From Nordella sp. HKS 07 (GTDB taxonomy: Bacteria; Pseudomonadota; Alphaproteobacteria; Rhizobiales; Aestuariivirgaceae), in contig NZ_CP049258.1 in assembly GCF_011046735.1 (NCBI RefSeq), positions 2,746,001 through 2,810,000 of the forward strand: DNA of 64,000 nucleotides, in the 5' to 3' direction. Each line of letters opens with the position of its first letter. Position 1 is the first letter of the stretch. Shown here piece by piece: positions 1 to 64,000 of the stretch. Under the pieces are notes generated by a model, which saw only the letters and a list, made by a program, of their open reading frames with translations, made no database searches and was not told the DNA's origin. Both the position numbers and the translations under genes were made by a program.

Positions 1-2
1 TC

Positions 3-83
3 GCCAACAAGATTGCCCGCATGGCCTGGGCGATGATGGCCAAGGGCGAGCGTTACAGGGAACCCGTCGCGCTGGCTCGCTAG
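3..83 (+). CDS. IS110-family transposase, C-terminal end (partial)
   Basis: The window opens inside a reading frame whose last 26 residues contain ANKIARMAWAMMAKGERY and end at a TAG. This tryptophan-containing tail with an MxAKGE(R/K)Y motif matches my recollection of the C-terminus of IS110/IS1111-type DEDD transposases. The catalytic part lies outside the window, so intactness cannot be judged. It adjoins a gene-free stretch and two truncated genes, which fits a site of past insertion. The family call rests on a short tail. Confidence 0.6.
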   Translation, partial: ANKIARMAWAMMAKGERYREPVALAR

Positions 84-365
84 GGCACGGCGACTTTGGA
101 CGAGATCGCGCCGGCAACGGCGTGATGTGAAGGCTGGAAAGGACTGACAGCAGGTAACGCAGAACCGGTCGATCCGGCGATCAGGACAACCCACATGGGC
201 CACAGCATTGTCGAATGCGAGCTTTTGACCGGGACCTGATCCGCGGAAGGCATTATGGCCAGCGGCCCTATGAGCCGCGCTCAAAGGCCGAACACATGGC
301 TGCTACGACCAGCGCTGCGACATGCAAAAGAACCTTGACAGCCCGGAGCCGTCCACACATGGCCC
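84..365 (+). mobile_element. Probable non-coding end of the IS110-type element
   Basis: No convincing gene is present. The sequence directly follows the transposase stop and resembles, from memory, the long non-coding flank that follows IS110-type transposase genes in rhizobial genomes. IS110 elements lack clear terminal inverted repeats, so the right boundary near 365 is a guess. From there to 586 no gene is seen either; only short decayed-looking sequence leads to the cyclase fragment. Confidence 0.3.
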
Positions 366-586
366 ATCGTGTCATTTCGCTACGCCGGGCAAATTCTTCG
401 GCGCTTTGCTGAGGCCCCGGCGTCCTCAGCACTTCCGACGGTAACGCCCAACCGGAAATAGCGAATACATGGCGAGGTCGATGCGAATGACCCAAAGTGG
501 ACTCCGCTCGATTTTCGAACGGCTATTGTCCGACTCCCCATTAACTGATTAACCTGGATCAAGTGTGGGGGCCGGCGAAGGGCGGA

Positions 587-700
587 ATGCAAGTTGAGCG
601 GCGGCTTACGGCACTCATGCAAGCGGATGTGGTTGGTTACTGCCGGCTGGCGTTGGTTGGGTCAAGCCCTTGCCCCATACTATGGGTCCAAGTCCACTAG
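587..700 (+). pseudogene. Truncated class III adenylate/guanylate cyclase (N-terminal fragment)
   Basis: A 37-codon frame begins MQVERRLTALMQADVVGYCR, which aligns with the start of the two full cyclase genes in this window (ERRLAAILAADVVGYSRLMG and QRRLAAILAADVAGYSRLMG). The first metal-binding Asp (in ADVVGY) is retained. Similarity ends after about 25 codons; the frame runs through unrelated sequence to a TAG at 698-700, inside the leader of the next gene. No catalytic core (GDG or VNxAAR motifs) follows, so this is a remnant, probably left by rearrangement near the IS110 element. Confidence 0.65.
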
Positions 701-711
701 TGAGCAGTACA

Positions 712-1560
712 ATGTCTTCCAATGACAATTATCTCCTTGGTCGGACAGCAGAAGAGTTGCACCGTCTCGCTCGGCAAGCGGCGCTGATCGAACCAGAGAC
801 GGAGGACCTATTCCGAAGGAGTGGCATCTCGGCCGGGATGAACGTGCTGGAGATCGGCAGTGGAGCCGGAGATGTTGCAATGCTTGTCGGCCGAATCGTT
901 GGACCCATAGGAAGTGTTCTTGGAATTGAACGATCCGCAGATTCCGCGACTCTCGCCACGGAGCGAGTTGCTGCCGCTGGCAATTTGCCGGTTCGATTCG
1001 AAGTAGCTGACCTCGACAGTTACACTCCAAGAGGCCGCTACGATGCGTTGGTTGGGCGTTTCGTCCTGCCATATTTGGCCGATCCGTCGGCCACATTGCG
1101 GCACCTGGCGTCCTATCTGAACCCGGGAGGCGTGGTCGCATTCCTAGAATTCGATGTGACCAAAATATGTAGTGTGCCAGAGGGGCCGCTATTCCGAAAG
1201 GTCTCCGACTGGATGACAAAGGCATTCAGCGACAAGATCAATCCCTCATTGGGCTCTGCGCTTGGGTCGGTATTTCACGATGCTGGTTTACCATGGCCTC
1301 AGATGATGTCGTTTCAGAAGGTTTGTTGTGGGCCGGATGGATTCTACTGGTTGCTTGCCGAGACAACCAGGGCGGTATTACCACATATCGTGCGGCTTGG
1401 CCTTGCTGCTTCGGATGAGGTTGACATCGATACCCTCGAAGCACGATTGCGAGAAGAGGCGGTCGTCAGGCGCCTAACCGTATTTTCACCGCGTTGGGTC
1501 AGCGCCTGGACGAAGCTCCCCCGGCACCCCGCATCCGGTATTAAAGCAATCCGGACATGA
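712..1560 (+). CDS. SAM-dependent class I methyltransferase
   Basis: A 282-residue protein. Near residues 45-54 it carries motif I, VLEIGSGAGD, the glycine-rich SAM-binding loop, followed by an acidic residue at the end of the second strand (GIERS) and an ADLDS motif typical of the adenine contact. The N-terminal YLLGRTAEELHRLARQA stretch is common in stand-alone methyltransferases of soil bacteria. The substrate is unknown. I prefer the ATG at 712, because an upstream in-frame ATG at 670 would add 14 residues unlike the family and overlap the cyclase remnant. It stands alone between two truncated genes, suggesting it sits in rearranged or acquired DNA. Confidence 0.75.
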   Translation: MSSNDNYLLGRTAEELHRLARQAALIEPETEDLFRRSGISAGMNVLEIGSGAGDVAMLVGRIVGPIGSVLGIERSADSATLATERVAAAGNLPVRFEVADLDSYTPRGRYDALVGRFVLPYLADPSATLRHLASYLNPGGVVAFLEFDVTKICSVPEGPLFRKVSDWMTKAFSDKINPSLGSALGSVFHDAGLPWPQMMSFQKVCCGPDGFYWLLAETTRAVLPHIVRLGLAASDEVDIDTLEARLREEAVVRRLTVFSPRWVSAWTKLPRHPASGIKAIRT

Positions 1561-1569
1561 GGAATGACA

Positions 1570-1722
1570 ATGTACAAAGCAGACAATGCTGTGATTTATG
1601 AACAGATGATGGGCAGATGGAGTAAGCAGCTTCTGCCACTTTTTTGTTCGATTCAGAGCATCGCGATGAGCGCGCCCGAGGACTTTCCTCTTCAGGGCAC
1701 CGGCTCCGGCGCCGCAACCTGA
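1570..1722 (+). pseudogene. N-terminal remnant of a second methyltransferase
   Basis: A short frame starting MYKADNAVIYEQMMGRWSKQ matches the first ~28 residues of a common SAM-methyltransferase group whose N-terminus reads YExxMGRWSxxLxPxF. After about base 1655 the frame enters sequence antisense to the neighbouring phosphatase gene and stops at 1720-1722. No SAM-binding motif is present. The break lies close to the 3' end of the phosphatase gene, so a deletion or recombination joined the two. Translation of the fragment is not excluded. Confidence 0.5.
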
Positions 1723-2654
1723 TATGGAAAAAAGTTGAGGGTGCCGACCGTCGCATAGGCGGCGGCGAGAGCAACTGTGACGAGCGTACCGGCAATGATG
1801 TCGATGAAGTAATGACCGCCTAAGATCGGGGTCGCCAGCAGCATGGCGCCGCTCCAGACGCTGCCCGCCAGCAGCATGATGAGATTGTCACGCAAGGCGT
1901 ATACGATGAGCAGGCCGGCAATCGTATGATAGGACGGGAATGTCGCGAGGCCGGGACGTTCGACGAGGTTCAGCACGATGGTCTGCGCCTCGCGCACATC
2001 CGTGAAGGCGGCCATGTGATAGACGCCGACATTGGCGCCGTACAGGGCGCGCAGGTTGTCGTCCATATAGTGAACCATCGCCGCCGTCGCCGGAAAGAAG
2101 CCGCTGATGCTGACGGTGATAAGAGCGCCGAGGAAGAGCAGCGTGACGAGTTCCTTGGCGCGCTCGATCCGGCCGAACAGCACCAGCGCAACGAAGATGA
2201 CGCCCACCGTTTGAATGGTCATGCCATAGGGCAGCTCACTGAAGGACAGGAGGTCAGGATACTCGCCCATCCACAAGGCATAGGCGTACCAATCGATGCC
2301 GAGAAGCTTGTCCCAGGAATCAAGCCACTCGTCGGCCAATGGAAAGGCCAGTGACATCGTCAGGTAGTTGAGGAGACGGATGCCGACAAAGGCGACGAGC
2401 AGGAAGGCAAGCCCGACGGCCATGATGCGGGCCCGTTCGGCAAATGCCGAGCGGCGCGAGACAGGCAGGAAATGGGTGATGGCGGCGGCGATCAGCAGGC
2501 ATATGCTGACGGCAAGAGACGTTTGGCCGGCATTGGTCAGGTTAAAGGATATGCGCGGGTCTATCCCGATCCAGATCGCGATGATGGCGCCCTGCAGGGC
2601 GATCAGGGCCCACAGTGCTGGATGAAAGACAAGGATGGACCGGATGTTCCGCAT
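1692..2654 (-). CDS. PAP2-superfamily integral membrane phosphatase
   Basis: A 320-residue protein with about seven to eight hydrophobic segments across its length. The C-terminal half carries the PAP2 signature: ATFPSYHT near residues 237-244 (catalytic His) and GGHYFIDIIAG near 279-289 (second catalytic His followed by Asp). The PSYHT form with a large N-terminal membrane region resembles the inositolphosphorylceramide-synthase/Aur1-like branch, so a lipid phosphate or phosphodiester substrate is likely. The active site would face the periplasm. It is transcribed alone, leftward, and its 3' end abuts the methyltransferase remnant. The substrate is not predictable. Confidence 0.8.
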   Translation of the reverse strand: MRNIRSILVFHPALWALIALQGAIIAIWIGIDPRISFNLTNAGQTSLAVSICLLIAAAITHFLPVSRRSAFAERARIMAVGLAFLLVAFVGIRLLNYLTMSLAFPLADEWLDSWDKLLGIDWYAYALWMGEYPDLLSFSELPYGMTIQTVGVIFVALVLFGRIERAKELVTLLFLGALITVSISGFFPATAAMVHYMDDNLRALYGANVGVYHMAAFTDVREAQTIVLNLVERPGLATFPSYHTIAGLLIVYALRDNLIMLLAGSVWSGAMLLATPILGGHYFIDIIAGTLVTVALAAAYATVGTLNFFPYQVAAPEPVP

Positions 2655-2732
2655 GACGCCGGGACGGTGGCATGCGGGACTTAGAAATCTCTTAATTCAA
2701 TAGTGAAAGTTGTTCCGGCGGCGGGATGTGCG

Positions 2733-3185
2733 CTACAGCGCCAGCAGCTGATCGTCGCGCAGGATCTCCAGCACGATCTCCGAGCGCACGCGGTCGACGG
2801 TCTGGTGCATCAGCAGCACGCCATTGACGAGATCGCGCAGGCCGTCGAGATCGGCGACGCAGACCTTCAGCAGATAGTCGAAGTCTCCCGTCACCGCATG
2901 GGCTTCGAGAATGCCGGGCGTGAGGCGCACCAGGTCGCGGAAGCGCCTCGCATTGCCGTCGGAATGGCCTTTCAGCTTCACATGCACGAAAGCGGTGACG
3001 GCGAAGCCCAAGGCCCGCGCGTCTAGATCGGCGCGGTAGCGGCGGATGACGCCCGACTGCTCAAGCGCCTGGCGCCGCCGGGCCGCTTGTGACTCCGAAA
3101 GCCCGGCCGCGGTGGCGAGATCGGCGCGGGCGAGGGCGCTGTCGCGCTGGAGCGAATCCAGGATCTTCCGGTCGAATTCATCCAT
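2733..3185 (-). CDS. Lrp/AsnC-family transcriptional regulator
   Basis: A 150-residue protein. The N-terminal winged helix (MDEFDRKILDSLQRDSALARADLATAAGLS) is followed by the recognition segment SQAARRRQALEQSGVIRRYRA and a C-terminal ligand-binding RAM domain (GDFDYLLKVCVADLDGLRDLVNGVL). I chose the ATG at 3185; a TTG seven codons upstream gives a longer version but the ATG fits family starts. It is divergent from 4-hydroxyphenylpyruvate dioxygenase with a ~110-bp shared region holding a repeated motif, so it probably controls that gene in response to an amino acid such as tyrosine or phenylalanine. That role is inferred from position. Confidence 0.85.
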   Translation of the reverse strand: MDEFDRKILDSLQRDSALARADLATAAGLSESQAARRRQALEQSGVIRRYRADLDARALGFAVTAFVHVKLKGHSDGNARRFRDLVRLTPGILEAHAVTGDFDYLLKVCVADLDGLRDLVNGVLLMHQTVDRVRSEIVLEILRDDQLLAL

Positions 3186-3186
3186 T

Positions 3187-3247
3187 TTATGCCCGTTTCC
3201 GTGCAAAGAGAGGGTGGATATCGCCCCATTATGCCCGGAAACGGTGC
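3187..3247. promoter_or_regulatory. Candidate Lrp-type operator: two direct repeats, 42 bp apart
   Basis: The motif TTATGCCCG, then 5-6 bases, then GTGC occurs at 3187-3204 and again at 3229-3247. The copies are 42 bp apart, close to four helical turns, so they would lie on one DNA face. They sit between the divergent Lrp-type gene and the dioxygenase gene. Phased multiple sites suit Lrp-family octamers. Binding is inferred, not shown. Confidence 0.4.
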
Positions 3248-3294
3248 CTTTGGCGACCTATTATGGTGGCAATCGCTTCACCGGAGACTCACCC

Positions 3295-4407
3295 ATGGGC
3301 CCCTATCCGCATGACGCCCCGCCGCCCGAGATCAGCGCCGACAATCCGGCCGGCACCGATGGTTTCGAATTCGTCGAATTCGCCCATCCCGAGCCCGCGA
3401 GGCTCTCGGAGCTCTTCCGCAAATTCGGCTTTACCCCGGTTGCCCGCCACAGGACGGAGAACATCACCGTCTGGCGCCAGGGCGACATCAACTACATCCT
3501 CAATGCCGAGCCCCAATCTTTCGGCATGAAGTTCGTCAAGCAACATGGCCCCTGCGCGCCCGCCATGGCCTGGCGCGTCGTCGATGCCGATCATGCTTAC
3601 CGTCATGCCGTGGCTCTCGGCGCCGAGCCCTATGAGGGCGAGGACAAGACGCTCCACGTGCCGGCGATCAAGGGCATTGGCGGCAGCCTTCTTTATTTCG
3701 TCGACCGCTATGGCGCCAAAGGCTCGCCCTACAGCAAAGAGTTCGACTGGCTCGGCGAGGCGGATCCAAAGCCCAAGGGCATCGGTTTTTATTATCTCGA
3801 CCACCTGACCCACAATGTCTTTCGCGGCAACATGGACAAGTGGTTCGGCTTCTATGCCAAGCTCTTCAACTTCCGCCAGATCCGCTTCTTCGATATCGAG
3901 GGCAAATATACCGGGCTGTTCTCGCGCGCCCTCAATTCGCCCTGCGGCAAGATCCGCATCCCGATCAACGAGAGCGCCGACGACAAGAGCCAGATCGAGG
4001 AATACTTGCGCAAATACAAGGGCGAGGGCATCCAGCATATCGCCATCGCCGCCGAGGACATCTATGCCGCGACCGACGCGCTGGCTGAGAACGGCGTGAA
4101 ATTCATGCCGCCGCCGCCCGAGACTTATTATGAGAAATGCGCGGCGCGCGTGAAGGGCCATCAGGAGCCCGTCGACAGGCTAAAGAAACACGGCATCCTC
4201 ATCGACGGCGAAGGCGTCGTCGATGGCGGTGAGACCAAGGTGCTTCTGCAGATCTTCTCGAAGACGGTGATCGGCCCGATCTTCTTCGAGTTCATCCAGA
4301 GGAAGGGCGACGACGGCTTCGGCGAAGGCAATTTCCGCGCTCTGTTCGAAAGCATCGAGGCAGACCAGGTGCGTCGCGGCGTGCTGGGGCCGCCCAGGGC
4401 GGCTTAA
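3295..4407 (+). CDS. hppD: 4-hydroxyphenylpyruvate dioxygenase
   Basis: A 370-residue enzyme converting 4-hydroxyphenylpyruvate to homogentisate in tyrosine catabolism, with non-haem Fe(II). It has the two vicinal-oxygen-chelate halves of the family, and the three iron ligands are visible: His170 in HLTHNV, His248 in QHIAIAA, and Glu332 in FFEFIQRKGDDGFGEGNF, followed by the conserved C-terminal helix. The ATG at 3295 is chosen because a CCGGAG ribosome-binding site precedes it and the protein then has normal length; the frame is open further upstream but that extension is non-family. No homogentisate dioxygenase is adjacent. The neighbouring Lrp-type gene is the likely regulator. Confidence 0.95.
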   Translation: MGPYPHDAPPPEISADNPAGTDGFEFVEFAHPEPARLSELFRKFGFTPVARHRTENITVWRQGDINYILNAEPQSFGMKFVKQHGPCAPAMAWRVVDADHAYRHAVALGAEPYEGEDKTLHVPAIKGIGGSLLYFVDRYGAKGSPYSKEFDWLGEADPKPKGIGFYYLDHLTHNVFRGNMDKWFGFYAKLFNFRQIRFFDIEGKYTGLFSRALNSPCGKIRIPINESADDKSQIEEYLRKYKGEGIQHIAIAAEDIYAATDALAENGVKFMPPPPETYYEKCAARVKGHQEPVDRLKKHGILIDGEGVVDGGETKVLLQIFSKTVIGPIFFEFIQRKGDDGFGEGNFRALFESIEADQVRRGVLGPPRAA

Positions 4408-4453
4408 CCTCTGTAATCAACGCCACCACTTGCAAAATGCGCCTACAATCACT

Positions 4454-4476
4454 ATAGTAGTGAAAATAACTACTAT
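4454..4476. promoter_or_regulatory. Toxin-antitoxin operator palindrome
   Basis: A perfect 8-bp inverted repeat, ATAGTAGT at 4454-4461 and ACTACTAT at 4469-4476, with a 7-bp A/T-rich spacer, ends 12 bp before the antitoxin ATG. Antitoxins of this family usually bind such palindromes to autoregulate their operon; operator function here is inferred. Confidence 0.55.
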
Positions 4477-4488
4477 GGAATTCTTGCC

Positions 4489-4734
4489 ATGGATGAGGCC
4501 GTTTCGGCAGCAGATGCCAACCGCAAATTTTCCCTGCTTCTGCGTCGCGTGCGCGAAGGCCACAGCTATGTTGTGACCAGTCATGGTCGCCCGGTAGCGC
4601 GTATCGTCCCCGCCAATGAGCATGAGATAACGTTGTCGGGCGCGCGATCAGCCTTGTTGTCCCGCCTCGAAGCTCAGCCCCCCATCAGTGCCGGGCGCTG
4701 GACGCGCGATGAGCTTTATGAGGATGAGCGGTGA
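4489..4734 (+). CDS. Type II antitoxin, Phd/YefM family
   Basis: An 81-residue protein with the typical N-terminal DNA-binding fold: DAVSAADANRKFSLLLRRV-like start (here MDEAVSAADANRKFS), GHSYVVTSHGRPVARIVP, then a short charged C-terminal tail that would wrap the toxin. Its stop overlaps the next gene by four bases, giving translational coupling. A perfect palindrome just upstream is a likely autoregulatory site. The neighbour encodes a PIN-domain protein, so the pair is a Phd/VapC-style toxin-antitoxin module. Confidence 0.85.
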   Translation: MDEAVSAADANRKFSLLLRRVREGHSYVVTSHGRPVARIVPANEHEITLSGARSALLSRLEAQPPISAGRWTRDELYEDER

Positions 4735-5198
4735 AGGTTGCGCTCGACACCAACATTCTTGTCTATGCGGAGAACGTCAACGGAGCGGGCAAGCGCGACA
4801 TAGCTCTTGATCTGGTGCGCCGGCTTCCACAGGAAGCAGTCGTCATCCCCGTTCAGGTTCTCGGAGAATTGTTCAGTGTCCTGGTCCGCAAGGGAGGCAA
4901 GTCGCGGAAAGATGCTCGCGGGGCCATTCTGGGCTGGCGCGATACATTCGCGCTTGTCGAAACCTCGCCGGAGATCATGCTGGCCGCCGCCGATCTTGCG
5001 ACGGATCATCATTTCGGAATCTGGGATGCGGTCATCCTATCCGCAGCCTCTCAAGCGGGCTGCCGGCTACTTCTCTCCGAAGACCTGCAGGATGGCTTTA
5101 CTTGGGCTGGGGTGACGGTCGTCAACCCATTCGCGTCATCGCATCATGCGTTGCTGGAGGCGTTTCTGGAAAGCGCCAAACAACAAGAAGGTCGCTAG
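4731..5198 (+). CDS. PIN-domain ribonuclease toxin, VapC-like
   Basis: A 155-residue PIN-domain protein starting with GTG in a GTGA overlap with the antitoxin stop. The acidic metal-binding residues are in place: Asp in VALDTNILVY, Glu in VLGELFSVL, Asp in FGIWDAVIL and Asp in LLSEDLQDG. Proteins of this family cleave RNA, often tRNA or rRNA, when freed from the antitoxin. The ORF is full length with no disruption, so the module looks functional. Confidence 0.85.
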   Translation: MKVALDTNILVYAENVNGAGKRDIALDLVRRLPQEAVVIPVQVLGELFSVLVRKGGKSRKDARGAILGWRDTFALVETSPEIMLAAADLATDHHFGIWDAVILSAASQAGCRLLLSEDLQDGFTWAGVTVVNPFASSHHALLEAFLESAKQQEGR

Positions 5199-5249
5199 GA
5201 AGAGTAGCCACAGTCCCGACCATCGCGCGGAAGCTGCGTTATCTTACAT

Positions 5250-5366
5250 CGTCATGGCCGCCCGGATGGCCGGGTTTAACCCGGCCATGGAGGCGGCCAT
5301 CCAATATTTCCGCTGAGCGATCATTGACGGCGAGACTGGATGGCCGGGTCAAGCCCGGCCATGACG
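5250..5366. repeat. Paired palindromic intergenic repeat (GGCCGGGTnnAnCCCGGCC type)
   Basis: Two hairpin-forming units flank a short spacer: one around 5264-5287 (GGATGGCCGGGTTTAACCCGGCC) and one around 5338-5363 (TGGATGGCCGGGTCAAGCC and onward to GGCCATGAC). The outer ends CGTCATGGCC and GGCCATGACG are inverted copies, so the whole block is a nested palindrome. Similar units are scattered in intergenic regions of rhizobial genomes. It lies between the toxin gene and the convergent mtkB gene and may act as a bidirectional terminator. Confidence 0.65.
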
Positions 5367-5391
5367 AAGTGGTAGTGCAGTGTGCCTGCTG

Positions 5392-6278
5392 CTACGCCGC
5401 CTTCTTCAACAATGTCTCCATGGTGCGGCCGATCTCCGAGGGTGACGGCGAGATCGCGACGCCTGCATCGCGCAGCAATTCCACTTTCTCGCTCGCACTT
5501 TCGCCGAAGGCCTGGATGATGGCGCCGGCATGGCCCATGCGCCGTCCCTTGGGCGCCGAGAGCCCCGCCACATAGGCGGCGACCGGCTTCGTCATGTGCT
5601 CTCTTATATAGGAAGCGGCTTCGGCTTCCTGCGGCCCGCCGATCTCGCCGATCATCATCACCGCATGGGTGTCCGGATCCTGCTCGAACAGCTCGAGAAT
5701 GTCGCGGAAGGACGAGCCGTTGATCGGATCGCCGCCGATGCCGACGCTGGTCGAGATGCCGATGCCGAGTTCCTTCATCTGCGCCGCCGCCTCATAGCCG
5801 AGCGTGCCGGAGCGCCCGACCACGCCGATATGGCCGGGGAGATAGATATGGCCCGGCATGATGCCGAGCAGCGACTTGCCGGGTGAAATGATGCCGGCGC
5901 AATTGGGCCCGATGAGCCGCATGCGGTTCTCACGCGCGTAGCGGCGCATATAACGCTTCACCCGGATCATGTCCTTGGCGGGAATGCCGTCGGTGATGGC
6001 GACGCAGAGCTTCAGCCCCGCATCGGCCGCCTCCATGATCGAATCGGCGGCGAAAGGCGGCGGCACGAAGACGATCGCCGCTTCCGCACCGGCGCTGGCG
6101 ACCGCTTCCTTGATCGTGTCGAAGACCGGCACATTGTGAACCTTGGCTCCGCCTTTGCCGGGCGTCACGCCGCCCACGATATTCGTGCCATAGGCCATCA
6201 TCTCCTCGGTGTGGAAGCTGCCGATCTTGCCGGTGATGCCGAGGACCAGAACCGGTGTCGCGCGCTCGAGAAGGATCG

Positions 6279-6282
<4 letters not shown>
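5392..6282 (-). CDS. mtkB: Malate-CoA ligase, alpha subunit (succinyl-CoA synthetase alpha family)
   Basis: A 296-residue protein of the CoA-ligase alpha family. It has an N-terminal CoA-binding Rossmann region ([16 protein letters not shown]), the [11 protein letters not shown] segment, [16 protein letters not shown], and the phosphorylated histidine at His251 in MGHAGAI. Family members include succinyl-CoA synthetase (SucD) and malate thiokinase (MtkB). I prefer malate-CoA ligase because the gene lies downstream of serine-glyoxylate aminotransferase and near malyl-CoA lyase, as in methylotroph serine-cycle clusters. Its ATG overlaps the beta-subunit stop (ATGA). The two subunits would activate malate to malyl-CoA with ATP. 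Confidence 0.85.
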
Positions 6283-7466
<1,184 letters not shown>

Positions 7467-7468
7467 CT

Positions 7469-8659
7469 TCAAGCTGCCTTGGCGAGTTGCGCCGGTTGCG
7501 TGTGGTGGAAATGCTCGATCGCCGCGGCGACGCCGCTGCCGACGGTGAAAGGCACACCTTGATCGCGCAGAGTGAGCTCGACGCCCGACAGCGCGGTCAA
7601 CACCATGAGCTCGTTGAGATCGCCCAGATGCCCGATGCGGAAGACGCGGCCGGCAACCTTCGACAGGCCGACGCCGAGCGACAGGCCATAGGCCTGATAG
7701 GCATGACGCACGAAGACGTTGGAATCAAACCCGTCCGGCAGATGGATCGCGCTCACCGTGTCGGACTGCCAGCGCGGCTCGGCGGCGCAAAGCTTGAGGC
7801 CCCAGGCCGCTACCGCCTTGCGCACGCCTTCGGCGAGGCGGTGATGACGCGCGAAGACATGTTCGAGGCCTTCAGCGAAGAGAAGATCGAGCGAGGCCCG
7901 CAAGCCACGCAGCATATGCGTCGGCGGCGTATAGGGGAAATAGCCGTCCTTGTTGGCGCGCCCCATGTCGGCGAAGTCGAAATAAAAACGCCGCGATTGC
8001 GCGTTCCGGGCTTGCGCCAGCGCCTTCTGGCTGACGCAGAGAATGGCGAGCCCGGCCGGCAGCATGAATCCTTTCTGGGATCCTGATACCGCGACATCGA
8101 CGCGCCACTCCTCCATGCGGAAATCGATGCTGGCGATCGAGCTCACGCCGTCGACGAAGAGAAGGGCCGGATGTTCGGCCTCATCGAGCGCCTTGCGCAC
8201 ACCGGCCACATCGCTGGTGACGCCGGTCGCGGTCTCGTTGTGGGTGACGAGCACCGCCTTGATCTTGTGGCCGCGGTCGGCCTTGAGGCGTTGGGCGAAG
8301 ATGTCGACCGGCACGCCTTCGCCCCAGGGCGCATCGACCACATCGACCTCGAAGCCGAGACGGATGCACATGTCGATCCACAGATGCGAGAACTGCCCGA
8401 AGCGGGCGGCAAGGATCTTGTCGCCGGGCGACAGCGTGTTGGTCAGCGCCGCTTCCCAGCCGCCAGTGCCGGAAGAGGGGAAGAGGAAGGCCTGCCCGGT
8501 CCTGGATTTGAAAACCTTCTTCACATCCTCGAAGAGCGGCAGCGTGAAGTCCGGCAGGTCGGGCGCCCTCTGGTCCTCCATAGGGATATCCAGGGCGCGG
8601 CGCACGGCGTCCGGAATATTGGTGGGCCCTGGTATGAACAGGCCGCGGACACCTGGCAT
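7469..8659 (-). CDS. sgaA: Serine-glyoxylate aminotransferase
   Basis: A 396-residue PLP enzyme of the class V aminotransferases. It transfers the amino group of serine to glyoxylate, giving hydroxypyruvate and glycine, a step of the serine cycle and of C2 metabolism. Features are [10 protein letters not shown] at the N-terminus, [15 protein letters not shown] as phosphate-binding loop, HNETATGV, and the Schiff-base lysine Lys196 in SGSQKGFM. The ATG at 8659 is chosen for its strong GGGAGG ribosome-binding site; an upstream extension has none. First gene of the sgaA-mtkA-mtkB operon, divergent from a LuxR-type regulator. Confidence 0.9.
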
Positions 8660-8755
8660 GGTTTCCTCCCTCGCTGGTGATTTGCTGGTGGGCATTATCT
8701 CACCGGGTAGGGTCGGGACCGCAACGTCCCAATCACCTGCCTTTGAATATCCATA

Positions 8756-8820
8756 TGGGTAGGAAAGTTCCTATCCTTTAAGATGGTTTTATGGTATCGG
8801 TCTTTTCAGGATCCTACCCA
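8756..8820. promoter_or_regulatory. Inverted TGGGTAGGA / TCCTACCCA pair between sgaA and the LuxR-type gene
   Basis: TGGGTAGGA at 8756-8764 and its exact reverse complement at 8812-8820 face each other across 47 bp in the shared divergent promoter region. Both sit in similar contexts (CATATGGGTAGGA; GGATCCTACCCATTCG), and a further TATGGG follows at 8825-8830. This arrangement is a plausible operator for the adjacent regulator acting on both genes. Function is inferred. Confidence 0.45.
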
Positions 8821-8842
8821 TTCGTATGGGTTTGAGGGTGAT

Positions 8843-9481
8843 ATGACAGATCAGGCACCGATCGACATCGCTCTGGGGGACGGCAATCCCCTGATGCTGG
8901 CCGCCCTTTCCGACTTCATCGACCGCGACAAGGACTTCAGCCTGGTGGCGACCGCCGCCACTGCCGAGGGTTTCCTCGCCGCGGTCACCCGCGTGCCGGT
9001 CCAGGTCGGCCTGATCGAGTGGACTCTGCCGGCGATGGGCGGCGAACGTTTGCTCGATACGCTGCGGCTCAGGCCGTCACCGCCGCGCATGATCGTCTAT
9101 GGCGCGCCCGAGGAGCCCGAGATCCTGCGCCGCGCCATGGCGGCGGGCGCGGCCGGCTTCTCGCCACGCCATCAGTCGCCGGAGCAGCTTCTCGTGATGG
9201 CGCGCGCGGTGGCGAAAGGCCAGATGATGTTCCCGTTCCTCGATGTGCGCGAACTCACCCGCGATCCCGCCGGCGCCCTGACCGCGCGCGAGCGCATCTT
9301 GCTCGCCGCTCTGGCGCGCGGTCTCGACAACAAGTCACTGGCGCGCGAACTCGATATTTCGGTGAACACGGTGAAATTCCATCTGCGCAATCTCTATGAG
9401 AAGCTCAATCTGTCGAGCCGCGCCCAGGCCATCGCGTTTTATTATTCCTCCGGCGCGCATCGCGATGAAAACGGTCGCTGA
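8843..9481 (+). CDS. LuxR/NarL-type regulator with degenerate receiver domain
   Basis: A 212-residue protein with an N-terminal receiver-like domain (about 1-125) and a C-terminal LuxR HTH (about 146-205: LTARERILLAALARG, then SVNTVKFHLRNLYEKL). The receiver has lost its key residues. The phospho-acceptor Asp, expected in xxLxDxxxPxMxG, is Glu59 in VGLIEWTLPAMGG; the conserved switch Lys is Arg109 in GFSPRHQSPEQL; of the N-terminal acidic pair only Asp13 remains. Phosphorylation by a kinase is therefore unlikely. No histidine kinase is adjacent. Divergent to sgaA and upstream of malyl-CoA lyase, it probably controls the serine/glyoxylate module. ATG at 8843 is preferred, with GAGGGTG upstream. 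Confidence 0.8.
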   Translation: MTDQAPIDIALGDGNPLMLAALSDFIDRDKDFSLVATAATAEGFLAAVTRVPVQVGLIEWTLPAMGGERLLDTLRLRPSPPRMIVYGAPEEPEILRRAMAAGAAGFSPRHQSPEQLLVMARAVAKGQMMFPFLDVRELTRDPAGALTARERILLAALARGLDNKSLARELDISVNTVKFHLRNLYEKLNLSSRAQAIAFYYSSGAHRDENGR

Positions 9482-9483
9482 TG

Positions 9484-9705
9484 TTACCCTCGCCCTGCAA
9501 GCGAAGCGCAGCGGGGAGAGGGGAGGGGCCTGCCGCGCAGCGGCGGGAAGGGTGAGGGGCATCTGTATCAGCAAAGGTAAATTGTTGCCGGCTTTGCCTC
9601 GGACGGAGGTGTTGAGAACTGCGAGATCGCGTCACATTGGCCCCTCACCCTCCCATTGCTGCGCAATGGGTCCCTCCCTCTCCCCTCTGCGAGGGGCGAG
9701 GGTAA
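9484..9705. repeat. Inverted pair of palindromic repeats; intergenic region before malyl-CoA lyase
   Basis: The ~340-bp gap between the LuxR-type gene and the lyase gene holds two repeat arms: 9484-9560 starting TTACCCTCGCCC and 9640-9705 ending GGGGCGAGGGTAA. The arms are inverted copies at their ends and each contains smaller hairpins (for example CCCATTGCTGCGCAATGGG). This is a REP-like intergenic element as found elsewhere in the window. It may end transcription from the regulator gene. No small gene is seen in it. Confidence 0.65.
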
Positions 9706-9817
9706 GATATTCATCCGCCAACGGATCATTTCACCGCTGCGACCGAATTGCCGCTTGACGCGGCGCCCGCTTCTCCTGTTGTCTCACTCCCCTGTCACGT
9801 CACCCGAGAGGTCTTCC

Positions 9818-10795
9818 ATGAGCTTCCATACCGTCGAACAGGCGCCCGCAAGGCTTAACCGCAGCGAGCTCGCCGTCCCCGGCAGCCAGCCGCAGCTTTT
9901 TGAAAAGGCGGCTAAATCGGCCGCCGACGTGATCTTCCTCGATCTCGAGGACGCCGTCGCCCCGGACGACAAGGTCGAGGCGCGCAAGAACGTCATCAAG
10001 GCGATAAATGAAGTGGACTGGGGCACGAAGGCGCTCTCGGTCCGAATCAACGGTCTCGACACCCAATACATGTATCGTGATGTCGTCGACGTTCTCGAGC
10101 AGGCGGGCGACCGCCTCGATCTCATCATGATCCCCAAGGTCGGCACCGCCTCCGACGTCTATGCGCTGGACATGATGGTGACGCAGATCGAGACGGCCAA
10201 GGGACGCAAGAAGAAGATCGGTTTCGAGCTCATCATCGAAACGGCGCTCGGCATGCAGAATATCGAGAAGATTGCTCGCGCGAGCCGCCGCAACGAATCG
10301 CTGCATTTCGGCGTCGCCGACTATGCCGCCTCGACGCGCGCCCGCACCACCAATATCGGCGGCGCCAATCCGGACTATTCGATCCTGACGGACAAGCTCG
10401 AAGACGGTTCGCGCGCTACCCATTGGGGCGATATGTGGCATTATGCGCTGGCCCGCATGGTCGTGGCGGCGCGCGCCAACGGCCTGCGCCCGGTCGACGG
10501 ACCCTTCGGCGATTTCTCGGATGGCGAGGGCTACAAGGCCGCCGCCCACCGCGCCGCGGTCCTGGGCTGCGAAGGCAAATGGGCCATCCACCCCTCGCAG
10601 GTGACGCTCGCCAATGAGGGGATGGGCCCGAGCGAGAAGGACGTCGCGCGTGCGAAGCGGATTCTCGTGGCCATGGATGAAGCGGCGAAAGCCGGCAAGG
10701 GTGCGGTCTCGCTCGACGGCCGCCTCATCGACTATGCCTCGATCCGCCAGGCCGAGGTGCTGGTCAAGAAGGCCGAACAGATCGCCAAGGGGTGA
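9818..10795 (+). CDS. mcl: L-malyl-CoA / beta-methylmalyl-CoA lyase (CitE-like family)
   Basis: A 325-residue member of the HpcH/HpaI-CitE aldolase superfamily. It cleaves malyl-CoA to acetyl-CoA and glyoxylate, or runs in reverse, and many homologues also act on beta-methylmalyl-CoA. Seen are DVIFLDLEDAVAPDDK near residue 36, the metal-binding Glu in LIIETALGMQNI, and the metal-binding Asp in FGVADYAASTRART. Length matches the methylotroph enzyme. Start chosen at 9818 after a GAGAGG site; frame extension upstream lies in the repeat. It supplies the step after malate-CoA ligase encoded on the other strand. Confidence 0.9.
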   Translation: MSFHTVEQAPARLNRSELAVPGSQPQLFEKAAKSAADVIFLDLEDAVAPDDKVEARKNVIKAINEVDWGTKALSVRINGLDTQYMYRDVVDVLEQAGDRLDLIMIPKVGTASDVYALDMMVTQIETAKGRKKKIGFELIIETALGMQNIEKIARASRRNESLHFGVADYAASTRARTTNIGGANPDYSILTDKLEDGSRATHWGDMWHYALARMVVAARANGLRPVDGPFGDFSDGEGYKAAAHRAAVLGCEGKWAIHPSQVTLANEGMGPSEKDVARAKRILVAMDEAAKAGKGAVSLDGRLIDYASIRQAEVLVKKAEQIAKG

Positions 10796-10801
10796 GGAAT
10801 G

Positions 10802-10916
10802 CCCCACCCGGCGCTTCGCGCCACCCTCCCCACGCTACGCGTGAGGAGGGAGAAATCAGCGAAGAATCTCCCTCCTCGGAACGGGGAGGGTGGCGAGCGT
10901 AGCGAGCCGGGTGGGG
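10802..10916. repeat. Palindromic intergenic repeat, probable bidirectional terminator
   Basis: CCCCACCCGGC near 10802 and GCCGGGTGGGG ending at 10916 are inverted copies; inner arms CCACCCTCCCC and GGGGAGGGTGG extend the pairing, so the block can fold into one long hairpin. It lies between the convergent ends of the lyase and dehydrogenase genes. Confidence 0.65.
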
Positions 10917-10932
10917 AAAACCGCTACACCTT

Positions 10933-11826
10933 CTACAGTTTCACCCCATTCAGCTGGCACAGGAGATTGACCAGGCGCGGGACATATCTGTCGCCATAGC
11001 CGTGCGTCGCGCCCAGCACCAGTGTCTGATGCACCGCTTCCGCCACGAAGGAAGAGAGCGGCAACGACTGCGTCATGGTGGTGTAATAGCGCATGTCCTT
11101 GCGCGCATTGTCGATGGCGAATTTGGCGGCGGTGTCGTCGTCGCTGAGCGGCACCTTGATGATGCGCTCGAACATCACCGAGCGGGCGCCGCCCGCCATC
11201 GCGATGTCGTTGAGCGCCTTCATGTCGACCTTGGCCTTGAGGCCGGCGACGATTCCTTCCGCCACCACCGCCGCGGTGCCGATGGCGATGTAGTTGTTGA
11301 TGAGCTTCAGCGTGTGGCCGGCGCCGACGCCGCCCGCATGGATGATCGTGTCGGCGAAGCATTCGATGATGGGCCGGATCTCGGCCAGCACCTTCTCGTC
11401 GCCGCCGGTCATCACACCGAGCTTGCCTTCCTCCGCCTCCTTGGGCGTGCGCACCAGCGGCGTATCGACGAAACGGGCACCCTTCGCCTCGATGGCGGCG
11501 GCCACTTTTAGCGTTGATTCGGGCTCCGCCGTCGAGCAGTCGGCGACGATCATGCCGGAGCGAAGCCCTTCGAGGAGGCCATCCTTGCTGAACAGCGTCT
11601 CTTCCACCTGCGGCGAGCCGGTGACGCACAGGATCACGACGTCGCTTTTTTCGGCGATCTCGCGCGGACTCCTGGCCTCCTTCGCCCCCTTGGCGACGAG
11701 ATCGTCGATCGGCGCCCGGTTGCGATGGGCGAGAACGGTGAGCTCGTAGCCCTTGGTGACGATATTCTTGCCGATGCCGTGACCCATGAGGCCGGCGCCG
11801 ATCAATCCGACTTTCTGCTTCGTCAT
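10933..11826 (-). CDS. NAD(P)-dependent 3-hydroxyisobutyrate dehydrogenase-family enzyme
   Basis: A 297-residue beta-hydroxyacid dehydrogenase. The N-terminal Rossmann motif is VGLIGAGLMGHGIGKN, and the catalytic lysine lies in GHTLKLINNYIAIG. The substrate-binding segment reads DTPLVRTPKEAEEGKL rather than the common DAPVSGG form, so the substrate probably differs from 3-hydroxyisobutyrate or tartronate semialdehyde. It starts 31 bases after the transporter permease stop and is the last gene of that operon, so it probably acts on the imported compound or a product of it. I chose the ATG at 11826 (MTKQKVGLIG). Exact reaction unknown. Confidence 0.8.
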   Translation of the reverse strand: MTKQKVGLIGAGLMGHGIGKNIVTKGYELTVLAHRNRAPIDDLVAKGAKEARSPREIAEKSDVVILCVTGSPQVEETLFSKDGLLEGLRSGMIVADCSTAEPESTLKVAAAIEAKGARFVDTPLVRTPKEAEEGKLGVMTGGDEKVLAEIRPIIECFADTIIHAGGVGAGHTLKLINNYIAIGTAAVVAEGIVAGLKAKVDMKALNDIAMAGGARSVMFERIIKVPLSDDDTAAKFAIDNARKDMRYYTTMTQSLPLSSFVAEAVHQTLVLGATHGYGDRYVPRLVNLLCQLNGVKL

Positions 11827-11857
11827 GGCCGCTGTGCTCCTGTCGTATCGAGATGAG

Positions 11858-12808
11858 TTAGCGTTGCTGCCGGTCGCCGCCGGCAATGGTGATGACCGCG
11901 ATGATGATGATACCCGTCATGATCAGGCGGATGCCGGCGCTGGCGCCGAATGTATTGAGCATCGTGTCGAGAAGATAGATGAAAAGTGCGGCCCCCCACA
12001 CGCCCGGCACATTGGCGCGCCCGCCCGCTACCGACGTGCCGCCGATGACGACGACGGCGATCGAGGCGAGCAGGAAGCCTTCGCCCATATTGAGGGCGGC
12101 ACCTCCGGAGAAACCGGACAGCACGATGCCGGTGACGCCGGCGAGCAGCGCGCTCAGCATATAGGTGGCGAAGCGGGTCAGGTCGACATTGAGCCCGGCG
12201 AGCCGCGCGGCGCGCGGATTCTGGCCGATGGCGAGCACAGTGCGCCCGTAAAGCGTGCGCCTCAGCACGATGGCGATGCCGATCGACAGGATAAGAACGA
12301 AGACCGCCAGAAGCGGCACGCCCATGACACGCGCGGTGGCGAAATCCGCCAGCATCGGCGGCGGCTTGATGCGGATGCCGCGGCCATAGGAGATCGCCGT
12401 CGACAGGATGAGGAAGCTCGAGGAGAGTGTGGCGATAATTGGCGGGATGCGCAGCAGCCGGATCAGCCCGTAGTTGAACAGGCCGACCAGGAAGCTCGCG
12501 CCCAGGGCGGCGAAGATGCCGATCAGCAGCCTGGCATTGTCGGTATCCATGATCTTCATCGCCACGACGCCGGAAAGCGTGATCGTCGCCGGGATGGAGA
12601 GATCGACATTGCCGGGGCCGGTGGTGATGACCATCATCTGGCCCAATCCGATGATGATGGTGAAGGTGGCGAAGGACAGGGCGGCGGTGAGGATCTCGCC
12701 CGCGCCCTGGCCGCGGGTGAAGGCGATGGTGGCGAGCCACACCGAGAGCATCGCGATAAAGGACCAGATCCAGGGCTGGCCGCGCAGCTTCGTCCAGATA
12801 TCGGTCAT
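11858..12808 (-). CDS. Sugar ABC transporter permease, RbsC-like (second)
   Basis: A 316-residue hydrophobic protein with eight to ten membrane segments. It contains the permease signature region GQNPRAARLAGLNVDLTRFATYMLS, which contacts the ATPase, and the C-terminal GGTSVAGGRANVPGV loop of the branched-chain/ribose (BPD_transp_2) family. Its ATG overlaps the stop of the preceding permease by four bases. With its partner it forms a heteromeric inner-membrane channel of a CUT2-class transporter. Many CUT2 systems use one permease; two different ones are seen in some rhizobial systems. Confidence 0.88.
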   Translation of the reverse strand: MTDIWTKLRGQPWIWSFIAMLSVWLATIAFTRGQGAGEILTAALSFATFTIIIGLGQMMVITTGPGNVDLSIPATITLSGVVAMKIMDTDNARLLIGIFAALGASFLVGLFNYGLIRLLRIPPIIATLSSSFLILSTAISYGRGIRIKPPPMLADFATARVMGVPLLAVFVLILSIGIAIVLRRTLYGRTVLAIGQNPRAARLAGLNVDLTRFATYMLSALLAGVTGIVLSGFSGGAALNMGEGFLLASIAVVVIGGTSVAGGRANVPGVWGAALFIYLLDTMLNTFGASAGIRLIMTGIIIIAVITIAGGDRQQR

Positions 12809-13746
12809 CGCCGCGCCTCCCCGGTCGCGATGAGGGCGCGCAGCGCCAGCACGATGATCAGGATGGCACCTTGCGCGCCGATCTGCCAGTCGGGCGAGAT
12901 ACGCATGAAGATGAGGAACGAGCCGGCGAGCGCCAGCGTCAGGGCCCCGATCACCGCGCCGAAAGGCGATACGCGGCCACCGACGAATTCGCCGCCGCCC
13001 AGTATGACTCCGGCAATGGCATAGAGCGTATAACGGTCGGCGATATGCGCGTCGGCCGAGGTGGTGAGGCCGATGAGGGAGAGGCCGGACAAAACGCCGA
13101 AGAAGCCCGCCAGCGCATACATCGCCATCTTGGTCCTGAGCTCCGACCAGCCGGCGCGCGCCATGGCGCGCGGATTGCCGCCGGTGCCGCGCATGATGAC
13201 GCCATAGGAGGAAGTCATGAGCCCGATATGGACGAGGGCGGCGATGAGCAGCGCGGCGACGATCGGGAACGGCACGAGGGGGATCTGCAGCGACATGATC
13301 GCCTTCAGCCAGTCGGGCGCCTTGCCGCCGGGCGAGGGCAGGATCAACACGGCGATGCCGAGCCAGATGAAGGAGGCGCCGAGTGTCACCACGATCGAGG
13401 GCAGGTTGCGCAGATAGATGAGGGCGGCCATGGCGGCATAGGCGGCGATGCAGAGCAAAAGCGCCAGGAGACCGAGGACCGGGCTGTCATGGAGAAGTGT
13501 CGCGCCGATGCAGCCGACGAGGCCGACAAAGGGGCCGATCGAGAGATCGAGATCGTTCACCGTGATGACGAACATCTGGGCGATGGTGGCGAGCGCGATC
13601 GGCACAGCATATTGCAGCATGAGGTTGAGGCCGAAATAGCTCATGGTGCGCGGCTGCGCATAGAAGGTGGCGGCGAGCACGAGGGCGAGCGAGGCCAGAG
13701 GCAGAAGCGCCCGCAGCGTCTGGCGGTTGAGCGCGAGCGTGGTCAT
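12805..13746 (-). CDS. Sugar ABC transporter permease, RbsC-like (first)
   Basis: A 313-residue CUT2-class permease with repeated hydrophobic segments and the coupling sequence GTGGNPRAMARAGWSELRTKMAMYALAG (residues ~200-230) near its centre, then GGGEFVGGRVSPFGAVIGAL near the end. The ATG at 13746 follows an AAGGGGAA site; the frame stays open upstream through a palindromic repeat, which is not protein-like. It lies between the ATPase gene, separated by that repeat, and the second permease, which it overlaps by four bases. Confidence 0.88.
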   Translation of the reverse strand: MTTLALNRQTLRALLPLASLALVLAATFYAQPRTMSYFGLNLMLQYAVPIALATIAQMFVITVNDLDLSIGPFVGLVGCIGATLLHDSPVLGLLALLLCIAAYAAMAALIYLRNLPSIVVTLGASFIWLGIAVLILPSPGGKAPDWLKAIMSLQIPLVPFPIVAALLIAALVHIGLMTSSYGVIMRGTGGNPRAMARAGWSELRTKMAMYALAGFFGVLSGLSLIGLTTSADAHIADRYTLYAIAGVILGGGEFVGGRVSPFGAVIGALTLALAGSFLIFMRISPDWQIGAQGAILIIVLALRALIATGEARR

Positions 13747-13748
13747 TT

Positions 13749-13890
13749 CCCCTTCTCCCGCCTGCGGGAGAAGGTGGCGCGAAGCGCCGGATGAGGGTGT
13801 CCTTCGTATGGTGTCAGAGGATGTGTGATCGGCGCGAACACCCTCACCCGCCCTGTCGGGCCCCCTCTCCCGCAAGCGGGAGAGGGGGAA
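13749..13890. repeat. Two palindromic repeats within the transporter operon
   Basis: CCCCTTCTCCCGCCTGCGGG with following GAGAAGG at 13749-13774 and CCCCTCTCCCGCAAGCGGGA with following GAGGGGG at 13862-13888 each form hairpins, and the flanking GGATGAGGGTGT / ACACCCTCACCC arms are inverted copies. The block separates the ATPase and permease genes of one operon; such elements can tune mRNA stability of downstream genes. Confidence 0.6.
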
Positions 13891-13936
13891 AGCTGGATAG
13901 AGCTCGCGCGAACACGGGGCATTGAAAGTGATTGCA

Positions 13937-15394
13937 TCAGGCGCTCTCCGCGAAGGACGCGTTGAGCACCTTGTCTTCGCTGAGCTCATGGCCTTGCAAT
14001 TCGGCGACGATGGCGCCGTTGCGGAAGATATAGGCGCGGTCGCAATGCTTGAGCTCGTCGATCTCGGTCGTATACCAGATGAAGCTGCGCCCCGCTGCCG
14101 CCTCCGCGCGGATCATCTCATAGACTTCGAGCTTGGTGCCGATATCGACGCCGCGCATCGGATCGTCCATCAGCACGATATCGGCATTGGAGCCGAGCGC
14201 CCGGGCAAATAGCGTCTTCTGCTGGTTGCCGCCCGACAACGTCAGGATGTTGTTGTTCATGTCGGGCGTGCGAATGCCGATGCGGTCCTTCCAGTCACGC
14301 GCCATGCCCTGCTCGCGCTCCGGCGTGATGAGCGGCCCGTGCTTGAGCTGCCTGAGCGCGCTCACCGTGACATTCTCGCCGATCGACCAGAGATTGAAGA
14401 CGCCGTCCGACTGCCGGTCGCCGGCGATGAAGGCGGCGCGGCCGTCGACCCTGGTCGCCGCTTTGGCCTTGCGGGCGCCTTCGAAGATCTGGATCAGCAT
14501 GCGCGTCTGGCCATGCCCGGCGAGACCGGCAAGCCCGACGATCTCGCCTTTGCGCACCGCGAGCCTGTCGGTGCGGGCGGCGGTCAGCGGCATCGCCTCG
14601 ACGGCGAACGCACTTTCGACATGCCGGCGCGCCGTGGCATGGGCGCCGGGTTTCTCGGCGGTGGCGCCCATCGCCGCCACCAGCGACTGGCGGGTGAAAT
14701 CCCTGGCCGGCTTTTCGGCAACCACCCTGCCGTCCTTCATCACCGCGATACGGTCGCAATGGTCGAGCACGTCGCCGAGCAGATGCGAGATGAGAATGGT
14801 GCTGACGCCGCGCGCGACTTCCTGGCGCATGAAGGTCAGAAGCTGCTTCGCCGTCACCGCGTCGAGCGAGGAGGTGGGCTCGTCCAGTATGACGACGCGC
14901 AAGGGCTCGTCGGTGACGGTGAAGGCACGCGCGATCTCGGCCATCTGGCGCTGGCCAATAGCGAGATCGCCTGCTTCCGCATCGACATCGATGTCGTGGC
15001 CGGGGAAGATCTCGTCGAGCTTGGCGTGGATCAGGCGGCGCGCTTTCGTCTTCCAGCCGAAACCCTTCAGCGCGCGATGCACAATGCGGACATTCTCGGC
15101 CAAGGTGAGATTGGGGCAGAGCGACAGCTCCTGGAACACGCAGCGTATGCCATGCGCGGAGGCATTGGCGGCGCTGTAATGCCCGCTCACATCCTCGCCC
15201 GCGATGAGGAGGCGTCCGCGATCGGCTTTGAGCGTGCCGGCCAGCACATGCATGAGCGTGCTCTTGCCGGCGCCATTGTGGCCCACGAGACCGAGGCATT
15301 CGCCGGGCGCCAGCACGAGATCGACGCCGGCCAAGGCCCGGACGGCGCCGAAGCTCTTGTCGATGGCGGTGAGGGCTACGGCAGGCTCAGACAT
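13937..15394 (-). CDS. Sugar ABC transporter ATP-binding protein, RbsA-like (two nucleotide-binding domains)
   Basis: A 485-residue protein with duplicated ATPase domains, as in RbsA/XylG. Domain 1 has Walker [10 protein letters not shown] near residue 38, a signature segment [14 protein letters not shown] and Walker [13 protein letters not shown]. Domain 2 has the usual degenerate P-loop ([14 protein letters not shown]), then [15 protein letters not shown] and [12 protein letters not shown]. It energises the two permeases encoded downstream. I use the ATG at 15394 ([13 protein letters not shown]); an ATG three codons upstream is equally possible. Confidence 0.9.
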
Positions 15395-15428
15395 CGTGAA
15401 CATGCAGCATTTTTGCTCTGACCATAGA

Positions 15429-15485
15429 GCCCTCATCCGCCCTGTCGGGCACCTTCTCCCACGCTACGCGCGGGAGAAGGGGAAA
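15429..15485. repeat. Palindromic intergenic repeat
   Basis: CCTTCTCCCACGCTACGCGC followed by GGGAGAAGG forms a hairpin, with GCCCTCATCCGCCCTGTCGG as left flank. It is the same repeat type as at 13749-13890. It separates the binding-protein gene from the ATPase gene and could cause partial termination, giving excess binding protein as is common in such operons. Confidence 0.6.
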
Positions 15486-15519
15486 TGAGGTGAGGTCTGA
15501 GCCATTCACGCTGAGCGAT

Positions 15520-16530
15520 CTACTTCCCGGTGACGACCTTCTCGGCGTCCGCCTTCGAATATTCGACATTGGCGACGCCGCCTTTTTCCGTCGTCTCGAG
15601 GCTCTTTTCGAGATCGGCCTGGTTGATCTGCAGGAAGGGCACCACCAGGTCCTTCGGCACTTCCTTGCCGTCGAGGATCATCTGCGCCACCCAGAAGGCG
15701 AGCGTCGATACGCCGGGCGCGATCGAGACCGACATGGTCTCATAGCCATTGGCGTCCTTCTGCTCCTTCCACCAGGCGAGCTCATCCTGCCGGTTGCCCA
15801 TGATGATGAGCGGGGTCGGCCGGCCGGCCGCCTTGAAGGCCTGTGCGGCGCCATAGCCGTCGCCGCCTTGCGTCACCACCGCCTTCACTTCCGGTAGCGA
15901 CGGCAGGATGCCGGCGACCGCCTTCTGCGCCACTTCCTGCGCCCAGTCGCCATGCACCGAGCCGACGACCTTGAACTGGCTGTGCTTGCCCACACCTTCC
16001 TCGATGCCCTTGTGGATCTCGTCGTCGACGAACACGCCGGCGAGGCCCCTGATCTCGAGCAGGTTGCCGCCGTCCTTCATCTTCTCGGCGAGATAGTCGA
16101 GCTGGACGGCGCCCATCTTCTTGAAGTCGACGGCGATGCGCCAAGCGCAGGGTTCGGTCACGATGCCGTCGAAGGAGACGACGGTGATGCCGGCATCGCA
16201 GGCCTGCTTGACGACGCCATTGAGCGCGTCGGGCGAGGCGGCGTTGATGACGATGGCGTTATAGCCTTGCAGAATGAGATTCTGGATCTGCGCCGCCTGC
16301 TCGGTCACCTGGTTTTCCGAGGTAGTGAAGGGATCGGCCGCCGCGACGATGCCGTCGGCCACCGCCTGCTTCGTCACCTTGTCCCAGCTCTTCAGCATCG
16401 ATTGCCGCCAGGAATTGCCGGCATAATTGTTGGAGAGCGCTATCTTCTTGTCTTTGGTGTCGGCCGCTGCCGGCATGGCCAGAGCGAGGGTGGCGAGTGC
16501 GGCGGCAAGGATAAGCGAAGTCTTTCTCAT
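15520..16530 (-). CDS. Sugar ABC transporter substrate-binding protein, RbsB-like
   Basis: A 336-residue periplasmic binding protein. Residues 1-23 (MRKTSLILAAALATLALAMP then AAA) are a Sec signal peptide. The mature part has the type I fold typical of ribose/galactose-binding proteins: IALSNNYAGNSWRQSMLKSW, LILQGYNAIVINAASPDALN, ITVVSFDGIV and VTQGGDGYGAAQAF. Start chosen at 16530 because GGAGGAG precedes it. It leads an operon with ATPase, two permeases and a dehydrogenase. The ligand is probably a sugar or sugar acid; neighbouring keto-deoxy-sugar kinases suggest an aldonate or related compound. Confidence 0.88.
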   Translation of the reverse strand: MRKTSLILAAALATLALAMPAAADTKDKKIALSNNYAGNSWRQSMLKSWDKVTKQAVADGIVAAADPFTTSENQVTEQAAQIQNLILQGYNAIVINAASPDALNGVVKQACDAGITVVSFDGIVTEPCAWRIAVDFKKMGAVQLDYLAEKMKDGGNLLEIRGLAGVFVDDEIHKGIEEGVGKHSQFKVVGSVHGDWAQEVAQKAVAGILPSLPEVKAVVTQGGDGYGAAQAFKAAGRPTPLIIMGNRQDELAWWKEQKDANGYETMSVSIAPGVSTLAFWVAQMILDGKEVPKDLVVPFLQINQADLEKSLETTEKGGVANVEYSKADAEKVVTGK

Positions 16531-16589
16531 GATGGACTCCTCCCAAAGGGTGCTTGTCGGATGCACGGCGTTCTTGTGGTGGATACCCC

Positions 16590-16603
16590 GCTAACATGTT
16601 AGC
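16590..16603. promoter_or_regulatory. Perfect palindrome GCTAACATGTTAGC, candidate GntR operator
   Basis: A 14-bp perfect palindrome sits between the 3' end of the GntR gene and the binding-protein gene, 60 bp upstream of the latter's ATG. FadR-subfamily regulators bind short palindromes, and the neighbouring regulator is the obvious candidate. Repressor function is inferred. Confidence 0.5.
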
Positions 16604-16633
16604 AAAGTCGCGCGGCGGCGCAACGGTCTTTCC

Positions 16634-17419
16634 TTACGCGGCGGCGGCGTTTCTGCCTCCTTTGCGGCTGCGCGCACGGGCGCCGGGACCGAGTTTGCCG
16701 CCCTCATCGATAGTCTTCTGGGTGCTCTGCAGCAGCCGGCGCACGGCGGCGCGGGCGCGCTCGGGCTTGCGGGCCCGGATCGCCTCGAGAATGGCCTCGT
16801 GCATCGGCAGCACTTTCACGCGGTTGCGCAAATGAGCCACCGTCACCGAGAAGAGATTGGCGAGCAGCGATTCGATGACGCGGCCGAAAGGTGGGATGAA
16901 CTCATTGCCCGACGCGTTGAGCACCGCGAGATGGAATTTCACATCCGCCACATTCCACGCCGCTTCGTCGCCGACCGCCTCGGCCATCGCCTGGTAGGCG
17001 GCCTCGATCTCGGCGATCTGCACGGCCGTGCGATGGGTTGCCGCGAGTGCGGCCGCCTCGGGCTCGATCATCATGCGGATCTGCTGCACGTCAGTGGCGA
17101 AGCGCTGGAAATCAACGGTGGTGCAATACCAGCCCAGCACGTCGCGATCGAGCAGGTTCCAGACGCTGCGCGGCTCGACGCGCGAGCCGATCTTGGGGCG
17201 CGACTGGATCAGCCCCTTGGCCGACAGCATCTTCACCGCTTCCCTGACCGCGGTGCGGCTGACTTTGTAGATCTGGCCGCATTCGGCCTCATTGGGCAGA
17301 AGGGCGCCCGGCTTGTAGTCGCCCCTGACGATCCGCTGGCCCAGATCATGCGCCACTTTGTTATAGAGACTTTTGCGTCGCGCTCCTTTATCCGGCTGCT
17401 TGCGTTTCGTCCCCGCCAT
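16634..17419 (-). CDS. GntR-family transcriptional regulator, FCD (FadR) subfamily, DgoR-like
   Basis: A 261-residue protein. The N-terminal winged helix covers about 15-85 (LYNKVAHDLGQRIVRGDYKP, then SRTAVREAVKMLSAKGLIQSRP), followed by an all-helical FCD ligand domain with metal-binding His residues (VKFHLAVLNASGNEF and VLPMHEAILEAI). The C-terminus is basic and low-complexity. It is divergent from a 2-dehydro-3-deoxygalactonokinase gene and upstream of the transporter operon, an arrangement like DgoR of galactonate metabolism. It likely represses both until a sugar acid binds. The ligand is inferred from context. Confidence 0.85.
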   Translation of the reverse strand: MAGTKRKQPDKGARRKSLYNKVAHDLGQRIVRGDYKPGALLPNEAECGQIYKVSRTAVREAVKMLSAKGLIQSRPKIGSRVEPRSVWNLLDRDVLGWYCTTVDFQRFATDVQQIRMMIEPEAAALAATHRTAVQIAEIEAAYQAMAEAVGDEAAWNVADVKFHLAVLNASGNEFIPPFGRVIESLLANLFSVTVAHLRNRVKVLPMHEAILEAIRARKPERARAAVRRLLQSTQKTIDEGGKLGPGARARSRKGGRNAAAA

Positions 17420-17514
17420 TATTTCCGTCCTCGACTTACCTGAAATTCGTCCGCAGCATAGAGCAGTTCAATCATCAGACAAATGAGATTATTCTGTATA
17501 TCCAGGGTATCGAG

Positions 17515-18429
17515 ATGACAGACCGGATCGCGATGATCGCCGTCGATTGGGGCACATCCAACCGGCGCGCCTGGGCGCTCGACAGCGACGGCCGCGTGCT
17601 GGCCGAAATGGGTGACGGCGAAGGCCTGCTCAAGGTGGATGCGGGCGGCTTCGCGCGCTCCTTCGCCGATTTTGCCGCCCCCTGGCTGACGGACGATCGC
17701 GTCGTGCCGGTGCTGATGTGCGGCATGGTCGGCAGCAAGATGGGCTGGGCCGAGGTGCCCTATATCGCCGCCCCCGCCGATCTCGCAAGCCTTTCGCGCA
17801 ATCTTTACGCGATCGCGTTCGACGGTCCGGCGCGCATCGCCATCGTGCCGGGTGTCTCCTGCATCCATGACGGCGTGCCGGATGTGATGCGCGGCGAAGA
17901 GTGCCAGGTTCTCGCCGTCCTGACGCAGCGCCAGATGCGCGACGCCTGTCTTCTCCTCCCGGGCACGCATTCCAAATGGGTCCAGGTGAAGGACGGCAGG
18001 CTCGATAGCTTTCGAACCTATATGACGGGCGAGCTCTATAATGCGCTGACCTCAGGCGGCACGCTGGCGCAGCTCATGGAAAAAGGCGAGGCCGATCCCG
18101 AGGCGTTCCGCCGGGGACTGGCGCGGGCCCGCGAGCCGGGCTCGGGCGCCCTCCCGCATCTGCTCTTCGGCGTGCGCACGCTGGGTCTCTTCAATGCCCT
18201 GCCGCGCGCCGGACTCAGCTCCTATCTTTCGGGTCTTCTCATCGGTACCGAAATGCGCGATGCACTCGCCTGGTCGACGGCGAGGGCGGTGATCGCCGTC
18301 GGCTCGCCGAGGCTTCTCGAGAACTACCGGATCGCCGCCGGGGAATTCGGCCTCGCTTTCGAGGCACATGACAACAGCGCGCTATTGCCGCCGGCGCTGC
18401 ACATGATCGCCCGCGATGCTGGTCTTTAG
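17515..18429 (+). CDS. dgoK: 2-dehydro-3-deoxygalactonokinase
   Basis: A 304-residue kinase of the DgoK family that phosphorylates 2-keto-3-deoxygalactonate. The N-terminus IAVDWGTSNRRAWALD is the family phosphate-binding loop; CGMVGSKMGWAEVPY, LPGTHSKWVQV and FRTYMTGELYNAL are conserved blocks, with the ASKHA-type nucleotide site near the C-terminus (VIAVGSPRLLENYRIAA). It is divergent from the GntR regulator and reads toward the convergent kdgK gene. The aldolase normally paired with it (dgoA) is not in the window. Confidence 0.9.
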   Translation: MTDRIAMIAVDWGTSNRRAWALDSDGRVLAEMGDGEGLLKVDAGGFARSFADFAAPWLTDDRVVPVLMCGMVGSKMGWAEVPYIAAPADLASLSRNLYAIAFDGPARIAIVPGVSCIHDGVPDVMRGEECQVLAVLTQRQMRDACLLLPGTHSKWVQVKDGRLDSFRTYMTGELYNALTSGGTLAQLMEKGEADPEAFRRGLARAREPGSGALPHLLFGVRTLGLFNALPRAGLSSYLSGLLIGTEMRDALAWSTARAVIAVGSPRLLENYRIAAGEFGLAFEAHDNSALLPPALHMIARDAGL

Positions 18430-18439
18430 AAACTCTAAA
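18425..18439. terminator. Short hairpin between convergent dgoK and kdgK
   Basis: TTTAGA-AAC-TCTAAA (18425-18439) is a perfect 6-bp inverted repeat at the dgoK stop codon, followed by TTTAAC. It could weakly end transcription in either direction. The stem is short and A/T-rich, so this is tentative. Confidence 0.25.
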
Positions 18440-18480
18440 TTTAACGCGTGATCGGACGGAAGACCGGCGGCTATCCCGCG

Positions 18481-19407
18481 CTATGGCATGAGGTCGACCA
18501 TCGCTTCGCGCGCGATGACGGCGCCCGGATACTGGATGACGCGGCTCGCCAGAAGATGCGCCTTGCGCACGCTGTCCTGGACCGAGGCGCCGGACAGCCG
18601 CGCTGCCAGATAGCCGGCATTGAAGCTGTCGCCGGCGCCGGTCGTGTCGCGCGGCTGGCTGATCCTGTCGAGCATGATGCTGCCCAGCTGCGTGTGAACC
18701 GGCCCGCCGCCGGTCTTGACCACGACCTCGCGGGGACCCAGCGCGGCAATCTCGCCAACCCAGTCTTCGGCGCTCTGCGTCTTGGCGAAGATCGCCTCGA
18801 GATCGTCGGATGAGGGAAGCACATGGCTCGCCGCCGCGATCGCTTCCCGCATCCATGTCGCGGCTTCGGTTCGGTCGGTCCACAGAAGCGGACGGTAATT
18901 CGTGTCGAAGACGGCGGGACGTCCCGCCGAGCTGACACGGCGCAACAACTCGATCAGCCGCCGGCGGCCGGCGGCACCCAGCACGGCGAGCGTGATGCCG
19001 CTGGTGAACACCGCATCACTTGCCGCGAGCCCTTCGGCGAGCTCAGGCTCCTCGAACAATTGCCGGACCGGTGCCTCACCGCGCCAGTAGCTGAAGGAGC
19101 GCTCCCCCTTGTCGTCGGTATCGATGATGTAGAGGCCGGGCCGGCGGCCGGGCACCCGCGCAATATGGCGGCAGTCGATGCCTTCATTCGCGAAACTCTC
19201 GATCATCCAATCGCTCAGCGGGTCATCGCCGAGCCGGGTCACATACTGCACGCGCGCCGTCTCAGGTCTGAGCAGCCGTGCCAGATAGACGGAGGTGTTG
19301 AGCGTGTCCCCGCCGATGCGGCGGTCATAGGTGAGCGGTCCGCTCAGGGATCGGGCCAGCTCGATCATCGGTTCGCCGATGGCGGCGAGGGTCAGGGGCT
19401 TTGTCAT
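18481..19407 (-). CDS. kdgK: 2-keto-3-deoxygluconate kinase, PfkB family
   Basis: A 308-residue ribokinase-family sugar kinase. It starts LAAIGEPMIELARSLSGPL and has the substrate motif YDRRIGGDTLNTSVYLARLL, AVFDTNYRPLLW in the middle and the catalytic ATP-site motif DTTGAGDSFNAGYLAARLSG near residue 255. This set matches 2-dehydro-3-deoxygluconokinases. It would phosphorylate KDG to KDPG for aldolase cleavage. It converges on dgoK, so the locus covers both C4 epimers of the keto-deoxy acid. A fructokinase-like role is less likely given the context. Confidence 0.85.
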   Translation of the reverse strand: MTKPLTLAAIGEPMIELARSLSGPLTYDRRIGGDTLNTSVYLARLLRPETARVQYVTRLGDDPLSDWMIESFANEGIDCRHIARVPGRRPGLYIIDTDDKGERSFSYWRGEAPVRQLFEEPELAEGLAASDAVFTSGITLAVLGAAGRRRLIELLRRVSSAGRPAVFDTNYRPLLWTDRTEAATWMREAIAAASHVLPSSDDLEAIFAKTQSAEDWVGEIAALGPREVVVKTGGGPVHTQLGSIMLDRISQPRDTTGAGDSFNAGYLAARLSGASVQDSVRKAHLLASRVIQYPGAVIAREAMVDLMP

Positions 19408-19425
19408 GGTGGCTTCTTATCCTGC

Positions 19426-19475
19426 GATCCCGAAAAGGGGATACCGATTTTCCGATTGAGCGGGCGCTAAACTCA
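19426..19475. repeat. Copy of a mobile palindromic repeat (GATCCCGAAAAGxGGATACCG type)
   Basis: The segment GATCCCGAAAAGGGGATACC followed by GATTTTCCGATTGAGCGGGC and CGCTAAACTCAAG is an inverted, diverged copy of the repeat found inside the di-heme cytochrome gene at 23738-23852. Fragments of the other end of that element (GATGAGTTTGGATCGAAACG) occur at 19701-19720. Such elements are scattered through rhizobial intergenic DNA. Apart from the iron promoter elements, the 19408-19842 gap shows nothing else. Confidence 0.5.
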
Positions 19476-19520
19476 AGATTTCGAACAGGTTTTTGCGTCG
19501 ACGGCAACCGGTAGCCGATC

Positions 19521-19533
19521 TAGAACACTTCTA
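19521..19533. promoter_or_regulatory. Probable iron control element (Irr box) TAGAACACTTCTA
   Basis: A perfect inverted repeat TAGAA-CAC-TTCTA matches the core of the known rhizobial Irr-binding consensus (TTTAGAAnnnTTCTAAA). It lies ~50 bp upstream of a candidate promoter for the imelysin/bacterioferritin operon. Irr acts under low iron as repressor or activator; position well upstream of the -35 would suit activation. Binding is inferred. Confidence 0.5.
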
Positions 19534-19579
19534 ATCTATTGAACATGCTGAATTTTTTGCCGCGCCCCTGGAATCGCGA

Positions 19580-19620
19580 TTGACAGAGGCGGCCTCCATC
19601 GAATAACTGACTAAATCAGT
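19580..19620 (+). promoter_or_regulatory. Candidate sigma-70 promoter with adjoining palindrome, iron operon
   Basis: TTGACA at 19580-19585 and AATAAC at 19602-19607, 16 bp apart, form a reasonable promoter. The perfect inverted repeat ACTGA-CTAAA-TCAGT at 19606-19620 overlaps the -10 and start region, a typical repressor position. It does not fit the RirA box spacing (TGA-N9-TCA). The mRNA leader to the imelysin ATG would be about 220 bases. Confidence 0.4.
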
Positions 19621-19842
19621 CGGATTATTTGGTTTCCAATGGTCTCGCCATGAGCGCCCAATTCTGTCCCGCGAGCTGTCCTTTGCAGCTCCTCAATCAC
19701 GATGAGTTTGGATCGAAACGGTCCTATGCCGATACGCTGGTTCAAGCCGGCCAGAAGCTCTTGAGCGTTCCCACCGGCGCGGCCGCGGGGACACTCCATT
19801 GAGCCAACCATGCAGAGCGATCTCAGAAGGGGACTTACCATC

Positions 19843-21120
19843 ATGAAACGGCATCTCCTGGCGTTCACCGCCGGCACGGTCCTGACGCTGGCCTCGGTCA
19901 TCTCGATCGCGCGCGGCGCGGAAGTGACGGCGGATGCCGTTCTCAAGCACTATGGCGACGTCGCCGAGGCCATGTATACCGACGCCCATGCGGCTGCCGT
20001 CGATCTGGGCAAGGCGATCGACGCCCTGATCGCCAATCCGTCGGAAGAGACGCTGAAATCCGCGCGCGCCGCCTGGAAGGAAGCGCGTCCCTGGTATCAG
20101 CAGACCGAAGGCTATCGTTTCGGCAACAGCATCGTCGATGATTGGGAGGGCAAGGTGAATTCCTGGCCGCTCGACGAAGGCCTCATCGACTATACCGACA
20201 AGGGGACCTATGGCGAGACCTCCGACGAGAACCCGCTCTATGCCGCCAATGTCATCGCCAACACGTCCATCCGCATCGGCAATGACACCGTCGACACGAC
20301 GAAGATCGATGCCGCTCTCCTGCAGAAGCTGCAAGGGGCGGGCGACAACGAGGCCAATGTGGCGACCGGCTATCATGCCATCGAGTTCCTGCTCTGGGGC
20401 CAGGATCTGAACGGCACCAAGGCCGGCGCCGGCAACCGCCCCGCCACCGACTACGACACCAGGAACTGCAGCAACGGCCATTGCGACCGGCGCGCCGCCT
20501 ATCTCAAGGCCGCGAGCGATCTGCTTGCCGCCGATCTCGCCGAAATGGCCGCGAGCTGGAAGGCCGAGGGTGCCGCGCGCAAGGATCTTGCGGCCAAGGG
20601 CGCGGATGGCGGTCTGTCGACCATCCTCACCGGTCTCGGCAGTCTGTCTTATGGCGAACTCGCCGGCGAGCGCATGAAACTCGGCCTCATCCTGCATGAT
20701 CCGGAAGAGGAGCATGACTGTTTCTCCGACAACACGCACAATTCGCATTATTTCGACCAGGCCGGCATGATCTCGATCTATGGCGGCACGCTCAAGCGCC
20801 GCGACGGCGCCAGCCTCGAAGGTCCGGGTCTTGCAGCACTTGCCGCGGGCAAGGCGCCCGCCGAGGCCAAGAAGCTCGATGGGCTGATGGCCGATGCCGA
20901 GAAGAAACTTGGTGCGATCCGCGACCGGGCGGAAAACGGCAAGGAGTCCTACGATCAGATGATCGGCCAGGACAATCCGGAAGGCAATGCGCTGATTCAG
21001 GCAGGGATCGACGCGCTCGTCGCGCAGACGCGCGGCATCGAAGCGGTGGTCGCCGCCCTCAATCTCAAGATCACGGTCGAGGGCTCCGACAGTCTCGACA
21101 ATCCTTCCGCGGTGCAGTGA
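19843..21120 (+). CDS. Imelysin-family iron-regulated protein (IrpA-like)
   Basis: A 425-residue periplasmic protein; residues 1-25 are a signal peptide (MKRHLLAFTAGTVLTLASVI and onward). The imelysin GxHxxE motif is GYHAIE at 176-181, within ATGYHAIEFLLWGQD; a C-terminal part has EEEHDCFSDNTHNSHYFDQ with further possible metal ligands. Family members (EfeO, IrpA, ICMP) are linked with iron uptake, perhaps binding haem or iron at the cell surface. An AAGGGG site lies before the ATG at 19843; an ATG eleven codons upstream is less likely. First gene of an eight-gene operon behind a probable Irr box. Confidence 0.88.
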   Translation: MKRHLLAFTAGTVLTLASVISIARGAEVTADAVLKHYGDVAEAMYTDAHAAAVDLGKAIDALIANPSEETLKSARAAWKEARPWYQQTEGYRFGNSIVDDWEGKVNSWPLDEGLIDYTDKGTYGETSDENPLYAANVIANTSIRIGNDTVDTTKIDAALLQKLQGAGDNEANVATGYHAIEFLLWGQDLNGTKAGAGNRPATDYDTRNCSNGHCDRRAAYLKAASDLLAADLAEMAASWKAEGAARKDLAAKGADGGLSTILTGLGSLSYGELAGERMKLGLILHDPEEEHDCFSDNTHNSHYFDQAGMISIYGGTLKRRDGASLEGPGLAALAAGKAPAEAKKLDGLMADAEKKLGAIRDRAENGKESYDQMIGQDNPEGNALIQAGIDALVAQTRGIEAVVAALNLKITVEGSDSLDNPSAVQ

Positions 21121-21131
21121 GGAACGCGCTC

Positions 21132-21404
21132 ATGCTCAGATATAGACGACATGTCCAGTCCTTCACGCAAGCCGAGATCGCCGAGAAGCTCAAAGTGGCC
21201 GAGACACTGCGCGGCGAAGGCAAGCGGGTCTATGAAATCGCCCGTGTTCTCGGCGTCACCGACACGACCTATTACAACTGGCTGAAGCGGGCCGAGAAGC
21301 CCCGCTCGGGCGATGCGGAATTGCGCCGCCTGCGCCGCGAGAACGCGCAGCTGAAGCGGGCGGTGAAATCGCTGGCCGGTATCGCCGGAGCGGCACAGAG
21401 CTAA
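21132..21404 (+). CDS. Small helix-turn-helix protein, transposase OrfA-like, in the iron operon
   Basis: A 90-residue basic protein. FTQAEIAEKLKVAETLRGEG and then YEIARVLGVTDTTYYNWLKR form a transposase-type HTH like that of IS3 OrfA proteins; the C-terminal LRRLRRENAQLKRAVKSLAG could form a short coiled coil. ATG at 21132, with GAGGAAC before it, is preferred to a GTG that overlaps the imelysin stop. No second transposase frame or terminal repeats follow; the next gene is a ferredoxin. It may be a domesticated transposase domain serving as operon regulator, or an inert remnant. Confidence 0.65.
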   Translation: MLRYRRHVQSFTQAEIAEKLKVAETLRGEGKRVYEIARVLGVTDTTYYNWLKRAEKPRSGDAELRRLRRENAQLKRAVKSLAGIAGAAQS

Positions 21405-21408
21405 CATC

Positions 21409-21924
21409 ATGATCGTCTGCCAGTGCAACGTCATTACCTCGCGCCACATCAAGGAGGCCGTCAACCGCCTGATGGAGTTTGACGAGTTCCGCGTGGTGAC
21501 TCCGGGCGCGGTCTTTCGCTGCTGCGGCCAGCGGCCGCAATGCGGCGGCTGCATGCCGCATCTGGTGCAGCATGTGGAAGCGGCAGTTCTCGAAGTGCGC
21601 GGTTCGCCGCCTTGCCAAATGGACCAATCTGCACCATTCTCCGCCGAAGAAGCTGAGTATGTGGAGAAGGCGGATGAAGGGTCACAAGAAGGTCATCGAG
21701 TATCTGAACAGGGGTCTGCGCAGCGAGCTGACCGCGGTGAGCCAGTATTGGGTTCATTTCCGGCTTCTGGAGGACTGGGGTTTCTCGAAGCTTGCCAAGA
21801 AGGAGCGCGAGGAATCGATCGAGGAGATGCATCATGCGGACAAGTTCATCGCCCGCATCGTGTTCCTCGAAGGACACCCGAATTTGCAGACACTCGATCC
21901 CTTGATGATCGGGCAGAATATTAA
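21409..21924 (+). CDS. bfd: Bacterioferritin-associated ferredoxin with unusual C-terminal read-through
   Basis: The first ~65 residues are a BFD-like [2Fe-2S] domain: [18 protein letters not shown] then [20 protein letters not shown], giving the CxC and CxxC cysteine sets. Bfd donates electrons to bacterioferritin to release stored iron. Known Bfd proteins end near here, but this frame has no stop and runs 171 codons, overlapping the first ~250 bases of bfr in another frame. The extra residues ([20 protein letters not shown] onward) look like out-of-frame sequence. Either the natural stop was lost or there is a base error near 21600-21670. The adjacent bfr supports the function. Confidence 0.75.
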
Positions 21925-22159
21925 GGAAGTCCTGGAATGCGATCTGAAGGCCGAATACGGCGCGCGTGATCTTTATCGCGAAGCCTACACGGTCTGCCAC
22001 GAGGCCGGGGATTTCGTTTCCATGGAGCTCTTCAAGGAGCTTCTCGCCGATGAGGAAGGCCATATCGATTTCATCGAAAGCGAGCTCAGCCTGCTCGAGA
22101 AGATCGGGCTCGAGAATTACGGCCAGCTCCAGGCCGATTCGAGCGACAAGAAAGAGTAG
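21674..22159 (+). CDS. bfr: Bacterioferritin
   Basis: A 161-residue haem ferritin that forms a 24-subunit iron store in the cytoplasm. All di-iron centre ligands are present: Glu18, Glu51, His54, Glu94, Glu127 and His130, plus Met52, the axial ligand of the inter-subunit haem. The start at 21674 has a good GGAGAAGG site. The reading frame lies inside the read-through end of bfd. Placed in an operon with imelysins and a multicopper oxidase, it links iron entry to storage. Confidence 0.95.
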
Positions 22160-22179
22160 CGCGAAAGCCACGGACCACG

Positions 22180-22214
22180 TCTCCCTCCCCGCGCTTCGCA
22201 CGGCGGAGGGAGGT
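22180..22214. repeat. Short hairpin CTCCCTCCCCGC / GCGGAGGGAGG
   Basis: CTCCCTCCCCGCGCTTCGCA followed by CGGCGGAGGGAG can form a hairpin in the gap between bfr and the multicopper oxidase gene. It resembles the REP-like units elsewhere in the window and overlaps the ribosome-binding region of the oxidase gene (GGAGGGAGG), so it could restrain its translation. Confidence 0.4.
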
Positions 22215-22222
22215 TATCTCCC

Positions 22223-23677
22223 ATGCTGACGCGCCGGGCCGTTCTCACCGCCGCTGCCGGGGGCCTTGCCGCCCCCGCTTTGCTGTCGCTGTCGCGTGCC
22301 GACACGGCGAAGCCGCTGCCCGAAGCGCCCCCACGCGTCGGCGCCTCCGCCACGCATGAGGTGACGCTCGAAGCCAAGGCACGCAGCGTCGAGTTGTTCG
22401 GCGCCGACGGACCCAAAAGCACGCTATGGACCTATGGCGATGAGCTCTTTCCCATACTGCGCGCGCGGCGCGGCGATCGTCTGCGCGCCACGCTCAGAAA
22501 CAGCCTCGCCGAGCACACCTCCATTCACTGGCATGGCGTGCGCGTGCCCAATGCGATGGACGGCGTCCAGTATGTGACGCAGCAACCGGTGGAGCCGGGG
22601 AACAGCTTCGTCTATGATTTCCCGCTTCCCGATACCGGGACCTTCTTCTTTCATCCTCATTGCAACGAAACGGGACAGGTCGGCCATGGGCTGGTTGGCG
22701 TCCTCATCGTCGAGGGTGATGAAAGCCGGCCTTTCGACGACGAGCTGGTTCTCATCGCCAAGGACTGGCGCCTCGATGCCGATGGCAGCTTCCTACCCTT
22801 CACGACCGACAGCGGGGCGGCGCGCGCCGGCACGTTCGGCACGGTTCGTACCGTCAACGGCCAGCGCAGCCTCACGCGCAAGGTTCCAGCTTCCGCGGAC
22901 ATCCGCCTGCGCCTTCTCAATCTCGATTCGACCCGCATGATGGATGTGGGCGTGGAAGGGGCCGAAGCCCACATCATCGCCATCGATGGCAATCCGCTCC
23001 CCGCTTTGCCGCTCTGCAGCTGGCGCCTCGGCGCCGCCTCGCGCGTCGATCTGGTGCTGCGCACGCCCAAGGCCGGCGGCAAGGTGCTCATCCGCGACTA
23101 TTTTCCGGCCGAGATCTTCGATCTGGCCGAGCTCGAGGTGGAAGGACCTGACCGCCAGGCCGGCGGCTTCGACCCGGCTCCGCTTTATGCCGCGCGCCTG
23201 CCCGAGGCCGATCTTTCGGCGGCAGAGCGGCAGGCCTATGTCTTCGGCGCGGCCTCCGATTCGATCGCCAGCTTCGTCGATACGCTCGACCCGAATGATC
23301 CTTTATCCAAGGTCATATTGGATGAATTGTGCACCGCCGAGCGTACCTTCTGGGCGATCAACAAACGGTCCTGGCCGAATGATGGACATCGCAAGCTGCC
23401 GCCGCCGCTGGCACGGCTTCAGGCGGGCAAGAGCTACCGGTTCATGCTGCAGAACGCGACGCCGCATCCGCATCCGATTCATCTGCATGGACATACATTC
23501 AAGGTGCTCTCGTCCTCCAGGCGCAACCTGCCTGTCCATTATGCCGACACAGTTCTGGTTCTCCCTAAGGAGCGCATCGAGATCGCCTTCGTTGCAACGC
23601 CCGGTAGGTGGATGTTCCACTGCCACATATTGGAACATCTGGAGACCGGCATGATGGGTTATTTCGCGAACACATGA
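22223..23677 (+). CDS. Multicopper oxidase, Tat-exported, probable ferroxidase or cuproxidase
   Basis: A 484-residue three-domain cupredoxin oxidase. A twin-arginine signal (MLTRRAVLTAAAGGLAAPAL) implies folded export to the periplasm. Copper sites are visible: HWHG at 102-105, HPH at 144-146, HPIHLHGH near 417-424, and HCHILEHLETGM near 466-477, which provides the type 1 and trinuclear ligands. Substrate cannot be read from sequence; in this operon Fe(II) oxidation is the reasonable guess. Methionine-rich segments of CueO-type enzymes are not evident. Its stop overlaps the next ATG (ATGA), so it is coupled to the di-heme cytochrome. Confidence 0.88.
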   Translation: MLTRRAVLTAAAGGLAAPALLSLSRADTAKPLPEAPPRVGASATHEVTLEAKARSVELFGADGPKSTLWTYGDELFPILRARRGDRLRATLRNSLAEHTSIHWHGVRVPNAMDGVQYVTQQPVEPGNSFVYDFPLPDTGTFFFHPHCNETGQVGHGLVGVLIVEGDESRPFDDELVLIAKDWRLDADGSFLPFTTDSGAARAGTFGTVRTVNGQRSLTRKVPASADIRLRLLNLDSTRMMDVGVEGAEAHIIAIDGNPLPALPLCSWRLGAASRVDLVLRTPKAGGKVLIRDYFPAEIFDLAELEVEGPDRQAGGFDPAPLYAARLPEADLSAAERQAYVFGAASDSIASFVDTLDPNDPLSKVILDELCTAERTFWAINKRSWPNDGHRKLPPPLARLQAGKSYRFMLQNATPHPHPIHLHGHTFKVLSSSRRNLPVHYADTVLVLPKERIEIAFVATPGRWMFHCHILEHLETGMMGYFANT

Positions 23678-24993
23678 CGGCGTTCCGCACGGCCTGCGCC
23701 ACCTTTCTCTGTCTCACCGCCAGCTCTCTCGCGCAAGATCACGGTGAGTTTGGATCGAATCGATCCAAACTCACAAACGTGATCGATTCCATTAATTTAG
23801 CGCGGGATTCTGGCGAAAAACCGGTATCCACTTTTTCGCATCCCGCGCCCGAGGAGCTCGATTCGGCGGTAGGCAAGGCTTTGTTCGAGCGTCGCTGGGT
23901 GCAGGCGCCGGCCTCCACCAATACCGCCGACGGGCTGGGCCCGCTCTTCAATGCCGGCGCTTGCGCCTCCTGCCACAAGAACGGCAATGGCGCGCGCTTC
24001 TCGATGATCGATGGCGTGCTCGGTGTGGCCGGCTTCGTCGTGCGGCTCGGCGACGCGCAAGGCCATGCCGATCCGTTTCTCGGCCGCCAGCTGCAGGAAC
24101 ATGCCATACCGGGTCTGGCGCCTGAGGCGCGCATTGACCCCTATCTCGAGCAAAGCCCGAACGGCCTGCCGCTGATGCGCGCCAGGATCACCTTTAACGA
24201 CGCCAAGCCAGCGCCCGAGACCCGCACCGAGTTCCGCGTCGCGCCGTCTCTCATCGGCCGCGGCCTCATCGCCCGCGTGGCCGAGGCCGAGATCCTCAAG
24301 CAGGCCGAAAGCGAGGATCGCAATGGCGACGGTATCACCGGCCGCGCCCGCATCGTGTCGACACCGGAAGGCTCGCGCATCGGCCGCTTCGGCCTCAAGG
24401 CGACGGGGGTGAGCCTCGCCGACCAGACCGCCGACGCCATGATGCTCGATATGGGGCTGTCTTCGCCATTCCAGCCTTTCCCTTATGGCGACTGCACCAA
24501 GGCCGAGATCAAATGCCTCGCCAACGCCAATGGCCGCAGCCCGGAAACTGACGGTGAGGAAATTTCGAAGCAAATGGTCGACATGGTCGCGGCCTATGTC
24601 GCAGCACTCGCGCCGCGCCCGGTTCCCGCCAATCCCGAAGGCGCGCGTCTTCTTGCCGCAACGGGCTGCGCGGCCTGCCACACCGAAAGCCTCAAATCGG
24701 AGAGCGGCGACGCTTTGCCGGTCTTCACCGATCTCCTCTTGCATGATATGGGCGATGGTCTGGCGGGCGGCTTCCCCGATGGCTTTGCCTCGGCGAATGA
24801 ATGGCGCACCGCTCCCTTGATCGATCTGGCGTCGCGCAACGGCAAGCGGCGCTATCTGCATGATGGGCGTGCCGCCACCCTCGATGAAGCCATACGCTGG
24901 CATGGTGGCGAGGCCGCGAAAGCGAAGGACCTTTATATGAATCTGTCCGCGTCGGACCGCGCCAAACTGATCGACTATCTGGGATCGCTGTGA
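23674..24993 (+). CDS. Di-heme cytochrome c, DUF1111 / thiol oxidoreductase-like
   Basis: A 439-residue secreted protein with an N-terminal signal (MTAFRTACATFLCLTASSLA). Two haem-binding motifs are seen: CASCH at 97-101 and CAACH at 332-336. Blocks such as GPLFNAGACASCHKNGNGAR, DGITGRARIV and GRFGLKAT are typical of the DUF1111 di-heme family related to cytochrome c peroxidases. Homologues usually sit with imelysin genes. Residues ~22-60 are encoded by an inserted palindromic repeat that leaves the frame open (see 23738-23852). Likely role: periplasmic electron transfer during iron reduction or oxidation. Confidence 0.85.
   Translation: MTAFRTACATFLCLTASSLAQDHGEFGSNRSKLTNVIDSINLARDSGEKPVSTFSHPAPEELDSAVGKALFERRWVQAPASTNTADGLGPLFNAGACASCHKNGNGARFSMIDGVLGVAGFVVRLGDAQGHADPFLGRQLQEHAIPGLAPEARIDPYLEQSPNGLPLMRARITFNDAKPAPETRTEFRVAPSLIGRGLIARVAEAEILKQAESEDRNGDGITGRARIVSTPEGSRIGRFGLKATGVSLADQTADAMMLDMGLSSPFQPFPYGDCTKAEIKCLANANGRSPETDGEEISKQMVDMVAAYVAALAPRPVPANPEGARLLAATGCAACHTESLKSESGDALPVFTDLLLHDMGDGLAGGFPDGFASANEWRTAPLIDLASRNGKRRYLHDGRAATLDEAIRWHGGEAAKAKDLYMNLSASDRAKLIDYLGSL
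23738..23852. repeat. Palindromic repeat inserted in frame in the di-heme cytochrome gene
   Basis: The block begins with a perfect 15-bp inverted repeat, GTGAGTTTGGATCGA (23744-23758) and TCGATCCAAACTCAC (23760-23774), one base apart. It ends with a second palindrome bounded by GCGGGAT (~23802-23808) and ATCCCGC (~23844-23850) around GAAAAACCGGTATCCACTTT. The same units occur as intergenic copies at 19426-19475 and 19701-19720. It adds about 38 codons (SNRSKLTNVIDSINLARDSG and beyond) between the signal peptide and the first domain without breaking the frame. Confidence 0.7.
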
Positions 24994-26012
24994 TGCGGCT
25001 TTCCCGGCGGCTGTTCCTCTGTCTGGCGCTGATCGCAGCGGCGACGCCGGCGCATGCTGTCGAGGATGTGCTGAGCCGGCTGGTCGAGCGCTTCATCATT
25101 CCGCATTATCAAGCGCTCGCCTTGACCGCCGACGCGCAGGAGAAGGCCTGGTCGGATTTCTGCGCCAAGCCCGATCCGGAAGGGTTCAAGCTCTTGAAGC
25201 GCGCTTATCTCTCCACCGCCGATTCCTGGTCGCAGATCGAGTTCCTGCGCTATGGACCGGTCAGCGAGGAGTTCCGCGCCGAGCGCCTGTCCTATTGGCC
25301 CGAGCGCAAGAACGCCACCGCCAAGGGCCTGGCGCTGCTCCTGGAAAAGGACGGCGTCGCCGATCTGACACCTGAGCTCTTCGTCAAGAACAGCGTCGCG
25401 GCGCAAGGCCTGCCGGCCCTCGAACGTCTGCTCTTCGACGTCAATGCCGAAACCGAAATGCTGAGCGGTGAGCGCCGCGCCCGGCGCTGCGCGGTCGGCC
25501 AGGCGATTGCCTGGAACATCGTGATGATCGCGCATGATGTGCGCCTCGGCTGGACCAATGAGCTGGAGGACCAGCTCGCCGAGAAAGCCGTGGCCAAGGA
25601 GGCGACGCAGCGCATCGCCACCGATTTCCTCGCTTCCTTCGGCTATATGAGGGACGCGAAATTGCGCGCCGTGCTCGGCAAGGACGCCGGCTCGGCGCGC
25701 CCGCAATTGGCCGAGGGCTGGCGCAGCACCCGCTCGAAGCGCGCCTTGACGCTCAATCTCGAAGCGCTTCTCGATGTGAGCAAGATCATCATGGCGGAGA
25801 AGGAAGGCGACACGATATCGACCATAGCGACGGCCGCGAGCTTTGCCGATAACCTGCCCGAGGATTTCGGCAAGGCGGTCGTCGATGCCAAGGCGCGCCA
25901 GCAATTCTACTTGGTGCTCGATGCGATTGCCGCGGCGCGCGACAAGGCGCATGACGAGATTCCGGCCTTGCTCGGCGTTACCGTGGGGTTCAACAGCCGC
26001 GATGGTGATTGA
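24993..26012 (+). CDS. Imelysin-family protein (second, divergent)
   Basis: A 339-residue protein with signal peptide (MRLSRRLFLCLALIAAATPA). The imelysin core is recognisable, but the GxHxxE motif is replaced by GLPALE (in AAQGLPALERLLF), lacking the His, a form seen in the shorter imelysins that accompany DUF1111 genes. The ATG overlaps the cytochrome stop (TGATG), so translation is coupled. Its last bases overlap the DUF1513 gene. Probably a partner of the first imelysin in periplasmic iron handling. Confidence 0.8.
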   Translation: MRLSRRLFLCLALIAAATPAHAVEDVLSRLVERFIIPHYQALALTADAQEKAWSDFCAKPDPEGFKLLKRAYLSTADSWSQIEFLRYGPVSEEFRAERLSYWPERKNATAKGLALLLEKDGVADLTPELFVKNSVAAQGLPALERLLFDVNAETEMLSGERRARRCAVGQAIAWNIVMIAHDVRLGWTNELEDQLAEKAVAKEATQRIATDFLASFGYMRDAKLRAVLGKDAGSARPQLAEGWRSTRSKRALTLNLEALLDVSKIIMAEKEGDTISTIATAASFADNLPEDFGKAVVDAKARQQFYLVLDAIAAARDKAHDEIPALLGVTVGFNSRDGD

Positions 26013-27123
26013 TCGACGCGACATTCTGCGTGGGATGGCGGCGGCGCTCGCGGCGAGCGTCATGCCCGGCGCAAGCCTGGCGGCGCGCGCCAGGGTCCCG
26101 CTTTACGTGTCCTGCCGCATGGACGCGGAGGGCAAAGCTTCGGCGGTGATGTTCGCGCTCGACGGCGAAGAGATCTTCTCGACCCTGCTGCCGTCGCGCG
26201 GCCACGACGCGACCGCACGTCCCGCCACATCGCAGATCGTGGTCTTCGCCCGACGGCCCGGAAACTGGTTCGCCGTCATCGATGCCACCCGCAAGAGCGA
26301 GACGCAAACCGTCCTCGCCGCCACGGACCGGCATTTCTACGGCCATGGCGCCTTCACGCCCGACGGCCGCCTGCTCTATGCGACGGAAAACAATGCGCGC
26401 ACCGGCGACGGTGTGCTCGGCATCTATGATGCGACGGACTCATTCCGTCGCATCGGCGAGGTTTCCTCGCGCGGCGTCGGTCCGCATGATCTGGCCTTCC
26501 TGCCGGACGGCGCGACGCTGGTCGTCGCCAATGGCGGCCTGCGCACCTTGCCCGAAACCGGCCGCGAGGTGCTCAATCCCGGCGACATCCAGCCCAATAT
26601 CGCGCTCATCGAGGCGGCGCATGACCGCACTTTGGCGGTGCTGCAGCTCGACCAGCCTTACCGCGCTTTGTCCATCCGCCACATGGCGGTGGCGCAGGAT
26701 CGCACGGTGGCCTTCGGCTGCCAGTATCAGGGCAATCCCAACGATCTGCCGCCGCTCGTCGGCACGGTGAGCCCGGACGGCAAGATCGCTCTTCTGGAAA
26801 TGCCGGAAGTCGAGCTCATGGGCATGTCGAACTATGTCGGCTCCATCGCGCTCGACAAGAGCGAGGACATGATCGCCGCGACGAGCCCGCAGGGCGGCGC
26901 CGTCGCTCTATGGAACCGGCGCAACGGCGAGTTCCTGGGGAGCGAGCGGATGAGCGATGTCTGCGGCGTCGCCGCTCTTCCCGATCATCGCCAGTTCCTG
27001 CTTACGTCCGGCAATGATGGCGTGCGCACCTATGTCGAAGGCGCCGAGACGCTGACGCGCATCGCCGCCGACAGGCTGCAGAAATGGATCTGGGACAATC
27101 ACCTGCTGCCGATCAATCTGTGA
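26002..27123 (+). CDS. DUF1513 beta-propeller protein, Tat-exported
   Basis: A 373-residue protein. The N-terminus MVIDRRDILRGMAAALAASV is a twin-arginine signal. The rest has repeated blades of WD-like character (FYGHGAFTPDGRLLYATENN, GPHDLAFLPDGATLVVANGG, RHMAVAQDRTVAFGCQYQGN, CGVAALPDHRQFLLTSGNDG), consistent with a seven-bladed propeller. This family regularly ends imelysin/DUF1111 clusters; its role is unknown. The start overlaps the imelysin stop by 11 bases. An open frame further upstream is a shadow of the imelysin gene. Confidence 0.82.
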   Translation: MVIDRRDILRGMAAALAASVMPGASLAARARVPLYVSCRMDAEGKASAVMFALDGEEIFSTLLPSRGHDATARPATSQIVVFARRPGNWFAVIDATRKSETQTVLAATDRHFYGHGAFTPDGRLLYATENNARTGDGVLGIYDATDSFRRIGEVSSRGVGPHDLAFLPDGATLVVANGGLRTLPETGREVLNPGDIQPNIALIEAAHDRTLAVLQLDQPYRALSIRHMAVAQDRTVAFGCQYQGNPNDLPPLVGTVSPDGKIALLEMPEVELMGMSNYVGSIALDKSEDMIAATSPQGGAVALWNRRNGEFLGSERMSDVCGVAALPDHRQFLLTSGNDGVRTYVEGAETLTRIAADRLQKWIWDNHLLPINL

Positions 27124-27165
27124 AGCGTTTTCGCCGGACGCTCTCATAGAAGGGGTCCGCGCGCT

Positions 27166-27285
27166 CTAACTCACACCCTCATGCTTGGGTGCTTCGCCGA
27201 AGGCGAAGCCTCCACCAGGATAGAGTGAGAATGCCGCAGGAGACCCTTCGAGGGCCGCTTCGCGGCCACCTCAGGGTAAGGGTAG
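27166..27285. repeat. Palindromic intergenic repeat after the iron operon
   Basis: Contains hairpins GGCTTCGCCTTCGGCGAAGC-type at about 27191-27209 and GGGCCGCTTCGCGGCC near 27252-27267, bounded by ACCCTCATGC and CTCAGGGTAAGGG. It lies between convergent operons (iron and sulfate) and probably ends transcription of one or both. Confidence 0.5.
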
Positions 27286-27295
27286 TACGCATGCT

Positions 27296-28336
27296 CTAGT
27301 ACATATGCCCCTTCAGCGCCGACAGCCGCACCGGTGCGCCGATCTCTATCCCGGCGCGGGTCAGCCGGTGCGCCGGCATCTCGATCTCGACCGGCTTGTC
27401 GATCGTGTTGATCTCGACATCGACCCGGGCCATCGGCCCTACCACCGACAGGAAGCGCACCGTGCCCACGCCCGCCGCATCCTTGACGATGTCGATGTCA
27501 TGCGGACGCACATAGATGTTCTCGGCGCCGACGGAGGAAGGCCGCACCGTGATGGCGTCGAGATCGATGGCCGGATGCGTCATCCGGCCGTCCGCCCAGG
27601 TGAGGGGAATGCGGTTGGCGCTGCCGAGGAATTCGCACACGAAGGGATTGGCCGGGTTCTCGTAGATCTCGCGCGGCTTGCCGATCTGCTCGATGCGGCC
27701 CTGGCTCATCACCACCACCCGGTCGGCGATCTCCATCGCTTCTTCCTGGTCGTGGGTGACGAAGATCGAGGTCATACCGGTCTCTTCGTTGAGGCGGCGC
27801 AGCCAGCGCCTGAGCTCCTTGCGCACCTTGGCGTCGAGCGCGCCGAAGGGTTCGTCGAGAAGGAGCACGATCGGCTCGATGGCGAGGGCGCGGGCGAGCG
27901 CCACACGCTGGCGCTGGCCGCCCGACAGTTCGGAGGGATAGCGATTGATCAGCCTGCCGATCTGCACGAGATCAAGCAGCTCCTGAACGCGCTTGGCGAT
28001 TTCGGCGGTGGACGGCCGCACGTTGCGCGCCCTGACGGTGAGCCCGAAGGCGACATTGTCGAACACGGTCATATGGCGGAACAGGGCATAATGCTGGAAC
28101 ACGAAGCCGACGCCGCGCTCGCGCGCATCGACGCGCAGCACGCTCTTGCCTTCAATCCTTACGTCGCCGGCATCCGGCCATTCGAGCCCGGCGATGATGC
28201 GCAAGAGCGTCGTCTTGCCGGAACCCGAGGGGCCGAGCAGCGCCAGGAGCTCGCCGCGATTGACCGACAGGCTGACGCTCTTCAAGGCGACGAAGCTGTC
28301 GAACCCCTTGCTGATGTCGATGGCATCGATGCTCAT
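27296..28336 (-). CDS. cysA: Sulfate/thiosulfate ABC transporter ATP-binding protein
   Basis: A 346-residue ATPase. Walker A is [20 protein letters not shown] near residue 34; [11 protein letters not shown] is the Q-loop; [17 protein letters not shown] the signature; [12 protein letters not shown] Walker B; and the H-loop lies in [12 protein letters not shown]. The C-terminal third is a TOBE-type regulatory domain. [20 protein letters not shown] at the N-terminus is typical of CysA. It overlaps cysW by four bases in a cysT-cysW-cysA order. Confidence 0.93.
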
Positions 28337-29142
28337 GCGTGTCCCTTCTTCCTTTCGAGCAGGCTTTGCGCGGCCAGCGTCACGAAGGCGAGCAGCGCCA
28401 GCAGCGAGGCGACGGCAAAGGCGGCCGTGAAGTTGTACTCATTATAGAGGATTTCGACATGGAGCGGCATCGTGTTCGTCCTGCCGCGGATATGCCCCGA
28501 AACGACCGAGACGGCGCCGAACTCGCCCATGGCGCGGGCATTGCAGAGAAGCACGCCATAGAGGAGGCCCCATTTGATATTGGGCAGCGTCACCCGGAAG
28601 AAGGTCTGCAGGCCTGAGGCGCCAAGCGACACGGCGGCTTCCTCGTCCTCGGTGCCTTGCTCCTGCATCAGGGGGATGAGCTCGCGCGCCACGAAGGGAA
28701 AGGTCACGAACATGGTGGCGAGCACGATGCCCGGCAGCGCGAAAATGATCTTGATGCCGGAGCCCTGGAGCGCCGGGCCAAGCCACCCCTGCAGACCGAA
28801 GAGGAGAACGAAGACGAGGCCCGCGATCACCGGCGAGACCGAGAAAGGCAGATCGATCAGCGTGAGCAGGAAGCTCTTGCCCTTGAATTCGTATTTGGCG
28901 ATCGCCCAGGCGGCCATGACGCCGAAGACGAGATTGACCGCGACCGAGATGAGCGCGGTGATCAAGGTGAGGCGGATGGCCGAGAGCGTCATCTTGTCGA
29001 TGAGCGCCAGGACATATTCATCCCAGCCTTTCGACAAGGCTTGCGCAAAAACGGTGACGAGCGGCAGGCCGATCAGGAGCGCCATCACCAGGAAGGCGAG
29101 CGTGATCAGCAGGATGCGGAAGAAGAGCGGGTCGCGGTTCAT
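28333..29142 (-). CDS. cysW: Sulfate ABC transporter permease CysW
   Basis: A 269-residue inner-membrane protein with six predicted membrane segments. The ATPase-coupling loop [24 protein letters not shown], the N-terminal [16 protein letters not shown] segment, and [20 protein letters not shown] are characteristic of CysW. It pairs with CysT to form the sulfate channel. Six bases separate it from cysT, and it overlaps cysA by four. Confidence 0.92.
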
Positions 29143-29147
29143 GAGGC

Positions 29148-29993
29148 TCAGGCGGCTCCCTGACGTTTGCGGCCCCAGGCCTGCAGCACATTGATGAGGA
29201 AGAGCAGAGCGAGGGAGGCGATGAGCATCGCCACCGCGATGGCGGTCGCCTGCTCATACTCGAATTCCTCGAGCTTGATGACGATGAGCAGCGGCGCGAT
29301 CTCCGACACCATCGGCAGGTTGCCGGCGATGAAGATCACCGAACCATATTCGCCGACGGCGCGCGCGAAGGCGAGCGCGAAGCCGGTGAGGAGGGCGGGC
29401 AGAATGCTGGGCAGGATGACGCGCCGGAAAATGGCGAGGCGCGTGGCACCCAGGCAGGAGGCGGCCTCTTCCGTCGCCTTGTCGATGTCGGCGAGCACCG
29501 GCTCGACGGTGCGCACCACGAAAGGCAGGCCGATGAAGATGAGGGCGACGAGAATGCCGAGCGGCGTGAAGGCGATCTTGATGCCGGCGAGACCGAAGAG
29601 CGAGCCCAACGCGCCATTCGGCGCATAGAGGTTGGTGAGCGCGATGCCGGCGACGGCGGTCGGCAAGGCGAAGGGGATGTCGACCATGGCGCTGAGGATG
29701 CGGCGCAGCGGAAAGTCGTAACGCACCAGGACCCAGGCGATGAGGAGCCCGATCACCACATTGATCGCCGCCGCGATGAGAGACAGGCCGAAGCTGAGCT
29801 TGAGCGAGGCGAGCACGCGCGCCGTGAGGATCGTGTCGAAGAAGCCCGAGAAGCCGAGAGTGGCCGCCTTCAGCACGAGCCCTGAGAGCGGGATCAGCAC
29901 GATCAGGCTGAGCCACATCAAAGTAAGACCGAGCGTGATTCCGAAGCCTGGGACCACGCTCGGCTTTCGCCACAGTCTGGGGAGAGGGGTCAC
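29148..29993 (-). CDS. cysT: Sulfate ABC transporter permease CysT
   Basis: A 281-residue permease with six membrane segments. It has [20 protein letters not shown] at the N-terminus, [20 protein letters not shown] in the middle and the coupling loop [20 protein letters not shown], all CysT/CysU features. The start codon is GTG at 29993 with no clear ribosome-binding site. A ~200-bp gap with a palindromic repeat separates it from the binding-protein gene upstream. Confidence 0.92.
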
Positions 29994-30032
29994 TGTGGGA
30001 TAAGACCTAGAGAGAAGACGGGAGGGGAAGAA

Positions 30033-30162
30033 TTACCCTCGCCCCCTTCGGGAGCGAGGGAGGGTGAGGGGGGAAGGGCGGTCAGCTTCCGGAGCTTCCC
30101 TCGGAAGCCGTTCCATTTGTTCCCTCTCACCCCAGTCCTCTCCCCCGCGGGGGGAGAGGGTG
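30033..30162. repeat. Pair of palindromic repeats between cysT and the sulfate-binding protein gene
   Basis: TTACCCTCGCCCCCTTCGGG continuing to AGCGAGGGAGGGTGAGGGG at 30033-30070, and CCCTCTCACCCCAGTCCTCT to CCCCCGCGGGGGGAGAGGG at 30122-30160, form two facing hairpin units of the same REP-like type as at 9484-9705 and 35191-35345. In an operon this would favour higher levels of the upstream binding-protein mRNA. Confidence 0.6.
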
Positions 30163-30195
30163 TCTCGGCATCCTCAGGGCCAGTCATGCCACGCC

Positions 30196-31197
30196 TCAAT
30201 TGCTGGGCTTGTAGATCTGGTCGAACACGCCGCCATCGGCGAAGTGCTTCTCCTGCGCCGCCTTCCAGCCGCCGAACTCGTCGTCGATGGTGAAGAGCGA
30301 TATCTTCGGGAAGGCGTCCTTGTATTTCGCCTCGACCGCCGCATCGCGCGGCCGGTAGGAGTTCTTCGCGACGATCTCCTGGGCTTCAGGCGAATAGAGG
30401 AAGTTCAGATAGGCTTCGGCCTGCTTGCGCGTGCCCTTCTGGTCGACCACCGCATCGACGACCGCCACCGGCGGCTCGGCCAGGATGCTCTCGCTCGGCA
30501 CCACGATCTCGAATTTGTCGGTGCCGAATTCCTTGAGCGCCAGGAAGGCTTCGTTTTCCCAGGCGAGCAGAACGTCGCCGATGCCGCGTTCGACGAAGGT
30601 CACGGTCGAGCCGCGCGCACCCGTGTCGAGCACCGGCACATTACGGTAGAGGTCGGCGACGAAATTGCGCGCCGCGGTCTCGTCCTTGTTGTTCTTGTGC
30701 AGCGCATAGCCCCAGGCGGCCAGGTAGTTCCAGCGCGCACCACCCGACGTCTTCGGATTGGGCGTGATCACCTGCACGCCCTGCTTCGTCAGATCGGACC
30801 AGTCCTTGATGCCCTTGGGATTGCCCTTGCGCACCAGGAAGACGATGGTCGAGGTGTAAGGCGCGCTGTTATTGGCGAGCCGCTTCTGCCAGTCCGCCGC
30901 GATCAGTCCCTTCTTGGCGATCGCGTCGATGTCATAGGCGAGCGCCAGCGTCACCACATCGGCTTCGAGGCCGTCGATGACAGCGCGCGCCTGTTTGCCG
31001 GAACCGCCATGCGATTGCTGGATGGTGATCGTTTCGCCGGTCTTGGCCTGCCACTGCTTGGCGAAGGCCTCGTTCAGCTCCTGATAGAGCTCGCGGGTCG
31101 GGTCATAGGAGACATTGAGGAGTTCGGTGTCGGCCCGGGCGGCTGTGGTGAACAGCGCCGAGACTGCGGCTAATGCGAGGAAACTGCGTCGAAACAT
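30196..31197 (-). CDS. sbp: Sulfate-binding periplasmic protein
   Basis: A 333-residue protein with a signal peptide ([20 protein letters not shown] then RA). The mature part begins [20 protein letters not shown], the hallmark of sulfate/thiosulfate-binding proteins, and includes [20 protein letters not shown] and [20 protein letters not shown], which supply main-chain and Ser contacts to sulfate. It delivers sulfate to CysTWA encoded downstream. Confidence 0.93.
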
Positions 31198-31319
31198 GAG
31201 CTTACTCCGTGAATGAGTTAGTCAAAGCTTCGCCGGTCCCGGCGTAGAGATTTCACGCCTTGAGCGGCAACGTTCAGGAGATTTGAATGTTCCGGGACGA
31301 CTGGGCGCCCGGTCGAAAA

Positions 31320-31508
31320 TCAGCCTCTACAGCTGCGGACGGGAAACAGTGCGTCACGCGGGGCGGCAGGGTCGTCCATCAGTCGGTCGAATTGGAGCTC
31401 GAAGCTCGAGGCGGCGCCGAAATTGTCCGGCGGGGCGGCGGGGATACCGGCCTCGCTGCCCGAGATCTTCTTCCGCCAGAACGGCAGGAAAGATTTAAGT
31501 GAGGCCAT
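31320..31508 (-). CDS. Small conserved-looking protein upstream of the sulfate-binding protein gene
   Basis: A 62-residue frame with a strong AGGAG site eight bases before its ATG, lying just downstream of the candidate operon promoter and 122 bases before sbp, on the same strand. The sequence (MASLKSFLPFWRKKISGSEA, later FELQFDRLMDDPAAPRDALF) has an amphipathic basic N-terminus and no signal peptide or recognised domain. It is probably the first gene of the sulfate operon or a translated leader. Two overlapping frames on the other strand look like shadows. Confidence 0.5.
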   Translation of the reverse strand: MASLKSFLPFWRKKISGSEAGIPAAPPDNFGAASSFELQFDRLMDDPAAPRDALFPVRSCRG

Positions 31509-31540
31509 CGGATTTCTCCTGAGCGGCTAGAACACGAGAA

Positions 31541-31585
31541 ACTCTACTGGCTTTATAGGGTTAGTCAAGCAATAATCTGCTAACC
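31541..31585 (-). promoter_or_regulatory. Candidate sulfate-operon promoter with overlapping operator
   Basis: Reading leftward, CTTGAC (31569-31564) and TAGAGT (31546-31541) are separated by 17 bp, a good alphaproteobacterial promoter. A 6-bp inverted repeat, GGTTAG at 31559-31564 and CTAACC at 31580-31585 (15-bp spacer), overlaps the -35. This is where a repressor such as the neighbouring Rrf2 protein would act. A related GTTAGTCAAAGC occurs near 31217-31228 before sbp. Confidence 0.5.
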
Positions 31586-31632
31586 AAATTTTACTGAGTT
31601 ATATCAATGTTTTGGGGGGGATGACCCGAATA

Positions 31633-32082
31633 TCACGCCATTTGCGGCAAGGATTCCAGGTCGATGGCGCGTCCGGCGGCGGCATCGGCGATGGTGGTGC
31701 GCTCCAGCACTAGCCGGGTCGGCTCGATGACGCGGGCGAAGACCTTGCGTATCTCGCAGGTGTACTCGTCCTTGCAGTCCTCGCAGCGCGCATAGGCGAT
31801 GATGCTGAGACAGGGCAGCGGCGCGATCGGCCCGTCGATGGTGCGCAGGACCTGCGCGAAAGTGATCTCGGAAGCGGGCTTCAGCAGCGCGTAGCCGCCG
31901 CGATTGCCACGCCGGCTCTGCACCATGCCCTGGTTTTTGAGGCGCAGCAAAATCTGTTCCAGAAACTTCTTCGGAATCTTCTCGGCCGCGGCGATGTCGG
32001 ACGTCTGCGCGGCACTTCCTGGCGCGATGCGCGACAGCGCGATGAGGGCGCGCAGCGCATATTTGGCTTGGCGTGAGATCAT
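31633..32082 (-). CDS. Rrf2-family transcriptional regulator with four cysteines
   Basis: A 149-residue winged-helix regulator. MISRQAKYALRALIALSRIA and FLEQILLRLKNQGMVQSRRG carry the Rrf2 HTH and wing. The C-terminal half contains Cys91, Cys100, Cys103 and Cys109 (PCLSIIAYARCEDCKDEYTC), a set that could hold an Fe-S cluster or sense thiols. Spacing differs from IscR (CxxxxxCxxxxxC). The start at 32082 is preferred; the open frame above it runs through repeats. Located directly upstream of the sulfate operon, it likely represses it, in the manner of CymR-type sulfur regulators. Confidence 0.8.
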   Translation of the reverse strand: MISRQAKYALRALIALSRIAPGSAAQTSDIAAAEKIPKKFLEQILLRLKNQGMVQSRRGNRGGYALLKPASEITFAQVLRTIDGPIAPLPCLSIIAYARCEDCKDEYTCEIRKVFARVIEPTRLVLERTTIADAAAGRAIDLESLPQMA

Positions 32083-32108
32083 GACACTTCCTAGAGCATT
32101 TTGCGTCT

Positions 32109-32259
32109 GGAGCAAACCCGCCAAAGTTGAAGACTTTGGCGATAAGGATTTGCTCCAGAATATTGATTGGCGCGAATCCTTTCGGCGAAGTGAGCCACTT
32201 CGCCGGGATGCGCGCGAGCAAACCCGCCAAGATTGCAGACTTTGGCGACGAGCGTTTGC
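32109..32259. repeat. Two direct copies of a compound hairpin repeat
   Basis: Copy 1 (32109-32155) and copy 2 (32216-32259) share GAGCAAACCCGCCAA, ACTTTGGCGA and TTTGC in the same order. Each folds as nested arms: GGAGCAAA/TTTGCTCC outside and CGCCAAAGT/ACTTTGGCG inside (copy 1). Between them lies an independent perfect hairpin, GGCGAAGTG-AGC-CACTTCGCC (32184-32204). The block fills the gap between the ABC ATPase gene and the Rrf2 gene. It resembles scattered rhizobial hairpin elements. Confidence 0.65.
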
Positions 32260-32304
32260 ACCCGGATTTTCATTTCGCTGCGACGCGCGCTCACTCGAAT
32301 CCAC

Positions 32305-33270
32305 TCAAGGCCCCGGCGCCGCCGGCCCGTAGAGATGGCATTCGACCCGGGCGCTGCCGGCGCCCGTGACGGTGGGCGGCGCGCTCCGGCGGCAGATTTC
32401 CATGACCTTCGGGCAGCGCGGATGGAAGCGGCAGCCTTCCGGCACCGCTTCGGGAGACGGCGGATCGCCCGTGAGCACGATGCGCCGGCCCTTCTTCGCC
32501 CCCGGCACCGCCGAGACCAGTGCCTCGGTATAGGGATGGTTCGGCTGGCGCAGCACCTGTGATGCGGCTCCTTCCTCGACGATGCGGCCGAGATACATCA
32601 CCAGGACACGGTCGCTCACATGCTCGACCACCGAGAGATCATGCGAGATGAAGATATAGGACAAATCGAGGCGCGATTTGAGATCGATCAGCAGATTGAG
32701 GATCTGCGACTGGATAGAGACGTCGAGCGCCGAGACCGGCTCGTCGAGGACGAGCAGCCTGGGCTCGAGCGCGATGGCCCTGGCAATGCCGATGCGCTGG
32801 CGCTGACCGCCCGAAAATTCATGCGGGTAGCGTCCGGTTGCCGAGCGGTCGAGGCCCACCATCAGGAGCAGATCCTCCACCTTGTGCCGGCGATCGCCGC
32901 GCTGGCCCACGCCATGGATGTCGAGCGGCTCGGCGATGATCTGGCCGACCGTCATGCGTGGGTCGAGCGAGGCGAAGGGATCCTGGAAGACGATCTGCAT
33001 GTCGCGCCGCCTCCTGCGCAGGCTGCCCGGCTTGAGCGCCAGAATATCCTCGCCGTCGAGCAGCACGCGCCCCGAGGTCGGCTCGATCAGGCGCAGCACA
33101 AGCCGCGCCAAAGTCGACTTGCCGCAGCCCGATTCCCCGACAATGCCCAGCGTCTCGCCCTTCTTGAGCGTCAGGCTGACACCGTCGACGGCGCGCGCAA
33201 CCCCTTCGCCGCCGCGCGCTTTGTAGTGCTTGACGAGATTTTCGGCGACGAGGAGGGGGCGGCTGGTCAT
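32305..33270 (-). CDS. Peptide/amide ABC transporter ATP-binding protein, OppF-like
   Basis: A 321-residue ATPase. Walker [18 protein letters not shown] near residue 47, VFQDPFASLDPRMTV Q-loop, FSGGQRQRIGIARAIAL signature, VLDEPVSALDVSIQ Walker B and FISHDLSVVEHV H-loop are intact. The C-terminal GCRFHPRCPKVMEICR is the cysteine motif of Opp/Dpp ATPases, which in some members binds an Fe-S cluster. It overlaps the OppD-like gene by four bases and is the last gene of the operon. Confidence 0.9.
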   Translation of the reverse strand: MTSRPLLVAENLVKHYKARGGEGVARAVDGVSLTLKKGETLGIVGESGCGKSTLARLVLRLIEPTSGRVLLDGEDILALKPGSLRRRRRDMQIVFQDPFASLDPRMTVGQIIAEPLDIHGVGQRGDRRHKVEDLLLMVGLDRSATGRYPHEFSGGQRQRIGIARAIALEPRLLVLDEPVSALDVSIQSQILNLLIDLKSRLDLSYIFISHDLSVVEHVSDRVLVMYLGRIVEEGAASQVLRQPNHPYTEALVSAVPGAKKGRRIVLTGDPPSPEAVPEGCRFHPRCPKVMEICRRSAPPTVTGAGSARVECHLYGPAAPGP

Positions 33271-34241
33271 GGCACCGGATTCCAGCAGGCGGCGCGATGG
33301 CCGTCGCCGGTGAGCGACGGCACATCGTGCCGGCAGCGCGGCAGCGCCCGGTCGCAGCGCTCGGCGAAGCTGCAGCCGCGACCGCGCTCGCCGGGCGGCG
33401 GCACCGTGCCCGGAATGGTCGTGAGCGTCTGGCCACGCCGGGCATGGCGCGGCGCCGCGGCGAGAAGGCCCGCCGTATAGGGATGGCGCGGCCTGGCAAA
33501 GAGCTCACTCGCCTTCGCCGTCTCGGCGATGCGGCCGGCATACATGACGACGACATGATCGCACATCTCCTCCACGACACCGAGATCATGGGTGATGAGC
33601 AGGATGGCGATGGCGCGCTCGCGCTGCAGCGCCTTCATCAATTCGAGGATCTGCGCCTGGATGGTGACGTCGAGCGCGGTGGTCGGCTCATCGGCGATCA
33701 GCAGCTTCGGCCCGCAGATGAGCGCCATGGCGATCATCACCCGCTGGCGCAAGCCGCCCGACAATTCATGCGGATATTGCGCATAGCGCTTCTCCGGCCG
33801 CCCGATGCCGACTTGCGTCAGCATATCGAGCACCAGCGGCCTGGCGTTGCGTGCATTGAGTCCGCGATGCAAGAGCAAGGCCTCGGCGATCTGCCCGCCG
33901 ATCGTCATGGTCGGATTGAGGCTCGTCATCGGCTCCTGGAAGATCATGGCGATCTTGTCGCCCCTGATCGCGCGCATCGTCATCTCGTCCGCCTGCGCCA
34001 GATCGCTGCCGTCGAAGGCGATGCGCCCCGCCTCGATGCGCGACGGCGGCGACGGCAGGAGCCGCATGATGGTCTGCGCCGTAACGCTCTTGCCGCAGCC
34101 CGATTCGCCGACGAGGCCCATGGTCTCGCCGGCGGCGACGGTGAAGGAGACATCCTCGACGACCCGGATCGGCCCCTCTTCCGTCGTGAAGCCGATCGAG
34201 AGGCCCTGGACGGAGAGGAGCGCGGGCAACGCGTCGGTCAT
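33267..34241 (-). CDS. Peptide/amide ABC transporter ATP-binding protein, OppD-like
   Basis: A 324-residue ATPase: Walker [21 protein letters not shown]-loop [16 protein letters not shown], signature [17 protein letters not shown], Walker [15 protein letters not shown]. The C-terminus [20 protein letters not shown] is the Opp/Dpp cysteine motif. Four-base overlaps with both the amidase gene upstream and the OppF-like gene downstream tie the three together. Confidence 0.9.
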
Positions 34242-35170
34242 TCAAACACGACGCGCGGGAAATACAGCGAAACGACCCAGTTCGGCATGTCGACGATTTC
34301 GCTGATGCGCAGATCGGCGCAGACCGAGCACAGCATATAGGCCTCGACGGCGCTCATCTTGTGGCGCTTGGTCAAGAGGTCGATCATGCCCATCACCGCC
34401 TGGCGCGCGCCTTCGAAGAGATCGGGGCCGATGCCGGTCGTCACCTCATAGCCCTTGGCATCGAGATGGCGCGAGACCGGTCCGGGTGTCGTGAAGCGCG
34501 GGAAGGCCAGATTGGCGCCCTTGATCAGCTCGAACTTGGCCGCGACCTTGCACGGGCTTTCGATCGCCGTGCCGCAGACCTCGCCGTCGCCTTGCGTCGC
34601 ATGCGTGTCGCCGACGCTGAACAATCCGCCTTTCACCTCGACCGGCAGATAGAGCTCGGCGCCTTGGGCGATATCGCGGATGTCCATATTGCCGCCCATG
34701 CGGCGCGGCGGCACGATCGAATGCGTGCCGGGCTCGGCGGGGGCGAGGCCGATCGTGCCGCAGAAGGGCTTGAGCGGCACGCGCCCGCCCGGGCCGAACA
34801 TGGCCGGTGCGAGCGTGCCCGGGTCATATTTCCATATATGCAGCGCCGGGTCCTTGAACTGGTCGGCGAGCAGCCCGAAGCCTGGGATATTCGCCGTCCA
34901 GCCCCAACCGGACGGCGTGAAGGAGAGCAGCGTGACCTTGATCGCGTCGCCGGGTTCGGCCCCGTCGATATAGACGGGACCCGCCACCGGATTGAGCTTG
35001 CCGAAATCGAGCCGGCCGAGCTCCGCCGTCGTCGATTGCGGCGTGATCTGGCCGCCGGAAGAATCGAGCGGGTCGAACTCGATCGATTCCCCGGGCGCGA
35101 TCGTCACCACCGGCTTGTTCGCATTGGACCAGCCGAAATGGCACTGATGGATGGTGTGATTATGTTTCAT
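34238..35170 (-). CDS. Acetamidase/formamidase family amidohydrolase
   Basis: A 310-residue FmdA/AmdA-family enzyme that hydrolyses short-chain amides to ammonia and the acid. Conserved parts are the N-terminal HFGWSNANKPVVTIAPGESIEF, GPVYIDGAEPGDAIKVTLLS, CGTIGLAPAEPGTHSIVPPR (residues ~137-156) and the metal-site segment DTHATQGDGEVCGTAIE. No signal peptide, so it acts in the cytoplasm. It sits within the transporter operon, between binding protein and ATPases, so the transporter probably imports an amide or amidated peptide as nitrogen source. The exact substrate is unknown. Confidence 0.88.
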   Translation of the reverse strand: MKHNHTIHQCHFGWSNANKPVVTIAPGESIEFDPLDSSGGQITPQSTTAELGRLDFGKLNPVAGPVYIDGAEPGDAIKVTLLSFTPSGWGWTANIPGFGLLADQFKDPALHIWKYDPGTLAPAMFGPGGRVPLKPFCGTIGLAPAEPGTHSIVPPRRMGGNMDIRDIAQGAELYLPVEVKGGLFSVGDTHATQGDGEVCGTAIESPCKVAAKFELIKGANLAFPRFTTPGPVSRHLDAKGYEVTTGIGPDLFEGARQAVMGMIDLLTKRHKMSAVEAYMLCSVCADLRISEIVDMPNWVVSLYFPRVVFE

Positions 35171-35190
35171 GCTTGATGAGTCCTGTCCTT

Positions 35191-35345
35191 TTTACCCTCG
35201 CCCCCAACGGGGGAGAGGGAGGGGCCCAATGCGAAGCATTGGGACGGTGAGGGGGAACCGGCGGTGAACTTCTCTCGCGCCTCGCGCAGTTCGCTCGGCC
35301 TGTTCCCCCTCACCCTAACCCTCTCCCCCGTGGGGGGAGAGGGGA
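35191..35345. repeat. Paired palindromic repeats inside the amide-transporter operon
   Basis: TTTACCCTCGCCCCCAACGG to GGAGAGGGAGGGGCC with hairpin CCCAATGCGAAGCATTGGG (35191-35243), then CCCCCTCACCCTAACCCTCT to CCCCCGTGGGGGGAGAGGGG (35304-35344). The two units face each other as in the other intergenic pairs. They separate the binding-protein gene from the amidase gene. Confidence 0.65.
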
Positions 35346-35372
35346 TTCAGCCGTCATCGCGTCATGGCCACG

Positions 35373-36992
35373 CTATTGGGCGTCTTTCGCGAAAATATAG
35401 TCGTAGTGGATCGGAATATGGATCGGATCGGTATAGAGGATCGGATCACCACCGAGCCTTGCCGAATGAAAGGTGAAGCGCTTCTCGTTGAAGATCGGCG
35501 CCCACGGCGCGTCCTTGAGCACGTCGTCGAACACGCTCCTCCATTCGTTGATGCGGGTCGCGGCCTGGTCGGCCTTCACCATCGTATCGGCGTTCTCGGC
35601 GCGTCCATCGAGCTCCTTGTTGCAGTATTTCGACCAGTTCCAGCCGCCTTCGACGGCGCCGGCGCAGCCCAGGATGCCGTAGTAGAAATTGGCCGGATCC
35701 GGGAAGTCGGCGATCCACGCCATGCCGCCCGACCAGATCATCGGCGCCTTGCCGGAGCCGCCGGCGGCGATGACCTCGGCCTGCGCCAGAGAGCGGATCT
35801 CGGCCTTGATGCCGACCGCGGCGAGATCCTGCTGGATCGCCTGGGCGATGCGCGGATTGGGATCGACATTCATCGCATAGAGCTCGGTGGTGAAACCTTC
35901 CGGCTGTCCGGCCTCGGCGAGCAGCTTCTTGGCTCCCTCGGGATCATACGGATAGCCCTTGTTGTCCTTGTTGTAGCCGGGCATGGCGGGCGGCAGCGCC
36001 TGGGTTGCCGGAACCGCGCGATTATTGACGAGCCTGACGATGCGGTCCTTGTTGATCGCCATATTGACCGCCTGACGGACTTTCAGATTGTCAAAGGGCG
36101 GTTGGGTGACATTCATCGTCACATAGCCGGTCTGCAGCTGATCGCCGATGGCGACGAGATCCTTGTTGGCGGGATCGGCCATGATCTCGGTGAACTGGGC
36201 GGGCGGAATCCCGTCACCCATGATGTCGACCTCGCCATTCTTGAGCCTGAGGATGGCGACGGTCGGATCCTGGCCGAATTCGAAGGTGAGCTTGTCGAGA
36301 TAGGGCACGCCCGGCTTGTAATAGTCCTTGTTGCGCTCGAGCACGATGCGCTGGCCCGGCACCCATTCGGTGAATTTGAAGGCGCCGGTGCCGACCGGCT
36401 TCTTGCCCCAGTCGGCGCCCGCTTTCTCGACTTCCTCCTTCGGCACGATATAGGCGAAGTTGATCGCCATCAGATGCAGGAAGGTGGCGTCGGGCCGGGT
36501 GAGGGTGATGGAGACCGTCTTGTCGTCGACGATGCGGATGCCGGAAAGCTCGGTGGCCTTGCCGCCCGCCATCGCGTCATAGCCGTCGATGGCGCTGAAA
36601 TAGCCGCCCCCCGGGCTCTGCGTGGCCGGATTGACGGCGCGCTCGATGGAATATTTGACATCGGCCGGCGTCATCGCGCGGCCATTGTGGAATTTGACGC
36701 CGTCGCGCAGCTTGAAGGTGTAGGTCAGGCCGTCATCGGAAATGGTGTAGCTTTCGGCGAGATCGGGCTCGAGCTCGGTGGTGCCGGGCTTGTAATCCAT
36801 GAGCCCGTCGAAGATCGACTTGATGACCGACCAATTCTGCCAGTCATAGCCCACTTGCGGGTCGAGCGTGGTCAGGTCGTTGTTGAAAGTCACGACGGCC
36901 GCACCCCCTTGCTTGGGGCTTTGCGCCAAGGCGTACGGGGCCGAGGCGAGGAGGGCCAAGGCGGCGGCGGTCGAAATCAGAAAGGCTCGCAT
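35373..36992 (-). CDS. ABC transporter substrate-binding protein, peptide type (SBP family 5)
   Basis: A 539-residue periplasmic protein with signal peptide (MRAFLISTAAALALLASAPY then ALA). Mature sequence has the SBP_bac_5 hallmarks: FNNDLTTLDPQVGYDWQNWS, LKDGVKFHNGRAMTPADVKY-like (LRDGVKFHNG) and NMAINKDRIVRLV. ATG at 36992 has a GGGAG site; a TTG two codons upstream is the alternative. It is the third gene of an operon dppC-like, dppB-like, SBP, amidase, oppD-like, oppF-like. Confidence 0.9.
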   Translation of the reverse strand: MRAFLISTAAALALLASAPYALAQSPKQGGAAVVTFNNDLTTLDPQVGYDWQNWSVIKSIFDGLMDYKPGTTELEPDLAESYTISDDGLTYTFKLRDGVKFHNGRAMTPADVKYSIERAVNPATQSPGGGYFSAIDGYDAMAGGKATELSGIRIVDDKTVSITLTRPDATFLHLMAINFAYIVPKEEVEKAGADWGKKPVGTGAFKFTEWVPGQRIVLERNKDYYKPGVPYLDKLTFEFGQDPTVAILRLKNGEVDIMGDGIPPAQFTEIMADPANKDLVAIGDQLQTGYVTMNVTQPPFDNLKVRQAVNMAINKDRIVRLVNNRAVPATQALPPAMPGYNKDNKGYPYDPEGAKKLLAEAGQPEGFTTELYAMNVDPNPRIAQAIQQDLAAVGIKAEIRSLAQAEVIAAGGSGKAPMIWSGGMAWIADFPDPANFYYGILGCAGAVEGGWNWSKYCNKELDGRAENADTMVKADQAATRINEWRSVFDDVLKDAPWAPIFNEKRFTFHSARLGGDPILYTDPIHIPIHYDYIFAKDAQ

Positions 36993-37041
36993 GGTCAAAT
37001 CTCCCTGTTATTTTATATATGAACTAAAATCGCACCGCATA

Positions 37042-37962
37042 TCAGCGCAAGCGGATGCGCGGGTCAATCAGGGGGGCGACGAGGTCGGCCAGAAGGTTTC
37101 CCGCCACGATAAACAAGGCGGCGACCGTCGTTATCCCCATGATGATCGGAATGTCGAGCGACTGGATGGCCTGCCACATCAACTGGCCGATGCCCGGCCA
37201 GCCGAAGACATTCTCCACCACCACCACGCCCGACATGAAGATTCCCACATCGAGCCCGATCATGGCGATGATCGGCAATATGGCGTTGCGCAGGCCGTGG
37301 ACGAGCATCACCCGTTTCTCGCTCATACCCTTGGCGCGCGCCGTCCTTATATAGTCCTGGCGCAGGATCTCGATCATCGAGGAGCGCATCATGCGCGAAT
37401 ACCAGCCGCCGCCGGCGAGCCCCAGCGTGACCGCCGGCAGGATGAGATGACTGAGCGAGCCATAGCCGCTCAGGGGAAACCAGCCGAGCAGATAGGAGAA
37501 GAAATAGAGGAGGCTCAGGCCCAGCACGAATTGCGGCGTCGAGACGGTGAGGAAGGACAGCGTCATCGCCACCTTGTCGCCGCTCCGTCCGCGCCGCGCC
37601 GCGGCATAGAGCCCGGCCGGGATGCCGATCAGGAGCTCGGCGATGATCGCCCCCAGCATGAGCAGCAGCGTAGCCGGAAGCCTGGAGGCGATGAGCGGGC
37701 CCACTTCGCTCTTGCGCGCATAGGAGATGCCGAAATCGCCGCGCGCCAGTTTCTGCGCATAGCGGACATATTGCTCGACCAGCGGCCGGTCGAGGCCGAG
37801 CTGGATGCGGATCTGCTCGCGCATTTCGGGCGTCGAATTGCGCCCGGCGATCATCGCCACGGGATCCGCCGGGATGAGGAAGGTGAGGCAGAAGGTTACG
37901 ATCGTCACCCCCACCAGGATGAGGGCCGATGCCGATAGGCGCCTGGCGAGATAGAGAAGCAT
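37042..37962 (-). CDS. Peptide-type ABC transporter permease, DppB-like
   Basis: A 306-residue permease with six membrane segments. It begins MLLYLARRLSASALILVGVT, has LGLDRPLVEQYVRYAQKLARGDFGISY in the periplasmic loop and the coupling sequence YIRTARAKGMSEKRVMLVHG near residue 215, all typical of DppB/OppB. The ATG shares one base with the stop of the preceding permease gene (TGATG). Confidence 0.92.
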   Translation of the reverse strand: MLLYLARRLSASALILVGVTIVTFCLTFLIPADPVAMIAGRNSTPEMREQIRIQLGLDRPLVEQYVRYAQKLARGDFGISYARKSEVGPLIASRLPATLLLMLGAIIAELLIGIPAGLYAAARRGRSGDKVAMTLSFLTVSTPQFVLGLSLLYFFSYLLGWFPLSGYGSLSHLILPAVTLGLAGGGWYSRMMRSSMIEILRQDYIRTARAKGMSEKRVMLVHGLRNAILPIIAMIGLDVGIFMSGVVVVENVFGWPGIGQLMWQAIQSLDIPIIMGITTVAALFIVAGNLLADLVAPLIDPRIRLR

Positions 37963-38813
37963 CAGCGCCGTCCTCTCTGCGTCGGGTCGAGCGCGTCGCG
38001 CAAGCCGTCGCCCGCCAGGTTGAAGGCGAGCGCCACGATCAGGATCGCCGCCCCAGGTATAAAGACAAGCCAGGGAGCGTTGAGGAAATAGGACTGGCTC
38101 TCGAAGATCATCATGCCCCAGGCGGGAGTCGGCGGCTGCACGCCGCGGCCGAGGAAGGAGAGCATGGCTTCGAGCAGCACCGTGGTGGCGATGCCGAGCG
38201 TCGCATAGACGATGATGGTGGGTACCAGATGCGGGATCAGGTGGCGGAACAGGATGCGCGGGCCCGAGGCTCCGAGCGCCCGGGCCGCCTCGATATATTC
38301 TCGCTCGGCGAGCGAGGTCGTCTCGGTATAGATGACGCGCGCGATCTGCACCCAGTTGACGAGCGCGATGACCACGATGACGATCGACAGGCCAGGCTTC
38401 AATATTGCGGTGAGCGCGATCGCCAGCAGCAGGGGCGGGAAGGCCATCATCAGGTCGGTGAAGCGCATGATGGCGGCGCCGACGAAGCCCCGCGTATAGC
38501 CGGCGACGACGCCGAGCAGCGTGCCGATCAGAACCGCGATGCCGTTGGCGACGAGGCCGATCAGGAGCGACGTGCGGGCGCCATAGAGAAGGCGCGAGAG
38601 CTGGTCGCGGCCATTGGTGTCGGTGCCGAACAAGAAGCGCTCATTGGGCGGCAGGGGCGCGCCCTCGAGGGTGAGGCCGTCGAAGAACTGCTCACTGGGG
38701 TCGTAGGGGGCGACGACCGGCGCCAGGAGGGCCGCCAGCACGACGATGACGATGACCGCGAGGCCGAAGAGCGCGACCCGGTCTTTGCTGAATCTCTTCC
38801 AGAAGGAGGACAT
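37962..38813 (-). CDS. Peptide-type ABC transporter permease, DppC-like
   Basis: A 283-residue permease: N-terminal membrane anchor (FGLAVIVIVVLAALLAPVVA), the periplasmic FLFGTDTNGRDQLSRLLYGA motif near residue 60, and the coupling loop EREYIEAARALGASGPRILF near 190. First gene of the operon, with no promoter motif I could single out upstream. About 50 bases separate it from the end of pgi. Confidence 0.92.
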   Translation of the reverse strand: MSSFWKRFSKDRVALFGLAVIVIVVLAALLAPVVAPYDPSEQFFDGLTLEGAPLPPNERFLFGTDTNGRDQLSRLLYGARTSLLIGLVANGIAVLIGTLLGVVAGYTRGFVGAAIMRFTDLMMAFPPLLLAIALTAILKPGLSIVIVVIALVNWVQIARVIYTETTSLAEREYIEAARALGASGPRILFRHLIPHLVPTIIVYATLGIATTVLLEAMLSFLGRGVQPPTPAWGMMIFESQSYFLNAPWLVFIPGAAILIVALAFNLAGDGLRDALDPTQRGRR

Positions 38814-38862
38814 GTCCCCTGAGTGAGGCCGAAGGGCCCGAGACTGTCAATACGCCTTAACC

Positions 38863-40494
38863 CTAGCGCAAATTCCGCAGATGGGCGACGAGGCCCTGGG
38901 TCGAGGCGTCGCGCATCTGGGCGTCCTCCTTGCCCTCGACGACCGGCAGGAGGCCGGTCGCCAGCTCCTTGCCGAGCTCGACACCCCACTGATCGAAGGC
39001 ATTGATGTTCCAGATCGCCGCCTCGACGAAGACACGGTGCTCATAAAGCGCGATGAGGCGGCCGAGCGTCCGCGGGTCGAGCTTCTTGTAAGCGATGGTG
39101 AGCGAGGGCCGGTTGCCGGTGAAGACGCGGTGCGGCGCCAGCCGTGCCGCTTCCGCCTCGCTCTTGCCTTGCGCCAGCACTTGCGCCGTGGCTTCCGCGA
39201 GCGTGCGTCCGCGCATCAGCGCCTCCGACTGCGCCAGGCAATTCGCCATCAAAAGATTGTGATGGTTGGCCAAGGCCGGCTCATGCGATTGCGCGCCGAT
39301 CAGGAATTCGACCGGGATCACGCTGGTGCCCTGGTGGATGAGCTGGAAGAAGGCGTGCTGGCCGTTGGTGCCGGGCTCGCCCCACACCACCGGGCCGGTC
39401 TCGGTCTCGATGGGCGTCCCGTCGCGTTCGACGCCCTTGCCGTTCGATTCCATGTCGAGCTGCTGCAGATAGGCCGGAAGCCTGGCGAGACGCTGGTCAT
39501 AAGGGATGACGGCGCGTGTCGCATAGGCGCAGATATTGCGGTGCCAGGCGCCGATGAGGCCGAGAGTGATCGGCAGATTCTGCTCGAGCGGGGCCGAGCG
39601 GAAATGCTCGTCCATCTCATGCGCGCCGGCAAGGAAATGGCCGAAATTCTCAGGCCCTATGGCGATCATCAGCGGCAGGCCGATGGCTGACCATACCGAA
39701 TAACGCCCGCCCACCCAGTCCCAGAATCCGAAAGTGCGTTCTTCGCCGATGCCGAAGCCCTTGACCCGGTCGAGCGCCGTCGAGATCGCGGCGAAATGCT
39801 TGGGCACCGCCATCTCGCCCAGATGCTTGACGATCCATTCGCGCGCCGAATGCGCATTGGTCATCGTCTCGATGGTGGTGAAGGTCTTCGACGCGATGAG
39901 GAACAAGGTGCGCGCCGGATCGAGATTCTTGATCGTATCGGCAAAATGCGCGCCGTCGACATTGGAGATGAAATGGAGGCGCGGTCCGTCATGATAGGGC
40001 GAGAGCGCCAGCACCGTCATCGCGGGGCCGAGATCGGAGCCGCCGATGCCGATATTGACCACATCGGTGATGCGTTTGCCGCTCGCGGTGGCCATGGCGC
40101 CCGAGCGCAGGCCGGTGGCGAAGTCGCGCATCTGGGTCAGGACGTGATTGACCTCGGGCATGACGTCCTTGCCGTCGACGCGCATCGGACGGTTCGAGCG
40201 GTTACGCAGCGCCACATGCAGCACGGCACGTTGCTCGCTGGTATTGATGGGCTCGCCCGCGAACATCTGGTCGCGCTTGGCTTCGACGTCGCTCGCCGCC
40301 GCGAGCGCGTGCAGAAGCTTCATGGTCTCGGCCGTCACCGCGCATTTCGACCAGTCGAGCAAGAGATCGCCGAGAGAAAGCGAGAAATGCTTGAAGCGCA
40401 GCGGATCGTCGTTGAAGGCCTGGCGCATGTCGCGCACGCCTTTGGTCGCGCGATGCTGGAGCAGGGCATCGAGAGCGCGTTTGGAAACGGTCAT
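38863..40494 (-). CDS. pgi: Glucose-6-phosphate isomerase
   Basis: A 543-residue enzyme interconverting glucose-6-phosphate and fructose-6-phosphate. The family signatures are present: [14 protein letters not shown] near residue 147, [31 protein letters not shown], and [19 protein letters not shown] containing the catalytic Glu and His region. Length is normal. It begins three bases after the fructokinase stop, so fructose taken up and phosphorylated can pass directly toward the Entner-Doudoroff or pentose pathways. Confidence 0.95.
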
Positions 40495-40497
40495 GCA

Positions 40498-41448
40498 TTA
40501 TCCTTCGAGTTTGTGGGCCAGTTCGTGAGCCCATGGCGGATCGGCGCCCGGCCGCGACACCGTGACCGCGGCCGCCTTTACAGCGAACTTCAATGCCGCG
40601 ACCACGCGCTCCTGGTCAAGTGCCGCGATGGCAGGCTTGTTCAGGAGGTTTTCGCCGTGGAGCCAGGCGAGAAGCCCGGCGGTGAACGTGTCACCCGCCC
40701 CGATCGTATCGGCCACTTTCACCTGGACGCCGGGAATTCCGCATTCGAATCTTGACGTGAACGCCAGCGCGCCGTCCTTGCCGCGGGTGACGACGACCAG
40801 CTTGGCGCCGCGCTTCAGCCAATCTTTGGCGAAGGCTTCGGCACTGCTTCCGGGAGCCATCCAGGCGAGATCTTCATCGCTCATCTTGATGATATCGGCC
40901 ATCGCCACGATGCCCTCGACGCGGGCCCTGTGGCTGGCACGGTCCTTGATGAGATTGGCGCGGATATTGGGATCGAAGTGGATCACGCGCCTTTGATGCT
41001 CGCGCCGGCACAGCGTCTCGAAGGCTTCGCCGCAGGGCTCGATGGCGAGGGGGAAGGAGCCGAGATGCAGCGCGCTGACGGGCTCGGGAAGAACCGGAAG
41101 ATCTGCCGGCGCCAGCATCCGGCAGGCCGAGCCTTCATCGATGAAGGAATAACGCGCCTGGCCGTCCTCGAATTTGACGAAGGCCGCGATCGTGTAGCGC
41201 TCGGACACGGGGGCGAGTGAAATATCGACATGGCTGGCTGAAAGCGCTTTGCGCAATTCATCGCCGAAGAAGTCGCTGGACAGGCCGCCGAGGAAAGCGG
41301 ATGCGATGCCGAGCCGGCCGAGCGCGATCGCCGTATTGAAGACCGAGCCGCCGACCTTGGGCTCGAAAGCGGGAGCGCCTTCCTGCGTGAGACGCGGGAT
41401 GAAATCGGTGAGCGCTTCGCCGCAACAGAGAATTGTATTCGGCTTCAT
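40498..41448 (-). CDS. Fructokinase, PfkB family
   Basis: A 316-residue ribokinase-family kinase. It starts ILCCGEALTDFIP, contains the substrate loop VGGSVFNTAIALGRLGIASA, VIHFDPNIRANLI and the catalytic motif VKVADTIGAGDTFTAGLLAW near residue 245. The VGGSVFNTA form and pairing with pgi favour fructose as substrate. Start ATG at 41448 has GGGGATG before it. Other hexoses cannot be excluded. Confidence 0.85.
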   Translation of the reverse strand: MKPNTILCCGEALTDFIPRLTQEGAPAFEPKVGGSVFNTAIALGRLGIASAFLGGLSSDFFGDELRKALSASHVDISLAPVSERYTIAAFVKFEDGQARYSFIDEGSACRMLAPADLPVLPEPVSALHLGSFPLAIEPCGEAFETLCRREHQRRVIHFDPNIRANLIKDRASHRARVEGIVAMADIIKMSDEDLAWMAPGSSAEAFAKDWLKRGAKLVVVTRGKDGALAFTSRFECGIPGVQVKVADTIGAGDTFTAGLLAWLHGENLLNKPAIAALDQERVVAALKFAVKAAAVTVSRPGADPPWAHELAHKLEG

Positions 41449-41581
41449 ATCATCCCCTCATACCGCGGCGGCCGCCTGCCTCTCAGGATGCAAGCGGCGC
41501 GATTGCGAATCAACACATAAACCGGGGCAAGTTCATTTGTCGATTCGTATCGGGGGATGAATTATGCTTCGATATTACGAC

Positions 41582-42277
41582 TTACGCCGCAACGCGTTTA
41601 GGCTCGATCGCGAACGGGCTGAGCCCGAGCCATGTCTGCATGCTGTTCGCGATATCGCGATCTCCGGTCAGGACGACTTTCTCGCGCTCTCTCGCAACCG
41701 TCGTATGTCCCATCCAGATCGCCGTCATCGTGCGCAGGTCCGTTGCGACATACAGATCGACATCGAATCCGGGGTCGGACCAGCAGAGATCCACCTCGCC
41801 ATCCGGTTCGACGACCAGCCACCAGAACCGCTTCGAAGCCGGGAGTTCCGCATACAAAAATTGTATCACCGCCCGCCTGTCGGGCAGCGGAGAGGGGTTC
41901 AGATTGCGCCGCATGTCCCACATCAGCAAGGACGGGTCGAGATTCTTGAGTGACTGGCGCGCCTCGACCCATTTCTGTCCCCAGAATCCCACCGCCTCGA
42001 CAACCGAGCGGAGGTCCTTGCCTGACTCTGTCATGTGGTATTCAAACACGCCCCGATCCGACCGGTGGGCCTTCCGCTCGATCACGCCGGCGGTCTCAAG
42101 TTCCTTGAGTCGTTGCGATAAAAGCGTCGGCGACATCTTCGGCACGCCGCGGCGGAGATCGTTGAAGCGCGTGGTTCCGGCCACCAGCTCGCGCAGCAGC
42201 ACCATGGTCCAGCGCGTGCACAGGAGCTCGGCGGCCATGGCGACGGGACAGAACTGCTTATATCCAGGATGGGTCAT
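41582..42277 (-). CDS. HxlR-family transcriptional regulator with C-terminal SCP2-like domain
   Basis: A 231-residue protein. Residues ~8-100 form the HxlR winged helix (CPVAMAAELLCTRWTMVLLR, then SPTLLSQRLKELETAGVIER). The C-terminal half (WWLVVEPDGEVDLCWSDPGF, ATDLRTMTAIWMGHTTV) resembles an SCP2/sterol-carrier-type pocket, a combination common in actinobacterial and rhizobial HxlR proteins. ATG at 42277 is chosen, with GGAAAGG upstream. It is divergent from the DUF1330 gene and may regulate it. Effector unknown. Confidence 0.8.
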   Translation of the reverse strand: MTHPGYKQFCPVAMAAELLCTRWTMVLLRELVAGTTRFNDLRRGVPKMSPTLLSQRLKELETAGVIERKAHRSDRGVFEYHMTESGKDLRSVVEAVGFWGQKWVEARQSLKNLDPSLLMWDMRRNLNPSPLPDRRAVIQFLYAELPASKRFWWLVVEPDGEVDLCWSDPGFDVDLYVATDLRTMTAIWMGHTTVAREREKVVLTGDRDIANSMQTWLGLSPFAIEPKRVAA

Positions 42278-42462
42278 GTTTTCAGCCTTTCCGGGCGATG
42301 TGGCAAAACCATAGGCGCTTGGGCCGCCGCGCATCTAGTAAGGAAACTGTACCGGCCCGTTACGCTTCCTGGACTGGAATGTTCCGGCCCTCTTCTGCCA
42401 GGCTTGGGGCAGGTCACAGGGCATCCTGTGCCCGGACAACCGATTGCAGGAGCATGAAGACA

Positions 42463-42789
42463 ATGACGGTTTATATGATAGCGGATATCAAGGTGACCGA
42501 TGCGGGCTGGGTGCCGGCCTATGCGGCGTCGGTGCATGATCTCGTGCACAAGCATGGTGGCAGGTATCTGGCCCGCAGCGGGAATGTGAAGACACTGGAA
42601 GGCAGGCCTTTGGATACCAGCCTCATCGCGCTCATCGCGTTTCCCTCGCCGGAAGCAGTCAAGGCCTTCGCCGCCGATCCGCAATACGCCCCTCACCTCG
42701 CCGCCCGCCAGAAAGGCAGCGAAAGCCGCTTCCAGTTGATCGACGACACCGACGTGGCCGGAACGATACCCTATTTGCCCAAGGGCTGA
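42463..42789 (+). CDS. DUF1330 family protein
   Basis: A 108-residue dimeric alpha/beta-barrel type protein. TVYMIADIKVTDAGWVPAYA, VHKHGGRYLARSGNVKTLEG and IALIAFPSPEAVKAF are the usual DUF1330 blocks. Biochemical role unknown. I place the start at 42463 because AGGAG lies nine bases upstream; an ATG three codons earlier is too close to that site. It is followed 20 bases later by an AraC-type regulator in the same direction. Confidence 0.8.
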   Translation: MTVYMIADIKVTDAGWVPAYAASVHDLVHKHGGRYLARSGNVKTLEGRPLDTSLIALIAFPSPEAVKAFAADPQYAPHLAARQKGSESRFQLIDDTDVAGTIPYLPKG

Positions 42790-42809
42790 GTGCCGGGGAA
42801 TTTGTCCCG

Positions 42810-43790
42810 ATGCCAAGGATGGCCCGCACTAGTTTTGGCACATTTTCGCTTTCGACCAATGGCGTGCCCGAGGCTGATCGCATCAGGGTCTTGCGTGAGG
42901 CGCTCGGGCACGTGATGCGGCTCGATGTCGAGGCGGTGCCGGGACATCCTTTCCATGCCGATCTGACACTGCGGATAGTGCCCGGCCTCGGCATCGTCTC
43001 AGGGCCGCATTCGCCCTTCCAGGCGGGAAGGTCGCGGGAACCGATTGCCGATGGCCATGACGATCTGGTTCTGCTCGTGCGAACCGGTGGTGGTGTCCTG
43101 TTGCGCCGCAATCGGGAGATCCCGGTTGCCGCCGGCGACAGCATCCTGCTGTCGAGTGCCGATGCCGGGACATTCCTGTTTTCGTCGGGGGCGGGAGTCC
43201 TGGCCCTTAATTTTCCGCGCGCCCCGCTGAAACCGCTGCTGGGCGATATCGATGCTTCCCATCGAAATCCAGTGCCGCGCAACGACGCTCTGCGGCTGCT
43301 CGAAGACTATCTGTCGGTGCTGGAGAACGATCAGCTTCTCGCCGACCCCGTTTTGGGTCGCGCCGTGGTGGCTCATGTCTATGATCTTATCGCTCTGGCG
43401 GTCGGGGCGAAACGCGACATTGCCGATCAAGCCGGCCAGCGCGGCCTGGCCGCGGCGCGTTTGTGTTCCATCAAGGCGGACATTGCCGATAGTCTTCATC
43501 GCGGCTGCGACATATCGGTTGGCAGGCTCGCGGCACGTCAGCGGGTCACGCCCCGCTACATCCAGATGCTGTTCGAGAGCGAGGGCACGACATTCACCCG
43601 GTTCGTGCTCGGCGAGCGGCTTGCCCGCGCCCATCGCCTGCTGACCAATCCCAATGTCCCGCACCGCGGCATCGCGGCGGCGGCATTCGATGCCGGCTTT
43701 GGAGACCTGTCTCATTTCGTCCGCAGTTTTCGCCGTGCCTATGGCGCCAGGCCGTCCGACGTGAGGCATCGGGCGGCCGGGGCGCGATGA
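42810..43790 (+). CDS. AraC-family transcriptional regulator
   Basis: A 326-residue regulator with an N-terminal AraC-binding-2-like domain (HDDLVLLVRTGGGVLLRRNR, VAAGDSILLSSADAGTFLFS) and a C-terminal double HTH (ISVGRLAARQRVTPRYIQML, then GIAAAAFDAGFGDLSHFVRS and FRRAYGARPSDVR). Probably cotranscribed with the DUF1330 gene. Ligand and targets unknown. Confidence 0.87.
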   Translation: MPRMARTSFGTFSLSTNGVPEADRIRVLREALGHVMRLDVEAVPGHPFHADLTLRIVPGLGIVSGPHSPFQAGRSREPIADGHDDLVLLVRTGGGVLLRRNREIPVAAGDSILLSSADAGTFLFSSGAGVLALNFPRAPLKPLLGDIDASHRNPVPRNDALRLLEDYLSVLENDQLLADPVLGRAVVAHVYDLIALAVGAKRDIADQAGQRGLAAARLCSIKADIADSLHRGCDISVGRLAARQRVTPRYIQMLFESEGTTFTRFVLGERLARAHRLLTNPNVPHRGIAAAAFDAGFGDLSHFVRSFRRAYGARPSDVRHRAAGAR

Positions 43791-43791
43791 G

Positions 43792-44265
43792 CTAAAGCTT
43801 CTTCTTCAATCCCGCGAAGCCGGCCTGATAGATGCCGGTGATGGTCTTCACGACGTCGGCTTCCGGGGCGCCCTTGGGATCGAAGCTCGACGACCATTCG
43901 ACGGTGCTGGTTCCACCCGCGCCCGACACCTTGATGGTGGCGATGTAGTTCTCGATCGGCAGCGGGCTCGAGCGGATGCGGTATGTGTAGGACATTCCGG
44001 CATCGTCCCAGCGCTCCAGCGACTCGACCAGCACGCCACCGTCGCCCGTGGTCAGGGTGCGGAACTTCTTGCCGTCCGTTTCGGTCATCTCACACTTCGC
44101 GACGATCGGAAGCCACGACCCGATGTCGCAGAATTCGCCGATCGCCGCCCAGACCTTGGCGGGCGCGGCCGTGATCTCGATCTTCTTCGACACCGAAGCC
44201 GCTTCCGCAACCTGTGGCGCGAGACATGTCGCGCTCATGGCGGCGACCAGTCCTATCAAACGCAT
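43792..44265 (-). CDS. Secreted SRPBCC-family (polyketide cyclase-like) protein
   Basis: A 157-residue protein. MRLIGLVAAMSATCLAPQVA plus EA is a signal peptide. The rest is a START/SRPBCC fold: VSKKIEITAAPAKVWAAIGE, FCDIGSWLPIVAKCEM, TYRIRSSPLPIENYIATIKV and a C-terminal helix. Such proteins bind hydrophobic ligands or act as cyclases; no catalytic residues can be assigned. Start at 44265 is favoured by GGAGACGG; a longer frame upstream is not protein-like. It is convergent with the AraC gene by one base. Confidence 0.75.
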   Translation of the reverse strand: MRLIGLVAAMSATCLAPQVAEAASVSKKIEITAAPAKVWAAIGEFCDIGSWLPIVAKCEMTETDGKKFRTLTTGDGGVLVESLERWDDAGMSYTYRIRSSPLPIENYIATIKVSGAGGTSTVEWSSSFDPKGAPEADVVKTITGIYQAGFAGLKKKL

Positions 44266-44500
44266 TTCCGTCTCCATCTTCTCAAGCGAGGCTTCGAGTT
44301 TTCGAATTCGCGGGCGATATCTATCGGACCCGGTGCTGGACGGCTTGGGCGCAAGCGAAGCGCGAGATGGCCGCAAACGAAGGTGGCGCATCGGTCGTAT
44401 TGGGGGCTTCGGATCTGGCGCCGGGCGTAAATTGTCTGGCTCAATGGAAATCGGTCGATTAATGTGCCGATAGGAAAAAGTAGCTTCAGGGAGACGGGCC

Positions 44501-45310
44501 ATGAACACGGCCAATGGCATCCCTTTTCTGGGATATGGCACTTACCCGCTGACCGGCGCGGAATGCCGCGACGGCGTCGCCATGGCGCTCGATCTCGGCA
44601 TTCGTCATATCGACACGGCCCAGCTCTATGACAATGAGAAGGATGTCGGTCAGGCGGTCGCCAGATCCGGCCTCAAACGCGACGAGATATTCCTGGTGAC
44701 GAAAGTCGCGCGCGACAATCTGGACCGCCGCCATTTCACGCATTCGGTCGAGGAGAGCCTTGACAAGCTGGGTGTCGAGCAGGTCGATCTCCTGCTCATC
44801 CACTGGCCGCCGGCGGAAGCCGATTTCGACCAGGCCATCGATGCGCTCTGCGCCGCCCAGGCCTCAGGGCTCGCGCGTCAGATCGGCGTCAGCAACTTCA
44901 CCATAGCACTCATGAAGCGGGCGGCGAAACGCGCCTCGCATAAGCTCGTCAACAACCAGGTCGAATTCCATCCCTTGCTCGACCAGTCGCAGGTGAAGGC
45001 CGAGGCGGAAAAGCTCGGCATGGTGCTGTCGGCCTATAGTCCCTTGGGCCGGGGCGCGGTGCTGAAGGATCCGGTGGTCCTCGAAGTGGCGACCCGCCTC
45101 AAGCGGCCGCCCTCGGAGATCGCCCTGCGCTGGATCATCCAGCAGGGCGTGGTGGCGGTGCCGATGACGACCAGGCGCGAGAATGCCAGGAGCAACATGC
45201 GGGTTCTCGATTTCGAACTGTCGCCCGCCGACATGGCGAGACTCTCGCAGGCGTCGCAACAGAATCGCCGCCTGGTCTCGCCCCTGGGTTGGGCGCCGAA
45301 GTGGGATTGA
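44501..45310 (+). CDS. Aldo/keto reductase
   Basis: A 269-residue NADPH-dependent reductase of the AKR superfamily. The catalytic tetrad is visible: Asp38 and Tyr43 (IDTAQLYDNE), Lys68 (LVTKVA) and His101 (LLLIHWP). The C-terminus has the cofactor segment AVPMTTRRENARSNM. It resembles bacterial 2,5-diketo-D-gluconate reductase-like enzymes; substrates are usually broad. GGGAGACGG precedes the ATG. Monocistronic. Confidence 0.88.
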   Translation: MNTANGIPFLGYGTYPLTGAECRDGVAMALDLGIRHIDTAQLYDNEKDVGQAVARSGLKRDEIFLVTKVARDNLDRRHFTHSVEESLDKLGVEQVDLLLIHWPPAEADFDQAIDALCAAQASGLARQIGVSNFTIALMKRAAKRASHKLVNNQVEFHPLLDQSQVKAEAEKLGMVLSAYSPLGRGAVLKDPVVLEVATRLKRPPSEIALRWIIQQGVVAVPMTTRRENARSNMRVLDFELSPADMARLSQASQQNRRLVSPLGWAPKWD

Positions 45311-45343
45311 GAGAAGTTATTCTGATTCCCAGGCCGTTGGCGG

Positions 45344-47050
45344 TCATTCGGGCAGCCCCGCTTTGCGATAGCCCTCGACAAACCGCTCGAGGGTCGAACC
45401 GTCGCGGAAGGGCTGGGTTTCAGCCCAGTATCGAATCGTGAAATGCGGATTGCTCATCATAAACAGTTCTGCCTCTTGGTGCGCCTCTTCGAGGCGCCCA
45501 AGTTGCGCTAGGCTAGCGGCGAGCATACGGCGGGAAGTCGTTCGATAGGTTTCGGGCCTGCGAAATGTCTGAACAGCGGTTTCGTAGTCACGAAGCGCAT
45601 ATTGGGCCTGCCCCAATAGCCAATAGTACCAACCAGGGGGATGCGGGTTGAGCCTGAGCCCCTTTTGAACATGCTCAATCGCGTCAGCCGGCCGACCGCT
45701 CCCAGTTAGCAGATCGGAGCGCATCGCCCACGCATCAGCGTTGTTCGAATCTATGGCGAAGGCGGCGTCAAACTCAGCGTCTGATTCTTCCCACTGGAGA
45801 TCATGCCCAAGAATGACAGCTAGCACCCAGCGGTTCCCAGCGTCGTTAGGATCGAGCGCTACCGCGCGCCGTGCTTCCTCGACGGCCTTTACCCGATTGG
45901 GGTCCATCGGTTCGTCCCAGAACTCCCAGCTCAACCACAAATTAAGCGCCAACCAACGATGGGCCTCAGCATACTCCGGATCGATCGCAATCGCGCGTTG
46001 CATAAGAAAGGTTGCTTCGCGGCATGCGAGCGCGGTCTGTATGCTCAAGCCGCGGGCGCGCACGCAAAGATCATAAGCCTGCATATTTGCAGGTCTGTTG
46101 CGGACAGGTTGTTCCTTCAACCGGCCGATCAGCGCTTGGATAATCTTAGAGGTGACCTCGTCCTGAACCGCAAAGACATCCTCGAGACTGCGATCAAAGC
46201 GCTCAGCCCACAAATGCCCGCCGCCAGTTGCATCGATAAGCTGAACATTAACGCGCACTCGTCCCGCTGATCGCCGCGCACTACCCTCCAGAAGATAGCG
46301 AACGCCCAATTCGCTTGCGATCCGGCGCACATCCACCGACCTACCCTTGTAGGCAAAGGTCGAATTTCGAGCGATGACGAACAGGTCATCATTCCGAGAA
46401 AGATCGGTAATCAAGTCCTCAGTCAACCCGTCTACGAAAGATTCATGCTCGGGGTCGGTGCTCATATTAATAAAGGGAAGAACGGCGATCGACGGTTTGC
46501 TAGGAAGTGCGAGCTTTGGTGCCTCGCTTCGATGGGTATCGGGCAGGATTCTGAACACCCGGATCGCACGCTGTATATTCTTGAGTTCCTTTTCGCCTAT
46601 ATCTTCGAACTGGAGCTCCAATCGGTTGCCGACCTGCTCACGGACAACTCCGGATACGGCTACGCAACCAGGCAACGCAATGCCCTCTAGCCTCGCTGCG
46701 ACATTCACCCCGTCTCCAAATATATCATCACCCTCGATTACCACGTCACCAAGGCTTATTCCGATACGAAGCAGAATCGCACGATCATCGGGCACATCGG
46801 CATTGCGCGTCTTGCCGCCCCGCTGGATTTCGACCGCGCATGCTACCGCATTCACCACGCTCGGAAACTCAGCAAGTACGCCGTCGCCGGTGGTCTTGAA
46901 GATGCGGCCGCGGTGCTCGGCTATCTTGGGGCCGACTAACTCGGCCCGCAGCGCCTTGACCGCGGCCAGCGTCCCAGCCTCATCCTCGCCCATGAGCCGG
47001 CTGTAGCCCACAACATCGGCGGCGAGGATGGCGGCTAACCGACGTTCCAA
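45344..47050 (-). CDS. Class III adenylate/guanylate cyclase with TPR domain (copy 1)
   Basis: A 568-residue protein. Residues ~1-170 form the cyclase domain: ERRLAAILAADVVGYSRLMG (first metal Asp), KTTGDGVLAEFPSV (second metal Asp) and FGDGVNVAARLEG (transition-state Asn/Arg). The middle (PSIAVLPFINMSTDPEHESF, LGVRYLLEGSARRSAGRVRV) resembles the FlgO/TolB-like sensing domain common in such rhizobial cyclases, and the C-terminus has TPR repeats (AVALDPNDAGNRWVLAVILG, HVQKGLRLNPHPPGW). I propose a TTG start at 47050 with GGGAGG seven bases upstream; a longer TTG start at 47161 lacks this. Confidence 0.8.
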   Translation of the reverse strand: MERRLAAILAADVVGYSRLMGEDEAGTLAAVKALRAELVGPKIAEHRGRIFKTTGDGVLAEFPSVVNAVACAVEIQRGGKTRNADVPDDRAILLRIGISLGDVVIEGDDIFGDGVNVAARLEGIALPGCVAVSGVVREQVGNRLELQFEDIGEKELKNIQRAIRVFRILPDTHRSEAPKLALPSKPSIAVLPFINMSTDPEHESFVDGLTEDLITDLSRNDDLFVIARNSTFAYKGRSVDVRRIASELGVRYLLEGSARRSAGRVRVNVQLIDATGGGHLWAERFDRSLEDVFAVQDEVTSKIIQALIGRLKEQPVRNRPANMQAYDLCVRARGLSIQTALACREATFLMQRAIAIDPEYAEAHRWLALNLWLSWEFWDEPMDPNRVKAVEEARRAVALDPNDAGNRWVLAVILGHDLQWEESDAEFDAAFAIDSNNADAWAMRSDLLTGSGRPADAIEHVQKGLRLNPHPPGWYYWLLGQAQYALRDYETAVQTFRRPETYRTTSRRMLAASLAQLGRLEEAHQEAELFMMSNPHFTIRYWAETQPFRDGSTLERFVEGYRKAGLPE

Positions 47051-47168
47051 GTCCGTGCCTCCCTCAGGCGGGCCGATCCGACCCAGCTGAATGCTACGCC
47101 AAAGAACAGACCGAACCAAGGGCAACTCCAAGGCAAGTCGTCGATCGGTAATTGATGGCAATATCCGA

Positions 47169-47250
47169 GTCGGGTCAGATTCGGCTGATCATGGTGATGG
47201 ACGGGCCGGTCTGCTATTCCATTAGGTGGCTGGGACGTCGCCTTGGGATC
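47169..47250. repeat. Degenerate copy of the ~100-bp cyclase-associated repeat
   Basis: GGGTCAGATTCGG at its left and GGTGGCTGGGACGTCGCCTT at its right match the ends of the better-preserved copies at 48604, 50584 and 52159, but the middle has diverged. It lies upstream of cyclase copy 1. The rest of the 47051-47429 gap shows no gene; it includes the transposon's left flank. Confidence 0.45.
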
Positions 47251-47429
47251 ATTCGCTACCGGGTCAAGCCAGCGGCAAGTTCGGCCCATGTCAGTTGTGC
47301 CCTGACAGCAACTAAATTCTACAGCACAGTAAAGTGACACCACGGACCACTTCCGGAAGTGCGGCTGTCCATGGACCTGTATTCCCCTAGGGATAAAATT
47401 GGTCATCTTCCATCCGAAAGGATCGTGTC

Positions 47430-48530
47430 ATGAAGCTGCACGCCAATGCTCAAACTTGCCCTCACTGCCGCTGTCTTATCGTTTCCAGGGTCTTGGATGG
47501 TCAGAAGACCACATCGGTGGCGCGGGATTTCCGAGTTAGCACCAAGACTGTCCTCAAGTGGATCGCGCGGTTTTGTGTCGAGGGTCCAGGTGGCCTTGAC
47601 GATCGAAGTTCTCGGCCGCATCGGATCGCGCGCCGCAATTTGCAACCCGGCAAGCCTCTGAACGATGCTGTTTTCGCGCTGCTGCACACGCCACCTCGTG
47701 ATAGCGGCTTCAACCGGACGACTTGGCGACTAGCCGATCTCCACTCTGCTCTGAAGGCGCAGGGAGTGATAACAACGTCGAACAATCTCAGCGCGGTGAT
47801 TAAAAAGGCGGGATATCAGTGGAAGAAGGCACGCATCACGTTGACCAGCTCTGATCCTCTCTATCGCGAGAAGGTGGACGCAATAAAGAAGGTGCTTTCA
47901 GAACTAAAGAACGACGAGGCGTTCTTCTCGATCGACGAATTCGGGCCTTTTGCCGTAAAGATGCGCGGTGGCAAAGCGCTTCAGCCGCGCGGCAAGGTAC
48001 GTCATCTACCCCAATGGCAAAAGTCAAAGGGCTCAATCACTGTGACGGCTGCGCTAGAACTGTCGCATAATCAAGTCATCCATTTCTATTCTGGTCGAAA
48101 GAACAGCACGGAGACGTGCAAACTGATTGACCTGTTGAGGCGTCAGTACAAAGGCTATCGTCGCATTTACCTTTCGTGGGATGCCGCGCCCTGGCACTCG
48201 TCTGAGCACCTCCTGGAGCACGTCGAATTCCTAAACGGTTGGGCAGCGCATGACGGGGCACCCCTCATCGAGATATTGCCATTACCGGCCCAGGCGCAAT
48301 TTCTTAACGTGATTGAGTCAGTATTCAGTGGAATGGCTCGAGCAGTCATCCACAATAGCGACTATGCCACTGTGGGCGACGCCCAGGCCGCGATCACTCG
48401 CTACCTGGAAGACCGAAACCGTTCATTCGCCATTACACCTCGACGCGCCGGACGTTCGATTTGGAAACAGGAGCGAGTGCCCGCCGCATTCGCGGTTACG
48501 AACAACTGCAAGGATGTCCGATATCGCTAG
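47430..48530 (+). CDS. IS630-family transposase
   Basis: A 366-residue transposase. The N-terminal HTH reads VARDFRVSTKTVLKWIARFC; the DDE catalytic residues appear in FFSIDEFGPF, RIYLSWDAAPWHSS and AQFLNVIESVF. Length and order fit IS630/Tc1-mariner enzymes. The N-terminus has an extra CPHC pair (QTCPHCRC). The frame is intact. I could not confidently find terminal inverted repeats or the TA duplication, so the element limits are unknown. Confidence 0.85.
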   Translation: MKLHANAQTCPHCRCLIVSRVLDGQKTTSVARDFRVSTKTVLKWIARFCVEGPGGLDDRSSRPHRIARRNLQPGKPLNDAVFALLHTPPRDSGFNRTTWRLADLHSALKAQGVITTSNNLSAVIKKAGYQWKKARITLTSSDPLYREKVDAIKKVLSELKNDEAFFSIDEFGPFAVKMRGGKALQPRGKVRHLPQWQKSKGSITVTAALELSHNQVIHFYSGRKNSTETCKLIDLLRRQYKGYRRIYLSWDAAPWHSSEHLLEHVEFLNGWAAHDGAPLIEILPLPAQAQFLNVIESVFSGMARAVIHNSDYATVGDAQAAITRYLEDRNRSFAITPRRAGRSIWKQERVPAAFAVTNNCKDVRYR

Positions 48531-48603
48531 AAGGCAAGATGGGTATTAACGGAGCTGACCAGTAAGGTTGAGGTCAATTGACCCGAGCAGCCCGACGACC
48601 GCT

Positions 48604-48700
48604 TTGGGTCAGATTCGGGCTTATGGCCATATCCGCCATACGGCAACTTTCCCCTCAAGACCGGGCACCGAAACTGATAGCCGGGAGGTCGCGTAGGGCC
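48604..48700. repeat. Copy of the ~100-bp cyclase-associated repeat
   Basis: TTGGGTCAGATTCGGGCTTA starts the copy and GAGGTCGCGTAGGGCC ends it, with CTTTCCCCTCAAGACCGGGC in the middle. It aligns along its whole length with the copies at 50584-50682 and 52159-52258, all in the same orientation. It sits just beyond the 3' end of cyclase copy 2, next to the IS630 gene. Confidence 0.6.
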
Positions 48701-48740
48701 ATAAGCTGACTCGGTGGCAGCGTCGTAGCTTCGTGGAAGT

Positions 48741-50501
48741 TTACTCTGGCAGCCCCGCCTTGCGAAGCAGCGCCAGCAGCCGTTGGTGGTCCTCCTCGCG
48801 TGTGAAGCGCAACATGCCCGGCACTACGCTGTCGGTCCTTAGGTTGGGTCGTTGAGCAAGGCAGTCAGCCACGGCTGTTTGTACTTCTTGGGTTTCGCTC
48901 AAAGCCGCAGCCGATGCTGCCCAAATAATGGCGCTCGGCAAGTGCAGTCGCGACCGAGCAATCCTCTTGCTCTCCTTTAGGGACGCCTCATAGTCCCCCG
49001 CCACGAAATGCGCAGTCGCGATGGCATAATGGCGCCAGAAATTCGATGGGTCGCGGGGATTTAACTTCAGAGACAACTGGCACGCCTCGATGGCCTCTTG
49101 CGGGCGCCCCAGGGCTGCAAGGTAGGCCCCTATATTTCCATAGAGAATGGAACAGCTAGGATTGATCTCCAGCCCCCGCTCGCATTCTGCAATGGCCTCT
49201 TCCATGCGACCCTCGCAATAGGCCCATGCCCACGCCATAACCAAATGGGCGTACTCGTCACCGGGGCCTAGGCGCAGGGCGGTTCTCGCCAGCGCCGCAG
49301 CCCGAGCCATGTTCGTAGCGTCGGGGGAAATATCTTCCGACCATATGCGGTCGAAGAATATTGCCGCTCGCACTCGGTGGGCTACCGGATTCGACGGATC
49401 GATGCCAATAGCCTCCTCGACGAGGCTCGATGCTTCTGCGGCTGCTTCGGCAGTCTGGCCGTAACACCGAGCCCAGGCCCGTGCTATAAGATCAATTGCC
49501 TTGTGGTTGGTCGAGGCCCTCGACCCGGCTGCCACGCCCTCCGCCAAAGTGACCTGCGTTTGGGTCGAAGCGGCGATGCTACGAGTAATATCGTCCTGGA
49601 TGTCGAAGAGATCTGCCAACGCGCGATCGTAGCGCTCGGCCCAGACATGCCGTCCGCTCGTGGCATCGACGAGTTGCGCCGTCACCCGCAAGCGACCGCC
49701 CGCCCGGCGCACGCTGCCCTCCATCACATAGCTCACGCTGAGTTCACGCGCGACCCGCTCCACATCCACAGGCTTACCTTTGTAGGTGAAAGTGGAGGTG
49801 CGCGCGATCACCCACAGGCCGCTTATGCGCGATAGCGCCGTGATGATGTCCTCGGTGAGGCCATCGGCGAAGAACTCCTGTTCAGCGTCGCCGCTCATGT
49901 TTGTGAACGGCAGCACGGCGATTGACGGTTTGTCGGAGAGCGATCGAGTATGCCGTACCGCTGCTTCTTCCACGCCGAGTTGCACACGATAGACCCGCAC
50001 GGGCCAGGCGATGTTCTTGAGCCGCTGCTCGCCGATATCATCGAAGGCGAGATCAACCTTGCCGCGCGCATCCTCCTGGACACGGCCAGATACGCATATC
50101 CCACCGGGCTCGGCAAGCCCCTCTAGCCGCGCCGCTACATTGACCCCGTCGCCATAGATGTCGTCGGCCTCGGCGATGATGTCGCCGACATTGAGGCCGA
50201 TGCGGAACTCGATCCGCTGTTCCGGCGGCACGTCACCATTGCGCTGAGCCATGCTGCGCTGGACCTCGACCGCACATCGGAGTGCGTCGATAACGCTCGC
50301 GAACTCTACCAGCAGACCGTCGCCCGTAGTCTTCACGATTCGTCCCCGATGCTCGCTTATCTTCGGGTCGATGAGGTCGCGCCGGTATGCCTTCAGCCCA
50401 GCCAGCGTCCTGTCCTCATTGGCACCCATCAAGCGGCTATAGCCGGCCACATCGGCCGCAAGAATAGCGGCAAGGCGGCGTTGAGCGGGTTCTTCGGCCA
50501 T
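48741..50501 (-). CDS. Class III adenylate/guanylate cyclase with TPR domain (copy 2)
   Basis: A 586-residue paralogue of the gene at 45344-47050. Cyclase domain: QRRLAAILAADVAGYSRLMG, KTTGDGLLVEFASV and YGDGVNVAARLEG, so metal and Asn/Arg residues are intact. Then PSIAVLPFTNMSGDAEQEFF and LSVSYVMEGSVRRAGGRLRV, a TolB/FlgO-like segment, and C-terminal TPRs (ALRLGPGDEYAHLVMAWAWA, CERGLEINPSCSILYGNIGA). Both copies end in LRKAGLPE or YRKAGLPE. Probably makes cAMP in response to an unknown signal. No signal peptide or membrane segment is evident. Confidence 0.87.
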   Translation of the reverse strand: MAEEPAQRRLAAILAADVAGYSRLMGANEDRTLAGLKAYRRDLIDPKISEHRGRIVKTTGDGLLVEFASVIDALRCAVEVQRSMAQRNGDVPPEQRIEFRIGLNVGDIIAEADDIYGDGVNVAARLEGLAEPGGICVSGRVQEDARGKVDLAFDDIGEQRLKNIAWPVRVYRVQLGVEEAAVRHTRSLSDKPSIAVLPFTNMSGDAEQEFFADGLTEDIITALSRISGLWVIARTSTFTYKGKPVDVERVARELSVSYVMEGSVRRAGGRLRVTAQLVDATSGRHVWAERYDRALADLFDIQDDITRSIAASTQTQVTLAEGVAAGSRASTNHKAIDLIARAWARCYGQTAEAAAEASSLVEEAIGIDPSNPVAHRVRAAIFFDRIWSEDISPDATNMARAAALARTALRLGPGDEYAHLVMAWAWAYCEGRMEEAIAECERGLEINPSCSILYGNIGAYLAALGRPQEAIEACQLSLKLNPRDPSNFWRHYAIATAHFVAGDYEASLKESKRIARSRLHLPSAIIWAASAAALSETQEVQTAVADCLAQRPNLRTDSVVPGMLRFTREEDHQRLLALLRKAGLPE

Positions 50502-50583
50502 TTGGCGCTCTTTCCAAGCATGCCGTTGGCGGGAGATTTTATGCCCAGGCTGCTGGAGAGTCTATCAACCTGGACTTCTGGAA

Positions 50584-50682
50584 TGGGTCAGATTTGGACT
50601 TCATGACCATGTTTGCTGCAGGGAAGCTTTCCCCCCAAAACCGGGCATCGCATTTGGTAGCTGGGATGTCGCCTTAGGGCCA
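50584..50682. repeat. Copy of the ~100-bp cyclase-associated repeat
   Basis: TGGGTCAGATTTGGACTTCA to GATGTCGCCTTAGGGCCA, with CCGGGCATCGCATTTGGTAG inside. It lies ~85 bp upstream of the cyclase copy 2 start, in the same orientation as the others. The remaining intergenic sequence to 50785 holds no gene that I can support. Confidence 0.6.
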
Positions 50683-50785
50683 GGAGCGGCCGCTCTATCC
50701 CCTGTCTCTCTTGGCGAGTGATCTGCGTCGGTTGTGCGTCTTTTTGAGTCAATACTGGAAGTGAGGTTGCTTGGCCGTGCCGGCA

Positions 50786-52056
50786 TCATTGAGACATGGT
50801 CCCGTGCAGGCCTCTCGCCGACGGGGTCGTTGCGACGGTACGGCGTAAGTACATCCACTGTGCCATGCCAACGAGAAATAGGCCGATGCCAAGTACGCAT
50901 TTCACTGCAAGAACACCCCACACAAAAAACCAGCTCTCGATCCGAGCGTCAGAGGGATCAGCGGGGTTGAACAGCACCGGGATCGGTGAACCAAGTGGCT
51001 TGTCGGTCACGCCCTCCTGGGAGAACATCGTATGCAGTTGGTGCTTGATTCCGTCGGGTGTGCTGAACTCTGCCGTAACGCACTTTGCAAAGTTATGGCA
51101 CCACCCCAATAACTGGTGGCCGTCGGGGCTATCAGAGTACCCGTGGCTGGAACCGCCCGTTCCACGAATGTTTTCGTCTCGACAAAACGTAGCAACGACA
51201 AAAATGAAAGCGCAACGCCGATCGCAATGAAAACAGCTGCGGGCCAGAGCGGTATAGACGTGATACCCTCGCCACGCTCAGCCCGCAAGCTCTTGAAGAC
51301 TAGAACCATGAACACGCTGAAAAGTAGAGTCCAAATCGCCTCCCCTGGAACCATCACATAGGGAAACCAATCTGGATCAAGCGAGTCGCTGCCTGGTCCC
51401 CAAATGACGTTAACGGGCGGCAACTCAATCCACCGCCAGTCCGGATACCCCACGACGACGATCAATGGAATCCAGAGCAGTGCCAAACAGAAAATCCAGA
51501 AGAGAACGACACTACCTAGAATCGATCCTTTCTGTCCGTTCGTCAGAAAATGACTTCGGGCAAGCGCTTCGCGAGGCCTCAGTCCCTCGATGATGGTCGC
51601 ATAGATTGCTGGATAAAGTGCAAGGGCGAGGAGTAAGCCGGGAACTACGAGCAAGACGCTTCCTTCCAGCGCGATCAAGTTTACGAGGACCAGTGTTACA
51701 ATGTAGGGCCAGAACCGACGCGCGGCGGTAGAATAGGCTTTCCATAGAGACACGCTGCGACGCTCCGACGTAGCGTCTGTAGCAACTACTACTGCGACTG
51801 CAGTGAGCCAACTGCAGAATGTGCGGAGGAAGTCGAAGAAGACTGTGATCCACGACCCAATCTCGCCGTAACCTTGGCTAAGATCGAACTCGATCGAAAA
51901 TTGAATGACCGGGATGAACGTTAGGATCAGCAACAGTGGCACGAGAACCCGCCAACCGAGCAAGACTGCACGCCACGTATCGCGAAAAAGCACCACAGCG
52001 CCAGACTTGCTGAACGGCTGGAACAATGGCAGCTGGCTTGACTGATCAGCAATCAT
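50786..52056 (-). pseudogene. Membrane protein with C-terminal DUF3592 domain, split by a frameshift
   Basis: The upstream frame (52056 to about 51130) encodes a ~310-residue polytopic membrane protein: an N-terminal region with several hydrophobic helices (VLVPLLLILTFIPVIQF, GSVLLVVPGLLLALALYPAI) and a final helix leading to AVPATGTLI, the start of a DUF3592 domain. In this frame the sequence then turns non-homologous. The rest of DUF3592 continues in another frame from about 51127 (SPDGHQLLGWCHNFAKC, PIPVLFNPADPSDARIESWF, then a last helix) to 50786. The second part has no credible start of its own. One insertion or deletion between 51127 and 51150 explains this. Function unknown. Confidence 0.7.
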
Positions 52057-52158
52057 TTAGCCCCCAACGAGTCGTCCCTAATCAATGATCCTCCGAACTC
52101 AGGAGTATTACCAGATTATCACGGTGGAAGCAGCATTCAACCAATCTGCATATCCGCT

Positions 52159-52258
52159 TGGGGTCAGACTCGGACTTCATGACCATTTCCGCTGCACGGC
52201 AGCTTTCCCCTCAAAACCGGGCATCGCATTTGATAGCTGGGATGTCGCCTTGGTGCCA
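52159..52258. repeat. Copy of the ~100-bp cyclase-associated repeat
   Basis: TGGGGTCAGACTCGGACTTC to GATGTCGCCTTGGTGCC. It is very similar to the copy at 50584-50682, with only scattered substitutions, and has the same orientation. It lies in the gap between the frameshifted membrane gene and the NmrA-type gene and contains no gene. Confidence 0.6.
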
Positions 52259-52302
52259 GGAATTGACCCCCGGATTGCTAATCCTTGGGGCAGTGGGCCG
52301 GA

Positions 52303-53154
52303 TCAGGAGGAAAAGGCGTTTTGGTTATCTGCGATAAATTCGTAGAGCGACCTGGGCTTTCGGCCGAGGAGCATCGGAAGATCGGGCGAGATGGCATTCT
52401 CGGCGGCGCTGTACGCAGACGCAATGTGGGCCAGATCAAACGCGCGCCAGGTTGGAATCCCCATCGCGAGCAAACGGGCTTCGAAATCTTCAGGCGCGAC
52501 TGGCTCATACGCGATCGCATGGCCGGCAACCGCGGCTAACGCAGACGCGACCTGTTCGTAGTTGTACGTGACAGGCCCGGTCAGCTTATACTCTTTGGCA
52601 GCGTGTGCGGTGGGATTGACGAGAATGACCGCTGCGGCAGCGCCTACATCGCTGGCGTCGACGAGGGGAAAACGGTCGCGCCCCATCGGAGCTGAAAGCC
52701 GTCCTTCGCGTCGAACCGCATCTGCGGCGCGCAGCAGGTTCTGCATATAGAGGTGCGGCTTAAGGAGCGTCCAGTCTCCGGGACTTTCTCGGATTTCTTC
52801 GTCGATTTGGTGATGCTCGCGCATCAACGCTATTGGAGACTCGGGGGATGCGCCGATAGCGGATAGCTTAACTATGTGCCGCACCCCGGCACGACGGGCG
52901 TGGGCGAGCACGCGCTGATGCTGTGAAACCGAGTCCGGGCTATCCCGGCCCGCCAGAAGCATGACGTAAACGCCCTCGAGCGCTCTGGCGAGCGACTTGT
53001 CATCGTCGAAGCTGCCCTGCATAACCTCGACACCTTCGGACCCGGTGAATCCGGATGACCTTCGCACAAGTACGCGAACCTCGGCACTAGCCGCGACAAG
53101 GGCATTCAATGCTGCGCCTCCGACTTGCCCCGTTGCCCCGGTGATCAGTATCAT
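52303..53154 (-). CDS. NmrA-like NAD(P)-binding oxidoreductase (atypical SDR)
   Basis: A 283-residue protein. MILITGATGQVGGAALNALV is the dinucleotide-binding GxxGxxG loop; VMQGSFDDDKSLARALEGV and KLSAIGASPESPIALMREHH are NmrA/QOR2-type blocks, and LKPHLYMQNLL is conserved. No SDR YxxxK motif is seen, as usual in this atypical group. It may reduce quinones or act as a redox sensor. Monocistronic. Confidence 0.82.
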   Translation of the reverse strand: MILITGATGQVGGAALNALVAASAEVRVLVRRSSGFTGSEGVEVMQGSFDDDKSLARALEGVYVMLLAGRDSPDSVSQHQRVLAHARRAGVRHIVKLSAIGASPESPIALMREHHQIDEEIRESPGDWTLLKPHLYMQNLLRAADAVRREGRLSAPMGRDRFPLVDASDVGAAAAVILVNPTAHAAKEYKLTGPVTYNYEQVASALAAVAGHAIAYEPVAPEDFEARLLAMGIPTWRAFDLAHIASAYSAAENAISPDLPMLLGRKPRSLYEFIADNQNAFSS

Positions 53155-53497
53155 AGATACAATTCAACCTCTTGTTGCGAAGTCCTTCAGGGGCAGGGTC
53201 GCAGGCGTAGGCCTAGCCAAATGTCAACTCTGCCATCAATCCACAATATTGGATTGGATGTATCTCCAATGGAATCATGCGGAGCGTGAAACGCCCCGAT
53301 TGAGGGCAAGGAACTGAATATGCGCGGCCCACCTGTTTAATACCTCTTTTCGCTCTTCAACAAGCTCATGCCGTTGATAAACGGCAGCGACGCCGGTTAT
53401 GCAGCGCAGTACATCATCCGCATGCACCAGAAAGCACGCCCCTCATTCCCACAAGGGGGAGGTGAATTATATGTGTACGCGAAGACTACCCATCCCT
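53155..53497. other. Intergenic region without recognised gene
   Basis: A 343-bp gap between the NmrA-type gene (divergent start) and the end of the peptide-transporter ATPase gene. I see no gene. A small inverted repeat ATTGGA-TGTATC-TCCAAT (53253-53270), about 100 bp upstream of the NmrA start, is a possible operator. Base composition is more A/T-rich than its surroundings. Confidence 0.4.
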
Positions 53498-55354
<1,857 letters not shown>

Positions 55355-55356
55355 CT

Positions 55357-57138
55357 CTATCTCCCGACCGCATAGGCCTGCATGAGGCGCGGAGTCGCTC
55401 CAGCGCGTAAGAGCCCGTCCGCGTCGCGGCGCGCCGCCGTCATGCGCCCGATTGTCCACGGTTCGGCGACGGTCAGCCGGTGGCCGCGGCAGCGGAGCTC
55501 GTCAAGCACCTGAGGCGCGAAATTTGCTTCCGCGATCAGGCTGCCGGGATCGCGCGTGCGCGGATGGAACGAGGCGGGGAAATGCGCGGTATGGAACAGC
55601 GGCAGGTCGATGGCTTCCTGCAGATTGCGGCCATGATGCACATGGCGCAGGAAGAAGGCCAGCTGCCACTGCTCCTGCTGATCGCCGCCGGGCGTGCCGA
55701 AAGCCAGCGTCGGCCGGCCTTCATGCAGCGCCAGCGACGGGGTCAAGGTGGTGCGCGGCCGCTTGCCGGGCTCGAGCGAACTCGGCAGGCCGGGCTCCAG
55801 CCAGAACATCTGGGCGCGTGAATTGAGACAGAAGCCGAGGCCGGGGATGATCGGCGAGGATTGCAGCCAGCCGCCCGACGGCGTCGCCGACACCATATTG
55901 CCTTCCCGGTCGATGACATCGATATGGACGGTGTCGCCGCGCTTCTTGGCGAGATGCGCCATGGTCGGCTCGTAGACTGCGCCGCTTGTATCCGCGGCCA
56001 GCATCGCCAGCATGTGTTGCACTTGTGCGTCGAAACCGGGAACGGCGCCGGGCAGGAGATCGAGCGAGGCCTGCCTGCCGATCAGCTGCCGGCGCTCGGC
56101 CGCATAGCTATCGGACAGCAGATGATCGAGCGGCACGGCGCAGAATTCGGGATCGCCGTAATAGGCCTCGCGGTCAGCGAAAGCGAGCTTCATCGCCTCG
56201 GTCACCGTATGGACGAATTCCGTGCCAGCAGGATCCATCCCGGCCAGATCGAAGTCCTTGAGGAGCGCCAGGGTCTGCAGGAAGACCGGACCCTGTCCCC
56301 ACGGACCGGTCTTGGCGACCGTCCAGCCGTGATAATCATAGGTCAGCGGTGCCTCGACCGTCGCCGTCCAGCGCGCCATGTCGGCGGCGGTGAGCACGCC
56401 CTTGTGCCTCCGGCCGCTCTCATCCATCACCTCGGCCGTGTCGAGATAGTCCTGGATGGCCTCGGCGACGAAGCCGCGATAGAAGGCGTCGCGCGCCGCC
56501 TCGATCTGCGCCTCGCGGCCGCGCTTCGCCTCGGCTTCGGCAAGGACGCGGCGCCATGTCTGCGCCAGAGCCGGGTTGCGGAAAATCGCGCGTGGCTTGG
56601 GCACCGCACCACCCGGCAGCCATGTCTGGTGCGATGTCGGCCATTCGCGGGCGAAGAAGTCGGCGAGATTGGCGATCGTGTCGGCGACGCGCGCCAATAC
56701 GGGATGCCCGTCATCGGCATAGTGGATCGCGGGCTCGAGCACGTCGCGCAGCGAGAGCCGGCCGTAATCGCGCAGCATCAGCATCCAGCCGTCGAAGGCG
56801 CCGGGAATGACGGTGGCGAGCAGGCCGTCGCCCGGGATCTTGGCGAGGCCCTGGGCCCGGTAATGCTCGATCGTGGCGCCCGCCGGTGCTGGACCTTGCG
56901 CGCAGATGACCTCGATCCTGTCCTTCTTCTTAGAGTAGACGATCGCCGGCAGATCGCCCCCCGGCCCGACGAGATGCGGCTCGACCACCTGCAGCACGAA
57001 GCCTGCCGCCACCGCGGCGTCGAAGGCATTGCCGCCCTTTTCGAGCATGCTCATGCCGACCGCCGAAGCGATCCAATGGGTCGAGGCGACGACGCCGAAA
57101 GTGCCGAGGATTTCGGGCCGGGTGGTGAAGGCATTCAT
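55357..57138 (-). CDS. ggt: Gamma-glutamyltransferase / glutathione hydrolase
   Basis: A 593-residue Ntn-hydrolase. GGNAFDAAVAAGFVLQVVEP and HLVGPGGDLPAIVYSKKKD match the N-terminal part. The self-cleavage and nucleophile Thr is about Thr403 in KKRGDTVHIDVIDREGNM, followed by SATPSGGWLQSSPIIPGLGF. It lacks a signal peptide, unlike classical periplasmic GGT, so it likely acts in the cytoplasm on imported gamma-glutamyl compounds. It lies between permease and ATPase genes of a GsiA-type transporter. ATG at 57138 is chosen. Confidence 0.88.
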   Translation of the reverse strand: MNAFTTRPEILGTFGVVASTHWIASAVGMSMLEKGGNAFDAAVAAGFVLQVVEPHLVGPGGDLPAIVYSKKKDRIEVICAQGPAPAGATIEHYRAQGLAKIPGDGLLATVIPGAFDGWMLMLRDYGRLSLRDVLEPAIHYADDGHPVLARVADTIANLADFFAREWPTSHQTWLPGGAVPKPRAIFRNPALAQTWRRVLAEAEAKRGREAQIEAARDAFYRGFVAEAIQDYLDTAEVMDESGRRHKGVLTAADMARWTATVEAPLTYDYHGWTVAKTGPWGQGPVFLQTLALLKDFDLAGMDPAGTEFVHTVTEAMKLAFADREAYYGDPEFCAVPLDHLLSDSYAAERRQLIGRQASLDLLPGAVPGFDAQVQHMLAMLAADTSGAVYEPTMAHLAKKRGDTVHIDVIDREGNMVSATPSGGWLQSSPIIPGLGFCLNSRAQMFWLEPGLPSSLEPGKRPRTTLTPSLALHEGRPTLAFGTPGGDQQEQWQLAFFLRHVHHGRNLQEAIDLPLFHTAHFPASFHPRTRDPGSLIAEANFAPQVLDELRCRGHRLTVAEPWTIGRMTAARRDADGLLRAGATPRLMQAYAVGR

Positions 57139-57151
57139 ACAATTTCCCCTG

Positions 57152-58030
57152 TCAAGTTTCGCGCGGATCGAGCGCATCGCGCAGGCCGTCGCCGAGAAGG
57201 TTAAAGCCGATCACCGCGAGATAGATCGCCACCCCCGGCCAGATCGCCATCCACGGCGCCTGCGACAGATAGTTCTTGGCGACATTCAGCATCGAGCCCC
57301 AGCTCGCCGCCGGCGGCTGCTGGCCGAGACCGATGAAAGAGAGGCTCGCCTCGGCGATGATGGCGGTCGCCACGGTCAAAGTCGCCTGGACCAGGATCGG
57401 CGCCAGCACATTGGGCAGGATGTAGCGCGTGATGATGCTGAAATGGCGAAGCCCGATCGATCTGGCACCTTCGACATAGTCCTCCGTCTTGACGGAGAGC
57501 ACCTGTCCGCGCGTCAGCCGGATGAAGACCGGCATGCCGGAAAGCCCGATCGCGATCATGGCGTTGGTGAGACTCGGTCCGAGAAATGCCGCGAGCGCGA
57601 TGGCGGTGATCAGGAACGGCATCGCCAGGAGCGCGTCGGTGATGCGCGAAATGATCATGTCGGTCCAGCCACCGAAATAGCCGGCGATCAGGCCGAAGGG
57701 CACGCCTACCGCCACCGCGATCACGACCGACACGACGCCCGCCATCAGCGAGGCCTGGGCGCCCCAGATCATGCGCGCCAAGTTATCGCGCCCGAGATCA
57801 TCGGTGCCGAGCCAATAGAGCGCCGACGGCGCCTTGCGGATCGCCGTCCAGCTCGTCGCATTGGGATCGGCGATCGGCAGGAACGGCGCGCTGAGCGCGA
57901 GAAGCGTCAGAAACAGGACGATGCCGCAGCCCACCATGGCGCTTTTATTGGCCTTGAGCTTGCGCCATGCGCGGCTCGGCGCCCGCCTCTCCGGCAGGCC
58001 TGCGGCATCGGCGGGGGTGACCGCCGTCAC
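57152..58030 (-). CDS. Peptide/glutathione ABC transporter permease, DppC/GsiD-like
   Basis: A 292-residue permease. WRKLKANKSAMVGCGIVLFL is the first membrane segment, LYWLGTDDLGRDNLARMIWG the periplasmic motif and VKTEDYVEGARSIGLRHFSI the coupling loop. I propose a GTG start at 58030, overlapping the previous stop in GTGA; a longer ATG-led version would overlap the DppB-like gene by about 90 bases. Confidence 0.88.
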   Translation of the reverse strand: MTAVTPADAAGLPERRAPSRAWRKLKANKSAMVGCGIVLFLTLLALSAPFLPIADPNATSWTAIRKAPSALYWLGTDDLGRDNLARMIWGAQASLMAGVVSVVIAVAVGVPFGLIAGYFGGWTDMIISRITDALLAMPFLITAIALAAFLGPSLTNAMIAIGLSGMPVFIRLTRGQVLSVKTEDYVEGARSIGLRHFSIITRYILPNVLAPILVQATLTVATAIIAEASLSFIGLGQQPPAASWGSMLNVAKNYLSQAPWMAIWPGVAIYLAVIGFNLLGDGLRDALDPRET

Positions 58031-58974
58031 AGCACGGCCCTCATGCGCGGATTGAGCACGAAATAGAGCACATCGGCGAGCAGGTTCATGAGGATGAAGC
58101 CGACGGCAGTGCACAGCACGACACCCTGCACGACGGCATAGTCGCGGGTGAAGACGGCATCGACGATCAGCTTGCCGAAGCCCGGAATGGTGAAGATCTG
58201 CTCGGTCAATACCGCACCCGCCAGCAATTCGCCGAACAGCAGCGCGCTCAGCGTGACGATCGGCAAAAGCGCGTTGCGGAAACTGTGAGTGAGCACGACG
58301 GCGTGCTCGGCGAGGCCTTTGGCGCGCGCGGTGCGGATGTAATCGGTGCTGAGAACGCTCAGCATGGCCGAGCGCGTATGGCGCATGAGGGTCGCCGCGA
58401 GCGCATTGCCGAGGACGAAGGCCGGCATGACCATGGTCTCGAGCGAGCGGATGGGATCCGATGTGAAAGGCTCGTAGCCGGAAGCCGGAAGCCAGCCCAG
58501 GCTGACCGAGACGAGCAGGATCAGCATGATGCCGAGCCAGAAATTGGGAATCGACAGGCCGGAGAGCGCGATGAAGCTCGCCAGATAGTCGAGAGGGGTG
58601 TTTTTCTTCACCGCGGCGAGGATCCCCATCGGAATGCCGATCACGAAGGCGAAGAAGATCGCCATCACCGCGAGCTGGATCGTCACCGGCAGTTTCGCCG
58701 CGATGAGGGAGAGCACCGGCTCGTTGCTGCGCAGCGAGATGCCGAGATCGCCGGTGAGCGCATTGCCGAGCCAGTAGGCATATTGCATCGGCACGGGGTC
58801 GTTCAGCCGGTATTTCTCGCGCAGCACTTCGAGCACGGCGGGATCGCGCTCTTCGCCCGCCATGGCGAGAACGGGATCGCCCGGCAGGAGCTTCTGCAGC
58901 GAGAAGACGAAGATCGAGACGATCAGCAGCGTCGGTATGGCGATAAGGAGCCGCTTGGCGATGTAAGTGTACAT
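58027..58974 (-). CDS. Peptide/glutathione ABC transporter permease, DppB/GsiC-like
   Basis: A 315-residue permease with six membrane segments. It starts MYTYIAKRLLIAIPTLLIVS; the periplasmic part has YRLNDPVPMQYAYWLGNALT and DLGISLRSNEPV; the coupling loop is STDYIRTARAKGLAEHAVVL. The 3' end overlaps the next permease start by four bases. Confidence 0.92.
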   Translation of the reverse strand: MYTYIAKRLLIAIPTLLIVSIFVFSLQKLLPGDPVLAMAGEERDPAVLEVLREKYRLNDPVPMQYAYWLGNALTGDLGISLRSNEPVLSLIAAKLPVTIQLAVMAIFFAFVIGIPMGILAAVKKNTPLDYLASFIALSGLSIPNFWLGIMLILLVSVSLGWLPASGYEPFTSDPIRSLETMVMPAFVLGNALAATLMRHTRSAMLSVLSTDYIRTARAKGLAEHAVVLTHSFRNALLPIVTLSALLFGELLAGAVLTEQIFTIPGFGKLIVDAVFTRDYAVVQGVVLCTAVGFILMNLLADVLYFVLNPRMRAVL

Positions 58975-59035
58975 GAGTCTCCAGGCCTTTTCGGGAACAC
59001 CGCGCCGGCCTTAGGCAGCCCGCGCGGCGCCGTGA

Positions 59036-60544
59036 CTAATCGGCCTTCTTCACCCCGATGAGGCGGATCATGCCGTCGGCCGTCGGCGCGAAACCCGTCA
59101 CTTTCTTGTTCAAGCCCCAGATCCAGGCCTGGTGGCCGAAATAGATGACCGGCAAGTCGTCGTTCAGGATGACCGCCGCCGCGTCGTATTTCTGCTTGCG
59201 CGCCTCGGTGTCGGTCGACTCGCGCGCCTCGTTGAGGAGCTTGTCGACTTCCGGATTGCAATATTTCATGTCGTTGAGGCCACCTTTGCAGGTGACGAAC
59301 TGATGGATATTGCCGTCGGGATCGACGCGGCCGGACCAGTCGGTGCGCGCCAGCACATATTTGCCGGCGGTCTGCTCGTCGAGCAGCGTGGCGAATTCCA
59401 TCGACTTCAGCGTGACCTCGAAGCCGGCCTCAGCCACCATCGCCTGCATCATCTGCGCCGCCTGAAGGATGACGGGGGTGTTGGTGACGAGGAATTCGAG
59501 CTTGAGGTGCTCGACGCCAGCTTCCTTCATCAAAGCCTTTGCCTTGTCGAGATCGCGGGCGGGCACGGGGACGTTCTTGTTGAACCACGGGCTGTTCGGC
59601 GGCACCGACTGGTTGCCGGCGAGCCCCGTTCCCTCATAGACGACCTGCATGATCGCCTCGCGGTCGAGCGCCAGCGAGAAGGCCTGGCGCAGCCTCTTGT
59701 CCTTGCTGAGCGGATTGTCGGCGGCGGGGCCGTTCGCGATATTCACATAGAGCGCCAGATAGCCGAGATTGACCGCGTCGAAATAGTTGAGATTGGCGTC
59801 GGCCTTGATCGCCGCGGCGTCGCTGGCGACCATTTCCTCGCCCATGTCGAGATCGCCGGCGCGCAGGTTGGCGAGGCGAACGGTGCTGTCCGGGATCGGC
59901 AGATAGGTCACCTTGTCGAGGAAGACATTGTCCTTGTTCCAGTAGTCCTGGAATTTCTCCAGTACGATGCGGTCCTGCTGCACCCGCTCGATGAATTTGA
60001 AGGGGCCGGCACAGACCGGATGGCTGCCGAAATTGGCGCCGAGCTCCTTCGCCGCCTTGGGCGAGACGATCATGCCGGCGCGGTCGGCGAGCTGCGCGAG
60101 CAGCGTCACGTCGGGGCTCTTCAGCTTGAAGGTCACCTCGAGGGGGCCGGTGGCTTCGACCTTGTCGACCGAGGCGAGCTCGCTCTTGCGCCGCGATTCC
60201 GGCAATGTCTTATTGCGCTCGATCGTCGCCACGACAGCGGCCGCGTCAAGTGGCGTGCCGTCGTGGAACTTGACGCCCTCGCGCAGCTTCATCTTCAGTT
60301 CCTTGCCCTCAGCACCCCACGACCATTCGGTCGCGAGCTGCGGCACGATGTCGAGCTTGGGCCCGACATCGACGAGCTTGTCGCACATCGCCGTATAGAT
60401 GATGCGGCCGACGAAGGTGCGCGACTGCGCCGGATCGAGCACGTCGGCGTCGTTGGCGAGGCCGATCTTCAGCTCGGCCGCCTGCGCTGTGGCGGCGAAG
60501 AGCAGGGCGGTGGTTGTCGTCGCTAGGAATGTCAGTGGTTTCAT
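59036..60544 (-). CDS. ABC transporter substrate-binding protein, peptide type (GsiB-like family)
   Basis: A 502-residue periplasmic protein with signal peptide (MKPLTFLATTTTALLFAATA then QA). Mature blocks: IGLANDADVLDPAQSRTFVG, LREGVKFHDGTPLDAAAVVA, VCAGPFKFIERVQQDRIVLE and AFSLALDREAIMQVVYEGTG, all SBP_bac_5 features. First gene of the SBP, permease, permease, ggt, ATPase operon. The ligand is inferred to be glutathione or other gamma-glutamyl peptides from the presence of ggt. Confidence 0.88.
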   Translation of the reverse strand: MKPLTFLATTTTALLFAATAQAAELKIGLANDADVLDPAQSRTFVGRIIYTAMCDKLVDVGPKLDIVPQLATEWSWGAEGKELKMKLREGVKFHDGTPLDAAAVVATIERNKTLPESRRKSELASVDKVEATGPLEVTFKLKSPDVTLLAQLADRAGMIVSPKAAKELGANFGSHPVCAGPFKFIERVQQDRIVLEKFQDYWNKDNVFLDKVTYLPIPDSTVRLANLRAGDLDMGEEMVASDAAAIKADANLNYFDAVNLGYLALYVNIANGPAADNPLSKDKRLRQAFSLALDREAIMQVVYEGTGLAGNQSVPPNSPWFNKNVPVPARDLDKAKALMKEAGVEHLKLEFLVTNTPVILQAAQMMQAMVAEAGFEVTLKSMEFATLLDEQTAGKYVLARTDWSGRVDPDGNIHQFVTCKGGLNDMKYCNPEVDKLLNEARESTDTEARKQKYDAAAVILNDDLPVIYFGHQAWIWGLNKKVTGFAPTADGMIRLIGVKKAD

Positions 60545-60591
60545 GGCGTTCTCCTCTTTTGTGTTTCGAGGGTCTCATGACCCTTCTGTTG

Positions 60592-61323
60592 TCAGGCGCT
60601 GCGGGCTTCGCCGTCCTCGGCCTCGCGGTCGGGCGAGGTGACACGGATGAGATTCTCCTGCAGCGTCAGCAGATGCTGCCGCATCGTTTCACCGGCGCGG
60701 CCCGGATCATGCGCGCCGATCGCCTCGACGATCTGGCGATGCTGCCGGTTGAGCAGTTCACGTGAGCCGGCGGGGCCGGCGACCTTGCGCGCCCTTTCGC
60801 GGATATTCAGCCAGGCCCGGTCCTGGCGGACCCGGTTGACCACGTCGAAAATGGCGAGGAAGAGCCCGTTGCCGGCACATTGGGCGATGAGGCGATGCAG
60901 CGCGCCGTCCCACAATTCATGCCCGTCCGCATCGGCGCTTTCGGCGATCTTGTTGACGAGCTCGTGCAGGCGCTCGACATCGTCGGGCTTGGCCCGCAAG
61001 GCGGCGAGCTGCGCCAGAGGCGGCTCGATCCTAAGCCGCACTTCCATCACTTCCATGAAATCGGTCTTGCCCAGGATGTCGCCGAAATGCCGGTCGAGGC
61101 CGTCGCGGGGCTGCCCGACATAGGTCCCCGATCCTTGCCGCCGCCAGATCAGCCCCTCGGTTTCGAGCACTTCAAGAGCGCGGCGCACCGCGCGCCGTCC
61201 GACGCCGAGGTCTTCCGAGAGCGCTCTTTCGGTCGGCAGCCGGCCATTGCCGTCGAGGCCGCGCAGCAGATCGCGCAGTCTTTCGAGCGCGTAGTTCGAA
61301 TTTCCTGGCGGGTCTTCAGCCAT
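60592..61323 (-). CDS. GntR-family regulator, FCD subfamily
   Basis: A 243-residue protein: winged helix (NGRLPTERALSEDLGVGRRA, VRRALEVLETEGLIWRRQGS, GTYVGQP) and FCD domain with HRLIAQCAGNGLFLAIFDVV and RQHRQIVEAIGAHDPGRAGE, the latter with metal-type His. It precedes the gamma-glutamyl-peptide transporter operon in the same direction, 47 bases from the binding-protein ATG, so it may be cotranscribed with and autoregulate it. Confidence 0.85.
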   Translation of the reverse strand: MAEDPPGNSNYALERLRDLLRGLDGNGRLPTERALSEDLGVGRRAVRRALEVLETEGLIWRRQGSGTYVGQPRDGLDRHFGDILGKTDFMEVMEVRLRIEPPLAQLAALRAKPDDVERLHELVNKIAESADADGHELWDGALHRLIAQCAGNGLFLAIFDVVNRVRQDRAWLNIRERARKVAGPAGSRELLNRQHRQIVEAIGAHDPGRAGETMRQHLLTLQENLIRVTSPDREAEDGEARSA

Positions 61324-61345
61324 GGGCGCTCTCGGTGCCGTCCAA

Positions 61346-61370
61346 TGGTACGAACCAATTCGGGATTGGT
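61346..61370. promoter_or_regulatory. Palindromic operator candidate upstream of the GntR gene
   Basis: ACCAAT (61354-61359) and ATTGGT (61365-61370) form a perfect inverted repeat with a 5-bp spacer, next to TGGTACGAACCA (61346-61357), itself an imperfect FadR-type site. It lies 23-47 bp upstream of the GntR start codon, where autoregulation would act. Inferred. Confidence 0.4.
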
Positions 61371-61444
61371 ACAGAACGGCGGAATCGGCGAAGGGTCAAG
61401 CGAATTCTGGTTGCACCACGTCATTACGCTCGCGACCGTCGCCG

Positions 61445-62497
61445 TCATCCCGCGGGTTGCGCGCTGCCTTCGGTGAAGCTCGTGAGATCGAGGCGCTGCA
61501 GCGCGCTCACCGGTTCACGGCCTTCGATGCGCTTGAGCAGGAACTCGGCGCAGTCATGGCCGGCGCGCACCAGGTCCTCGAAGAACTGCAAGGTCGGCAT
61601 CTGCACGAGGTCGAGGATGTTCGAGGTCTTCTTGTTCACGATGTCGACATCGCGGCCGATGACGAAGCCGGCGTCCTGAAAGCCCAGCATCATGCCGAGC
61701 GCCTGCATTTCCGAGCCGCAGATGATGCCGTCGGGGGCGGAAGTCTCGCGCGCCAGACGGTTGGCGTAGTCGCGCAAGGTAAAGGCGGGTGAGTAGAGGT
61801 TGACGCCCTCGGCGATGCGCGGTTCGAGTCCCGCCTCGAACAGAGCGCGGCGATAGCCCGCCTGCTGATGGCCGCTATAGGTGAACTGCTTGGGCGGCAG
61901 CACGATGACGATGCGCTTGCGCCCACGTGCGATGAGCGCCTGCGCGGCGCGATAGGCGAAATCGAAATTGTCGGTGTCGATATAGGGATGCGGTGTCGCG
62001 AGCTCGGTGCGCCCGAAGGTGATGAAGGGGAAGTCGCGCTCGAGCAGCATCTTCACGCGCAGATCCTGCGGCTCGGAATGGGTGAGGATGAGGCCGTCCG
62101 CCGCCGCCGTGTCGACGATGTAGCGCACCGGGTCGATCGGGTCCTGGTCGATATTCTGCGGCAGCACCTGCAGGTGATATTGCGTGCCGCGCAACGCCTC
62201 GCTGATGCCCATGATCAGCCGCTTGGCGTAATCGCTCATGTCGTCGGCCTGGTTCAGCACGAAGGAGATGACGAAGGTGCGCCCGGTCTTGAGGCGCACG
62301 CCGGCGCGATGCGGGCGGTAGCCGATCTCGTCGGCCACGGCGCGCACCCTGGCCTTTGTCTCATGAGAGAGCTCGGGCCCGTCCTTCAGCGCCCGCGATA
62401 CCGTGGTCACGCCGAGGCCGGTCAGGCCGGCGAGCGTCCGGAGCGTCGGCGGTCCCTTTGAGGTCCGTCGCGGCGGCTTTGTGCTGGAGCGGTCCAT
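61445..62497 (-). CDS. LacI-family transcriptional regulator
   Basis: A 350-residue regulator. The HTH and hinge are TLRTLAGLTGLGVTTVSRALK and ARVRAVADEIGYRPHRAGVR, followed by a periplasmic-binding-protein-like effector domain (TFVISFVLNQADDMSDYAKR, PFITFGRTE, YIDTDNFDFAYRAAQALIAR). Divergent from a glucose/mannose-type ABC transporter binding-protein gene, which it likely represses. Two palindromes with the AACGTT core in the shared region support this. Start at 62497; a 21-codon upstream extension is less likely. Confidence 0.88.
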   Translation of the reverse strand: MDRSSTKPPRRTSKGPPTLRTLAGLTGLGVTTVSRALKDGPELSHETKARVRAVADEIGYRPHRAGVRLKTGRTFVISFVLNQADDMSDYAKRLIMGISEALRGTQYHLQVLPQNIDQDPIDPVRYIVDTAAADGLILTHSEPQDLRVKMLLERDFPFITFGRTELATPHPYIDTDNFDFAYRAAQALIARGRKRIVIVLPPKQFTYSGHQQAGYRRALFEAGLEPRIAEGVNLYSPAFTLRDYANRLARETSAPDGIICGSEMQALGMMLGFQDAGFVIGRDVDIVNKKTSNILDLVQMPTLQFFEDLVRAGHDCAEFLLKRIEGREPVSALQRLDLTSFTEGSAQPAG

Positions 62498-62502
62498 CGG
62501 CT

Positions 62503-62514
62503 TGCAACGTTTCA
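62503..62514. promoter_or_regulatory. LacI-type operator half-match TGCAACGTTTCA
   Basis: A near-palindrome around the AACGTT core, six bases upstream of the LacI-type gene's ATG. LacI-family sites typically centre on such a CG step. Its resemblance to the perfect site at 62623 suggests autoregulation. Confidence 0.4.
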
Positions 62515-62622
62515 GAATTTGGGGCGCATGACATATTGAGTCTTCTGACTCTTCTGTCAATGATCCAACAATTACGGGCCCCTACCATCAACAGGCTTCA
62601 TCGCCCAGTTGACAAGAAAAAT

Positions 62623-62636
62623 CTGTAACGTTACAG
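62623..62636. promoter_or_regulatory. Perfect palindrome CTGTAACGTTACAG, LacI-type operator
   Basis: A 14-bp perfect palindrome in the divergent region, 207 bp before the binding-protein ATG and 126 bp before the regulator ATG. LacI-family operators commonly have this central-CG form. Assigned to the adjacent regulator by position. Confidence 0.6.
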
Positions 62637-62843
62637 GTCACGGCACGGTTTCAGGAATAACAAAAGCAAAACCAAGGCCGAGGGAGGAGGCTATTCATTT
62701 GCCAGGGCTGCCGCATCGCGCGAAGCTCAGGGATGCCAAAATCCCTGATGAAAGCGCTGACGGGCTCGGACTTCCAGCTTTGCCGTGATTGACCGGTGCC
62801 CGCTCGGGCGCCGGAATGCGTATCGCAACTTAGGGAGGATTTC

Positions 62844-64000
62844 ATGTTGCGCAGATTGCTGCTGACCAGCGTATTCGCCACAGGCTTTGCACTTGCCGCC
62901 CAGGCGGCCGACCAGGTGGAGGTGCTCCACTGGTGGACTTCGGGCGGCGAAGCGGCGGCGCTGAATGTGCTTAAGAAAGACCTCGAGTCGAAGGGCGTCA
63001 CCTGGCAGGACATGCCGGTCGCCGGCGGCGGTGGTGAGCAGGCGATGACCGTTTTGCGCGCCCGTGTGACGGCCGGCAATCCGCCGACTGCCGTGCAGTT
63101 GCTCGGCTTCGATATTCAGGATTGGGCAAAGCAAGGTGCTCTTGGCAATCTTGACGAAGTAGCAAACAAGGAAGGCTGGGACAAAGTGATCCCGGCGGCC
63201 CTCCAGAGATTCGCGAAGTATGATGGTCATTGGGTTGCCGCCCCGGTCAATGTTCATTCCACGAACTGGATGTGGATCAACAAGAAGGCGCTCGACGCAG
63301 CGGGCGGCAAAGTGCCGGAAACGTGGGACGAACTGATTGTCGTGTTGGACAAGATGAAGGCCAATGGGATCACGCCTTTGGCCATGGGCGGCATTCCGTG
63401 GGTGGAGTCTCACGCTTTCGAGGACGTCGTGCTGGCAAATGGCACGGAATTCTACAAGAAGGCCATGATTGATCTCGATCCGGATACGCTTGGGGGAGAG
63501 GAAATGGTTAAGGTGTTCGACAAAGTTGCGAAGCTCCGCGACTATGTCGACGCGAACAGGGCAGGCCGCGAATGGAACCTTGCTTCGGCCATGGTCATCG
63601 AAGGCAAGGCGGGCATCCAGCTGATGGGCGATTGGGCGAAGGGTGAGTTCCTCAAGGCCGGCCAGAAGCCGGGCGTTGATTTCGTGTGCGTTCGTTTCCC
63701 CGGAACCCAGGGATCGGTCACCTTCAACTCCGACCAATTCGCCATGTTCAACGTCGGAGACGACAAGAAACCCGCCCAGATGCTCATGGCATCGGCTGTC
63801 GAAAACCCCACATTCCAATCGGCTTTCAATGTGGTGAAGGGATCAGCGCCCGCCCGTACCGACGTCCCGAACGATGCGTTCGACGACTGCGGCAAGAAGG
63901 CGATCGCCGACCTTGCCGAGGCCGACGCCAACGGCAAGTTGTTTGGCTCGATGGTGCATGGTCACGCCAATCCGTCGGCAGTGAAGAATGCCATGTATGA
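62844..64000 (+). CDS. Glucose/mannose-type ABC transporter substrate-binding protein (partial at window edge)
   Basis: At least 385 residues, cut at the window end. [20 protein letters not shown] then AA is a signal peptide. The mature part begins [20 protein letters not shown], followed by [20 protein letters not shown] and [20 protein letters not shown], matching GtsA-type CUT1 sugar-binding proteins that deliver glucose or mannose. AGGGAGG precedes the ATG at 62844. Permease and ATPase genes presumably follow outside the window. Expression probably controlled by the divergent LacI-type regulator. Confidence 0.9.

Follow-up and report, generated by a model that had tools for sequence, protein, structure and literature searches.

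Gene content

The window, the 64,000-nucleotide stretch of DNA that was analysed, carries eight plus-strand genes at 19843-27123. Open reading frames (ORFs) and Pfam matches identify them as imelysin, helix-turn-helix (HTH) protein, Bfd, bacterioferritin (Bfr), multicopper oxidase (MCO), DUF1111, imelysin and DUF1513, in the order given by a preliminary description of this DNA. Adjacent genes either overlap or are separated by 4-63 nt, as close as had been described, and the group is flanked by minus-strand ORFs resembling a kinase (18481-19407) and an ABC ATPase (27296-28336). The eight-gene inventory stands with two corrections, a missed remnant of a gene, X, at 19650-19802 and an insertion of about 37 residues in the DUF1111 N-terminus. 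dN/dS ratios against two congeners are 0.04-0.28 across all eight genes, which by this measure are under purifying selection.

Imelysin 1 (19843-21120; Pfam E=4.8e-80) is of the ICMP/IrpA type, with a GxHxxE motif and a signal peptide recognised by eye; its nearest solved sequence is 7xrx (E=2e-116). The small IS3 OrfA-like HTH protein (21117-21404; HTH_Tnp_1/HTH_23; alternative ATG at 21132) has relatives of 46-47% identity in L053 and G009 and weaker look-alikes (35-42%) in four other genomes. That it is a transposon remnant was rejected within the genus, since its dN/dS against two congeners is 0.04-0.09 and the operon has no transposase partner.

The Bfd-like [2Fe-2S] ferredoxin ORF (21409-21924) is conserved over roughly its first 60-90 codons and has no stop ahead of bfr, the remainder overlapping bfr out of frame by about 250 nt (275-296 nt in congeners and L053). 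Its Fer2_BFD match (E=2e-4) scores 22 bits against a 26-bit cut-off, and the CQC and CGGC cysteines are present. Bfr (21674-22159; Pfam Ferritin E=1e-33; TIGR00754 189.7 vs a cut-off of 125.6 bits) is the genome's sole bacterioferritin match with E<=1e-15. By eye it has E18, E51, M52, H54, E94, E127 and H130, the presumed ferroxidase and haem ligands by E. coli Bfr positions.

The MCO (22223-23677) has three MCO Pfam domains, a twin-arginine N-terminus and four copper-ligand motifs, which are kept in 14 of 14 aligned MCOs bar one segment missing in L062. Its closest solved relatives are general MCOs and laccases, the NCBIfam cut-offs for CueO and CopA are not reached (133.7 of 525 and 153 of 479 bits, respectively), and FET3 is distant (E=4e-25, residues 69-257 only). 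It is a putative ferroxidase. The DUF1111 di-haem cytochrome (23674-24993; E=2e-46), of the family that Pfam names DHOR, contains CASCH and CAACH; its inserted residues (about 23737-23850) are absent in relatives and derive from a dispersed repeat. Imelysin 2 (24993-26012; E=3e-31) has the GxxxxE variant, and the DUF1513 protein (26002-27123; E=1e-101) a Tat-like N-terminus.

The X remnant consists of 50 plus-strand codons, in frame and joined via a copy of the dispersed repeat, and a whole-genome search found no other match to X. In relatives X is kept upstream as a ninth gene; it is reduced only in this strain. X had no match at cut-off in Pfam or NCBIfam, structure searches gave a best Foldseek E of 1.3 and a best VIA Z of 5.3 (matches this weak do not prove a new fold), and its sequence profile matched only de novo designs in the PDB, at E of 0.03 or more. 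X is a helical, conserved protein without a family name, found behind Irr boxes upstream of imelysin or Bfd-Bfr, and is a concrete new target.

Regulatory features

An Irr/ICE-type box (19519-19535, no strand assigned) has 12 of 14 half-site matches to the consensus. Its core, TAGAACACTTCTA (19521-19533), begins where the preliminary description placed the start of the operon, and is kept upstream of the operon in G001, G002 and G003. The proposal of a probable Irr box is upheld: in 55 of 148 loci an Irr-type box precedes the first imelysin gene, vs about 0.005 expected per locus; TAGAA-N3-TTCTA occurs in 12 of 152 upstream stretches, vs 0.0 in shuffles. Irr is encoded in the genome (NF045678, 211 bits vs a cut-off of 150), so that both an irr gene and an upstream ICE-type box, the marks of a putative Irr regulon, are present.

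Promoter-like hexamers, TTGACA-16 nt-AATAAC (19580-19607, plus strand), were read by eye, and both are kept in the L034 and L035 alignment; a generic promoter and terminator scan gave no excess over shuffles and did not list this pair. A second palindrome, GACTAAATCAGTC (19609-19621, no strand assigned), spans the presumed transcription start, is conserved in L034 with one mismatch in L035, and is a possible repressor operator. Upstream of imelysin 1, GACT-N5-AGTC occurs in 7 of 148 loci vs about 0.6 expected.

Distribution across genomes

Of the 20 MCO neighbourhoods retrieved, the complete set of eight genes in the window's order occurs in four (L033-L036), and a fifth (L039), whose contig starts within the MCO, shows the last four; the order therefore exceeds chance. 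The other 15 contain just a more distant MCO, accompanied in one case by DUF1111 on the opposite strand. The arrangement is thus not limited to this strain, being shared by all three congeners with a contig that covers the locus and by a further genus.

Comparison of loci yields a fixed core, imelysin-DUF1111-imelysin-DUF1513, with an interchangeable slot after imelysin 1. The slot or its surroundings hold an MCO, Bfd-Bfr or extra ORFs. An MCO fills the slot in 17 of 79 named clusters and in 11 of 68 sampled ones; by the criterion applied, it invariably lies between imelysin 1 and DUF1111. Bfd-Bfr recurs beside imelysin clusters, in the slot or divergent, and the combination of MCO with Bfd-Bfr was seen in just two genera, one of them the window's. 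Both MCO and Bfr are lacking from 55 of 79 named loci and from 52 of 68 order-sample loci with an imelysin-DUF1111 pair, so the core works without them. Of the single pathway first proposed, the conserved directional cluster survives and the pathway itself is weakened.

In the Bfr tree, a single clade of slot Bfrs is rejected by the AU test (p-AU 5e-6; 2e-4 with G007 added), as is one of the window's genus with 13 other slot Bfrs (2e-4); one of the window's genus with L053 is not (p=0.165). A single ancestral Bfr insertion is therefore rejected, gain and loss being indistinguishable in the tree, in which three rows treated as free (G019, G039 and G007) actually have a box, X, a cluster or a DUF1111 gene close by.

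The absence of a permease holds for the operon, with no such ORF at 19521-27123, but not for the genome, which has an FTR1-cupredoxin pair elsewhere. The single FTR1 (G000:C1:4212472) scores 132 bits, below the EfeU cut-off of 255. An ABC-importer gene pair elsewhere in the genome has a second Irr-type box 123 nt upstream of it. Both systems are candidate permeases that may be linked to the operon, and so give part of an answer to how iron crosses the membrane.

Interpretation

We give an even chance to the locus being an imelysin-type iron-acquisition operon, of the PA4370-PA4373 or Rhodobacter sphaeroides irpA kind, with two accessory modules. When iron is low, Irr sitting upstream of the promoter would turn the operon on; imelysins 1 and 2 would bind periplasmic iron, its redox state set by the di-haem DUF1111 protein and the MCO. 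The Fe(III) product would be imported by a permease encoded elsewhere (FTR1 with the cupredoxin, or the Irr-boxed ABC importer), and in the cytoplasm Bfr would buffer incoming iron and Bfd reduce it out again. The analysis itself establishes the genes present, their order and conservation, the box, Irr and the permease candidates in the genome, whereas ferroxidase activity, the direction of regulation, the link to a permease, iron flow to Bfr and co-transcription in the window's organism are inferred.

The acquisition reading is favoured by the position of the box, about 85-90 nt upstream of the presumed transcription start, unlike the mbfA box of the same genome, which ends 10 nt ahead of the ATG. 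Also in its favour are the shared eight-gene order, purifying selection, the excess of boxes ahead of imelysin 1, the irr gene, the R. sphaeroides operon with the same core plus bfd-bfr, the retained copper ligands of the MCO and the FTR1-cupredoxin pair. Several observations count against it. Genome-wide, exact boxes do not outnumber their reversed controls (4 vs 4 here; 1-3 vs 3-6 in congeners), and at 13 or more of 14 matches a box precedes 0 of 28 MCO clusters vs 26 of 120 others. The box at fbp is closer still, at 15 nt, to a divergent MscS-like ORF, and no NCBIfam iron model matches the ABC binding protein. Most clusters lack MCO and Bfr, the MCO is closest among solved proteins to general MCOs and laccases, with FET3 far, and irpA, bfd and bfr of R. 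sphaeroides are hardly altered by Irr deletion and are controlled by IscR.

The operon could instead serve detoxification or storage (iron or peroxide). Irr would then act as a repressor when iron is low; when it is high, the MCO and DUF1111 would oxidise periplasmic Fe(II) and Bfr would store the iron that enters. We consider this rather unlikely. It would suit the higher box frequency in clusters with Bfr in the slot (15 of 17 vs 40 of 131, related loci not being independent), the same box at the iron exporter gene mbfA, and G019, where X-Bfd-Bfr follows a box in a stretch devoid of imelysin genes. In Bradyrhizobium, likewise, Irr is reported to repress bfr and mbfA at low iron and iron to derepress bfr. 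However, the box here is upstream of the promoter and does not overlap it, expression of the R. sphaeroides operon increases under low iron, mainly when oxygen is present, and clusters of imelysin, DUF1111 and Fur-regulated genes are described as uptake-linked (PMC3143127). With the Bradyrhizobium and R. sphaeroides precedents opposed, Irr control at the imelysin operon could be either activation or repression.

The MCO may be an oxidase of copper or phenolic compounds that was recruited for a different stress and has no connection with iron, as its solved relatives and sub-threshold CopA and CueO matches would allow; its consistent place between imelysin 1 and DUF1111 argues otherwise, and we give this role a minor chance. 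That the slot simply gathers genes profiting from shared iron control, with no iron passing between their products, is quite unlikely: its varied content, the 8 loci with a CorA-type gene separating imelysin 2 from DUF1513 and the rejection of a single slot-Bfr clade in the AU tests agree with such a bundle, but a random one would not favour recurrent Bfd-Bfr beside imelysin clusters. An extension of the acquisition reading to oxidase-coupled import with its own intracellular sink, the MCO being a dedicated ferroxidase that passes imelysin Fe(III) to an Irr-co-regulated permease in trans, Bfd-Bfr receiving the iron and X, recently lost here, a new cytosolic partner tying Bfr to the imelysins, is improbable.

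Since this permease-less imelysin cluster carries both a putative oxidase and the only bacterioferritin detected in the cell, coupling of periplasmic oxidation to cytoplasmic storage becomes testable.

Comparison with known systems

In the window bfd-bfr lies between imelysin and DUF1111, as in the R. sphaeroides irpA-bfd-bfr operon, whose RSP_1544 and RSP_1543 may be imelysin 2 and DUF1513. Both share the order imelysin, bfd, bfr and a two-haem-c 'thiol oxidoreductase', then two genes (PMC4618611, PMC4176601, PMC3413700), and RSP_1548 is named an imelysin in PMC4344238; the R. sphaeroides operon differs in having hemP first, no MCO or HTH gene, and IscR rather than Irr control. The unit hemP-irpA-bfd-bfr-RSP_1545-1543 is reported as co-transcribed, as dRNA-seq indicates, its genes are derepressed without IscR (PMC4618611), and irpA and bfd are induced by iron starvation (PMC4618611, PMC4176601), with wild-type -Fe/+Fe ratios of 4.05 (irpA), 2.71 (bfd) and 1.99 (bfr).

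Most of the arrangement is therefore already known from relatives. Novelty of the embedded bfd-bfr is rejected, given this precedent in PMC4618611; the MCO and the small HTH protein are new, together with gene X, lost only in this strain. No MCO in an imelysin operon is described in the listed literature on imelysin with DUF1111/DUF1513, bacterioferritin, multicopper oxidase and irpA/bfd, as judged from its listings and from passages of PMC3143127, PMC4344238, PMC4618611, PMC4176601, PMC3413700 and PMC9174327.

Pseudomonas aeruginosa PA4370-PA4373 (PMC3143127) likewise has a canonical imelysin, DUF1111 and a GxxxxE imelysin in an operon without EfeU; the window has the GxHxxE imelysin (GYHAIE), DUF1111 and the GxxxxE imelysin (GLPALE) in one direction. 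Unlike the window, PA4370-PA4373 lacks Bfd, Bfr, MCO and HTH genes and is Fur regulated. EfeUOB and EfeUOM also place an imelysin-family periplasmic protein next to a haem protein, whereas the window's operon has neither an EfeU/FTR1 permease nor a DyP peroxidase, FTR1 being elsewhere in the genome. As in Fet3p-Ftr1p oxidase-coupled uptake, an MCO and FTR1 are encoded by the same organism; here the two genes are unlinked, and the MCO sequence is far from FET3.

Results

Gene and domain calls bore out the positions proposed for eight iron genes on the plus strand (19843-27123): imelysin 1, HTH, Bfd, Bfr, a multicopper oxidase (MCO), DUF1111, imelysin 2 and DUF1513. The window sits at G000:C1:2746001-2810000 within a 7.18-Mb single-contig genome (G000), and whole-genome searches placed all their matches in the operon: two for imelysin and, at E <= 1e-15, a single one for Bfr. 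The Bfd ORF (21409-21924) extends about 250 nt past the start of bfr in a different reading frame; this overlap is 275-296 nt in the congeners and in L053, the locus of G009 (another genus of the same family), whereas several Mesorhizobium-type loci show one of 35 nt. The operon is closely followed by minus-strand ABC importer genes (27296-31197), sulfate-like by eye, and elsewhere in G000 a cupredoxin-FTR1 gene pair (L158 4586-5797) is followed by a transposase-like ORF.

The eight-gene order, which the preliminary description proposed to look for in relatives, is not confined to HKS 07. Among 20 fetched MCO neighbourhoods it is complete in four (three congeners and G009), one congener contig begins within the MCO and has the last four genes visible, and 15 hold a more distant MCO, located elsewhere. 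Protein identity to the operon products is 75-96% in congeners and 46-75% in G009, and each operon gene has a dN/dS of 0.04-0.28 against two congeners.

Cluster content was surveyed in 80 named imelysin clusters, found through imelysin 1 among the matches listed, and in an order sample of 76 of the 193 DUF1513-positive genomes (397 genomes of the order), picked by score and diversity rather than at random; the two sets share a few genomes. Imelysin 1 and DUF1111 form a same-strand pair in 79/80 named loci (among the matches listed) and 68/76 of the order sample, and counts for the slot between them exclude the remaining loci (truncated contigs, rearranged loci, or DUF1111 not found). Among the matches listed, the slot holds an MCO in 17/79 named loci (including Kaistia, Microvirga, Ancylobacter, Xanthobacter and Dongia), Bfr in 8/79 (Bfd-Bfr carriers include Mesorhizobium, Hoeflea, Rhodobium and Oryzicola) and neither in 55/79; the order sample gives 11/68, 5/68 and 52/68. 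Besides the window genus, MCO and Bfr occur jointly in one of the 79 named loci listed (G009) and 0/68 order-sample loci. Eight loci (L088 14349-15386 and seven similar ones; one of the eight Pfam-tested) have imelysin 2 and DUF1513 separated by a gene for a CorA-type transporter, possibly a linked metal permease of Ensifer/Rhizobium-type clusters. Porin-like ORFs, named by eye, lie between imelysin 1 and DUF1111 in L149, L150, L151, L095, L141, L145 and L152.

In a tree of 35 Bfr sequences, which contains long branches, a single clade of the 19 in-slot Bfrs was rejected (p-AU 5e-6), as were clades joining the window genus with 13 other in-slot Bfrs (p-AU 2e-4) and in-slot Bfrs with G007 (p-AU 2e-4); a clade of window genus and L053 Bfrs was not (p-AU 0.165). 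The position of Bfr relative to the cluster therefore appears to have changed more than once.

Immediately upstream of imelysin 1, congeners and L053 carry a gene of about 175 codons, gene X (congener L034 2720-3244; L053 2560-3093; also L266 3421-4110). The window retains a remnant (19650-19802) of 50 in-frame codons, with both X ends fused through a copy (19696-19724) of a dispersed repeat whose 14-nt core occurs 13 times in G000 (control, 0). A second copy (23738-23766; 90% identity over 29 nt) lies in the DUF1111 coding sequence, at an insertion of about 37 residues behind the presumed signal peptide. A profile search found X in 39 loci vs 156 for imelysin 1 (L036 and L053 being one locus), on the same strand and just upstream in 28/39 by a strict distance rule, or 34/39, by reading, if over-extended ORF starts are allowed. 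X was found in 21/60 relatives, with no match in G000 by the same search. In G019 an Irr-type box precedes X, Bfd and Bfr, and the 9.5 kb read there contains no ORF for imelysin, DUF1111 or DUF1513. The family has nothing above cut-off in Pfam or NCBIfam; its AlphaFold model, from 12 sequences, is all-helical (pLDDT 87.6, pTM 0.84), with no convincing match in the PDB. X is a conserved family, predicted to be all-helical, upstream of imelysin 1 or Bfd-Bfr, behind Irr-type boxes.

The window's Irr-type box (19519-19535) scores 12 of 14 half-site matches to the consensus. In 55/148 loci the roughly 1 kb preceding imelysin 1 contains a match of at least 12/14, vs a background, mostly from coding DNA, of 0.005 per locus; near relatives are tallied separately, so cells are not independent. 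Block shuffles of upstream stretches, a composition control, gave 0.0-0.05 vs counts of 12 and 18. The exact box 13-mer has four copies in G000, equal to the reversed control: at the operon, at mbfA (ending 10 nt before the ATG; MbfA identified at 518 vs a 450-bit cut-off), in the stretch that separates an MscS-like gene from an ABC-importer pair, and at a sensor-kinase-like gene start. G000 has an Irr gene adjoining a FabA-like ORF; the one further FUR match resembles Zur and scores under its cut-off. The three congeners have the box 685-696 nt before imelysin 1, ahead of X. The interval from box to X contains a promoter-like pair and another palindrome.

Discussion

The reading we favour, with about an even chance of being right on this genomic evidence, is that low iron would induce the operon, whose products would capture iron and handle its redox state in the periplasm; import would use a permease in trans, and Bfd-Bfr would act as an iron buffer. 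That the operon instead serves storage or detoxification is rather unlikely. A non-iron role for the MCO, also improbable, concerns one gene and is compatible with any other reading. That the genes are merely co-regulated seems more doubtful still.

The Rhodobacter sphaeroides operon is described as hemP-irpA-bfd-bfr-RSP_1545-1543 (PMC4618611, PMC4176601, PMC3413700, PMC4344238), its co-transcription strongly suggested by dRNA-seq (PMC4618611). Wild-type -Fe/+Fe ratios are 4.05 for irpA, 2.71 for bfd and 1.99 for bfr. Log2 changes without IscR from RSP_1548 to RSP_1543 are 2.53, 2.30, 1.50, (0.59), 0.92 and 0.72 (PMC4618611). PA4370-PA4373 are covered in PMC3143127. Since both have been described, operons of this kind are already known, and that of the window is a richer variant.
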